In this document: in pieces, positions 1 through 40,585 of the stretch | Position numbering within the stretch: position 1 is the stretch's first letter | How the letters are laid out: every line of letters begins with the position of its first letter | From: an uncultured Gammaproteobacteria bacterium | Lineage (GTDB): Bacteria; Pseudomonadota; Gammaproteobacteria; Pseudomonadales; Azotimanducaceae | Assembly: GCA_913050035.1 (NCBI GenBank) | Contig: CAJXAC010000016.1 | Location: forward strand, 1-40,585 | Length of the DNA: 40,585 bases | Direction: 5' to 3' | The notes under the pieces: generated by a model | What the model was told of the DNA's origin: nothing | What the model saw: only the letters and a program-made list of their open reading frames with translations | Databases searched by the model: none | Position numbers and translations under genes: made by a program

Positions 1-729
1 CCCAGGGGAGAGAGTCTGGGCTCAACGGTATTACGCGCGAAAGTTGTTGGAACATTCGAACTCGGCGCAGACCCTGACTATGGCCTGTTGCTTATGAGTC
101 TAGCTGCTAAGCCCATGGATACATGGGGGCAGTTAGGGCAAACGGGGATGCGCCTGCAGTTGCACAATGCTCTAGATGCGCAGTCGCTAGTTAACAGCTT
201 GGCCAAGGCGCCTAATCTTTGGCAAGGCCAGTCTGAGGTGGTTATAAGCAGTTGGGTCGACGAATACGGCGATCTCTTTCAAGCTGTGGCTTTAGAGAAA
301 ACTCTCATGGGCACTTTACTGCTGCTGGTTATCGCTATTGCCGGGTTCAATATCGTGGCGGGGCAGCTGATGATGGTAAGCGATAAACGCGCGGACATCG
401 CAATCTTGCGCACCATGGGCGCGGATCAATCCCTAGTGCGTAACGTATTTCTGCTCCAAGGCTCGTTGGTGGGGCTGGTGGGGACAATAACTGGACTGGT
501 TGTGGGTGTACTCGTTGCCCAGTACGTTAATGAAATTGTCGACGCACTCGAATGGCTAACAGGGCGTCATCTGTTAGACGGCTCTTATTTCGTCAAGGTG
601 CCTAGTCAAATAAAGGGGACTGATCTTTTGCTAACCGGGCTCGCAGCGGGAGGTTTGGCGGTATGGTCGGCTTGGCTGCCGGCCCATCGAGCGAGTCAAA
701 TGAATCCGTTGGAAAACCTCAAGGTCTAA
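1..729 (+). CDS. lolE: Lipoprotein-releasing ABC permease LolE (LolC/E family), 3' part only
   Basis: The frame is open from base 1, so the 5' part lies outside the window; the first visible Met (base 88) is internal. About 242 C-terminal residues remain. They hold a periplasmic stretch, then three hydrophobic segments in the FtsX arrangement: one around bases 306-370 (LLLLVIAIAGFNIVAG), a segment with ILRTMGAD between helices, and a last helix before the end (AHRASQMNPLENLKV), which is the typical LolC/LolE ending. In the family this inner-membrane permease works with the ATPase LolD to hand lipoproteins to LolA. I prefer LolE to LolC because no lolD follows and the next gene is DUF2062, the order known from Pseudomonas. 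LolC or a LolF-type hybrid cannot be excluded. Confidence 0.85.
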   Translation, partial: PRGESLGSTVLRAKVVGTFELGADPDYGLLLMSLAAKPMDTWGQLGQTGMRLQLHNALDAQSLVNSLAKAPNLWQGQSEVVISSWVDEYGDLFQAVALEKTLMGTLLLLVIAIAGFNIVAGQLMMVSDKRADIAILRTMGADQSLVRNVFLLQGSLVGLVGTITGLVVGVLVAQYVNEIVDALEWLTGRHLLDGSYFVKVPSQIKGTDLLLTGLAAGGLAVWSAWLPAHRASQMNPLENLKV

Positions 730-751
730 GCGCATGGAACAATAGTTGTCG

Positions 752-1258
752 CTAAGATCTGCGCCGATTCCACTTACGTATAATACGCGTGCGCCACAGG
801 AGCTGCGCTAACACGTAACCGCTGACGGCGGACACCCAAGAACAAATCAGGCAGCCAAGCAAGAACGGATAGCCGATTCGTGGAGCGTTATCTAGGAACC
901 AATTGAAGTTCCAAGAGAAGTTGTCCATTGAGGCTTCTACACCCAATAACCAAGCCCCTAACTTGTACGCAAAGTAGAACATCGGCCCCATGGTGACCGG
1001 GTTGCTGATCCATACCAGTCCAACGCTGATAGGTAAGTTGGCTTTAAGCCAAATTGCGCCAAGTGCTGCAAGTAACATCTGTGCAGGTACCGGCACAAAG
1101 GCGCAAAAAAGGCCAATAAAAACAGCGAGCGAGACAGAATGACGGTTTACATGCCAGAGCTGCGATCGTTCGAGCAGGTGCGCGACGGGCTGCAGGGAGG
1201 AATTCCTGCGGATCTTGTCTGCGTTTGGTAAGTACTTTAGAAGGGTTTTTTTAGGCAT
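752..1258 (-). CDS. DUF2062 family inner-membrane protein
   Basis: A 168-residue protein beginning MPKKTLLKYLP. It has the DUF2062 signature: LWHVNRHSVSLAVFIGLFCAFVPVP, then LPISVGLVWISNPVTMGPMFYFAYKLGAWLLG, and a last hydrophobic segment (YPFLLGCLICSWVSAVSGYVLAQLLWR). Three or four membrane segments are expected. The molecular function of the family is unknown. An upstream in-frame TTG at 1282 would add eight residues, but family members start at the MP(K/R)(K/R) motif, so the ATG at 1258 is preferred; no clear Shine-Dalgarno sequence is visible for either. The gene converges on lolE, 22 bases apart. In Pseudomonas this gene lies between lolE and comEC; no comEC follows here. Confidence 0.8.
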   Translation of the reverse strand: MPKKTLLKYLPNADKIRRNSSLQPVAHLLERSQLWHVNRHSVSLAVFIGLFCAFVPVPAQMLLAALGAIWLKANLPISVGLVWISNPVTMGPMFYFAYKLGAWLLGVEASMDNFSWNFNWFLDNAPRIGYPFLLGCLICSWVSAVSGYVLAQLLWRTRIIRKWNRRRS

Positions 1259-1293
1259 TACTAAATTGTTAGTGCGCGGCAAATTTCAACGCC

Positions 1294-1557
1294 TTGCTAG
1301 TCACGGTGGAGTTAAAGGATCAACGTCAGGGTAATTATATCTTGATAGCGGGGGTTTTAGTCGCCGTTTTTCGAGTTGTTCTCGTGTGGCAGCGGCGCTA
1401 CTGGGTACCTTACCCCAGTGCACAGGGCCGAGATTTGCGCCTGAGAATGCAAGCGGATCAAGTGGTTACCGGGCGGGTTGGGGGAGTAATGTGGAATAGT
1501 CTGATCCAAGGATACCTTCTTACTCAGCGTGACCATTGGCTGGTTCGGGAGCGGTGA
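1294..1557 (+). CDS. Doubtful small ORF between DUF2062 and DUF2244
   Basis: An 87-codon frame starting at TTG, with no convincing ribosome binding site. It has one hydrophobic stretch (YILIAGVLVAVFRVVLVW) followed by basic residues and a short polar tail, and overlaps the 3' end of the opposite DUF2244 gene by 38 bases. I do not recognise a family. It is listed because the 260 bases between the two neighbouring genes hold nothing else; it may be a chance frame or the remnant of a lost gene. Confidence 0.15.
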   Translation: MLVTVELKDQRQGNYILIAGVLVAVFRVVLVWQRRYWVPYPSAQGRDLRLRMQADQVVTGRVGGVMWNSLIQGYLLTQRDHWLVRER

Positions 1558-2062
1558 CCTGAGCTGCGTCTGCCTGGCGGATTAACTGGCGTAACGAGTC
1601 CAACAGTTCAGTTTGTTCCTCGTTATTGAGAAAGCGCCCAATCTCCAGCTCAGTGCCCTTGTGTACTAAGGAAACCTTTTTTCGGTACCACGGATGGAAT
1701 GCGGGTTGCACTTGGATTTTGGTAAAAAATCGCTGCCACTGGTAGGTCTGTTGTGGGCGTTTAACACCCACTTCCAGAGTGATGGTCTCTGGCGATAAAG
1801 AAAGCACTTCTTGGAGGCTCGAGCGGCGCAAGCACAACCATAAACAATAGCTGAGAACTGCCATCTCCAGCGCAGTGAAAGGCAGCACAACCCAATAGCC
1901 CATGGCCGTAAAAGCCAGGGCGATACTGAACGAAATGGTCATCATAAACATCAGAAAATAGCCCAGGGCCTTCCAGCTCATGGAATGGTTGGGTTGCATG
2001 GTAATGGTTCCAACTACCTTGTCTGGGCGTTCGTTGGGGGCATGGGATATGCATCTGATCAT
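1520..2062 (-). CDS. DUF2244 family membrane protein
   Basis: A 180-residue protein with the DUF2244 layout: a polar N-terminus, the PNHSMSWKALGYFL motif (family pattern PNRSLSW), two adjacent membrane helices at about residues 32-77 (MFMMTISFSIALAFTAMGYW and LPFTALEMAVLSYCLWLCL), then a soluble beta-rich part containing a W-x-R motif and a conserved-looking LEIGRFLNNEEQ segment. Its function is unknown; in other Proteobacteria relatives are often found near cytochrome oxidase genes, which are not present here. The start at 2062 is an ATG without a clear Shine-Dalgarno sequence; Met22 (1999) just before PNHSMSW is a possible alternative start. Confidence 0.75.
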   Translation of the reverse strand: MIRCISHAPNERPDKVVGTITMQPNHSMSWKALGYFLMFMMTISFSIALAFTAMGYWVVLPFTALEMAVLSYCLWLCLRRSSLQEVLSLSPETITLEVGVKRPQQTYQWQRFFTKIQVQPAFHPWYRKKVSLVHKGTELEIGRFLNNEEQTELLDSLRQLIRQADAAQVTAPEPANGHAE

Positions 2063-2149
2063 CGGTCTGTGGCCTTCAAAACTGTCAGTTAGTTCACTGG
2101 AATCGTTGTCGAAATGCTGTGAAATAAGCTATGCATAAATGGGACATAG

Positions 2150-2177
2150 CTTGAAATAGTGCGCTTTGACCACATTT
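2150..2177 (+). promoter_or_regulatory. Sigma-32 heat-shock promoter of clpB
   Basis: CTTGAAA at 2150-2156, a 13-base spacer, then CCACATTT at 2170-2177. The RpoH consensus is CTTGAAA - 13 to 15 - CCCCATNT, so the -35 is perfect and the -10 differs at one base. It lies 53 bases upstream of the clpB start and points toward it, as expected for a heat-shock gene. Confidence 0.8.
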
Positions 2178-2230
2178 TAGCAGGCAGTGAAACAAGCTTG
2201 TAATGGATTAGATCGGCAGGCGGAGTAGAC

Positions 2231-4798
2231 ATGAAAGAATTTACCCAACGGGTCGAGGCGGCACTGAATAGTGCTCAAAGCTTGGCGCTATCACTGCAGC
2301 ACGCGGAGCTTAAGCCACTGCATGTGCTTGCGGCGTTTATCGACATAAATGAATCGCTGGCTGCAGAGGTGGCCGCTGAGCAGGTCATCTCGTCCCAGCT
2401 GCGTAAACAAGTGAAGACAGCGCTGAATGATCTGCCAAGATTGGGCCAGTCTGCGCAAGAGCTGCGTATGAGCAGTGACTTGGTACAAGTTTTCGAGGCG
2501 GCGCGGGAATACAGCGAAAAAGCGGGTGATCATTATGTGCCCGAAGAGTGGGTATTGCTGGCGCTTTTAGAAGAACCAAGACTGCGTCAGCTACTAAAGC
2601 CATTAGGATTTTCCCCAGAAGTAATTCGAGCGGCTGCGAACACGCGGCGTCAAGGAGACAAAGTGTTAGATAAAAATGAAGAAGATCAGCGTTTGGCATT
2701 AGAAAAATACACGATAGATCTCACCGCCCGAGCCCTCGAGGGCAAGCTGGACCCAGTGATTGGCCGCGACGAAGAAATTCGCCGCACCGTGCAGGTGCTG
2801 CAACGAAGAACCAAAAATAATCCAGTGCTTATTGGCGAGCCGGGTGTGGGTAAAACGGCCATTGTTGAAGGATTAGCGCAGCGGATTGTAAACGGCGAAG
2901 TTGCTGAGTCTCTGAAAGACAAAAAAGTATTGTCCCTAGATATGGGTGCCTTAATTGCAGGCGCTAAATATCGGGGTGAGTTTGAAGAGCGGCTTAAAGC
3001 GGTGCTGAACGATCTGAGTAAACAAGAAGGTCGGGTAATATTGTTTATTGATGAACTGCATACCATGGTCGGCGCTGGTAAAGCCGAGGGTGCGATGGAT
3101 GCCGGCAATATGCTGAAGCCAGCGCTGGCGCGAGGCGAGTTGCACTGTGTCGGTGCGACCACTCTCGATGAATACCGGACCTTCATCGAAAAAGACGCAG
3201 CGTTAGAGCGGCGATTCCAAAAAGTGCAGGTCGACCAACCAGATCTGGAGAGCACCGTAGCGATCCTACGGGGGCTGAAAGAGCGCTATGAGGTGCATCA
3301 TGGCGTCAATATCACTGACCCCGCAATTGTCGCTGCTACCACTTTGTCCCATCGCTACATTACTGATCGGCAATTGCCCGATAAGGCGATCGACCTCATT
3401 GATGAAGCTGCGAGTCGGATTCGCTTAGAAATAGATTCAAAGCCCGAAAGTATGGATGCCCTGGAGCGTCGTCTCATGCAGATTCGTATGGAGATTGAGG
3501 CGCTGAAAAAGGAACAGGACGATGCGAGCCAGGCGCGTCTGAAAGAGTTGCAAAACACAGCGGCTGAGCTGGAACAAGACTACGGTCGACTTGATGACGT
3601 TCTGCAGCAAGAGAAAGCGACGCTGAAGGGTGCGCAGGGCACAAAGGAGGCGTTAGAGGCAGCCCGCTTAGAGTTTGCTGCTGCTCGGCGGGAAGGCGAT
3701 TTAACTCGAATGTCGGAGCTGCAGTACGGCGTCATTCCGGATCTTGAGAAGCGCGTTGCCCAAGCGCCCGAAACAACCCAAGGAAATCAGCTGTTACGGG
3801 ACCGGGTTACAGCAGAAGAAATTGCCGAGGTGGTTGCTAAGTGGACCGGAATTCCTGTCGCTCGACTTATGTCAGCGGAAAAACAGCGGCTATTGCACCT
3901 GGAAGAGGAATTGTCGAAACGCGTGGTTGGCCAACAGTCAGGTATCGAAGCGGTGAGTCAGGCGGTGCGCAGAGCGCGTGCAGGATTGGCCGAGCAGGGC
4001 CGGCCGAATGGCTCGTTCATGTTTCTTGGGCCTACCGGAGTTGGCAAAACAGAGCTGTGTAAAGCGCTGGCGGAAGTGCTATTCGATAGTGCCGAAGCAA
4101 TGTTACGCATCGACATGTCCGAGTTTATGGAAAAACATTCTGTCGCTCGATTGATTGGCGCGCCCCCCGGTTATGTCGGTTATGAAGAGGGCGGTTACTT
4201 AACCGAGGCGGTGCGGCGCAAGCCCTACTCGCTGATTCTGCTGGACGAAATCGAGAAGGCTCATGCCGACGTGTTCAATATCCTGTTGCAGGTGCTAGAT
4301 GACGGTAGGCTTACCGATGGCCATGGCAGAACAGTCGATTTCAGCAATTGCGTATTGGTGATGACCTCTAATCTTGGCTCCGAAGCCATCCAGGCTTTGA
4401 CTCAAGATGGCAATGAGGCGCGAATAGAGAGCACGGTCATGGGCATTGTGGCTCAGCATTTTCGCCCCGAATTTATCAATCGAATCGACGATGTGGTGGT
4501 CTTTAAACCCTTAGGGGAGGAGCAGATCGGGCAAATCGCCAAACTGCAACTCGATGCATTGAATGTGCGTTTGGGTGAACAGGATTTGCAGCTCACTCTT
4601 GCTGATGATGGATTAAGCGCAGTAACGAGCGCGGGATATGACGCGGTTTATGGGGCGCGACCATTAAAACGCGCGATACAACGTTTGGTAGAGAATCCGC
4701 TGGCAAATCAGATATTGGCCGGAAAGTTTGCGCCAGGTACGGAGATTTTAGGTGAATGGGACGGCGAGCAACTCATTTTTACTGAAAGTGCGCCATAA
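2231..4798 (+). CDS. clpB: ATP-dependent disaggregase chaperone ClpB
   Basis: An 855-residue AAA+ chaperone (E. coli ClpB has 857) that pulls proteins out of aggregates in the cytoplasm together with DnaK/DnaJ/GrpE. Domains in order: N-terminal Clp repeat domain (about 1-145), first nucleotide-binding domain with Walker [10 protein letters not shown] from residue 202 and Walker [10 protein letters not shown], a long coiled-coil M domain (about 400-520, which separates ClpB from ClpA), second nucleotide-binding domain with Walker [10 protein letters not shown] from residue 600, and the GYVGYEEGG pore loop. The ATG is preceded by GGCGGAG. A sigma-32 promoter lies directly upstream. The second Walker A region and the C-terminus ([18 protein letters not shown]) are intact. 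Identification is secure. Confidence 0.98.
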
Positions 4799-4804
4799 GA
4801 TAGA

Positions 4805-4824
4805 TATTGTATAAATATACAGTA
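4805..4824 (+). promoter_or_regulatory. LexA (SOS) box
   Basis: The 20 bases starting TATTGTATAA match the E. coli LexA consensus TACTG(TA)5CAGTA at 18 of 20 positions. The right half ACAG is perfect, and the left half is TTGT instead of CTGT (core CTGT-N8-ACAG, one mismatch). The box lies over the -35 and spacer of the candidate promoter of the following gene, the position from which LexA represses. Confidence 0.72.
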
Positions 4825-4834
4825 TCGGTACAAT
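4807..4834 (+). promoter_or_regulatory. Sigma-70 promoter overlapping the LexA box
   Basis: TTGTAT at 4807-4812, a 16-base spacer, TACAAT at 4829-4834. Transcription would start about 6-8 bases after the -10, that is at 4840-4842, and the ATG of the next gene is at 4841. The mRNA would therefore be leaderless or nearly so. Confidence 0.55.
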
Positions 4835-4840
4835 AACCCC

Positions 4841-5308
4841 ATGGAAACTGGCAATCCAATACAGCAAGACTGGCTTTCTGAGTGCGTCATCGACGTAGAT
4901 GATGACACGGCAGCAACGGCAGCAACAGCTGATAGTGGCAACGCCACGCAGTCGGATACACCGTTGGGCGCGACGTTGCCGTTATTTGCTGAACCCGAAC
5001 AGCATGCCTTGGTTGTAGCCAAGGCTACTGGGCGGGAAAAATTGCAGCGGCAACTCAGAGGTTCCTGGGTTAAACAAGCCGGTCATTCAAGTAATTCCAG
5101 AGAGTTAGAAGAAATTCGGCGATGCGCTCTAGGGGCCGCTGATCCCGTTCTCGAGCACCTCAATTCTGCGATGGATTTAGCGTATTCATTGCGAACGCGG
5201 TCGCCCCAGCGCTCTAAACGACAGAGTAAGACAGCAGGTGTTTTGATCTGTCGGCATCTTGTTGCTGCCTTAAAGCTGGCCGATGCTGCCCAGCACGCAA
5301 AAAATTAG
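4841..5308 (+). CDS. Unrecognised protein, predicted LexA/SOS-regulated
   Basis: A 155-residue soluble protein that I cannot assign to a family. The N-terminus is acidic (WLSECVIDVDDD), followed by an Ala/Thr-rich low-complexity stretch (about residues 23-42), a short PLFAEPEQHALV segment, and a helical, basic C-terminal half (RSPQRSKRQSKTAGVLICRHLVAALKLADAA). There is no signal peptide or membrane segment. The ATG has no Shine-Dalgarno sequence and sits where the upstream promoter should initiate, so leaderless translation is likely if this start is right; the next in-frame Met is around residue 110. A near-consensus LexA box covers the promoter, which suggests induction by DNA damage. It does not look like SulA, ImuA, DinI or UmuD. 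It is independent of clpB upstream and is followed 82 bases later by galU. Whether it is translated is inferred, not proven. Confidence 0.6.
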   Translation: METGNPIQQDWLSECVIDVDDDTAATAATADSGNATQSDTPLGATLPLFAEPEQHALVVAKATGREKLQRQLRGSWVKQAGHSSNSRELEEIRRCALGAADPVLEHLNSAMDLAYSLRTRSPQRSKRQSKTAGVLICRHLVAALKLADAAQHAKN

Positions 5309-5390
5309 TTATACGGTTCGCTGAACTATCACACTAAGCACAGTATTCCGGCTAACATAGAGGCTCCGTAATAAAAGGAGTCGCTGCGCG

Positions 5391-6215
5391 GTGCTGAAAA
5401 AATGTCTTTTTCCCGTGGCTGGCTACGGTACGCGGTTTCTGCCGGCCACCAAGGCTATGCCTAAAGAAATGCTACCGATACTCGACAAACCACTGATTCA
5501 GTATGGTGTAGAGGAAGCTGCTGACGCTGGCTTGAGCAACATTTGCTTTGTTACCGGGCGTGGTAAGCGGGCGATAGAAGACCATTTTGATGTCAGTTTT
5601 GAGCTCGAAAGTTCTATTGCGGGCACCGGTAAAGAAGAGGCCTTGCAGGGCATCCGAGGCTTAATCGACCAGTGTTCTTTTTCCTACACGCGGCAGCGCC
5701 AAATGTTAGGCCTTGGGCACGCCATTCTAACCGGCAAGCGCATCGTTGGTGATGAGCCGTTTGGAGTCATACTTGCAGACGACCTCTGTCTAACGTCAGA
5801 AGACGAACAGGGTGTAATGGGGCAGATGGCTGCTCTGTATGAGCAATATGGCTGCAGCATCGTGGCCATTGAAGAAGTTCCCGCAGATCAGGTGCATCGG
5901 TACGGGGTTATTGCCGGCGAGCCAATCACTAAGGATCTGTTGAAAGTCACAGATATGGTGGAGAAACCAGAGCCCGAGCATGCACCAAGTAACCTGGCAA
6001 TTATTGGTCGCTACATTCTGACCCCGGATATTTTCGATATTCTCCAGGGAATCCCCGCCGGTCGTAATGGCGAAGTGCAAATTACGGACGCCTTACTGCA
6101 GCAGGCCCAGCAGGGTAAAGTGTTGGCCTATAAATTCCGTGGCCGTCGCATTGACTGTGGTTCCGTTGAAGGATTTGTAGAAGCCACAAATTATTGTTTC
6201 CAACGAATGGGCTAA
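5391..6215 (+). CDS. galU: UTP-glucose-1-phosphate uridylyltransferase
   Basis: A 274-residue GalU that makes UDP-glucose from UTP and glucose-1-phosphate for lipopolysaccharide, exopolysaccharide and related sugars. It shows the nucleotide-binding start FPVAGYGTRFLPATKAMPKEMLPILDKPLIQY, the GLGHAIL motif, VEKPEPEHAPSNLAIIGRYIL, and the GEVQITDAL and DCGSVEGFVEA segments, all standard for the family. The start is GTG at 5391, with AAGGAG ten bases upstream; no ATG is available near the N-terminus. The length is close to Pseudomonas GalU (279). The stop is seven bases before the next gene, so the two are probably co-transcribed. Confidence 0.95.
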   Translation: MLKKCLFPVAGYGTRFLPATKAMPKEMLPILDKPLIQYGVEEAADAGLSNICFVTGRGKRAIEDHFDVSFELESSIAGTGKEEALQGIRGLIDQCSFSYTRQRQMLGLGHAILTGKRIVGDEPFGVILADDLCLTSEDEQGVMGQMAALYEQYGCSIVAIEEVPADQVHRYGVIAGEPITKDLLKVTDMVEKPEPEHAPSNLAIIGRYILTPDIFDILQGIPAGRNGEVQITDALLQQAQQGKVLAYKFRGRRIDCGSVEGFVEATNYCFQRMG

Positions 6216-6222
6216 TTAACCG

Positions 6223-7395
6223 ATGTCGATTGAATTTGCACTCGATCAAGCCGCTGCGCGTGTGAGCGCGCCGACTACTTTGCGCAGGCCTATGGGGTTG
6301 GATCAGTTACCCACACCTGCATTGGTTTTAGAACGTGCTGCAATGGAGCGTAATATGCGCAAAATGGCTGATCACGTTCACGCTGCGGGTAAAGGTTTTC
6401 GCCCCCACAGTAAGACCCATAAGTGTCCAACTATCGCCAAGCTACAGGTGCAGATGGGCGCGGTTGGAATATGCGCGGCCAAGATCAGTGAGGCGGCGAT
6501 TATGCTCGAGGCTGGAATTCCGTCGGTGCTGATTACTTCGCCGATTGCTACGCCAACGAAAGCCCAGGCGCTCAATTCTTTACTTGGCACATACCCCGAT
6601 TGCGAACTGCTTTTAGTAGTTGACTCCGAGCAAGGCTTAGCAGCGCTCCAAGAGGCAATAGCGCCAGAGCGGCGCTTGGGCCTGTTGGTGGATATTGATT
6701 TGAGTATGGGGCGCACGGGTACCCGCGAGGTAGATACTATGTTGCGGCTGATTGATGCCGTAATGAACGATGTGCGCTTCGAATTTCGTGGTATTCAACA
6801 TTATGCCGGTCATCTTATGCACATCGAGGACTATTCAAAGCGCCGGGATAAGTCCTTGGCCTCTTGGTCACGATTGGACGAGTTTTTCACTGCGTTGGCA
6901 GGGCGGGGCATCTCCCCGGAGATTGTTACCGGGGGTGGGACAGGTACTTACGATGTCGACGTTGCGGTGGAACGCCTCACCGATATTCAAGTGGGCAGCT
7001 ACATCTTTATGGATGAGGAGTATCGGGTTTTGGCCAGCTCAGGTGCCAGTCGTTTCGAAGATTTTGAACTCGCTTTGACCGTAGCATGTAGCACTATTAG
7101 TCAGCCTCAATCCAAGACCATTACGGTTGATGGCGGGTACAAAGCTTTTGCATCTGATTCGGTAAATCCGGTTTGCGACGACTTACCTGGCGTTGAATTT
7201 CGTTTTGCCGGCGACGAGCATGGTGTGCTGATTCTTGGTGAGGGTCAGCAAGAGGTGCGGCTTGGTCAGGTGTTGAGATTTGCCGCGCCCCACTGTGATC
7301 CGACCGTTAATTTGCACGACTATTACTGGATTTTGGAAGACGATGGTTTAGTGCACAGCGTTTGGCCCATCAGTGCGCGAGGTTGCAGTTGGTAG
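6223..7395 (+). CDS. PLP-dependent D-threonine aldolase / D-serine dehydratase-like enzyme (DSD1 family)
   Basis: 390 residues with the fold-type III (alanine racemase N-terminal) barrel and the C-terminal DSD1-type domain. The PLP lysine is K64 in RPHSKTHKCP. Further family marks are MGRTG, the GIQHYAGHLMH segment, VTGGGTGTYD (phosphate binding) and the C-terminal metal site EHG...PHCDPTVNLHD. In characterised D-threonine aldolases and D-serine dehydratases the metal ligands are His-x-Cys; here the order is His-Cys-Asp, a variant also seen in less characterised relatives, so the metal and the substrate are uncertain. The reaction is probably cleavage or dehydration of a D-3-hydroxyamino acid in the cytoplasm. 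It lies seven bases behind galU; no link to UDP-glucose is evident. Confidence 0.8.
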   Translation: MSIEFALDQAAARVSAPTTLRRPMGLDQLPTPALVLERAAMERNMRKMADHVHAAGKGFRPHSKTHKCPTIAKLQVQMGAVGICAAKISEAAIMLEAGIPSVLITSPIATPTKAQALNSLLGTYPDCELLLVVDSEQGLAALQEAIAPERRLGLLVDIDLSMGRTGTREVDTMLRLIDAVMNDVRFEFRGIQHYAGHLMHIEDYSKRRDKSLASWSRLDEFFTALAGRGISPEIVTGGGTGTYDVDVAVERLTDIQVGSYIFMDEEYRVLASSGASRFEDFELALTVACSTISQPQSKTITVDGGYKAFASDSVNPVCDDLPGVEFRFAGDEHGVLILGEGQQEVRLGQVLRFAAPHCDPTVNLHDYYWILEDDGLVHSVWPISARGCSW

Positions 7396-7423
7396 CAAAT
7401 ATTTGGACAGATCAGGCGTCGCC

Positions 7424-8023
7424 GTGATCGAAGTGATTTTAGCAGGTGGCTGGTTAATGTTGCCGATTCTAAGTTGCAGCGTGGTTGCGGTGGCAATTTG
7501 TGTAGAGCGCTACTGGTCGCTACGCCAAGACTTGGTCGCCCCGCCGGAGTTGTTAACGCTGACTCTCGCGCAAATGCAGCAAGTTTTGGGCGATCCCGAG
7601 TCGCGCGAGCAATTACGCAACCACTCGCCGTTGGGCGCGGTGTTGGGTGCTTTAGCCCAGACTGATGCCGATCAAATAGAACGCGTGAGAGAGGCGGCCT
7701 TGGCCAGTGTTGCTCACGACCTTGAAACCTATCTCACAGCCTTAGGAATTATTGCGTTAATCAGTCCGTTGTTAGGTATTTTAGGTACCGTCGTTGGCAT
7801 GATCGATGTTTTTACTTCCGTGGTGTCCGCCTCTGGGGAGACGGCAGCGCTGGCTGGCGGCATTTCCACAGCGCTCATTACCACTGCCGCAGGCTTATCG
7901 ATTGCGATCCCCACATTGATCGCCCACAGATTACTGTTGCGCAAGGTCGATACGTTACTGGTAGTCCTGGATGAAACCAGTCAGCGTTGGTTGATGCTGT
8001 TAAATGCGGAGCACGAAGACTAA
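7424..8023 (+). CDS. exbB: ExbB/TolQ-family proton channel subunit
   Basis: 199 residues from the GTG at 7424, giving MIEVILAGGWLMLPILSCSVVAVAICVERYWSL, the standard N-terminal helix of ExbB-type proteins. Two more helices follow (YLTALGIIALISPLLGILGTVVGMIDVF and AGGISTALITTAAGLSIAIPTLIAHRLL) with the conserved LLGTVVGMI and ISTALITTAAGL motifs. An in-frame upstream ATG at 7373 would overlap the preceding gene by 23 bases and add 17 polar residues not seen in relatives. The product forms the inner-membrane motor with ExbD. This exbBD pair beside msbA/lpxK is conserved in Pseudomonas-type genomes; its partner TonB-like protein is not known from this locus. Confidence 0.9.
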   Translation: MIEVILAGGWLMLPILSCSVVAVAICVERYWSLRQDLVAPPELLTLTLAQMQQVLGDPESREQLRNHSPLGAVLGALAQTDADQIERVREAALASVAHDLETYLTALGIIALISPLLGILGTVVGMIDVFTSVVSASGETAALAGGISTALITTAAGLSIAIPTLIAHRLLLRKVDTLLVVLDETSQRWLMLLNAEHED

Positions 8024-8445
8024 TGGCTTATGCGCGGCGGCGGCGTCGCCATGAAGGTGTTTTAGAATTAACGCCATTGATTGATGTGATCTTTTTACTG
8101 CTGATTTTCTTTATGGTGTCCACCTCCTTTGTTGTAAATCGCGAAATTGCGATCAAACTCCCGCAATCGACTAGTGCCGCCAACGAACCTAACGACCAGC
8201 AGTTAATTATGTTGATAGATGCAGCGGGCGATTTTTTAGTCGCTGGCAACTTGTATCGAGACGCCAGTGTCGCAGCGCTAGCAGAAGTCCTTCAAGGTCA
8301 GCTCGGCGGACAAATTACCGATGGGGTTTCGATCAGATTAGATGTTGACGAGGCGACAGACTATCGTTTCGTAATTAAGGCTATGGACGTTTGCCGTGCA
8401 GCAGGCATTAGCGATGTGCGGTTGAATACTCGCGGTAAAAATTGA
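8023..8445 (+). CDS. exbD: ExbD/TolR-family motor subunit
   Basis: 140 residues starting at the ATG that overlaps the exbB stop (TAATG at 8021-8025), which implies translational coupling. An upstream in-frame start inside exbB is unlikely. A short basic cytoplasmic tail (ARRRRRHEG) precedes a single membrane helix LTPLIDVIFLLLIFFMVSTSF that contains the essential proton-carrying aspartate (D21); the remainder is the periplasmic ExbD domain. It pairs with the ExbB subunit upstream. Followed ten bases later by msbA-lpxK. Confidence 0.92.
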   Translation: MAYARRRRRHEGVLELTPLIDVIFLLLIFFMVSTSFVVNREIAIKLPQSTSAANEPNDQQLIMLIDAAGDFLVAGNLYRDASVAALAEVLQGQLGGQITDGVSIRLDVDEATDYRFVIKAMDVCRAAGISDVRLNTRGKN

Positions 8446-8455
8446 AGAACTAGCA

Positions 8456-11314
8456 ATGGCGAATTCTGATTGGGATACATACAAGCGGCTGCTCAGTTAT
8501 CTGGCGCCCTATTGGTTTTGGTTTGGTATTTCTGTGCTGGGATTTTTACTTGCAGCTGGAGCCGAAGGCTATTTCGTGCGCTTGTTTGGCAACTTAATCG
8601 ATGAATGGGATAACGAGGCTGCCCGGGCTGCTGCAACGATCCCACTGTTAATGGCCGCTGCCGCAGGGCTGCGTGCGGTTGGCACAGTCATCGGTGAGAG
8701 CATGATGGCAAAAGTCTCTTTCAACATGGTGTTTAATCTGCGCCAACAGCTATTTGAACAATTGCTGCGACTACCCACCCATTATTTTGACGCTAATGCC
8801 CAGGGCCATATTGTTTCGCGTATTACTTTTACCGTTACCCAACTGCGCGACACCAGTACGGATGCAATTCGGGCGGTGGTTCAAGACGGCCTTAAAGTAA
8901 TCGTCATTGTTGGCTTCATGTTGGCCTTAAACTGGCGCCTGACGCTTATCTTTATTGCGGCAGCGCCACTATTAGCGTTGGTCGTAGTCTTCGCCAGTGG
9001 CCGCTTTAGGCGCATTGCAAAGCGTATTCAGCACTCCATGGGGGATGTGACCCATGTGGTATCTGAAGCGGTAAATGGTTTTAAGGTTGTTAAAACCTTT
9101 GGCGGCGAGCGTTACGAACAGAGTCGCTTTGATCGTGCCAGCAAGGTTAATCGTCAGCAGAATTTGAAGATGGCGATGACACGCGTCTTCAGTTCACAGT
9201 TAAATGAAACCATTATCGCAGTGGCCCTGTGCTCGCTGATCTTGCTGCTGTACCGACCGGATGTGGGCGGTGGTTTAAGCGGTGGCGAGGCGGTAATGTT
9301 TCTGAGCTGGGCCGGGATGCTGGGTCGGCCTATTCGTAAACTCTCGGAGATTAATGCAAAGTTACAGCGTGGTATCGCTGCGGCTGAGGACGTCTTCTCG
9401 CAACTTGATTCAGGCGTAGAACATGATCACGGCTCTAAGACGATTGCCCGAGCTAACGGTCGGTTGCTATTGCAGGACGTTAGTTTCCGTTATCAAGATG
9501 ACGGGCCGGACGTACTGCGGCATATTAATCTCGACATAGCAGCAGGCCAGAAGGTGGCGTTAGTCGGGCGCTCAGGCAGCGGCAAATCAACTCTAGCTAG
9601 TCTGCTGCCGAGATTCTATGACGTAGGTAAAGGCTCCATCAGTATCGATGGCGTGAACATAAACGACATTCAACTCACCAGTTTGCGTCAGCAGATTGCC
9701 TTAGTAACCCAGCAAGTGACTTTGTTTAACGACACGTTGCGCAACAATATTGCATACGGCGATTTGGCCGATGTCGACGATGCGGCAATCAACTTGGCGA
9801 TTCAGCGTGCGCATGCTGATGAGTTTATTACAGCCATGCCCGATGGCTTAGATACCATGGTTGGGGATGATGGGGTGTTATTGTCCGGTGGGCAGCGGCA
9901 AAGAATCGCTATTGCTCGGGCGCTACTCAAAGATGCGCCGGTCTTGATTATGGATGAGGCGACATCGGCACTAGACAATGAGTCGGAAAAGCATATTCAG
10001 GCAGCCTTAGTCGAGGTTATGGAAGGGCGTACGACGTTGGTGATCGCCCATAGGCTATCTACTATCGAGTCGGCAGACAGAATTGTGGTGCTGGAAAGCG
10101 GCCAAATTGTGGAAGAGGGCACGCATCAAGAATTGCTTGGGCTGGGCGCGCAATACGCCAGTTTGCACGCTGCGCAATTTCAAGACACGCCCGATTCCGA
10201 GCCGTCTGCGGCCATAGAGGTGCAGGCGCTGTCTACGCCTCCTAACACCCAGATAGTGCCGTTCATGGGGGATTATGCGTCGCGCTCAGCGTCGGCTCTG
10301 AGTGCTGCTTGGTATAATGGTGCGCGCTGGCCACTACTAATGCTGCCGCTGTCGTGGCTCTATGGCCTGTTAGCGCGGCGCTCTAAAATAATCCATCAGC
10401 AACGGGCTCGCGCCGCCAGTAACGGGCACGTGCCGGTGATTGTTGTCGGAAATATCACTGCCGGAGGCACTGGCAAAACCCCCATGGTCATTTGGCTTGT
10501 TGAGCAGTTGCAGCAGCGCGGCTTTAACCCAGGTGTTGCTATGCGGGGATATCGGGGTCAAGCGAGTCGCACCGGATCATTGGTGCCTGCTGATGGAAAT
10601 GCAGCAGCCTATGGGGACGAAGCAGTGTTGATGCGGCGTCGTTTGCAATGTCCGGTAGCGGTTGCGGCGGATCGGCCCAGGGCCGTAACTATGCTGCATG
10701 ACCGTGGCTGCGACGTGGTGGTGAGTGATGACGGTTTACAGCATTACGCCATGGGTCGAGACATTGAAATTGCCGTGGTAGATGGGGCGCGCGGTTTGGG
10801 TAATGGGCGCCTTATGCCTGCGGGGCCGCTACGCGAACCACGCGAGCGCCTTGAGAACGTAGACTGGGTTGTGTCTAACGGCTGTAAAAGCGGCCTGAAG
10901 GCAGATGAAATCGTGATGCGGGCTAAAGCGCTCGATTTCGTCAATTTAACAACGGGGTTGGCATTGTCCGCAGACGAGTTTGTGGCGCAATTTAAGTTGG
11001 TGCATGCGCTTTGCGGCATAGGTAATCCGCTGCGGTTTTTAGGCTCATTACGAACGCTTGGAATATCGGCTGATTTGCATGAGTACGCTGACCATCACGA
11101 TTACTCCGGTAAGGAAGTTGTGTTTGCCGATGGACTGCCAGTGGTTTGTACAGAGAAAGACGCAGTTAAATTGCGCGAGCTTGAATTAGACCTAAGCCAT
11201 GTGTGGGCGCTGCGTATAGAGTTGGGATTTGATGACGATATGAGTTCGATGCTGAATGTGCTGCTGTCAGATAAAGGCATCGCTCCTCGCTCCGAGCGTT
11301 TGGGAGAGAGATAA
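8456..11314 (+). CDS. msbA-lpxK: Fused lipid A flippase MsbA and tetraacyldisaccharide 4'-kinase LpxK
   Basis: One uninterrupted 952-codon frame holding two enzymes normally encoded separately. Residues 1 to about 580 are MsbA: six-helix ABC exporter domain, Walker A GRSGSGKS from 371, signature LSGGQRQRIAIARALL from 476, Walker B VLIMDEATSALD. Residues about 604-952 are LpxK: membrane-binding helix WPLLMLPLSWLYGLLARR, Walker A GNITAGGTGKTP from 665, SDDGLQHYAMGRDIEI, NGRLMPAGPLREP and the DHHDY active-site segment. The pieces match the usual lengths (about 580 and 330-350). The linker (about 580-604) is Ser/Pro/Thr-rich. An internal ATG at 10265 could start a separate LpxK but has no Shine-Dalgarno sequence. 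LpxK phosphorylates the lipid A precursor on the cytoplasmic face of the inner membrane and MsbA flips the product. The gene follows exbD by 10 bases and precedes kdsB by 3. Confidence 0.93.
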   Translation: MANSDWDTYKRLLSYLAPYWFWFGISVLGFLLAAGAEGYFVRLFGNLIDEWDNEAARAAATIPLLMAAAAGLRAVGTVIGESMMAKVSFNMVFNLRQQLFEQLLRLPTHYFDANAQGHIVSRITFTVTQLRDTSTDAIRAVVQDGLKVIVIVGFMLALNWRLTLIFIAAAPLLALVVVFASGRFRRIAKRIQHSMGDVTHVVSEAVNGFKVVKTFGGERYEQSRFDRASKVNRQQNLKMAMTRVFSSQLNETIIAVALCSLILLLYRPDVGGGLSGGEAVMFLSWAGMLGRPIRKLSEINAKLQRGIAAAEDVFSQLDSGVEHDHGSKTIARANGRLLLQDVSFRYQDDGPDVLRHINLDIAAGQKVALVGRSGSGKSTLASLLPRFYDVGKGSISIDGVNINDIQLTSLRQQIALVTQQVTLFNDTLRNNIAYGDLADVDDAAINLAIQRAHADEFITAMPDGLDTMVGDDGVLLSGGQRQRIAIARALLKDAPVLIMDEATSALDNESEKHIQAALVEVMEGRTTLVIAHRLSTIESADRIVVLESGQIVEEGTHQELLGLGAQYASLHAAQFQDTPDSEPSAAIEVQALSTPPNTQIVPFMGDYASRSASALSAAWYNGARWPLLMLPLSWLYGLLARRSKIIHQQRARAASNGHVPVIVVGNITAGGTGKTPMVIWLVEQLQQRGFNPGVAMRGYRGQASRTGSLVPADGNAAAYGDEAVLMRRRLQCPVAVAADRPRAVTMLHDRGCDVVVSDDGLQHYAMGRDIEIAVVDGARGLGNGRLMPAGPLREPRERLENVDWVVSNGCKSGLKADEIVMRAKALDFVNLTTGLALSADEFVAQFKLVHALCGIGNPLRFLGSLRTLGISADLHEYADHHDYSGKEVVFADGLPVVCTEKDAVKLRELELDLSHVWALRIELGFDDDMSSMLNVLLSDKGIAPRSERLGER

Positions 11315-11317
11315 GCC

Positions 11318-12097
11318 GTGGCCGTGCATATAGTGATTCCTGCCCGCTTTGCCTCCTCACGACTGCCGGGTAAGCCCCTAGCTGACATTGCCGGGCGACC
11401 AATGGTTGTGCGTGTGGCAGAGCGTGCGGCGACGACGATTGCCGATGATGTCACCGTTGCAGTTGATGATCAGCGGGTGCAGCGCGCGGTTTCAGCGGCC
11501 GGGTTTAACGCGGTGTTGACTGATGTAGAACATACTTCTGGGTCCGATAGGACTATGGAAGTCGCGCGCATAAACCGTTGGCATGACGACGACATCGTAG
11601 TGAACGTTCAGGGCGATGAGCCGTTGATCCCCATTGCAGTTATAAATCGGTTGGTTGAAAGCATGACTTCATCCCACGATCTGCAGATGGCAACAGTAGC
11701 CGAGCCACTGGACAGCTTTAGCGACTTTATAAATCCGAATGTCGTTAAAGTTGTCACTAACGATCAGTCTTGCGCCATGTACTTTTCCAGGGCGAATATT
11801 CCCTATGCGCGCGATGCCCAAGAGGATATGTCCGAGCAAAGTTGGGTCGAATTTGCCAAGGCCAACAAAATTCGCCGACACGTCGGCTTGTATGCTTTTC
11901 GAGTCAGTGGGTTACGCAGATTTGTTGAGTTAGGACCGAGTATTCTCGAACAAATCGAAATGTTAGAACAATTACGCTGGCTGCAAGCTGGGCTTGATTT
12001 ATTGGTAGTGGACGCGTCTGAGAGGGTTCCAGGAGGGGTGGATACCCCCGCCGACCTAGAGCGCGTGCAAGCGCTCTGGCCAGGGAAGGATCAATAG
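11318..12097 (+). CDS. kdsB: CMP-Kdo synthetase (3-deoxy-manno-octulosonate cytidylyltransferase)
   Basis: 259 residues (E. coli KdsB 248). It activates Kdo with CTP for transfer to lipid A. The N-terminus VHIVIPARFASSRLPGKPLADIAGRPM is the nucleotide-binding loop of the family; TDVEHTSGSDRTMEV, VNVQGDEPLIP and RHVGLYAFR are further family segments, and the C-terminus carries EQIEMLEQLRWLQAG and VDTPADLERV. The start is GTG at 11318, three bases behind the msbA-lpxK stop, with GGGAGAGA upstream, so the genes form one lipid A/Kdo operon. The small ycaR gene often found between lpxK and kdsB is absent. Confidence 0.96.
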   Translation: MAVHIVIPARFASSRLPGKPLADIAGRPMVVRVAERAATTIADDVTVAVDDQRVQRAVSAAGFNAVLTDVEHTSGSDRTMEVARINRWHDDDIVVNVQGDEPLIPIAVINRLVESMTSSHDLQMATVAEPLDSFSDFINPNVVKVVTNDQSCAMYFSRANIPYARDAQEDMSEQSWVEFAKANKIRRHVGLYAFRVSGLRRFVELGPSILEQIEMLEQLRWLQAGLDLLVVDASERVPGGVDTPADLERVQALWPGKDQ

Positions 12098-12102
12098 CGG
12101 CG

Positions 12103-12870
12103 CTATTTCGGCGCCATGCGGATACCACCATCCAGACGAATGGTCTCGCCGTTTAGATAGGCGTTTTCAACGATCTGCTTACTTAAAGATGCAAATTCAG
12201 GTGGTAAACCAAGGCGTTTCGGATACTGAACCATCTCGATTAGCGGGTCTCGTACCTGATCCGGCGCACCGGCCATCATTGGCGTGTTGAATATACCTGG
12301 TGCAATGGTACAGATTCGCACCCCTTGACGGGACAGATCACGGGCGATCGGTAGTGTCATCCCCGCAACGCCAGCCTTACTCGCAGAATATGCCGCCTGT
12401 CCAATTTGACCATCGTATGCCGCAACAGATGCTGTGTTGATTACTACACCACGCTCGAGCGCTTCACCCTCAGGCTCGTTCATTTGCATGATTGCCGCAC
12501 ACTTACTCAGCACGGAGAACGTACCGATTAGGTTGACTTGAATGATGAAATTGAATTTTGCAATGTCCAACGCGCCTTCGCGTCCAACCGTGCGCGAGGC
12601 TGCTCCGATGCCCGCGCAGTTGACATTGATATGAATAGCACCGTGGTCAGCGTGAATTTGTTCGATCGCTGCAGTAACCGAGGCATCGTCGGTGACGTTG
12701 ACTTGATAGGCAGACGCGCTACCAATTTCCTCAGCGGTGGCTTTTGCAAGATCCTCGTTAAGGTCGAGGATGGCGACCTTGCCGCCATTGGCGACGATCA
12801 TTTCAGCGGTGGCTCGACCCAGGCCAGAAGCTCCGCCGGTAATGACCGCTAGTTTTCCTTCAATATTCAA
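12103..12870 (-). CDS. Short-chain dehydrogenase, HSD10 / 3-hydroxyacyl-CoA dehydrogenase type II-like
   Basis: 255 residues of the classical SDR fold. It has the NAD(H) loop TGGASGLGRATAEMI near the N-terminus with acidic residues after beta-2 (ILDLNEDLAKA, favouring NAD), the NCAGIG motif, the active-site serine in NTASVAAYDGQ and the YSASK Tyr-Lys pair. The insert after NCAGIG (ASRTVGREGALDIAKFNFIIQVNLIGTF) and the ending FASLSKQIVENAYLNGETIRLDGGIRMAPK are typical of HSD10-type enzymes, which oxidise short-chain or branched 3-hydroxyacyl-CoA. The substrate here is inferred. The stop lies 5 bases from the convergent kdsB stop, and the start is 54 bases from the divergent alkB-like gene. At this place Pseudomonas carries a low-molecular-weight phosphatase gene. 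Confidence 0.85.
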   Translation of the reverse strand: MNIEGKLAVITGGASGLGRATAEMIVANGGKVAILDLNEDLAKATAEEIGSASAYQVNVTDDASVTAAIEQIHADHGAIHINVNCAGIGAASRTVGREGALDIAKFNFIIQVNLIGTFSVLSKCAAIMQMNEPEGEALERGVVINTASVAAYDGQIGQAAYSASKAGVAGMTLPIARDLSRQGVRICTIAPGIFNTPMMAGAPDQVRDPLIEMVQYPKRLGLPPEFASLSKQIVENAYLNGETIRLDGGIRMAPK

Positions 12871-12924
12871 TGGATTTCCCCGTTAGTTTCGTAGCTTGGT
12901 CTAGTATACATTAGGACTATTCTT

Positions 12925-13476
12925 ATGCGGCTTTTGAGCGTGTTTTATCAGCGAGATTTTTTACCCAGCAAAGACGCGGATCATTGGCTGAATTGGCTCC
13001 AGCAGGAGAATAATGTTGCCTGGGCTAGAGAATCCTTCAGTATTTTTGGTCGTCGTGTAACCGCACCGCGACGTTTAGCATGGTTTGGCGATGCAGGCTT
13101 GAATTATCGCTACACCGGCACTGACCATATGGCAGAGGGTTGGCCAACGGCGTTATCCGCGCTCCGGGATCGCGTGCAAGCTGTAGCGGCTCAGGAATTC
13201 AACTTTTTACTGCTTAATCGCTATGCCAATGGCCAGCAGTATATGGGTTGGCATCGCGATGATGAGGCCGGCTGTGCGGGCAATATTGCTTCGTTAAGTC
13301 TGGGCGCGCCGCGCCGCTTCCGCTATGAATCCGAGATCAACGGCAAGTCAGAGCAAATTGATCTAGAGCATGGATCACTGTTGCTTTTCGATGGTCGCCG
13401 GCGCCATTGCCTTGCGAAAACAGTGCGCCCGGTTGAAGAGCGCATCAACCTTACATTCAGGCTGCTTAAACTGTAA
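12925..13476 (+). CDS. AlkB-type 2-oxoglutarate/Fe(II) dioxygenase (ALKBH2/3-like)
   Basis: 183 residues of the AlkB fold. It contains the FNFLLLNRYANGQQYMGWHRDDE segment with the iron ligands H110 and D112, a distal His at about 161 (GRRRHCLAK), and the 2-oxoglutarate-binding arginine region EERINLTFR. The ASLSLGAPRRFRYE stretch is characteristic of the ALKBH2-type branch rather than E. coli AlkB. Members of this branch remove methyl groups from 1-methyladenine and 3-methylcytosine in DNA or RNA. AGGA lies nine bases before the ATG. The stop overlaps the murB start (TAATG at 13474-13478), so the two are coupled. No LexA or Ada site was noticed upstream. Confidence 0.9.
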   Translation: MRLLSVFYQRDFLPSKDADHWLNWLQQENNVAWARESFSIFGRRVTAPRRLAWFGDAGLNYRYTGTDHMAEGWPTALSALRDRVQAVAAQEFNFLLLNRYANGQQYMGWHRDDEAGCAGNIASLSLGAPRRFRYESEINGKSEQIDLEHGSLLLFDGRRRHCLAKTVRPVEERINLTFRLLKL

Positions 13477-14465
13477 TGAACCTTATAAAGAATATGTCGT
13501 TGGCAAATACACTAGGTCTCGCGAGCTCTGCGCAGTTTGGTTGCATTTTGAGGTACAGCGAAGATGTGGTCGCTGCTCGAGCATTTGCCGAGGCGGAGGG
13601 TTTGCCCTTTCGTGTTATCGGTGCTGGTTCGAACATTGTGCCTATGCCGCAGGTTCGTGGGGTTGTTGGCGTGATGGCGATTAAGGCACTGCACATTGTT
13701 GATGAAGGAGATATGGGGCTGCAACTAGAGGTGGGTGCAGGCCATAACTGGCATGAATTGGTGCTTTACTGTGCGGAGCAAGGCTGGTTTGGCATTGAGA
13801 ATCTAGCGCTGATTCCAGGCTCCGTAGGCGCCGCACCGGTGCAAAATATCGGCGCTTATGGTGTAGAGCTTGCCGAGGTGGTGGCTTCAGTTCAGGTGCT
13901 CGACGGCAGGGGTGGTTTGCGTTGGCTCAGCGCTGAAGAGTGCGATTTTGGGTATCGTTCCAGTCGCTTCCAGCAATGTCCGGAGGACATCATTACAGCC
14001 ATTCGGCTCAACCTCACAAAGGCTGGGCACATAAAAATTGATTACCCTGATCTGGCAAGGTACTTCCAAGGCCATGCGGATGTAACGCCTAAGCAGATTG
14101 CTGCAGCGGTGATTGATATTCGGTCGGCGAAATTACCTGACCCCAGCGTAAATCCTAATGTCGGTAGTTTTTTCAAGAACCCCATCATTGATAATGCACA
14201 AATAGCGCATTTCGAAGGCTTAGACCTGAGCGTTTTTCGTACTGGCGTTGGAGCTAAATTATCGGCGGCCCAGCTTATTGACCGCTGCGGATGGAAAGAA
14301 AAGCAGACTGGGCAGGTTCGGTGTTGGGTCAAACAGCCGCTAGTGCTGGTAAATCATGGTGCGACGCAAGCCGCGCACATCTTAGAGTTTGCCTCTGATG
14401 TGCGCGCCAGTGTTGCCGATGCTTTTGCTATAGAGCTCGAGATTGAGCCGTCTGTACTCGCTTAG
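13476..14465 (+). CDS. murB: UDP-N-acetylenolpyruvoylglucosamine reductase
   Basis: 329 residues, type I MurB (E. coli 342). It reduces the enolpyruvyl group to make UDP-MurNAc, the first dedicated peptidoglycan precursor, using FAD and NADPH in the cytoplasm. The FAD-binding GAGSN motif, [19 protein letters not shown], the YRSSRF segment, [10 protein letters not shown] (proton-donor Ser) and [13 protein letters not shown] are all present. The start overlaps the alkB-like stop; an alternative ATG at 13494 (MSLANTLGL) fits the E. coli N-terminus slightly better. The 3' end overlaps the convergent rne stop by four bases. Confidence 0.96.
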
Positions 14466-17266
14466 TCCCCGCTATTGGCGTCTGTGCCGGGTACTTTAAT
14501 ACCCTGGGATCTGAGTGCCGCTTCACGTTCACGTCGACGAACTTCCCGAGGGTCATTTGCGGCGCGCACGGTTCTGGTAGACGCTGGAGATGAATCAGCT
14601 TGCTCGGATACCGTGTCTACCTCTACTGTAGTTTCGGGCAGATTCTGTTGTTCTTCTGCAACTGCGACGTCCTCTGTGCTTTCTTCAGAGGCATCTACCT
14701 CAGTTGACGCCGTGTCTTCTGCATTTGTTTTAGGCTCTGCTTCTGCTTCTACTTTTGTCTCTGCCTCTGTTGATGAGTTTTCAGCAACGCTCGGTGTTTC
14801 AGTAGTTGTTTCGCTGGCTTCAATCTCAGCTGGCTCTGCCGCGACCGTGGTTGATGCGACCTCTGCATTTTGCTCGCTGCTGTCTTCCGGAGTTAAGTCC
14901 TGATCTTCGACGGCAGTCTCCAGTACCTGAGCTTCGAGCTGTTCCGGATCCACAGATGTTGTATCGATTTCGTCCTCAGATGTCGGCGCGATCTGAACCG
15001 AGGCTACCGTAGGATTTTTGTTCTTATTGCGCGGATCGTTACCTGCACGGCTGGGTCGCTCGGTAGCGGGCGCCGTGGCAGTTTCGCTAGCCGTAGTGGT
15101 TTCGCTATTTGTTAGATCAACGGTAGCATCTGCGGTCGGCGTCTCAGTTTCGCTAGGTGGTGTAGGCTCCTCAGCTCTGACAGGCGGCGCTTTCTCACGG
15201 GGTGGTGCGCTGCGGTCTCGCTTAGGCTGGCGCTTACTCTTTGCCAAATCCTCTGAGCTAGGTTGACGCTCCTCGGGCGAGGCGGCCACAAATTCCTGCT
15301 GCGCTTCGGCACGCCCGGATCGGTTCTTATTCCTGCCCTTGGTTTCGTTGCGTTCTTGTGTGCCAGCATTTTGCCGACCGTTATTCTTACGCTCTTCGTT
15401 AGCAGTTTTGCTCTTACGCTTGTCGTCGCGTTCTTGGTTATTGCTGCGGCCCTGATCTGAGCGATTATTGTTACGTTCTCGTTTACGATTGTTTTCACCG
15501 CGTCCATTGCCGTCGTCGCGACGTTTACGCGGATTGCGCGAGGTATTTGATCTAGCCGACTTGTTGCGGCCACGGTTGCGCTCATTGTCAGGTTCAGTGA
15601 CCTCATCTGAGAACAGACTCTTAAATATCCTGCTGAGTAGTCCGGGCTTTTTGTCCTCGACTGGAACGACATTGGGCGCGGGTTCTCGAGCTTGAATTTG
15701 TGCTTTTACGGCTGCTTGGGGATGCTGTGGCAGTGCTGTTTCCTCGGGGAGTTCCTGGGCCGCAGCCTGATTAGCCAATTCCGAAAGGGTATAACTGGGA
15801 ATTTCGCCTTCTTCTTCTACGTGGTCATCGCGCAATCGTTCAACCAAGTAATGGGGCGTCTCCAAGTTTGAATTAGGAATGATCACAATGTGCGTCTTGC
15901 TGTGTTTCTCAATTTCAGCGAGATCACGGCGTTTTTCGTTCAATAAGAACGCGCCGATCGCAAGAGGTACCTGTACGCGAATAACTGCACTGCGCTCCTT
16001 GAGAGATTCTTCCTCCATTACACGCAGAATTGCCAGAGCCAGCGATCGGGTGTCACGAATGCGTCCCTGCCCATTACAGCGTGGACACAATTCAGTGCTG
16101 ATTTCTTCTAGCGAGGGGCGGAGCCGCTGTCGACTCATCTCCATTAAACCAAAACGCGAGATACGGCCGGTTTGGATACGAGCTCGGTCAGCCTCAAGCG
16201 CGTTGCGCATCCGGTTCTCCACCGCGCGCTGGTTCTTAGTGTTCATCATATCGATGAAATCAATTACCACGAGGCCGCCAATGTCGCGTATTTTGAGCTG
16301 TCGAGCGATCTCATCTGCCGCTTCCAAATTGGTATTAAGGGCGGTCTCTTCGATATCCGAACCCTTGGTGGCGCGAGCCGAGTTGATATCGATGGATACC
16401 AACGCCTCGGTAGGGTCGATGACTATACTGCCGCCGGATGGCAGCTTAACCGTATGCTCGTAGGCTGTTTCTATCTGGCTTTCGATTTGATACCGACTAA
16501 ACAGCGGAATTGGATCGTCGTAAGCCTTAACTTTGTCAGAGTAATTAGGCATTACCTGAGCAATGAACGCTGACGCCTCCTGAAAGGCGGCCTCGCCCTC
16601 GATCAGTACCTCGCCAATATCTGGGCGCAAATTGTCTCTAACGGCACGCAGCACTGCGCTGTTCTCTTGGTACAGTAATGACGGCGTCTGCTCGGTGGTT
16701 GCCGCATTTTTTATTGCCTGCCAGAGCTGCAGTAAGTATGACAGATCCCAGTTTAGCTCCTCGCTGCTTCTACCAACGCCAGCGGTACGCACAATGACAC
16801 CCATGCCGTCCGGGATCTCTAAATGCGACATCGCTTGTCGAAGCTCGTCACGATCATCACCTTCGATGCGCCGAGATATACCCCCCGCCCTTGGATTGTT
16901 GGGCATCAGAACCATGTATCGGCCGGCTAGGCTCAGATAAGATGTCAAGGCCGCACCTTTATTACCGCGTTCCTCTTTCTCTACCTGAACGATTATTTCG
17001 GTGCCTTCGCGAATGCCGTCGCCACCTTTTTGTTGGTACTCGCGGGCTATTTCTTTCAGTGGCAGGAAGCCGTGGCGCTCTGCCCCAAAATCAACAAAAG
17101 CGGCTTCGAGGCTTTGTTCGACTCGAGTGATTTTGGCTTTGTAGATGCTGGATTTTTTCTGCTCTCTTGAGCGGTTTTCTATATCCAAGTCATAAAGCTT
17201 TTGGCCATCAACCAGTGCTATTCGTACCTCTTCTGGTTGGCGGGCATTGATTAGCATTCTTTTCAT
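14462..17266 (-). CDS. rne: Ribonuclease E
   Basis: 934 residues from the ATG at 17266 ([22 protein letters not shown], colinear with E. coli). TGACGGAGAACATA precedes this ATG; the frame stays open 22 codons upstream but that part is not conserved. It is the endonuclease that starts decay of most mRNAs and processes rRNA and tRNA, held at the inner membrane. The catalytic half has the S1 domain (about 35-120), the 5' sensor/RNase H parts, active-site aspartates D293 (VSIDINS) and D336 (VIDFIDM), and the zinc-link cysteines C394/C397 (CPRCNGQG). The C-terminal half is disordered: an Arg/Asn-rich RNA-binding stretch (about 560-690), then long acidic Glu/Thr/Ala repeats. Two NDPR motifs ([16 protein letters not shown]) resemble the degradosome-recruiting motif known in Pseudomonas; that role is inferred. 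Confidence 0.97.
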
Positions 17267-17700
17267 TATGTTCTCCGTCAGATGGGCTAAGCGCGCATCA
17301 GTGTTTGGGCGAAGTAGTAATGAAAGAATCAATCTGGTCGTAGCACTCTCAACCGGAGGACAGCGGACTATCCTTAATCGAGAAAGAAAGTCTTATTAGC
17401 CATCAATAGACTTTAGACTTTTTATGTTTTTCAGCGCCGATGGCTCTGACACAACCTAGGTCTGCGCATATGCTTTTACGAAAAACAATGTCCTAGGCGC
17501 TGAGCTTTTAACAAATTCTTTTATCTACGGCGGACAACAGTCCGCGACCAGAAAGAGGGCAGGCATCAGGTCTAGCGGACGCTGTTAGCACTTACGTCCA
17601 GAGGGTAATCCGATTCAGCGGACTGACCCCAAAAAGGTCTATGGATGCTCTTATGCCGTCTTTCATACACAGCCAATGGTTTTAGGCCGGGCTGGGTACC
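17267..17700 (-). promoter_or_regulatory. Long rne 5' leader with repeated GTCCGC motifs and hairpins
   Basis: About 660 bases separate rne from the divergent rluC start, and no gene-like frame fills them. In E. coli the rne leader (about 360 nt) folds into hairpins through which RNase E represses its own mRNA. Here the rne-sense strand has GTCCGC at four places (plus-strand GCGGAC at 17363-17368, 17530-17535, 17575-17580 and 17618-17623) and only one complement (GTCCGC on plus, 17540-17545). One copy forms a 6-bp hairpin with a 4-base loop at 17530-17545. An 8-bp stem joins 17431-17438 and 17496-17503 and competes with CCTAGG pairing (17455-17460 with 17492-17497). No convincing rne promoter was identified; the AT-rich stretch at 17725-17745 is a possible site. 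The regulatory role is inferred. Confidence 0.5.
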
Positions 17701-17831
17701 TTTAGCGGTTACTCTACTTCTTCGCTATTAAATTATTACTAAGCGCTAAAAGCGCCTTACTTACTCTTTGCAAGCTGGGCCTGTACGCCCAATGCTTTCT
17801 ATTAATCCTTAATCTTATTCGGTTTGGAAAG

Positions 17832-17859
17832 TTAGAATTTACGCCCTAACTGCTACAAT
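17832..17859 (+). promoter_or_regulatory. Candidate extended -10 promoter of rluC
   Basis: TGC followed by TACAAT at 17854-17859 forms an extended -10 element. TTAGAA at 17832-17837 is a weak -35 with a 16-base spacer. Initiation near 17866 would leave an untranslated leader of about 130 bases before rluC. Confidence 0.45.
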
Positions 17860-17994
17860 GCTGCCAGCGTCTTAGATGTTCACGTGCAAACGAGTCGCAA
17901 CGTGATCGTCGTGATGCCATTCCACCGAAACGAGCAAAGTCTAACAGCGATTGCTAACTCCTTCAAACAATTAAAATTTTTGCTCGAGTAGAAA

Positions 17995-18897
17995 ATGATG
18001 CCAGTAGAGTACGTAGACATCACCAATGCCGAAGATGCAGGGCAGCGTATCGACAATTTTCTTTTGCGATCGCTAAAAGGTCTACCGCGGCAACGCATCT
18101 ATAAGATTTTGCGCTCTGGTGAGGTGCGGGTTAACGGTGGTCGGATAAAGCCCAGTCATAGATTGGAACTCGGTGATCGAATTCGTATTCCACCGATGAC
18201 TGTTAAGGCAGAGCAGCCAGTTCAAATGGCAGATGCGACGGTAGAAATGCTAGAGGCAGCTATTCTTTACGAAGATAATGACCTTATTGCCTTGAATAAG
18301 CCCTCAGGATTTGCGGTACATGGAGGCAGTTCAATTACCAGCGGTGTGATTGAGCTATTTCGGGCATTTCGGCAGGCACCGAGATTGGAATTAGCGCATC
18401 GTATAGATCGTGACACCTCGGGTTGTTTACTGCTTTGCAAACGCCGCTCGGTGTTGACCGAGGTGCAGGCCGCATTCAGAGAGCGCATTGTGAAAAAGAA
18501 GTATGACCTCTATGTTGCGGGCGCATGGCCAAAATCCACCCGAACTGTGTCACTGCGATTGCAACGCTACGAAACGGCATGGGGTGAGCGAAGAGTGCGT
18601 ACCTCCTCAGCGGGTCAATTAGCGCGAACGGATTTTGCAATCGTTGCCCAGAAGCAAAAGGCGACCCACCTAGCGGCTTCCCTGCATACTGGGCGCACGC
18701 ATCAGATTCGCGTGCATACACAGTCCCAACAACATCCGATTTTAGGTGACGATAAGTATTCTGAAAGTGCTGAGTTAACGGCACCGCGCCTATGCTTGCA
18801 TGCGAGTAGGTTGGTGGTTCCAATTGGTGATGATCGGCTAGATTTTCAAGCGCCGCTTCCAGACGATATGAGGGCGTTTTGGAAAGCCATCAAATAA
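17995..18897 (+). CDS. rluC: 23S rRNA pseudouridine synthase (955/2504/2580)
   Basis: 300 residues, an RluA-family synthase that modifies U955, U2504 and U2580 of 23S rRNA in E. coli. The N-terminal S4 RNA-binding domain (GQRIDNFLLRSLKGLPRQRIYKILRSGEVRVNGGRIKPSHRLELGDRIRIPP) is closely colinear with RluC. The catalytic aspartate is D138 in HRIDRDTSG, followed by the KKYDLYVAG and HLAASLHTGRTHQIRVH segments. Two ATG codons stand in tandem (17995 and 17998). It is divergent from rne, the arrangement shared by E. coli and Pseudomonas. It ends three bases before the convergent maf stop. Confidence 0.95.
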   Translation: MMPVEYVDITNAEDAGQRIDNFLLRSLKGLPRQRIYKILRSGEVRVNGGRIKPSHRLELGDRIRIPPMTVKAEQPVQMADATVEMLEAAILYEDNDLIALNKPSGFAVHGGSSITSGVIELFRAFRQAPRLELAHRIDRDTSGCLLLCKRRSVLTEVQAAFRERIVKKKYDLYVAGAWPKSTRTVSLRLQRYETAWGERRVRTSSAGQLARTDFAIVAQKQKATHLAASLHTGRTHQIRVHTQSQQHPILGDDKYSESAELTAPRLCLHASRLVVPIGDDRLDFQAPLPDDMRAFWKAIK

Positions 18898-18900
18898 CAG

Positions 18901-19497
18901 CTAGGCAGCGCCCAGTCTTACACCTAAATCCAGCAATCGTGATGTTAATTGGATCAGCGAAATACCCTCTAGCGCACTTGGGTCTGACGTCTGTACTGCG
19001 TCAAAAAGAATGATACCCAAAGATTCAATTTTAAAAGAGCCGGCGCAATCGATCGGGTTATCCTGCGCGATGTAGGCAGTAATTTGCTCGTGGCTGAGGG
19101 TACGCAGTTGCAGCTGCGTGGTGTCCAGATCATGGGTTAATGTTTTTACTGCGCCATTGAGCACATGGATCACAGTCATTGCCGTATAAAACGTTGCCGT
19201 TTGGCCACTCATCTGCGCAAGTTGGTCTTGGGCAGCTAGTACGCTGCCAGGCTTGTGCAAGAGTAGCCCATTACAGCTTCCGGTTTGATCGCAACCGATA
19301 ATGATAGAGTTTGCGTATGTTGCGATCAGACTCCGAGCTTTTTCCTGAGCCAGTCGTGCAGCAAGACTAGCCGGTGTTTCGCCAATTCGCGGCGTTTCAT
19401 CGATCGCGGAAGGATGCTGGGAAAAATTCAGGCCAAGACGCTGCAATGATGCAGCCCGGTATTTTGATGCTGAAGCGAGAACGATTTTAGTCTTCAT
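18901..19497 (-). CDS. yceF: Maf-family nucleotide pyrophosphatase, YceF type
   Basis: 198 residues from the ATG at 19497 (MKTKIVLASASKYRAASLQRLGL). A TTG at 19518 would add seven residues without support. The motifs are those of the YceF branch: IDETPRIGETP, RLAQEKARSL, IIGCDQTG (IGSDQ in E. coli), CAGSFKIESLGIILF and the DPSALEGISLIQL ending. In E. coli YceF hydrolyses 7-methyl-GTP and related modified nucleotides, a house-cleaning role. It is transcribed opposite to yceD, 74 bases away, and converges on rluC. The sppA and HAD genes usually found between rluC and maf in Pseudomonas are missing. Confidence 0.92.
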   Translation of the reverse strand: MKTKIVLASASKYRAASLQRLGLNFSQHPSAIDETPRIGETPASLAARLAQEKARSLIATYANSIIIGCDQTGSCNGLLLHKPGSVLAAQDQLAQMSGQTATFYTAMTVIHVLNGAVKTLTHDLDTTQLQLRTLSHEQITAYIAQDNPIDCAGSFKIESLGIILFDAVQTSDPSALEGISLIQLTSRLLDLGVRLGAA

Positions 19498-19571
19498 GTA
19501 GACAGCTACTTTACACAAGGTTTTCAGATACCTATGATTGCGCCCGCTTCGGGCTGGCTCAAGGGCTATTA

Positions 19572-20144
19572 TTGGCTAACTCAAGTTATAAAAGCCTCGC
19601 GCAAAAGAATGGCATAGTGAACCGGATGGTTTCTGCTGATGAGCTGCCGCGTTTTTCGGCGGCATGCATGCTGGCTGAGGATGTTAAAGTTGAAGCGCGT
19701 TTTCGGTTAGACGATCACGGCAGAGTCTGTGTCGCCGCGGAATTGAGTTCTCGGGTCGATCTCGATTGTCATTTGTGCAACGAGTCGGTGGTTTGGCCTT
19801 TGAGCATAGCATTTGAGGCTGTAGTTGCCTTTGATGAGCAGCAGGCGAATGAATGGACCGAGTGGTCGGGTTCAATTGGGAGCGAAGTGGAACATATTAT
19901 CGTCGCAGCTGGGCAGCATCTTGATGTTGCCGAATTGATCGAGGATGAATTGATCCTCGGATTACCTCGACAGGTATGTTTCGACCAACAATGTGCAAAT
20001 ATGCCTGAATTGCGCTTTGTTGATAAAGACAGCGAAGCCGCAGAGGATGAAGCCAGTGATCGGCAATGGCCGTTTCAGGGTTTAAGAGAGTTGGTCGCAA
20101 ACAATAGGCCGGTGAAAGACCGCGGCGATCAAGAAATAGATTAG
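19572..20144 (+). CDS. yceD: YceD / DUF177 protein, large-ribosomal-subunit accumulation factor
   Basis: 190 residues with the DUF177 layout: an N-terminal beta-rich part (VKVEARFRLDDHGRVCVAAELSSRVDLDCHLC, containing a CxxC), an acidic segment and the LDVAELIEDELILGLP motif, then a Cys-containing stretch and a short C-terminus. In E. coli and plants YceD is needed for normal 23S rRNA/large-subunit accumulation, and it is nearly always encoded just before rpmF, as here (78 bases). The start is uncertain: TTG at 19572 (AAGGG upstream) or ATG at 19626 (MVSADELPRFS). Confidence 0.9.
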   Translation: MANSSYKSLAQKNGIVNRMVSADELPRFSAACMLAEDVKVEARFRLDDHGRVCVAAELSSRVDLDCHLCNESVVWPLSIAFEAVVAFDEQQANEWTEWSGSIGSEVEHIIVAAGQHLDVAELIEDELILGLPRQVCFDQQCANMPELRFVDKDSEAAEDEASDRQWPFQGLRELVANNRPVKDRGDQEID

Positions 20145-20222
20145 CCATTCGATGTTCTATGAACTCGAATGCAATAGTTTTTACAAAACGAATCAACTAA
20201 ACAGTTTAGAAGGTAAGCAAAC

Positions 20223-20399
20223 ATGGCTGTTCAAAAAAGTAAGGTCACTCGTTCGCGCAGAGGGCAGAGACGTTCTCATGACGCGTTGGCAACTCCGACA
20301 TTGTCAGTGGAGCCAACCTCTGGCGAAACACATCGACGACATCATGTGAGTGCGGATGGTTTTTACCGTGGTCGACAGGTAATGCCTGACAAAAAGTAA
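20223..20399 (+). CDS. rpmF: 50S ribosomal protein L32
   Basis: 58 residues beginning [22 protein letters not shown] and ending [13 protein letters not shown], colinear with E. coli L32 (57). It is the zinc-independent form, without the CxxC pairs of other bacteria. A longer frame on the same strand (20152-20349) overlaps it out of register and is not real. In most gammaproteobacteria rpmF is followed by plsX; here 240 non-coding bases and then fabD follow. Confidence 0.97.
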
Positions 20400-20419
20400 G
20401 GCATTTCTGTATCAAAAAT

Positions 20420-20448
20420 GGATCGCTGAGCTCCTAAGGCAGCGATCC
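20420..20448 (+). other. Perfect hairpin downstream of rpmF
   Basis: GGATCGCTG (20420-20428) pairs perfectly with CAGCGATCC (20440-20448) around an 11-base loop, 21 bases after the rpmF stop. No T-run follows, so it may be a Rho-dependent or mRNA-stabilising 3' end, or a processing site, rather than an intrinsic terminator. The rest of the 240-base gap up to fabD holds the next hairpin and no gene. Confidence 0.5.
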
Positions 20449-20472
20449 TCTCGCCGGTAGGTCTCAGGCCTA

Positions 20473-20497
20473 GGCTATGATGTTGCGCTCCATAGCC
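20473..20497 (+). other. Second hairpin between rpmF and fabD
   Basis: GGCTATG (20473-20479) pairs with CATAGCC (20491-20497) around an 11-base loop. A near-palindrome GCTAGG-T-CCTAGC follows at 20568-20580. No promoter of good quality was recognised before fabD. Confidence 0.35.
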
Positions 20498-20639
20498 GTT
20501 AAACCGCACAGTAGTTGCCACATGCAGGGGTCTTTCGCAGTCCCTGACACAACCATTTCATCCAAGTGCTAGGTCCTAGCGCTGTCTTTCGTTAAATTAC
20601 TAACAATACACCAGCTAAATTGGCGCAAGGAGTTCGATA

Positions 20640-21566
20640 ATGAACATCGTTACTATGTTTCCAGGTCAAGGCTCACAATCCGTGGGTATGCTCGCGGACG
20701 TGGCAGAACATAGCCCGATCGTGCAAGAGAGATTTGCCGAGGCTTCTGAGGTGTTGTCATTCGACCTATGGCAATTGGCACAAGAGGGTCCTGCCGAGGT
20801 TTTGGGTCAGACAGAAAATACTCAGCCAGCGCTGTTAACTGCGAGTGTGGCCTTATGGGAGGCTTTACAGGCCCTCCGAGAGGAACCGCTAAACGTTAAG
20901 GCCATGGCGGGCCATAGTCTGGGAGAATATTCTGCACTGGTATGTGCTGGTGCAATTTCGTTTGCAGATGGCGTACGTCTGGTGCGTAAAAGGGGCGAGC
21001 TAATGCAGCAGGCGGTACCCAGTGGCCGAGGTGGTATGGCCGCGATTTTGGGCCTAGACGACGCCAAAGTGCAGGAGTGTTGCGCTGCAGTTGCGGGAGT
21101 TGTCGCTGCCGCTAATTACAACGCTCCGGGGCAAATTGTTATTGCCGGCGAAAAAACTGCAGTAGCGGATGCAATTCAAGCGTGTAAGGAAGCCGGCGCC
21201 AAGCGTGCTTTAGCGCTGGACGTGAGTGGTCCGTTTCATTCGCCACTCATGGAGCCAGCTGCCGAAGAATTTTCTGCAGTTCTGAGTGGGGTCCCGGTGC
21301 TAATGCCTGCAACGCCGGTTGTGCAGAATGTTGACGCAACAGTTGCAGCTAGCGAACAGCAAATTCGCGGCAATTTAGTGGCGCAGCTATCTGCTCCGGT
21401 GAGATGGACAGAAACCATCGAACACTTGTTGAGCGAGGGCGCGGAGCAATTTATAGAGTCCGGTCCCGGCAACGTGTTATGCGGGTTGGTAAAGCGAATC
21501 GCGCGCGGTACTCCTGCAGTCACCTTGTCCTCGCAAGAGGGGTTGGAGAGCGCAGTTGGAATCTAA
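20640..21566 (+). CDS. fabD: Malonyl-CoA:ACP transacylase
   Basis: 308 residues (E. coli FabD 309). It loads malonyl groups onto acyl carrier protein for fatty-acid chain extension. The N-terminus has FPGQGSQSVGM, the active-site serine is S93 in GHSLGEYSAL, the substrate-binding arginine is in VRKRGELMQQA, and the catalytic His is in SGPFHSPLM. AAGGAG lies nine bases upstream of the ATG. It heads the fabD-fabG-acpP-fabF group; plsX and fabH, usually directly upstream, are absent. Confidence 0.97.
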   Translation: MNIVTMFPGQGSQSVGMLADVAEHSPIVQERFAEASEVLSFDLWQLAQEGPAEVLGQTENTQPALLTASVALWEALQALREEPLNVKAMAGHSLGEYSALVCAGAISFADGVRLVRKRGELMQQAVPSGRGGMAAILGLDDAKVQECCAAVAGVVAAANYNAPGQIVIAGEKTAVADAIQACKEAGAKRALALDVSGPFHSPLMEPAAEEFSAVLSGVPVLMPATPVVQNVDATVAASEQQIRGNLVAQLSAPVRWTETIEHLLSEGAEQFIESGPGNVLCGLVKRIARGTPAVTLSSQEGLESAVGI

Positions 21567-21590
21567 GTCCATGCAACTAGGGGCAATCTA

Positions 21591-22319
21591 ATGGAGTTAA
21601 AAACAGCACTGGTTACTGGTGCAAGTCGAGGCATTGGCGCGGCGATTGTTGCAGAGTTGGCCAGCCAGGGGTTTTTTGTCTTTGGCACGGCAACATCAGA
21701 GGCCGGAGCGGTAACAATATCCGAGCAGTTGCAGGCTCAAGGACATGGGTTGGTACTGCAGGTGCAAGATCAAGAATCCGTAGACCGTGGATTCGCGGAA
21801 ATACTCGAGCGTGGGCCGGCGCCATTGGTGGTTGTTAATAATGCTGGAGTGACGCGAGATAATTTGATGCTACGGATGTCAGTGGACGAGTGGCAAGAGG
21901 TCGTGGATACCAATCTAAATGGAGCTTTCCGCGTCACCAAGGCCGCGCTGCGAAATATGGTTAAGGCGCGTTGGGGCCGGATTATCAATGTTGGCTCGGT
22001 GGTGGCAAGACTCGGTAATCCGGGCCAAGCGAATTATGTGTCGAGCAAGGCGGGGCTTGAGGGATTTACCCGCTCGTTAGCGTTAGAGGTCGGTTCGCGC
22101 GGCATTACGGTTAATTTGTTAGCACCAGGATTTATCGAAACCGATATGACGGCTGCATTGAGCGATGAGCAGACCGCCGCAATGTTAGCTAGAATCCCCC
22201 TCGGTAGAATGGGTGAAGCGAAGGAAGTAGCTGCGGCAGTCAGTTTTTTGAGTGGCGATCAAGCGGCCTACATAACCGGGCAGACAATCCACATAAACGG
22301 TGGAATGTTCCTCAACTAG
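21591..22319 (+). CDS. fabG: 3-oxoacyl-ACP reductase
   Basis: 242 residues, a NADPH-dependent SDR that reduces 3-oxoacyl-ACP in each round of fatty-acid elongation. It has TGASRGIGAAI at the N-terminus, NNAGVTRDNLMLRM, the catalytic serine S136 (NVGSV), Tyr149/Lys153 in NYVSSK, and the FabG-typical ending GQTIHINGGMFLN. The strong match to FabG specificity segments and its position between fabD and acpP distinguish it from other SDRs. Spacing to fabD is 24 bases, with AGGGGC upstream of the ATG. Confidence 0.97.
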   Translation: MELKTALVTGASRGIGAAIVAELASQGFFVFGTATSEAGAVTISEQLQAQGHGLVLQVQDQESVDRGFAEILERGPAPLVVVNNAGVTRDNLMLRMSVDEWQEVVDTNLNGAFRVTKAALRNMVKARWGRIINVGSVVARLGNPGQANYVSSKAGLEGFTRSLALEVGSRGITVNLLAPGFIETDMTAALSDEQTAAMLARIPLGRMGEAKEVAAAVSFLSGDQAAYITGQTIHINGGMFLN

Positions 22320-22366
22320 TCTTCCAAAAGTTGAAGGGCAACGTAAAATTTTCGTGAAATTGATTA

Positions 22367-22395
22367 TTGAATTGCCAAAACCGGCTCTATAGAAT
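22367..22395 (+). promoter_or_regulatory. Candidate promoter of acpP
   Basis: TTGAAT at 22367-22372, a 17-base spacer, TAGAAT at 22390-22395, about 43 bases before the acpP ATG. The surrounding DNA is AT-rich. A separate promoter would suit acpP, which is expressed far more than its neighbours in E. coli. Confidence 0.55.
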
Positions 22396-22438
22396 CCCCC
22401 GGCCTCGAATCTAGGAACCATCAGGAGATGTCTTTAGC

Positions 22439-22672
22439 ATGAGTAATGTTGAGGAAAGAGTAAAAAAACTTATCTGTGAGCAACTCGGCGTTAAGGAAGA
22501 AGAGGTAAGCAGCGATGCTTCCTTCGTTGAAGACTTGGGCGCTGATTCCTTGGATACTGTGGAGCTTGTAATGGCTTTGGAAGAGGAATTCGAAACCGAA
22601 ATTCCCGACGAAGAAGCCGAGAAAATTACCACGGTCAAAGAAGCCATAGACTACATACTGGCTCATCAATAA
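22439..22672 (+). CDS. acpP: Acyl carrier protein
   Basis: 77 acidic residues. The 4'-phosphopantetheine is attached to Ser37 in [18 protein letters not shown], identical to E. coli around the site. It carries the growing acyl chain for all Fab enzymes and for lipid A and phospholipid acyltransferases. AGGAG lies upstream of the ATG. It has its own promoter candidate and is followed by a strong terminator, so it can be made as a short abundant mRNA. Confidence 0.98.
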
Positions 22673-22679
22673 TTGATTA

Positions 22680-22711
22680 GGGGCGCTACATAACGAGCGC
22701 CCCATTCTTTT
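22680..22711 (+). terminator. Intrinsic terminator after acpP
   Basis: GGGGCGCT (22680-22687) pairs perfectly with AGCGCCCC (22696-22703) around an 8-base loop, followed by ATTCTTTT. It starts eight bases behind the acpP stop and probably acts as an attenuator before fabF. A weaker hairpin (22755-22774, CCTGGGT with ACCCGGG) lies between it and fabF. Confidence 0.85.
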
Positions 22712-22884
22712 GCTAGGCCTATCGGCCCTACCTTTTTGATCCGACCGCGCGGAACCTGGGTTCTGAGACCCGGGCGTATGTCCGTGTTTCAATGAACACT
22801 TGAATAAACAAGTGGGTATGCAGACAGGCCAAGCAATATGTGGTTTATTTGGGACTCGAATGCGCATAAAGCGAGAGAGAATTT

Positions 22885-24120
22885 ATGACTAGACGTAGGG
22901 TTGTTGTGACTGGAATGGGGATGGTTTCTCCAATCGGCCATAGTGTTGAGACTTCTTGGCAAGCAGCAATAGCCGGTCAAAGTGGCATACGCATTAACGA
23001 AGGCTTCGATACAGAAGCCTTTGGGGTAAAGATTTGTGGCAACGTCGTTGATTTCGATATCAGCGAATACATGAATCCGAAAGAAGCTCGGCGGATGGAT
23101 GGATTTATTCAGCTGGGTGTGGCTGCAGCGACTCAAGCGATTAAAGACGCTGGGCTCACTGCCCATCCCGATGACGCCGATCGGATAGGCGTGGCGATCG
23201 GTTCGGGCATTGGCGGCATTGAAACGATTGAAAATACCCATGCCACCTTGGTTAAGAGCGGGCCCCGTAGGGTATCTCCTTTCTTTATTCCCGGTGTGGT
23301 GATCAACATGATCTCGGGTAACGTGTCCATAGAATGGGGCTTTAAGGGCCCTAACTTTGCTGTGGTCACTGCCTGTACCACAGGCACGCACAATATTGGC
23401 TTTGGCGCCCGTATGATCCAATACGGTGAAGCGGATGTGATGGTCGTGGGTGGCGCAGAGTCTGCAACCTCGCCAATAACCGTTGCAGGCTTCAATTCAA
23501 TGAAAGCGCTTTCAACAAGAAACGATGATCCTGCGGCAGCGAGCCGGCCATGGGATGCAGATCGAGACGGTTTTGTCCTTGGTGAAGGAGCTGGTGTGCT
23601 GGTCATCGAAGAATACGAAAGAGCGAAAGCGCGTGGTGCGCAAATTTATGCGGAGCTTACTGGTTTCGGTATGAGTGCTGATGCCTTCCACATCACGGGG
23701 CCAGCAGAGTCCGGTGAGGGCGGTGCTGCGGCAATGCAGAATGCCTTGAACGATGCCCAATTGAACCCCCAGGATTTGGGTTACCTCAACGCTCACGGGA
23801 CTTCTACGCCGTTAGGGGACGTGGCAGAGACAGAGGGGGTTAAGTCTGTGTTTGGCGCAGACACCGAGCTGTGTGTCAGTTCGACTAAGTCTATGATTGG
23901 TCACCTCTTAGGTGCTGCAGGATCGGTGGAAGCGATTTTCACCATTAAAGCAATAACTGACCAAGTGCTACCGCCGACAATAAACCTAGAGAACCCTGGT
24001 GAAGGATGTGATCTAGATTACGTGCCCAACGAAGCTCGACAAACTGCGCTTAACCATGCGGCAACGAATTCTTTCGGCTTTGGCGGCACAAATGGCACCC
24101 TGATTTTTAGTCGTATGTGA
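22885..24120 (+). CDS. fabF: 3-oxoacyl-ACP synthase II
   Basis: 411 residues (E. coli FabF 413). It condenses malonyl-ACP with acyl-ACP to elongate fatty acids and controls the 16-to-18 carbon unsaturated step. The catalytic triad is C164 (TACTTGTHN), H304 (NAHGTSTPLGD) and H340 (SMIGHLLGAAG). The N-terminal RRRVVVTGMGMVSPIG and C-terminal NSFGFGGTNGTLIF motifs are intact. It lies 212 bases behind acpP, beyond the terminator. The last codon and stop (ATGTGA) overlap the GTG start of mltG. Confidence 0.98.
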   Translation: MTRRRVVVTGMGMVSPIGHSVETSWQAAIAGQSGIRINEGFDTEAFGVKICGNVVDFDISEYMNPKEARRMDGFIQLGVAAATQAIKDAGLTAHPDDADRIGVAIGSGIGGIETIENTHATLVKSGPRRVSPFFIPGVVINMISGNVSIEWGFKGPNFAVVTACTTGTHNIGFGARMIQYGEADVMVVGGAESATSPITVAGFNSMKALSTRNDDPAAASRPWDADRDGFVLGEGAGVLVIEEYERAKARGAQIYAELTGFGMSADAFHITGPAESGEGGAAAMQNALNDAQLNPQDLGYLNAHGTSTPLGDVAETEGVKSVFGADTELCVSSTKSMIGHLLGAAGSVEAIFTIKAITDQVLPPTINLENPGEGCDLDYVPNEARQTALNHAATNSFGFGGTNGTLIFSRM

Positions 24121-25184
24121 AACTCTTGAATGCTCTGCAGCTAGATAGAGTTATTACTCGTAAGGCGACAATTGTCCGTCTCGCGGCCGGTGCTGCAAGT
24201 ATTGGCTTATTCATTGCGGCCGCTTATTTCGGTCTGTTGGCATGGGCGGAACGCCCTGGCGAGCTGGATGGGTCCGTTCGTTACGAGGTTCAAGTAGGGC
24301 AACCGTTTGCCCAAGTTACCGCTGAACTGCATCAACAAGGCGTCATACAGAGTCCAAGGTTATTCTCTCTTTATGCGCGTTTAACTGCTCTAGATGTGGC
24401 TGTGCAGGCTGGAGAATATGATCTTCCGCAGCGTGTCTCGCCGGTTGGTTTATTGACTTTATTTGCAACCGGTCAAGTTGTATTGCATTCGGTACAACTG
24501 CCAGAGGGCGCTAAGTTAAGCCAAGTGCTGAAAGCGCTGCGTACCAACGCGTTCCTGGTCGACGACTTAGGCATTGGTTTCGTTAATGGTGACTTGGACA
24601 CATTGTTACGGCGGCTGAGGCTGTCGGTACCCTTTGCCGAGGGTTATTTTTTTCCTGATACCTACTTGGTGGTGAAAGGCACAAAGGTCAGTGATGTGCT
24701 GATCATGGCTCATGAAGCGATGATGACTAAGCTGAAAACTGCTTGGCAGCAGAAAAGTGCGCTGGTGCAGTTGGCTACCCCTGCAGAATTGCTCATTCTA
24801 GCTTCGATCATCGAAAAAGAGAGTGGTAGGGAAAGTGATCGGCGCACTATCAGCCAGGTCTTTCACAACCGCCTGCAGCGCAATATGCGATTGCAAACAG
24901 ACCCTACGGTGATCTATGCACTAGGCGATGGATACGACGGTGACATTCGATCCCGCGACCTGCGAATGGATTCTCCGTTTAATACATACAAAGTTAAGGG
25001 CCTGCCGCCGACCGCGATTGCGCTGCCGTCTCTCGATTCATTGCTGGCTGCAGCGCAACCGAGTAGTGGTGATTACTTGTATTTCGTTGCGCGGGGTGAC
25101 GGCACATCGCAATTTTCGCGTACATTAGGCGAGCACAATGCGGCTGTGAGGAAATTTTTGTTACAAGGTACTAAGCTCAACTAA
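24117..25184 (+). CDS. mltG: Endolytic murein transglycosylase MltG (YceG)
   Basis: 355 residues. It starts at GTG 24117 within the end of fabF, implying translational coupling. One N-terminal membrane helix (IVRLAAGAASIGLFIAAAYFGLLAW) is followed by a periplasmic LysM-like part (VQVGQPFAQVTAELHQQGVI) and the YceG catalytic domain with LASIIEKESGRESDR, where E233 corresponds to the catalytic glutamate, then LQTDPTVIYALG and GLPPTAIALPSLDSLLAA. It cleaves nascent glycan strands and sets their length. pabC, commonly placed between fabF and mltG, is absent. Confidence 0.95.
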   Translation: MKLLNALQLDRVITRKATIVRLAAGAASIGLFIAAAYFGLLAWAERPGELDGSVRYEVQVGQPFAQVTAELHQQGVIQSPRLFSLYARLTALDVAVQAGEYDLPQRVSPVGLLTLFATGQVVLHSVQLPEGAKLSQVLKALRTNAFLVDDLGIGFVNGDLDTLLRRLRLSVPFAEGYFFPDTYLVVKGTKVSDVLIMAHEAMMTKLKTAWQQKSALVQLATPAELLILASIIEKESGRESDRRTISQVFHNRLQRNMRLQTDPTVIYALGDGYDGDIRSRDLRMDSPFNTYKVKGLPPTAIALPSLDSLLAAAQPSSGDYLYFVARGDGTSQFSRTLGEHNAAVRKFLLQGTKLN

Positions 25185-25205
25185 ATCTGCTGGAAAGGCG
25201 CCGTT

Positions 25206-25841
25206 ATGGCCGATGATTACGGAAAATTTATTACCTTAGAGGGTTCAGAGGGCGTTGGTAAAACCACCAATATCGAGTTTGTCTGCCAGTTCTTAGAAAC
25301 CAACAATGTGCCTTTCATACGAACTCGTGAGCCAGGCGGCACGCCATTAGCAGAAGCGTTGCGTGAGGCCATGTTGGCCGTGCGAGAGGAAGAGGTCAGT
25401 GGTATGACTGAGTTGCTCATTGTCTTTGCCGCGCGTACCCAGCATTTAGAGCAGGTGATTCGGCCTGCTTTAGCGCTCGGTCAATGGGTCGTTTGTGATC
25501 GTTTCACAGATGCGTCCTATGCCTATCAGGGTTACGGGCGAGGGCTTAACTTAGAACACATTACCGCGCTGGAAAGTTGGGTGCAGAATGGGCTGCAGCC
25601 GGATCTAACGTTGTTATTAGATCTGGCACCAGACGTTGCAGAGCAGCGCATGCAGGAGCGGACTAAAGACCGTATGGAGTCTGAACAACGGGAATTCTAC
25701 CAACGGGTTCGAGCCGGTTATCTTGAACGCGCCGCGGAGCAAGCTCGCTTTCGCATCATTGATGCACAACAAAGCGTAGACGGTGTTGCAGCACAGATCG
25801 AGACCCATATCACGGACCTGATTCGACATTGGCGAGGCTAG
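25206..25841 (+). CDS. tmk: Thymidylate kinase
   Basis: 211 residues. It phosphorylates dTMP to dTDP for DNA synthesis. P-loop EGSEGVGKTT (G13-T21), the DR(Y/F) motif region TREPGGTPLAEALR, CDRFTDASYAYQGYGRGL, and the LID part with basic residues (RTKDRMESEQREFYQRVR) are all present. The last is the E. coli-type pattern with the arginine in the LID. It starts 22 bases behind mltG and ends seven before holB, which fits the conserved mltG-tmk-holB run. Confidence 0.97.
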   Translation: MADDYGKFITLEGSEGVGKTTNIEFVCQFLETNNVPFIRTREPGGTPLAEALREAMLAVREEEVSGMTELLIVFAARTQHLEQVIRPALALGQWVVCDRFTDASYAYQGYGRGLNLEHITALESWVQNGLQPDLTLLLDLAPDVAEQRMQERTKDRMESEQREFYQRVRAGYLERAAEQARFRIIDAQQSVDGVAAQIETHITDLIRHWRG

Positions 25842-25847
25842 GGTTTC

Positions 25848-26705
25848 ATGTATGCGCAATTCCCGTGGCACGATGCTACCGTTACGCAAATGGTCGGTCT
25901 GGCAAATTCCACACGTCTGCCGTCAGCAATAGCGCTGAGTTGTGATGAGGGGTGGGGTGGAGAATCTTTATTGGCTCGATGTGCAGCTGAATTGGTTGGC
26001 ATTACTAGTGATTTGCCACCTCATGAGGTTGCTCACCCGGATTTCTGCTGGGTGCGCCCAGATGGTGCGGTGATCAAAATAGAAGCCATCAGGAGGCTCA
26101 CTCAATTTGCAGTGCAGACACCTCAGATCAGCGTGCGCAAAGTGGCCTGCATAGTGGATGCGCATCTGATGAATAAGAATTCCGCTAACGCATTACTCAA
26201 AATGTTAGAAGAACCGCCACTAAATACCCACATCATGCTCTCCACGCCCTATTGGGGCCGGCTGATGGCGACAGTTCGAAGTCGCTGTCAGCGCTTTGTA
26301 ATGGACAAAGATATTGCTCTTGCAACGCGCTGGTTGGCGGATCAAGGTATGGAGTTTAGCGAAACTGATTTAGCAGAAGCGGGCGGTGCGCCATTGGCGC
26401 TGAGTGCAGCTCAAGATTTTAATCTTCGTGGTTGGTTGCTGGAGTTAGAGCATGCAGCTGACCCAGCCGACGGTGTGGCGGCGCTCATAAAGGCCGATGT
26501 TGTCGATGTATTAGCTCGCTGGGTGCGCTTATTGTTAGTGCAGCAAAAGCACTCGACAGACAAACAGACCCTGGCCTTTATAAGCGAAATTAATCAGGTG
26601 AGGATAGCGTTGCAGTCCTCAAACTCTGTGAATGTGCAATTGCTGCTTGAGAAGTTGCTCGCTCAGTGGTTTGCCCTGTCGAGCTATAAGCAAAAAATAA
26701 GTTAA
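25848..26705 (+). CDS. holB: DNA polymerase III delta-prime subunit
   Basis: 285 residues (E. coli 334). Part of the clamp loader that places the beta clamp on DNA. The N-terminal LPSAIALSCDEGWGGESLL is the degenerate P-loop of delta-prime, followed by HPDFCWVRPDGAVIKIEAIRRL, NKNSANALLKMLEEPP and the SRC motif in VRSRCQRF. The loop between the P-loop and HPDF normally holds four zinc-binding cysteines; here it is short (CAAELVGITSDLPPHEVA) and has no CxxC, so the zinc module is missing. The position between tmk and tatD supports the assignment. The pilZ gene usual in Pseudomonas between holB and tatD is absent. Confidence 0.9.
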   Translation: MYAQFPWHDATVTQMVGLANSTRLPSAIALSCDEGWGGESLLARCAAELVGITSDLPPHEVAHPDFCWVRPDGAVIKIEAIRRLTQFAVQTPQISVRKVACIVDAHLMNKNSANALLKMLEEPPLNTHIMLSTPYWGRLMATVRSRCQRFVMDKDIALATRWLADQGMEFSETDLAEAGGAPLALSAAQDFNLRGWLLELEHAADPADGVAALIKADVVDVLARWVRLLLVQQKHSTDKQTLAFISEINQVRIALQSSNSVNVQLLLEKLLAQWFALSSYKQKIS

Positions 26706-26726
26706 ATCCTCCCTGAACCTAGTTTT

Positions 26727-27470
26727 ATGTTTATTGATTCTCACTGTCACTTGAATTACCTGCAATCAGCCAATGCAGCCTTAGAGCGGGCTCGAAACTG
26801 TGGCGTATCGGGCATCTTGTGCATTGGTGTAGATGAGGCGGGCATAGATGATGTTTTGGCGATTGCGCAAGCCCATGATGATGTTTGGGCGAGTGTGGGT
26901 ATGCACCCGCAAAGCGTGCAGCAAGAATATGCATGGATCGAAGAAAAATTGTTGGCTCCTGGTGTGGTCGCCGTGGGCGAGACCGGATTGGATTACAAGA
27001 CAGCTCACACTGCTGAAGAGCAGCGCATACAGCTCCAAGCTTTTGAGCATCAAATGGGTTTGGCTGAACGGCATGATTTGCCCGTAGTGATTCATACGCG
27101 GGATGCCCAGAGTGATACGTTAAATATGCTGGAACACTTCCCAAAGGTAAGAGGCGTATTACACTGTTTTACCGAGTCTTGGGAGATGGCCGAGCGCGCC
27201 ATAGAGCTCGGTTACTTTATTTCCATCTCCGGTATCGTGACCTTCGCCAAGGCAGAAAACGTCAGAGCGGTTGCTGGGAAAGTGCCACTTGATCGATTGC
27301 TGATCGAAACGGATGCGCCCTGGTTAGCGCCAGTGCCCCATCGTGGTAGGGAGAATGAGCCTGCCTATGTGGCAGAGACGGCAGGCTTTCTGGCGCAGCT
27401 CAGGGGCTTGGATGTTGATGATTTGGCGCATACGACGAGCGCTAATTTTCGACGTTTGTTCCTCGCTTAA
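26727..27470 (+). CDS. tatD: TatD-family metal-dependent DNase/hydrolase (YcfH type)
   Basis: 247 residues of the TatD TIM barrel. Metal ligands: HCH in FIDSHCHLNYL, E in VGETGLDYK, H in VVIHTRDA, H in VLHCFTE, and D in IETDAPWLAP. E. coli relatives show 3'-5' exonuclease activity, but the physiological role of the YcfH branch is poorly known. The gene closes the conserved holB-tatD run. Its 3' end overlaps the convergent S9 peptidase gene by 29 bases. Confidence 0.93.
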   Translation: MFIDSHCHLNYLQSANAALERARNCGVSGILCIGVDEAGIDDVLAIAQAHDDVWASVGMHPQSVQQEYAWIEEKLLAPGVVAVGETGLDYKTAHTAEEQRIQLQAFEHQMGLAERHDLPVVIHTRDAQSDTLNMLEHFPKVRGVLHCFTESWEMAERAIELGYFISISGIVTFAKAENVRAVAGKVPLDRLLIETDAPWLAPVPHRGRENEPAYVAETAGFLAQLRGLDVDDLAHTTSANFRRLFLA

Positions 27471-29604
27471 GGTGACGCGCGAAAAAATTCAGAATCGTGG
27501 AAAATCGATGCGTGGAAACGTGAGCTTCTTGCATGGAATGTTTTGCGCCGGGGTAAGTCATTAATTCAAATTGTTTTCCAAGCTTTTGCAGTTCCGACAT
27601 GATCAATGTGCTGTGAGTGAATAGAACGTTGTCGTCAGCCATGCCATGCATAAGCAGTAGTGGGTTGGCTAGCTTGTCTAGATGAGCAATTACCCCACTT
27701 TGTTTATAGGCCTCAGGATTGTCTTGAGGTAAACCCATATAGCGCTCGGTGTAGTGGCTGTCGTAAAGCGCCCAGTCACTTACAGGGGCAACGGCGGCTC
27801 CGGCCTTAAAGATACCCGGGGCTTTACACAGCGACATCAGCGTCATGTAGCCACCGTAGCTGTGACCAAAAATACCGATGTTGTCGATGTCAGCCCACGG
27901 CACAGACTTAAGTAGTTCTATTCCCAGTAATTGATCTTCGACCTCCACACTGCCCATGGCTTGGTAAATTGGTGCTTCAAAGTCCCGTCCGCGATTGTTC
28001 GAGCCGCGGTTGTCTAATTCCAAGACGCCAAAACCGTAATGGGCGAATAACTGCAGTAGCAGTGGGCTCCATTCTTTGCGTACTTTTTGTGCGCCTGGGC
28101 CGCCGTAAACATAGACGATGACAGGATGCTTGCCCACTGGAGACAGCGGTGGCGTTAGTCGGAAATGCAAGTCTTGCTGGTCGCAGGTCACGACCGATCC
28201 AAATTCACAGGCAACGTGATTGGCTGCGAAGGGGTGGTAGGGGTGGCCACTGTTAATCTGCTCATCGAATAAGACTTGCGCCTCGGACTCAGAGCCGATT
28301 GTGTTCAGTTGCACCCGCAGAGGCATCTTGTCACTGGTAAAGCGATCCAGAAATAGCCCTTGGAGGGCGTTTAATGAAAAGTCATGCCATCCCGGCTCGC
28401 TGGTAATTTGCACAAACCCACCGCCATCCAGAGGGATAGCGAACAGGTGATTTTCGATTGGTGCATCTTGCCACCCGCAGGCGTAAATGTGCTCGCCATC
28501 AGCACCGATTAATTGGTTAATGTGGGTTGGGCCGGCAAGGTGCTTAGGGGCGCTCTGTTGGTTGATAAGTATGACTTGGCGCCGCCCGTTTGATTCGGTA
28601 GTAAAGCCATGACCGCCGTTGGGTAATTCAATAAAATCGTCAGTTAAGTTGATCCAGGTTGTCGAATGCTCAGCGTGAAAGGTATGCCACTGTGACTCTG
28701 TATAGCTTTTGTGCAGTATCACCAGAGTTTGCTGGAGCCGATCTTGGCACTGAATGTAGAGTCCGCTTGCGGTCGCATTCACCCGAGCCAGATAGGCCTG
28801 TTCTGGATTGTCCCGCCAAATTTCCTGCTGCTTGCCCGTTGCCAGATCGTGTTGCCAGAGCGATATCGTTGGATTGATAGCGCCTGCATAGGGGTAGCGT
28901 TGCGCAATCGTGCGGCTGCCGTTGGCGTCGACCTCTAAACGATTGCTTACTTCAACTTTGCTCTCGTCAACCTTGCTAAAAAATAGTAAGGACTCGTCAT
29001 TAGACCACCAATGACCTTTGAAACGGTGCATTTCCTCCGCCGCTAGGAAGTCTGCCGCGCCATTTGACAGAGTTGCCGATGCGTCATCTGTTGTGCGGTG
29101 TTCGGCTTTGTTGGGATCGCTGAGGTTTAGGTAGTAGAGATCGCCGTTTCGAACATAGCTTAGAAACTCGCCGTTTGGGCTTATGCTGAATGCTGCTTGC
29201 CGTTTATCGCGATTGGTTAAAAGGGTTGGCTCCGATTGTTCGATATCTGCCAGAAATGCCTGTCCGTCGATGCAGGCCACTACAGATGCTGTATTAGGCC
29301 GCCAGAAATACTCAGTGATGCCTTGCGTAAACTGTCTTCTGCGTTCGCGTTCCGCTCGCTCCGTTGGCGAAAGGGCGCTGATGTTCTCTTTCTCCTCATC
29401 AGCCAGTGTTGCCGCCGCTAGCAGGCAAAAACGCTGCTCCGACGTGCGATCGAAAATCCAAAGATCCAGAATGCTGGTGTTGGTATCGTTCGGTTGCAGA
29501 AAACTTACGTAATTTCCGCATGGGGATATCTTGAACTGAGAGGGCTGTGCAAGGCGTAACGCGGGTTCCGCAAATAGTCGCTCTGGTGTCAGCGTGTTTG
29601 CCAT
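27442..29604 (-). CDS. S9 prolyl oligopeptidase, dipeptidyl-peptidase IV type
   Basis: 720 residues. An N-terminal beta-propeller (about 1-450, DPP-IV N-terminal type, with a RYPYAGAINPTISLW segment and the double-Glu motif FLAAEEMHRF that fixes the substrate amino group) precedes the alpha/beta-hydrolase domain. The catalytic serine is S582 in GHSYGGYM, the aspartate is in HGMADDNVLF and the histidine in YPGAKHSM. The enzyme should remove X-Pro or X-Ala dipeptides from peptide N-termini. No signal peptide is visible, so it is probably cytoplasmic, unlike many bacterial DPP-IVs. The start overlaps the stop of the upstream pepQ-like gene by one base. Confidence 0.92.
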   Translation of the reverse strand: MANTLTPERLFAEPALRLAQPSQFKISPCGNYVSFLQPNDTNTSILDLWIFDRTSEQRFCLLAAATLADEEKENISALSPTERAERERRRQFTQGITEYFWRPNTASVVACIDGQAFLADIEQSEPTLLTNRDKRQAAFSISPNGEFLSYVRNGDLYYLNLSDPNKAEHRTTDDASATLSNGAADFLAAEEMHRFKGHWWSNDESLLFFSKVDESKVEVSNRLEVDANGSRTIAQRYPYAGAINPTISLWQHDLATGKQQEIWRDNPEQAYLARVNATASGLYIQCQDRLQQTLVILHKSYTESQWHTFHAEHSTTWINLTDDFIELPNGGHGFTTESNGRRQVILINQQSAPKHLAGPTHINQLIGADGEHIYACGWQDAPIENHLFAIPLDGGGFVQITSEPGWHDFSLNALQGLFLDRFTSDKMPLRVQLNTIGSESEAQVLFDEQINSGHPYHPFAANHVACEFGSVVTCDQQDLHFRLTPPLSPVGKHPVIVYVYGGPGAQKVRKEWSPLLLQLFAHYGFGVLELDNRGSNNRGRDFEAPIYQAMGSVEVEDQLLGIELLKSVPWADIDNIGIFGHSYGGYMTLMSLCKAPGIFKAGAAVAPVSDWALYDSHYTERYMGLPQDNPEAYKQSGVIAHLDKLANPLLLMHGMADDNVLFTHSTLIMSELQKLGKQFELMTYPGAKHSMQEAHVSTHRFSTILNFFARHLKRGTNVEN

Positions 29605-31013
29605 TATTTGTGACCTTCGGATTGGATCGCGGCAAACGCGTCCCTAGTGAGATTCTCTACGCCCGTAGTGAGTACCCGGACATTGTCTTCAATACGAATG
29701 CCGCCGTAGCACTTGAGTGATTCGATTAATGCCCAGTTAAAGCGACGATCCTCAGCTTGGTAGTTGCTCAGTAATGCTGGAATAAAGTACACCCCAGGTT
29801 CAACGGTTAGGACCATGTCTTGGGTGATAGGCCGAGTAAATCGCAAACTGGGATAATTCTCTGGCGGCGGCTGTAGGTCTCCGGTCGCGCTGATTTGCTG
29901 CCCCCCAACATCATGCACCTGAAGTCCAAGCAGATGTCCCAGACCATGGGGGCAGAAGGCTTCGGTCAAATGGCTTTCAAAGGCTTCCGTAGCTGAACAG
30001 CGCAAGATATTGGTATCTACTAAAATATGCGCGAGTTGTTGGTGCATGAGCTGTTGTAGCGCAACATAGTTCTGCTCCGGTGCGATTGCCGCGATCAATT
30101 TATCTTGGTGGGTCTGCATGCGTTCAAGCAATTCCAGAAAAACCGAATCTGTCTCGTTGGTAGTATTCGCATCTGTTTTTAGATAGGTTCGCGTGATGTC
30201 GCTTGCATAGCCACGAAACGCGCCGCCTGCGTCGATCAAGAGGCTGTGTTGGACAGCCGCACACTCGCGTTTTTGTAGTTGATAGTGCAGAAAAGCCGCG
30301 TTCTCGTTTTGCGCCACGATATTGCCATAGGGCAACTCGTTTTCGTTTTGCGCGCTGGCAGTCAAATAAGCCATATGCACATCAAATTCACTGCCACCGT
30401 CGGTAAAACATTGGGCGGCCGCGTTATGTCCTAGAGCACCCATTTGTGACGCATTACGCATGGCGGCCAGTTCGTACTCAGTTTTTTTTGCGCGCGCAAA
30501 GTGTGCCCGATGGATGAGCTGGGGCGGATTAGCTTGCCAGTTTGATTGCAACTGAGTCTGATCCGTCACTTCGCCGATGAATGCGATGCCCTTGGGGTCT
30601 GTTGCGCATTTATGGGCATGGTCAGCACAGTAAGTTTGTAGTGCGCCATGGGTTGGAAATACCTTGATGTCCAAATAGGTTGAGAGATGCTCGGGTGCTG
30701 CAGGTGTGGCGTGCCAATAATCTTCAGGCTGGTAGAACAGTAGACAAGGTTTTTGGCCAGGGGAGAGCAGTAGGCAACTATTGGCAACGGCATACTCAGG
30801 TGGGATCCATTGCAATAAGTGGGGGTTGGGTTGAAATCTAGGTCCTTGGTCATCCTCAAAATAAAACCGAGCTGCGCCAGCATGCAGTATGACCACATCA
30901 AGTTGGCATGCGGTCAGCGCCTGATCCCACCGATCTTGAATAATTTCATAATGCTCATTTAGTAGAGCCGGGGTGTCTATTTCAGTGTATGAATTCATGA
31001 AGTTGCGTTGCAT
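29604..31013 (-). CDS. pepQ: Xaa-Pro dipeptidase, PepQ type (M24)
   Basis: 469 residues (E. coli PepQ 443). An N-terminal creatinase-like domain is followed by the pita-bread metallopeptidase domain with the two-metal site: Asp in LLIDAGGAFRGYASDITRTYL, His in CPHGLGHLLGLQVHDVGG, Glu in LTVEPGVYFIPALL and Glu in GGIRIEDNV. The VHDVGG and EPGVYFIPALL segments identify the PepQ branch, which splits Xaa-Pro dipeptides and in some species organophosphates. The ATG at 31013 or at 30998 (MNSYTEID) may be the start; neither has a strong ribosome binding site. The stop overlaps the S9 gene start (TAATG), so the two form an operon. Confidence 0.92.
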   Translation of the reverse strand: MQRNFMNSYTEIDTPALLNEHYEIIQDRWDQALTACQLDVVILHAGAARFYFEDDQGPRFQPNPHLLQWIPPEYAVANSCLLLSPGQKPCLLFYQPEDYWHATPAAPEHLSTYLDIKVFPTHGALQTYCADHAHKCATDPKGIAFIGEVTDQTQLQSNWQANPPQLIHRAHFARAKKTEYELAAMRNASQMGALGHNAAAQCFTDGGSEFDVHMAYLTASAQNENELPYGNIVAQNENAAFLHYQLQKRECAAVQHSLLIDAGGAFRGYASDITRTYLKTDANTTNETDSVFLELLERMQTHQDKLIAAIAPEQNYVALQQLMHQQLAHILVDTNILRCSATEAFESHLTEAFCPHGLGHLLGLQVHDVGGQQISATGDLQPPPENYPSLRFTRPITQDMVLTVEPGVYFIPALLSNYQAEDRRFNWALIESLKCYGGIRIEDNVRVLTTGVENLTRDAFAAIQSEGHK

Positions 31014-31164
31014 CAGGTCAGCCTAGCTCTCAAGCGAAAGAGCGTTGATCATAGCAGCCAATAAAGGCCATCCGCAGCCGAAATGCCAAGATTGCCGTCG
31101 AGTGCTGCCCAAACTATCAGACCCATGTTAGATTCCACCGAACGGAGAAGATTTTGGAGAGAGA

Positions 31165-32040
31165 ATGACAGCTTTTGCATATGCTGCGCCGACTTCTGTA
31201 AGCGACGTATTAACCCTACTTGATGACCATTCGCGTAGCGGTGAACCTACACAGATTCTGGCTGGTGGCACCGATGTGATGGTGCAGATGCGCAGTGTTA
31301 ACCGTGAGCCTCGTACGATTATCGATATCAAACGCCTTGAAGAAACTAACCGCTTAGAAGTGGGTGCCGAGGACATATACATTGGCTCCGCTATCCCAAG
31401 CGCGCAAATGCAGGAGCATGCTGAATTAAAGGCACTCTACCCAGGGCTTTTGGAAGCTGCTGATTTAATCGGATCAACACAAGTTCAGGGTCGAGCCACA
31501 GTTTGTGGGAATTTGTGCAATGCATCACCTGCCGGGGATAGCATTCCGGCGCTAATTGCTGCCGGGGCAGTGTGTGATATTGCGACAGCAAGCGGATCTC
31601 GAGAACTCGCGGTAGAGGATTTTGTTACAGGGGTAGGCCAAAACGCCTTAGCCACCGGAGAGTTTCTGTTGGGGGTGAAGCTGCGACGTCCCCAAGCTTC
31701 CACTAAAGATGCATACCTGCGCTTTACGCCGCGTACGGAAATGGACATAGCAGTGGCTGGGGTTGGTGTATCTGTATCCCTCGATGGCGCTGAGTGTGTG
31801 GCTGCTAGGGTGGCGATAGGAGCCGTTGCCAAGACCGCCTTGCTGGTCGGAGAGGCTGCAGAGGCTTTGATTGGCACCGTATTGGACGAAGCTTCATTGC
31901 AGCAAGCTGGCGAAGCCTGCCAAGCGGCAGCACAACCCATATCAGATAAGCGGGGGTCTGCCGCTTATCGTCGTAAAGTAGTCGGTGTATTGTGCCGACG
32001 CGCGCTAGCAGTGGCGCGAGATCGAGCATTGGGGCAATAA
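31165..32040 (+). CDS. FAD-binding medium subunit of a xanthine/CO dehydrogenase-type enzyme
   Basis: 291 residues of the CoxM/CutM family. The FAD pyrophosphate is bound by ILAGGTDVMVQM and by VQGRATVCGNLCNASPAGDSIPALIA; the C-terminal CO-dehydrogenase flavoprotein domain (about 175-290) follows, with FTPRTEMDIAVAGVGVSV. It should pass electrons from the 2Fe-2S subunit encoded next to an acceptor. TTGGAGAGAGA precedes the ATG. It is divergent from pepQ over 151 bases. No molybdopterin (large) subunit gene is adjacent. The substrate cannot be told from these subunits. Confidence 0.9.
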   Translation: MTAFAYAAPTSVSDVLTLLDDHSRSGEPTQILAGGTDVMVQMRSVNREPRTIIDIKRLEETNRLEVGAEDIYIGSAIPSAQMQEHAELKALYPGLLEAADLIGSTQVQGRATVCGNLCNASPAGDSIPALIAAGAVCDIATASGSRELAVEDFVTGVGQNALATGEFLLGVKLRRPQASTKDAYLRFTPRTEMDIAVAGVGVSVSLDGAECVAARVAIGAVAKTALLVGEAAEALIGTVLDEASLQQAGEACQAAAQPISDKRGSAAYRRKVVGVLCRRALAVARDRALGQ

Positions 32041-32041
32041 C

Positions 32042-32521
32042 ATGACAAAACTACACGTAACAACGACCATTAATGGCGAGGCGCGCGAGTATCTGTGTGA
32101 GCCAAATCAATCGATGCTAGACGTACTGAGAGACGAGCTCGGTTTGACTGGAACCAAGGAGGGATGTGGTACTGGAGATTGCGGTGCCTGTTCAATCTTG
32201 GTAGGCGAGCGCCTAGTTTGCGCCTGTTTAATGCTTGGAGCCGAAGCACAGGATGCGCATATTGAAACTATTGAGGGTGTCGCGGGTGAATCTGGCCTGC
32301 ATATTTTGCAGAGTAAGTTTTTGGAGCATGCTGCGCTGCAGTGCGGTATCTGCACACCCGGATTCATTGTGGCAGCCAAAGCATTATTGGATAAGCATCC
32401 GAATCCAGACGAAACCACGATTCGTTATTGGCTTGCCGGTAACCTTTGCCGCTGTACTGGCTACGATAAAATTGTTAGGGCTGTGCAGGATGCAGCTGCT
32501 GAGATGTCTCATCCAGCTTAA
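32042..32521 (+). CDS. 2Fe-2S small subunit of a xanthine/CO dehydrogenase-type enzyme
   Basis: 159 residues of the CoxS family. The plant-type ferredoxin domain binds one cluster through C42, C47, C50 and C62 (CGTGDCGAC...CAC). The C-terminal helical domain binds the second through CGICTPGF and CRCTGYDKIV. It normally bridges the molybdenum cofactor of the large subunit and the FAD of the medium subunit. It starts two bases after the medium subunit stop. The large subunit, which usually follows, is replaced by a sugar-kinase gene. Confidence 0.95.
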   Translation: MTKLHVTTTINGEAREYLCEPNQSMLDVLRDELGLTGTKEGCGTGDCGACSILVGERLVCACLMLGAEAQDAHIETIEGVAGESGLHILQSKFLEHAALQCGICTPGFIVAAKALLDKHPNPDETTIRYWLAGNLCRCTGYDKIVRAVQDAAAEMSHPA

Positions 32522-32545
32522 ATGCCCCGGGGGTGGTCGTTACCG

Positions 32546-33493
32546 ATGTCGAGACTCATAAATTTCGGTTCGTTATGCATTGATTGGGTATATCAGGTAC
32601 CTAATTTGGTTGCTGCCGGTGAAACCATTAGCAGTTACAGCCGTGCAGTCCACCCTGGAGGCAAGGGTTTAAATCAATCCATAGCGGCCGCGTTAGCAGG
32701 TGCGGATGTAATGCACTTCGGTGCTGTCGGTGAGGATGGAGCTGCATTGCTCAAGGCGCTGGACGATGCGGGAGTAGATACACGGGGAATAGTGCAGCTT
32801 GAGGATGGCTCTGGACACGCACTCATTCAGGTGGATTCCAGCGGTCGCAATGCCATCGTGATCTATCCAGGTGCAAATCGCTCGGTGCCAAAACGCCAGT
32901 GGCAATTGATGTTTGATTCAATGCAAGCAGGTGATTGGTTGTTGTTGCAAAACGAAACCAATGATATCGCCGAAATATTGGCGTTCGGCAAACAGTACGG
33001 CACCAAAATGGCGATCAATCTTGCCCCCGCCGACGATCGTATTAGCGACTATCCGATCCAACATGCCGCCTTGCTCATTGTGAACGAAATTGAAGCAATG
33101 GCTCTGGCTGCAACGTCGACTGTGAAGTCTGCATTCGTCGAATTGCGTCAACGCTATCCAGACACTGACATTGTCCTAACTCTGGGCGGTGAGGGGCTGT
33201 GGTGTGCTTCTGCTAATCAATCGGAAGTTTTAATTTTAGATTCATACCAGGTCGCAGCAGTCGACGAAACTGCGGCGGGCGACGCGTTTATTGGGTATTT
33301 GATGGCGGCGTTGTTGGATGAGAAGACCATGCCTGAGGCGCTGATGCAGGCATGTGCTGCCGGTGCGTTAGCGGTAACTCAGGCAGGTGCAGCATCATCG
33401 CTGCCATCTTTAGAAATGGTCGAGGCTTTGCGTCTTGATGGTTCACCTGCAATGCGGCAGTTGGAACTAGACGACTTTAAACGTCAAATGTGA
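32546..33493 (+). CDS. Ribokinase-family (PfkB) sugar kinase
   Basis: About 315 residues. It has the PfkB signature HPGGKGLNQSIAAALAG and the catalytic loop DETAAGDAFIGYLMAALL, which has the AAGD form found in ribokinase, with the final Asp as base. The middle segment INLAPADDR and the NEIEA motif (cf. N-x-x-E) are also ribokinase-like. It probably phosphorylates ribose or a related sugar or nucleoside; the substrate is not determined. ATG 32546 (MSRLINFG) is preferred because a GGGGGTGG stretch precedes it and the fold starts there; ATG 32522 directly after the coxS-like stop is possible. The 3' end overlaps the convergent HAD gene by 17 bases. Confidence 0.87.
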   Translation: MSRLINFGSLCIDWVYQVPNLVAAGETISSYSRAVHPGGKGLNQSIAAALAGADVMHFGAVGEDGAALLKALDDAGVDTRGIVQLEDGSGHALIQVDSSGRNAIVIYPGANRSVPKRQWQLMFDSMQAGDWLLLQNETNDIAEILAFGKQYGTKMAINLAPADDRISDYPIQHAALLIVNEIEAMALAATSTVKSAFVELRQRYPDTDIVLTLGGEGLWCASANQSEVLILDSYQVAAVDETAAGDAFIGYLMAALLDEKTMPEALMQACAAGALAVTQAGAASSLPSLEMVEALRLDGSPAMRQLELDDFKRQM

Positions 33494-34142
33494 GACCAGT
33501 TATAGCAGCGAGTTCATCAATGGCTTGTTGTTCAGAGACTACTTTGATGGTGCGCATACCTAAAGCTCGGGCAGGCTTAAGGTTTATGCCTAGGTCGTCC
33601 AGAAATACAGCGTTCTCGGGACGAACCTTAATACGCTCGCAGGTGCTCGTATAGATTAGCGGGTCGGGTTTACGCACGCCCTCCTTACTGGATTCAACAA
33701 CCAGGTCAAATAACGCCATAACATCGGCAACGGCGCTCGCCTTGTTTTCGTCTCTGGTCATGCTTGGGCCGTGGCCTGCTTTTACGTTATTGGTGATGCA
33801 TGCAACTTTAAAATGTTCCTTGCAAAGTTTGAGTACGCTCACCATGCGTGGGCGCAGACTGCCGCTTAATACTGCCACGACATCCTTGCCATTAATTTTG
33901 TGCCCCAAAGCTGCGCTTTCTTCGGCGAATAGCACGTCAAATTCGTCCAAAGAAACGCTATTGGACTCGAATTTGGCCCAGGCATTTGTCGTAGGATTCT
34001 GTGCATTAACGCCTCTGATAAAATCTGCCGGAGCACCTAGTTTTGCCTCCAGTAAATTAAAGGCATCAAACGGGCTGCTGGTAAAAACACCGCCGAAATC
34101 CCAAAGAATAGCCTCGATCTTGTTGTTAATGGTTTGGGACAC
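33477..34142 (-). CDS. HAD-superfamily hydrolase, epoxide-hydrolase N-terminal-like
   Basis: 221 residues with a helical cap of the HAD-IA type. Motif I is ILWDFGGVFT, where the nucleophile Asp is kept but the second Asp of DxD is Gly; motif II is CITNN, motif III the Lys in RKPDPLIY, and motif IV FLDDLGINLKPARALGMRTIKV. This combination is typical of the ACAD10/soluble-epoxide-hydrolase N-terminal branch, whose substrates are mostly unknown. The start is GTG 34142 with AAGGAG close upstream. It is divergent from the dienelactone hydrolase gene. Confidence 0.85.
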   Translation of the reverse strand: MSQTINNKIEAILWDFGGVFTSSPFDAFNLLEAKLGAPADFIRGVNAQNPTTNAWAKFESNSVSLDEFDVLFAEESAALGHKINGKDVVAVLSGSLRPRMVSVLKLCKEHFKVACITNNVKAGHGPSMTRDENKASAVADVMALFDLVVESSKEGVRKPDPLIYTSTCERIKVRPENAVFLDDLGINLKPARALGMRTIKVVSEQQAIDELAAITGLTFDV

Positions 34143-34301
34143 AGCAACTCCTTGGATAAAAATAAAGCGACGATAATAGGCACAAATTTAATCCGAGCAA
34201 TAAGTGGTTTTGAGCGATCTTATGGAAAATTTCATTTGTATGGGGGATTGCACGCTTATATCTTCATTGCTGCGGTAACTAAAACCAAGGGAGAGTGAAA
34301 A

Positions 34302-34988
34302 ATGAGCAACCAAATTTCTATCCGCTGTGCCGATGGCTTCGAAATGGGGTGCTATCGCGCTGAACCAGCAGATTCCGCTGCCGGCGCGATCGTGGTGATT
34401 CAAGAAATCTTTGGTGTTAACACCCATATCCGAGAAGTCGCCGATGGATATGCAAGGCAGGGCTATAGTGTCTATGCCCCCAAATTGTTTGACCGCATAG
34501 GTGCGAACATTGAGCTTGGATATACTGAGTCCGATATGGCCAAGGGGATCGATCTTGCGTTTAGTCAGCTTGAGCTGGGTCAGGTGATCAGCGATGTGCA
34601 GGCTACAGTCGACCAAGTCGCTGCAGATGGGGCACAAAAAATTGGTTTAGTGGGATATTGTTTCGGCGGGCTAGTCTCATGGTTGAGCGCAGCTCAGGTG
34701 AGTGGGCTAGCGGCGGTCATCGGATACTATGGCGGCGGTATTGCCGGGCATCTTGATAAGTCACCTCAATGCCCAACGATGCTGCATTTTGGCGAACTGG
34801 ATGCGCATATTCCTCTAACTGATGTGGACAAAATACAGCAGGCAAACCCGCAGTTGCCGATACACGTATACGCTGCAGATCATGGGTTTAATTGTGATCA
34901 TCGTGGCAGCTATGACGCGAAAGCGGCCGAGTTGGCTCTTTCAAGGAGTCTAGAGTTCTTTGGCCAGCAGCTTGGGGGCGATGCTTGA
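34302..34988 (+). CDS. Dienelactone hydrolase family protein
   Basis: 228 residues of the alpha/beta-hydrolase DLH family. The triad is C120 in GYCFGG, an Asp in FGELDAHIP and a His in YAADHGFNCD, and the conserved Glu in VIQEIFGVN is present. True dienelactone hydrolases open lactones in chlorocatechol breakdown, but most genomic members have unknown substrates, and no catechol gene is nearby. AGGGAGAG lies upstream of the ATG. The region between this gene and the divergent HAD gene (159 bases) should hold promoters for both; none is clear. Confidence 0.9.
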   Translation: MSNQISIRCADGFEMGCYRAEPADSAAGAIVVIQEIFGVNTHIREVADGYARQGYSVYAPKLFDRIGANIELGYTESDMAKGIDLAFSQLELGQVISDVQATVDQVAADGAQKIGLVGYCFGGLVSWLSAAQVSGLAAVIGYYGGGIAGHLDKSPQCPTMLHFGELDAHIPLTDVDKIQQANPQLPIHVYAADHGFNCDHRGSYDAKAAELALSRSLEFFGQQLGGDA

Positions 34989-35088
34989 AGGGTTGTATGA
35001 GGGCCAGTGGCGCGCCCCGCACATAGCGCGGTAAGGGTTTACTCATCGCTATATGGGCGCGGGACTGCAGAATACGGTGGGTACACTA

Positions 35089-35117
35089 TTGACATCCCGT
35101 AGGCGTTTGTTGATGCT
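35089..35117 (+). promoter_or_regulatory. Weak promoter candidate for the TonB operon
   Basis: The -35 hexamer TTGACA (35089-35094) is perfect. The hexamer after a 17-base spacer, GATGCT (35112-35117), matches TATAAT at only three positions. Listed as the best site seen, not as established. Confidence 0.25.
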
Positions 35118-35274
35118 TCGGGCTGCGAATCGGCGAGGGGGCAGCCATCGTTGAGAGGTAGCGGTTGCGAGTGGTTAAAGCCGCTGGAGAAAGCCCCCAG
35201 ACAGCCTAGACTCGGCAGTCATCTCTGCTGGGTCCGGACTGCTTAAAACTATTTGCACGAGTGGTTGATGGATT

Positions 35275-35289
35275 GAAAGAAATTCTTTC
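35275..35289 (+). promoter_or_regulatory. Inverted repeat, possible operator upstream of the TonB operon
   Basis: GAAAGAA-A-TTCTTTC, a perfect 7-base inverted repeat around one central base, 72 bases before the first gene of the TonB operon. Its size and symmetry fit a repressor or activator site, but it does not match the Fur consensus. The regulator is unknown. Confidence 0.35.
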
Positions 35290-35360
35290 GATTTCGGGTT
35301 AATACGACCTGCCAGTAGCCAGTTGGGCAAATTCCATAGATGTTCCAGTAGGAAGTTGTG

Positions 35361-36137
35361 ATGAAAAAACATATACGAAGGCTATCAGCGATGGTTCTGG
35401 CCGTTGCCATGACTATGTTGGGTGCCTCAGTTTATGCAGCGACATTGAATGATATTTTTCAAGTTGCAGAACGCATGAACGTTAATGCCAAAAAATCTCA
35501 GGCAAAAATCGACGCACTTAACGAGGACACCAGAAAGCTCCTCAGCGAGTACAAGATCGTATTAAAGGAGATTGAAGGCCTCAGGGTCTACAACCGACAG
35601 CTGGAAAAGCAGATCGCGAATCAAGAGAGAGAAATGGCTCAGCTTTCTTCATCAATCGATGAAGTGACTGTCATTGAGCGGCAAATCACGCCTTTGATGC
35701 TGCGCATGATTGATGGTCTTGAGCAGTTCGTGGAACTCGATGTGCCGTTTTTGCTCAATGAGCGCCGTGACCGAATTGAACGACTGCGAGAAATTATGGA
35801 TCGCGCGGACGTCGCCGTTTCAGAAAAGTTCTCACAGGTTCTTCGAGCATTCCAGATTGAGAACGAATATGGACGCACCATGGAAACCTACGGCACAACT
35901 ATCATGCTCAACGGTGTTGAGCGCCAGGTAGATATGCTGAAAGTAGGGCGCATTGCATTGGTCTATCAGACCCCAGACGGTGAAGAAACAGGCCACTGGA
36001 ATGTTGACCGAGGCGCCTACGAAGCTGTGGACGCCAGCTATGAGGGCTCAGTCCGACAAGGCATTCGTATGGCACGCCAGCAGGCGTCGATTGACATGTT
36101 AAGCCTTCCAATCAGAGGCGCGGAGGCAGCACAATGA
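35361..36137 (+). CDS. DUF3450 periplasmic coiled-coil protein of the TonB2/TtpC system
   Basis: 258 residues. An N-terminal signal peptide (LSAMVLAVAMTMLGASVYA) is followed by a long coiled coil (about residues 35-105, IDALNEDTRKLLSEYKIVLKEIEGLR), a helical middle part and the DUF3450 C-terminal segment (VERQVDMLKVGRIALVYQTPDG, HWNVDRGAYE). In Vibrio and Shewanella DUF3450 genes head the TonB2 operons, as here. The role is probably a periplasmic partner of TtpC. ATG 35361 is preferred to the GTG directly before it; TAGGAAG is upstream. The stop overlaps the next start (ATGA). Confidence 0.9.
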   Translation: MKKHIRRLSAMVLAVAMTMLGASVYAATLNDIFQVAERMNVNAKKSQAKIDALNEDTRKLLSEYKIVLKEIEGLRVYNRQLEKQIANQEREMAQLSSSIDEVTVIERQITPLMLRMIDGLEQFVELDVPFLLNERRDRIERLREIMDRADVAVSEKFSQVLRAFQIENEYGRTMETYGTTIMLNGVERQVDMLKVGRIALVYQTPDGEETGHWNVDRGAYEAVDASYEGSVRQGIRMARQQASIDMLSLPIRGAEAAQ

Positions 36138-37591
36138 AATTGGTAATGATGAAAGTTAAATTCGCCTTGGTCGCCCTCGTTGCAGCCATTACGCTTTTGG
36201 CGCAACCAGTGGTTGCACAAGAGGCTGCACCAGCAGCTGGCGACCTAGAAGTTGTTAAGGCCAGTAGCCTTGATGAACTGCTGGACAATGTGGAACAGCG
36301 TCGCGTTGTTGAATCTAAAGAACACAGTGCTCGAGAGCGTAGGTTTGCTGCGGAAAAAGCCAATCAAGCCAAGATGTTGCAGGACGCTAAAGAAGAGCGC
36401 AGACGCGAGCAGCGCCGTTCAGACCGTTTGGAAACCACATTCGAAGAGAATGAGATTCGTATCGGTGACCTACAAGAGCAGTTGGATAAGCGCCTAGGTA
36501 GCTTGCGCGAATTATTCGGTGTGCTTCAGCAGGTTGCGGGCGATACCCGAGGCTTGTTTGAAGGTTCTCTAATTTCTAGCCAATACCCCAATCGCGGAGA
36601 ATTCCTTGGCGATCTGGCGAAGAAGATGGGCACCTCTAGCCAACTGGCCAGCATTGACGAGATGGAGTCGCTGTGGTTTGAGTTGCAGCGAGAAATGACG
36701 GAGTCAGGCAAGGTCTCCAGATACCCAGGGACCATTACACGTTTGTCTGGGGACAAAGATAATACGGACATCGTTCGAGTGGGTTCTTTTGCCTTATTGG
36801 GCGACGGGGAATACCTACAGTGGAATGTTGACACTCAAACGATTACTGAAATCGCGCGGCAACCGGCAGGTCGTCACACCAGCACTGCGGAAGAGCTACA
36901 AACAGCACAGCCGAGCGAAATCGTTGAATTCTCGGTGGATCCTACTCGTGGTTCGCTGCTGGCTTTATTGATTCAAGCCGCGACCCTTACAGAGCGGGTT
37001 GGTTCGCCAACATCCGGATTCACAGATGGTCAGGGTGGCCCCATCGGCGCGATCATCATCTGGTTCGGTATAGTCACGGTCATTATCGCTATCTGGCGTG
37101 GAATTGCGTTATTCACTACCAAGCGCCAAGTGAACGCACAGCGTGAAACAGCTACCGCGAGCCGAGATAATCCGCTAGGTAGAGTGCTCAGCGTTTACGA
37201 AGAAAACAAAGATGTCGATGTGGAGACTCTTGAGTTGAAGATGGGCGAGGCGATCTTGGGTGAAACCCCAGACCTAACGAAATGGATTTCCTTTATTCAA
37301 GTGATTTCCGTCGTTGCGCCACTGGCAGGTCTTCTTGGAACGGTTATCGGTATGATTGAGACCTTCCAAGCGATCACGCTGTTCGGCACGGGCGACCCGA
37401 AAACTATGGCCGGTGGTATCTCTACAGCGTTGATGACTACAGTACTGGGTATCACGGTGGCAATACCGACCACACTGCTTCACCAATTCGTGCAGGGACT
37501 GTCTAAGGATGTACTCCACACTATCGAGGAGCAGAGCGCCGGGCTGATTGCCGAGCACGCAGAAAAGGCTGGCAGCCCGATAGGGTCATAA
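36134..37591 (+). CDS. ttpC: TtpC: TolQ/ExbB-like protein with periplasmic coiled-coil domain
   Basis: 485 residues. Signal peptide (FALVALVAAITLLAQPVVAQ), a coiled-coil periplasmic domain (about 35-130, Arg/Glu-rich), a second periplasmic part ending DTQTITEIARQPAG that resembles the DUF3450 ending (LQWNVDTQT compared with HWNVDRGAY), and a C-terminal MotA/TolQ/ExbB channel domain with three helices (IGAIIIWFGIVTVIIAIW; ISVVAPLAGLLGTVIGMI; ISTALMTTVLGITVAIPTTLL). This is the layout of TtpC, the fourth component needed for TonB2 function in Vibrio. The start overlaps the DUF3450 stop by four bases; exbB2 follows after 17 bases. Confidence 0.93.
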   Translation: MKLVMMKVKFALVALVAAITLLAQPVVAQEAAPAAGDLEVVKASSLDELLDNVEQRRVVESKEHSARERRFAAEKANQAKMLQDAKEERRREQRRSDRLETTFEENEIRIGDLQEQLDKRLGSLRELFGVLQQVAGDTRGLFEGSLISSQYPNRGEFLGDLAKKMGTSSQLASIDEMESLWFELQREMTESGKVSRYPGTITRLSGDKDNTDIVRVGSFALLGDGEYLQWNVDTQTITEIARQPAGRHTSTAEELQTAQPSEIVEFSVDPTRGSLLALLIQAATLTERVGSPTSGFTDGQGGPIGAIIIWFGIVTVIIAIWRGIALFTTKRQVNAQRETATASRDNPLGRVLSVYEENKDVDVETLELKMGEAILGETPDLTKWISFIQVISVVAPLAGLLGTVIGMIETFQAITLFGTGDPKTMAGGISTALMTTVLGITVAIPTTLLHQFVQGLSKDVLHTIEEQSAGLIAEHAEKAGSPIGS

Positions 37592-37608
37592 GGTAAAGGA
37601 CCTAATAT

Positions 37609-38127
37609 ATGTTTACTGAAGCTTACCTTGACATCATTCGTTACATGGAAATGGGCGGTGATGTCTTGTGGTACATTGCTGGCCTTGTTTGTTTCATGTG
37701 GACGCTGATCTTTGAGCGCATCTGGTACTTTCAAGCAGAGCACAAAAAGCTGCTTTTTGACGCTACTTCTAAGTGGGAAGGGCGTCCAGAGCGCAGCTCT
37801 TGGACCGCGCACCAAGTGCGAGACGGGATCATCTCGGAAGGCGCCGGCAAAATAGCGGGCAACTTGTCGATGATAGAAACCTGTGTCGCACTGTGCCCGC
37901 TCTTCGGCTTGCTGGGTACAGTTACAGGTATGATCGAGGTGTTCAACGCCATGGCGGTGCAGGGTGGTAACGCGCGCTCCATGGCAGCTGGGGTATCCAT
38001 GGCAACCATACCGACAATGTCGGGAATGATTGCAGCGCTATCGGGTATGGTTGGCACAACTTACCTGAAGCGTAAAGTTGAGAGTGAAACTAGACGCTTA
38101 GAAGCGAGTTTGCTGCTTGACCACTAA
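37609..38127 (+). CDS. exbB: ExbB2-type proton channel subunit
   Basis: 172 residues, the short ExbB form of TonB2 systems. Three membrane segments: VLWYIAGLVCFMWTLIF, the conserved LCPLFGLLGTVTGMIEVF, and AGVSMATIPTMSGMIAALSGMV. The conserved glycines and threonine of the channel are present. It forms the proton-driven motor with ExbD and TtpC. It starts 17 bases behind ttpC and ends 46 before exbD. Confidence 0.93.
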   Translation: MFTEAYLDIIRYMEMGGDVLWYIAGLVCFMWTLIFERIWYFQAEHKKLLFDATSKWEGRPERSSWTAHQVRDGIISEGAGKIAGNLSMIETCVALCPLFGLLGTVTGMIEVFNAMAVQGGNARSMAAGVSMATIPTMSGMIAALSGMVGTTYLKRKVESETRRLEASLLLDH

Positions 38128-38173
38128 GCGTTGAGCCCTGCACTTACATAGCTTCAGCGAAAAGGATTTTAGT

Positions 38174-38590
38174 ATGGCAAGACGTGGACGTGGGAGCGCT
38201 GGTACAACGAGTGATGATGTCAACATCAATGACTCCTTAACGCCAATGCTGGATGTTGTTTTCATTATGTTGATCTTCTTCATCGTGACCGCAACGTTCA
38301 TTAAACAGGCGGGTATCGAAGTACTTAGACCGGACGCGATGACCGCTGAGCAAAAACCAACGGTGGCGATCTTGATTGCTGTGGGACCCACAGGGGAGAT
38401 TTGGATCGACAAAAAGCGTGTCGATCCTACTTCGGTTCGCGCGCACATAGAGCGCCTACATGCCGAGAACCCGAAAGGGGGATTGGTTGTGCAGGCTGAT
38501 CGCAAATCGACTAATGAAAAGTTAATGGCTGTTCTCAATGCAGCGCGTGCAGCCGGCATGCGTGAAGTAGCCATATCTACCGAGAAATAG
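38174..38590 (+). CDS. exbD: ExbD2-type motor subunit
   Basis: 138 residues. A basic cytoplasmic tail (ARRGRGSAGTTSDD) precedes the membrane helix SLTPMLDVVFIMLIFFIVTATF with the essential aspartate D27; the periplasmic ExbD domain follows. A second exbD lies at 8023-8445 in another operon; the two are clearly different paralogues. AAAAGGA precedes the ATG. Confidence 0.95.
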   Translation: MARRGRGSAGTTSDDVNINDSLTPMLDVVFIMLIFFIVTATFIKQAGIEVLRPDAMTAEQKPTVAILIAVGPTGEIWIDKKRVDPTSVRAHIERLHAENPKGGLVVQADRKSTNEKLMAVLNAARAAGMREVAISTEK

Positions 38591-38602
38591 ACGGAAAATT
38601 TA

Positions 38603-39202
38603 ATGGCCACACGCTACTTTGCCAGCTTTGGATTGGGGGTTGTCATAACCCTGATACTGTTTTTTGTGATGCAGGCAGTCATTGCCACCGATGAAGCAAG
38701 GTTGGACGAGGGTGCAAAAGGCAAATTGCTGGACTTTGTACGTCTTGAAGAAGATCAAGAACTGCAAACCAAGCAACGCAAGCCGAAGCCGCCACCGCCG
38801 CCCGATGAACCGCCACCAGATATGCCAAAACCAGAATTCGAGTCTTCTGATATCTCTCAAGGGGTTGATGTGGGCGCTGTGGACGTTGACGTAAACCTTA
38901 ACGTAGAGGGCGGTGGATTCAGTTCCGATGGCGAATATCTGCCGATTGTAAAAGTAAATCCTCAATACCCTCGGCGCGCCCAAACCCGTGGCATCGAAGG
39001 GTATGTTTTGCTTGAGTACATTGTGACCAAAACCGGGGCTGTGCGAGATCCAGTTGTGATTGAGGCTAAACCGCCTGGGATATTCAATCGCGCTGCGATA
39101 AACGCCGCACTAAAGTATAAATATAAGCCTAAGGTCGTTAACGGAGAGCCAATCGATGTGGCGGGCGTGAAGACCCGAATTACGTTTGAAATGGCAGATT
39201 AA
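38603..39202 (+). CDS. tonB: TonB2-type energy transducer
   Basis: 199 residues. N-terminal membrane helix (FASFGLGVVITLILFFVMQAVI), a short proline-rich periplasmic linker (RKPKPPPPPDEPPPDMPKPE, about residues 54-75), then the TonB C-terminal domain (VNPQYPRRAQTRGIEGYVLLEYIVTKTGAVRDPVV...PPGIFNRAAINAALKYKYKP). It couples the inner-membrane proton gradient to TonB-dependent outer-membrane receptors. The linker is much shorter than in E. coli TonB1, as in other TonB2 proteins. It starts 12 bases after exbD. Confidence 0.94.
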   Translation: MATRYFASFGLGVVITLILFFVMQAVIATDEARLDEGAKGKLLDFVRLEEDQELQTKQRKPKPPPPPDEPPPDMPKPEFESSDISQGVDVGAVDVDVNLNVEGGGFSSDGEYLPIVKVNPQYPRRAQTRGIEGYVLLEYIVTKTGAVRDPVVIEAKPPGIFNRAAINAALKYKYKPKVVNGEPIDVAGVKTRITFEMAD

Positions 39203-39214
39203 CTAGGAGAAACA

Positions 39215-40558
39215 GTGGGTATTAGAGCCATGAAAAGCTTAACCATTGGCGTGTTAGCGTTATCGTTCGCCATGGTGGCACCATTGGGTCACGACGGCTC
39301 ATTGGGTGTTGCTAAAGCGACTGCTGCGGAAGAAGCGCCCAAGAAAAAGCAGAAAACTCGCCGTGTACCGTCGCTTAGTGAGTCTGTCTACAAGAAGCTT
39401 GGTGAAGGCCAAGAGGCGATCGATGCCAAAGATTTCGATCTTGCACTCGAAGTTGTTCAAGGCGCGCTTAATCGCTCCCGCAGATATAACGAGAATGAAA
39501 TCGCCAATTTGCACAATATGCTTGGCTACATTTATTACTTGAAAGACGATTACGATGGCGCTCTTCGTGAGTACAAAATTGTTGTCGAGCAGGGTGAAAA
39601 AATTCCAGAAGGCCTAGAGGTAACTACTCTCTACACCGTTGCGCAGCTCAGCTATGTTCAAGAGAACTATGACGACGCGCTTTACTACATGGAAGTTTGG
39701 ATCACAAAAGCTACCAATCCCTCAGCGGCACCGCGATTCTTCTTGGCGACCGTGTACTATCAAATGAAGGATTATAATAAAGCGATTGAACAGATGGAGC
39801 TTGGTATTCAGATTGCCCAGGAACGCGGCACTGATATTACTGAGCAGAATTGGAGCCTGCTCACGTTCCTGTACTTCGAGAAAGAAGACTGGCCAAACGT
39901 TATTCGGGTATTACAAGTACTGGTTGAGGAATTTCCAAAGCGCGAGCACTGGGTTCGGTTAGCGGGCGTATATGGCCAAGAAGGCTTTGAGAAAGAGCAG
40001 CTTTATACGCTTGAAGCGGCCTATACAGCGGATTTTCTGGAGAAACAGACCGACTTTACCAATTTAGCAGGGTTGTTAATGCAGGAAGAGGTACCGATAC
40101 GCGCAGCTAAGGTTTTGGAAGACGGGCTTAATCGTAAAGCCATTGAGCGCGATGCGAAGAATCTCCAGTCCCTCGGGCAGGCGTGGCAATTGGCTCAGGA
40201 AGTGGACAAAGCTATTCCGATTTTTGAAGAAGCCGCAGGGATGGCAGACGACGGAAAGATCTACGAGCGCTTATCCTATCTGTATCTAGAGTCGGATCAG
40301 TTTGATAAGTGTGTGGATTCTGCGACTGGCGCCTTAGACAAAGGCGGTCTGCGAAAAAGTCAGAGCGTTTATATTGTTAAAGGCATGTGCTTGTTTAATC
40401 AAAACAAGCTAAGCCCGGCGCGCTCGGCTTTCGTATCATGTCGACGAGTCGCGCGTGACGAGAAGGATAAAACCAACCAACGCATTTGCGGGCAATGGAT
40501 AACCTTTATCGACCGCGAGAGTAAACGTCAGGCCCAGCTTGCTGCGGCGTCTGGCTAA
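39215..40558 (+). CDS. TPR-repeat protein of the TonB2/TtpC operon
   Basis: 447 residues. The N-terminus has a hydrophobic signal-like segment (LTIGVLALSFAMVAPLG), so export to the periplasm is likely; a Lys-rich stretch (KKKQKTRR) follows. The rest is tetratricopeptide-like, with recognisable units such as NLHNMLGYIYYLKDDYDGALREYK, LYTVAQLSYVQENYDDALYYME and RFFLATVYYQMKDYNKAIEQME. AGGAG lies seven bases before the GTG at 39215; ATG 39230 is an alternative. A TPR gene closes the TonB2-ExbB2-ExbD2-TtpC operon in Vibrio too; its job there is not settled. Confidence 0.9.
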   Translation: MGIRAMKSLTIGVLALSFAMVAPLGHDGSLGVAKATAAEEAPKKKQKTRRVPSLSESVYKKLGEGQEAIDAKDFDLALEVVQGALNRSRRYNENEIANLHNMLGYIYYLKDDYDGALREYKIVVEQGEKIPEGLEVTTLYTVAQLSYVQENYDDALYYMEVWITKATNPSAAPRFFLATVYYQMKDYNKAIEQMELGIQIAQERGTDITEQNWSLLTFLYFEKEDWPNVIRVLQVLVEEFPKREHWVRLAGVYGQEGFEKEQLYTLEAAYTADFLEKQTDFTNLAGLLMQEEVPIRAAKVLEDGLNRKAIERDAKNLQSLGQAWQLAQEVDKAIPIFEEAAGMADDGKIYERLSYLYLESDQFDKCVDSATGALDKGGLRKSQSVYIVKGMCLFNQNKLSPARSAFVSCRRVARDEKDKTNQRICGQWITFIDRESKRQAQLAAASG

Positions 40559-40585
40559 CGCAAAGCAATTCGAGCCCACTAAAGC

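Follow-up and report, generated by a model that had tools for sequence, protein, structure and literature searches.

The locus raises the question of what is encoded by gene X, a small open reading frame behind clpB in the window (the whole stretch of DNA that was analysed, 40,585 nucleotides), and of whether this gene is under the control of LexA. A sequence-only reading had placed a LexA-type box over the -35 of a promoter (TTGTAT - 16 - TACAAT), followed by an ATG without a Shine-Dalgarno sequence and a 155-residue frame, and these features were found where it had described them (Table 1). The two mismatches of the box to the consensus are a C to T change in the left CTG and a T to A change in the middle. 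A gap of 6 nt separates TACAAT from the ATG of X, and transcription would be expected to start at or next to position 4841. The promoter is graded weak, since it matches the sigma-70 consensus at only 8/12 and a promoter scan of positions 4600-5600 listed none. The start at this ATG is supported by the N-terminal block PIQQDWLSE, which is conserved in the four aligned relatives and may have a role in binding a second partner.

Table 1. Coordinates of gene X, its control elements and its neighbours in the window
Feature	Position	Strand	Remark
clpB	2231..4798	+	upstream neighbour of X; named by NCBIfam
LexA-type box TATTGTATAAATATACAGTA	4805..4824	+	18/20 to TACTGTATATATATACAGTA, the E. coli LexA consensus
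-35-like hexamer TTGTAT	4807..4812	+	within the box; left CTG reads TTG
-10-like hexamer TACAAT	4829..4834	+	spacer of 16 nt
Gene X	4841..5308	+	155 aa; no Shine-Dalgarno sequence by eye
PIQQDWLSE block	4856..4882	+	residues 6-14 of X
Clamp-like peptide TLPLF	4973..4987	+	residues 45-49; invariant in five aligned sequences, in a variable linker
Conserved core	5138..5290	+	residues 100-150; basic two-helix hairpin (predicted)
galU	5391..6215	+	downstream neighbour of X; named by NCBIfam
952-aa ORF	8456-11314		MsbA-type ABC exporter (ABC_membrane, ABC_tran) fused to LpxK kinase (PF02606, residues 627-934, E 1.7e-93)

A search with the window X protein alone reached only 7 of 120 family genomes, one of them that of the window and the rest weak matches, and synteny behind clpB was therefore used, the end of ClpB being matched in at least 115 of the 120. 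The DNA behind clpB was read at 103 places in 102 genomes (30 and 73 loci, with two places in G001), leaving out 12 genomes with a paralogue-level ClpB match (about E 1e-73 to 1e-78), G038, where the contig ends, and a second copy in G098. An X homologue, identified by a profile of the conserved core within the same GTDB family, follows clpB at 71 of the 103 places, a second weak match in L038 having been dropped from the 71; galU stands downstream in many of the members that carry the N-side motif described below. A core profile search found X in at least 114 of 206 family genomes and at least 31 of 37 genera, the former figure being a lower bound because G021 and G103, both found by synteny, were missed. 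When the search was taken to the order (293 genomes), the six matching genomes among the matches listed all belonged to the family, and at class level (369 genomes) the only match among those listed was the window's own genome. The order-level profile missed G021 and G070, both of the window's own genus, and is thus not fully sensitive, so that distant relatives of X may exist elsewhere. Comparison of the window with locus L128 gave pN/pS values of 0.05 for the core, 0 for the ten codons around TLPLF, 0.41 for the linker and 0.60 for the middle; across four relatives the ranges were 0.05-0.31, 0-0.36, 0.41-0.83 and 0.51-0.73 respectively, and in the more distant pairs the synonymous sites were nearly saturated. 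Conservation of the frame in relatives is upheld both by the homologues behind clpB and by the low ratios of the core. Judged from these alignments, the frame of X is real and under purifying selection, with a constrained core and a loose linker, and the gene is apparently restricted to one family. Three further observations concern its copies and forms. One genome has two X genes, the one behind clpB and another that is preceded by tandem boxes (L288, G041:C72). The 2 kb retrieved at L275 (G486) shows no clpB, but the X there still has a box of 18/20 upstream. Four loci of the window's genus (L012, L014, L290 and L292) encode variants of about 360-390 aa, with large inserts between the core halves (by eye) and a second peptide of the QAELPL type. 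A literature search, with subscription journals mostly outside its scope, found no paper on an X-like gene.

The box travels with the gene. Between -40 and +300 from the clpB stop, a box of at least 14/20, a threshold set after the scores had been seen, was present at 66 of the 71 X-bearing places and at none of the 31 that lack X (L029, with only 50 bases downstream, was excluded); scores ran from 11 to 19 with X versus 8 to 12 without X, and 23 of 3060 shuffled regions reached 14/20. Of the five exceptions, one (G002) carries a good pair of boxes farther downstream, directly at its X, and G110, G077, G035 and G059 have degenerate CTG-N10-CAG boxes (by eye). Five MAG relatives (L127-L131) share the clpB-box-X order and a 20-base box identical to that of the window. 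In 14 further loci the box reached at least 14 in eleven (of which L286 repeats L128) and 13 in two, the last lying at a contig edge; within this set, L275 scored 18/20 and L279 17/20. A box of at least 16 was found in all of another set of 16 loci, four of which repeat named loci while L287 is common to the set of 14. Natural absences of both X and box, with galU within about 0.5 kb behind clpB, occur in seven genomes (G092, G068, G057, G109, G102, G036 and G076; loci L019, L024, L025, L028, L052, L101 and L110). The co-occurrence of box and gene supports the proposed LexA control, including the expectation that the box would be conserved upstream of orthologues. At the level of sequence the support for LexA control of X is strong, and X would be expected to be bound by LexA at its promoter and induced by DNA damage.

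The window's genome (2.6 Mb, 120 contigs, 92% complete) holds a LexA gene (98.5 bits) and further LexA-type boxes. The consensus with at most three mismatches occurs at 4 places genome-wide, against 0 for the reversed control, and the two boxes with two mismatches stand before X and before imuA. Two further boxes of 17/20 lie at position 924 of L254 (G000:C68) and position 262 of L253 (G000:C19), and lexA itself is preceded by two weaker CTG-N10-CAG boxes (by eye). The imuA operon with the strong box also holds an error-prone DnaE-type polymerase gene, both genes being named by NCBIfam. Between these two lies a gene for a 475-aa product with no NCBIfam match at 1e-10, and this protein, which contains QSKDLF (by eye), is for that reason called ImuB by position and reading only. 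The separate ImuA of the window's genome is at G000:C20.

The designs by which the box is joined to the gene differ among relatives. Members with a single box mostly carry TATTGTAT, with the left CTG changed to TTG and forming the -35; in the 27 single-box members scoring at least 16, the left half is TTG in 21 and CTG in 2. Near-leaderless geometry, that is a TA-type -10 with the start codon 6-8 nt behind, was found at 20 of 24 loci of the window's genus (in about seven, the -10 and a second box-like element overlap), and a relaxed geometry test on shuffled downstream bases gave a mean of 1 and a maximum of 5 of 24 in 500 trials. Loci L286, L291, L293, L294 and L295 were excluded from the genus count as repeats of L128, L130, L127, L131 and L129 respectively. 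A leader of 26 nt is present in L296 and L297, of which L296 has a clear Shine-Dalgarno sequence, and two of the 24 loci did not fit. In other genera two boxes about 26 bp apart precede X, as at L066, L056 and L075 (26-27 bp), and these tandem boxes may provide cooperative or tighter repression. With the start chosen by script, the start lay 4-9 nt behind the -10 in 13 of the 27 single-box members; the corresponding number among the 33 multi-box members was 10, and 14 of these 33 have a Shine-Dalgarno-like string. The multi-box spacing and the Shine-Dalgarno counts indicate that only some members of the family have the leaderless design; the near-leaderless geometry seen in the window is kept in most of its genus and is not general across the family.

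The protein itself appears to be a mostly disordered chain joined to a basic two-helix hairpin. In an AlphaFold2 model built from five sequences, the first 100 or so residues are disordered save for two short helices of low confidence, and the hairpin is formed by helices 102-119 and 126-151, with pLDDT of 70-89 per ten-residue block; the mean pLDDT of the model is 59 and the model is weak outside the hairpin. An alignment of the core from 44 members has an invariant A, C and L, with two H and one further L nearly so, and the net charge of the core is positive in 44/44. Pfam (to E 10, with HMMER filters applying) and NCBIfam gave 0 families for the window X protein. A SulA domain (PF03846) is absent, there is no NCBIfam match to ImuA, and 0 families up to E 10 were found for the Pfam domains of DinI, YebG and UmuD. 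The 44 cores gave single-member matches only against Pfam, NCBIfam and PHROGs (best E 0.0025) and no match against PADLOC; Foldseek with the model gave no match at E <= 0.001, the best E against PDB sequences was 0.25, and viral contigs, phages and plasmids gave no match to one 73-aa relative from G041. The statement that X fits no known SOS family has therefore withstood the sequence and structure searches, with no Pfam or NCBIfam family matched.

Outside the core, the sole feature seen across the family is a short peptide resembling those that bind the sliding clamp. Any of three patterns was found in 61 of 71 X, compared with a mean of 5 and a maximum of 13 in 500 shuffles; the two Q-led patterns matched 42 of 71 versus 4.6 in shuffles, the C-terminal hexapeptide occurred in 29 versus 0.2, and the N-side LxLF/DLF form in 26 versus 0.27. 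The Q-led patterns were modelled on clamp motif forms and the third was a fit by eye; the sequences had been read before any of the three was drawn up. Of the 54 ATG ORFs of at least 100 aa in the window, 0 end in the hexapeptide. The N-side clade has the forms TLPLF, SLPLF, QLPLF, QASLF and PDLF; in the other clade the peptide occupies the final six positions or lies close to them (QFSLGF, QYSLGF, QITLGF, QYPLPM). On an unrooted ClpB tree a single branch (support 0.968) separates the N-side from the C-terminal members, and this split suggests that the motif was relocated once, apart from L287, a member of the window's genus outside the tree that lacks TLPLF and has the C-terminus QMSLL. The idea of many independent motif moves was cut back, as the split places the N-side members together. 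A second peptide of the QAELPL type is present in four genus members (G050, G070, G420 and G423). Ten of the 71 have no pattern match, of which G025 and G099 are cut by contig ends, and in G093, counted without a match, PDLF is hidden under a misplaced core. Near forms seen by eye among the non-matching X are FDLF, QLALL, QYAF, QLSLPG (G005) and QHSIF (G086); G419 (L289) has no clear motif and that of G445 (L302) is degenerate at best. Many N-side motifs, the TLPLF of the window included, lack Q at position 1, so that window X has the loose clamp form only. Published clamp motifs are QL[S/D]LF or QxxLF; QLSLPL binds tightly, and the first position is variable in the clamp motif of DnaE3 (PMC12309361). 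The mycobacterial ImuB motif is QLPLWG, whose loss abolishes clamp foci (PMC10421592). It is a well-motivated expectation from these motifs that X would bind the clamp.

X is, in our judgement, reasonably likely to be an SOS-induced clamp-docking factor that acts as a helper or a brake of lesion bypass. LexA on its box would cover the -35 and repress X; upon DNA damage LexA would be cleaved, giving a transcript starting at or next to the AUG. The disordered tail would present the docking peptide, TLPLF here and the C-terminal QFSLGF type in other genera, which at stressed forks would fit into the peptide pocket of the beta clamp while the basic hairpin holds DNA or a partner. X could then alter the choice of polymerase or repair factor on the clamp, an effect on polymerase exchange that we infer from the parts of the protein.

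The peptide may instead be no clamp ligand and serve as a C-terminal degron or another adaptor site, with the hairpin acting on DNA or RecA. The C-terminal form does end in hydrophobic residues, as some degrons do, and the hairpin is basic in every core aligned; a degron at the C-terminus, however, would account neither for the N-side form, which is internal, nor for the Q about six residues from the end or the QMSLL of L287, and we think this explanation unlikely. It is also conceivable that X is a clamp decoy, which slows replication merely by occupying the pocket, without any partner. X is short, with a docking peptide and little else, and the four genus members with two such peptides would suit this function, but the strong constraint on the core hairpin would be unneeded for a pure decoy and makes the proposal rather improbable.

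A third possibility is that X is an SOS cell-division inhibitor that replaces SulA, with the LxLF peptide docking on a division protein. SOS division inhibitors are often small, fast-changing and lineage-specific. The SulA model has no match at E 0.001 among the matches listed for the window's genome, and the 74 listed SulA-model matches in relatives coincide with ImuA matches (by eye), so that no dedicated SulA is seen in the family. Against this stand three properties of X: no membrane segment is apparent (by eye), the motif is clamp-shaped and found at either protein end, and the core is basic. The strongest functional clue, the clamp-like peptide, points to the replication clamp rather than to the divisome, and a role in division is accordingly quite unlikely. 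The last alternative, a chance box above a meaningless frame, could appeal to the lack of any Pfam or NCBIfam family for window X and to the 44 cores having given no more than single-member matches, but is refuted by the co-occurrence of box and gene, by purifying selection and by the breadth of homologues across genera.

The notion of X as part of an ImuA set was weakened. ImuA is present in at least 96 of 120 family genomes and, among the matches listed, in 66 of 77 genomes with X (core-profile matches plus G021 and G103 from synteny) versus 30 of 43 without X, an association that is only loose (p 0.055).

For the clamp-docking factor favoured here, a bolder and decidedly tentative version is that X founds a new SOS class, a clamp-docking checkpoint that is neither a polymerase nor an AAA+ protein and is made from a LexA-locked leaderless message. 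The hairpin, tethered to the clamp by a mobile peptide, would then gate polymerase exchange, and the leaderless message could be translated once the repressor leaves. Most of the clamp ligands known from the SOS response are polymerases or the hub ImuB. If the clamp-docking reading of this small and fast-changing protein is true, it would show that lineages invent their own clamp-directed damage factors by joining a LexA box to a clamp-type peptide; X also provides a gene to study that bears the sequence signs of LexA control and is probably leaderless.

Comparison with known systems sets X apart while suggesting its nearest counterparts. SulA, SosA, SidA and DidA are small, damage-induced and lineage-specific; X has no match to SulA and has a clamp-type motif. 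Hda, a clamp-bound regulator whose clamp peptide we take to be QLSLPL, is like X in that a small protein joins one clamp peptide to another domain. That domain is AAA+ in Hda, whereas X has no Pfam domain found and has a LexA box. As for ImuB, the imuA-imuB operon of this genome has a strong LexA box, and the ImuB-like protein there has the QSKDLF peptide noted above; ImuB, however, is a catalytically inactive Y-family polymerase (PMC10421592), whereas X lacks a polymerase domain and has a core of just two helices. By sequence X falls outside the families tested, and by its probable mode of working, tethered to the clamp, it is nearest to ImuB or Hda.
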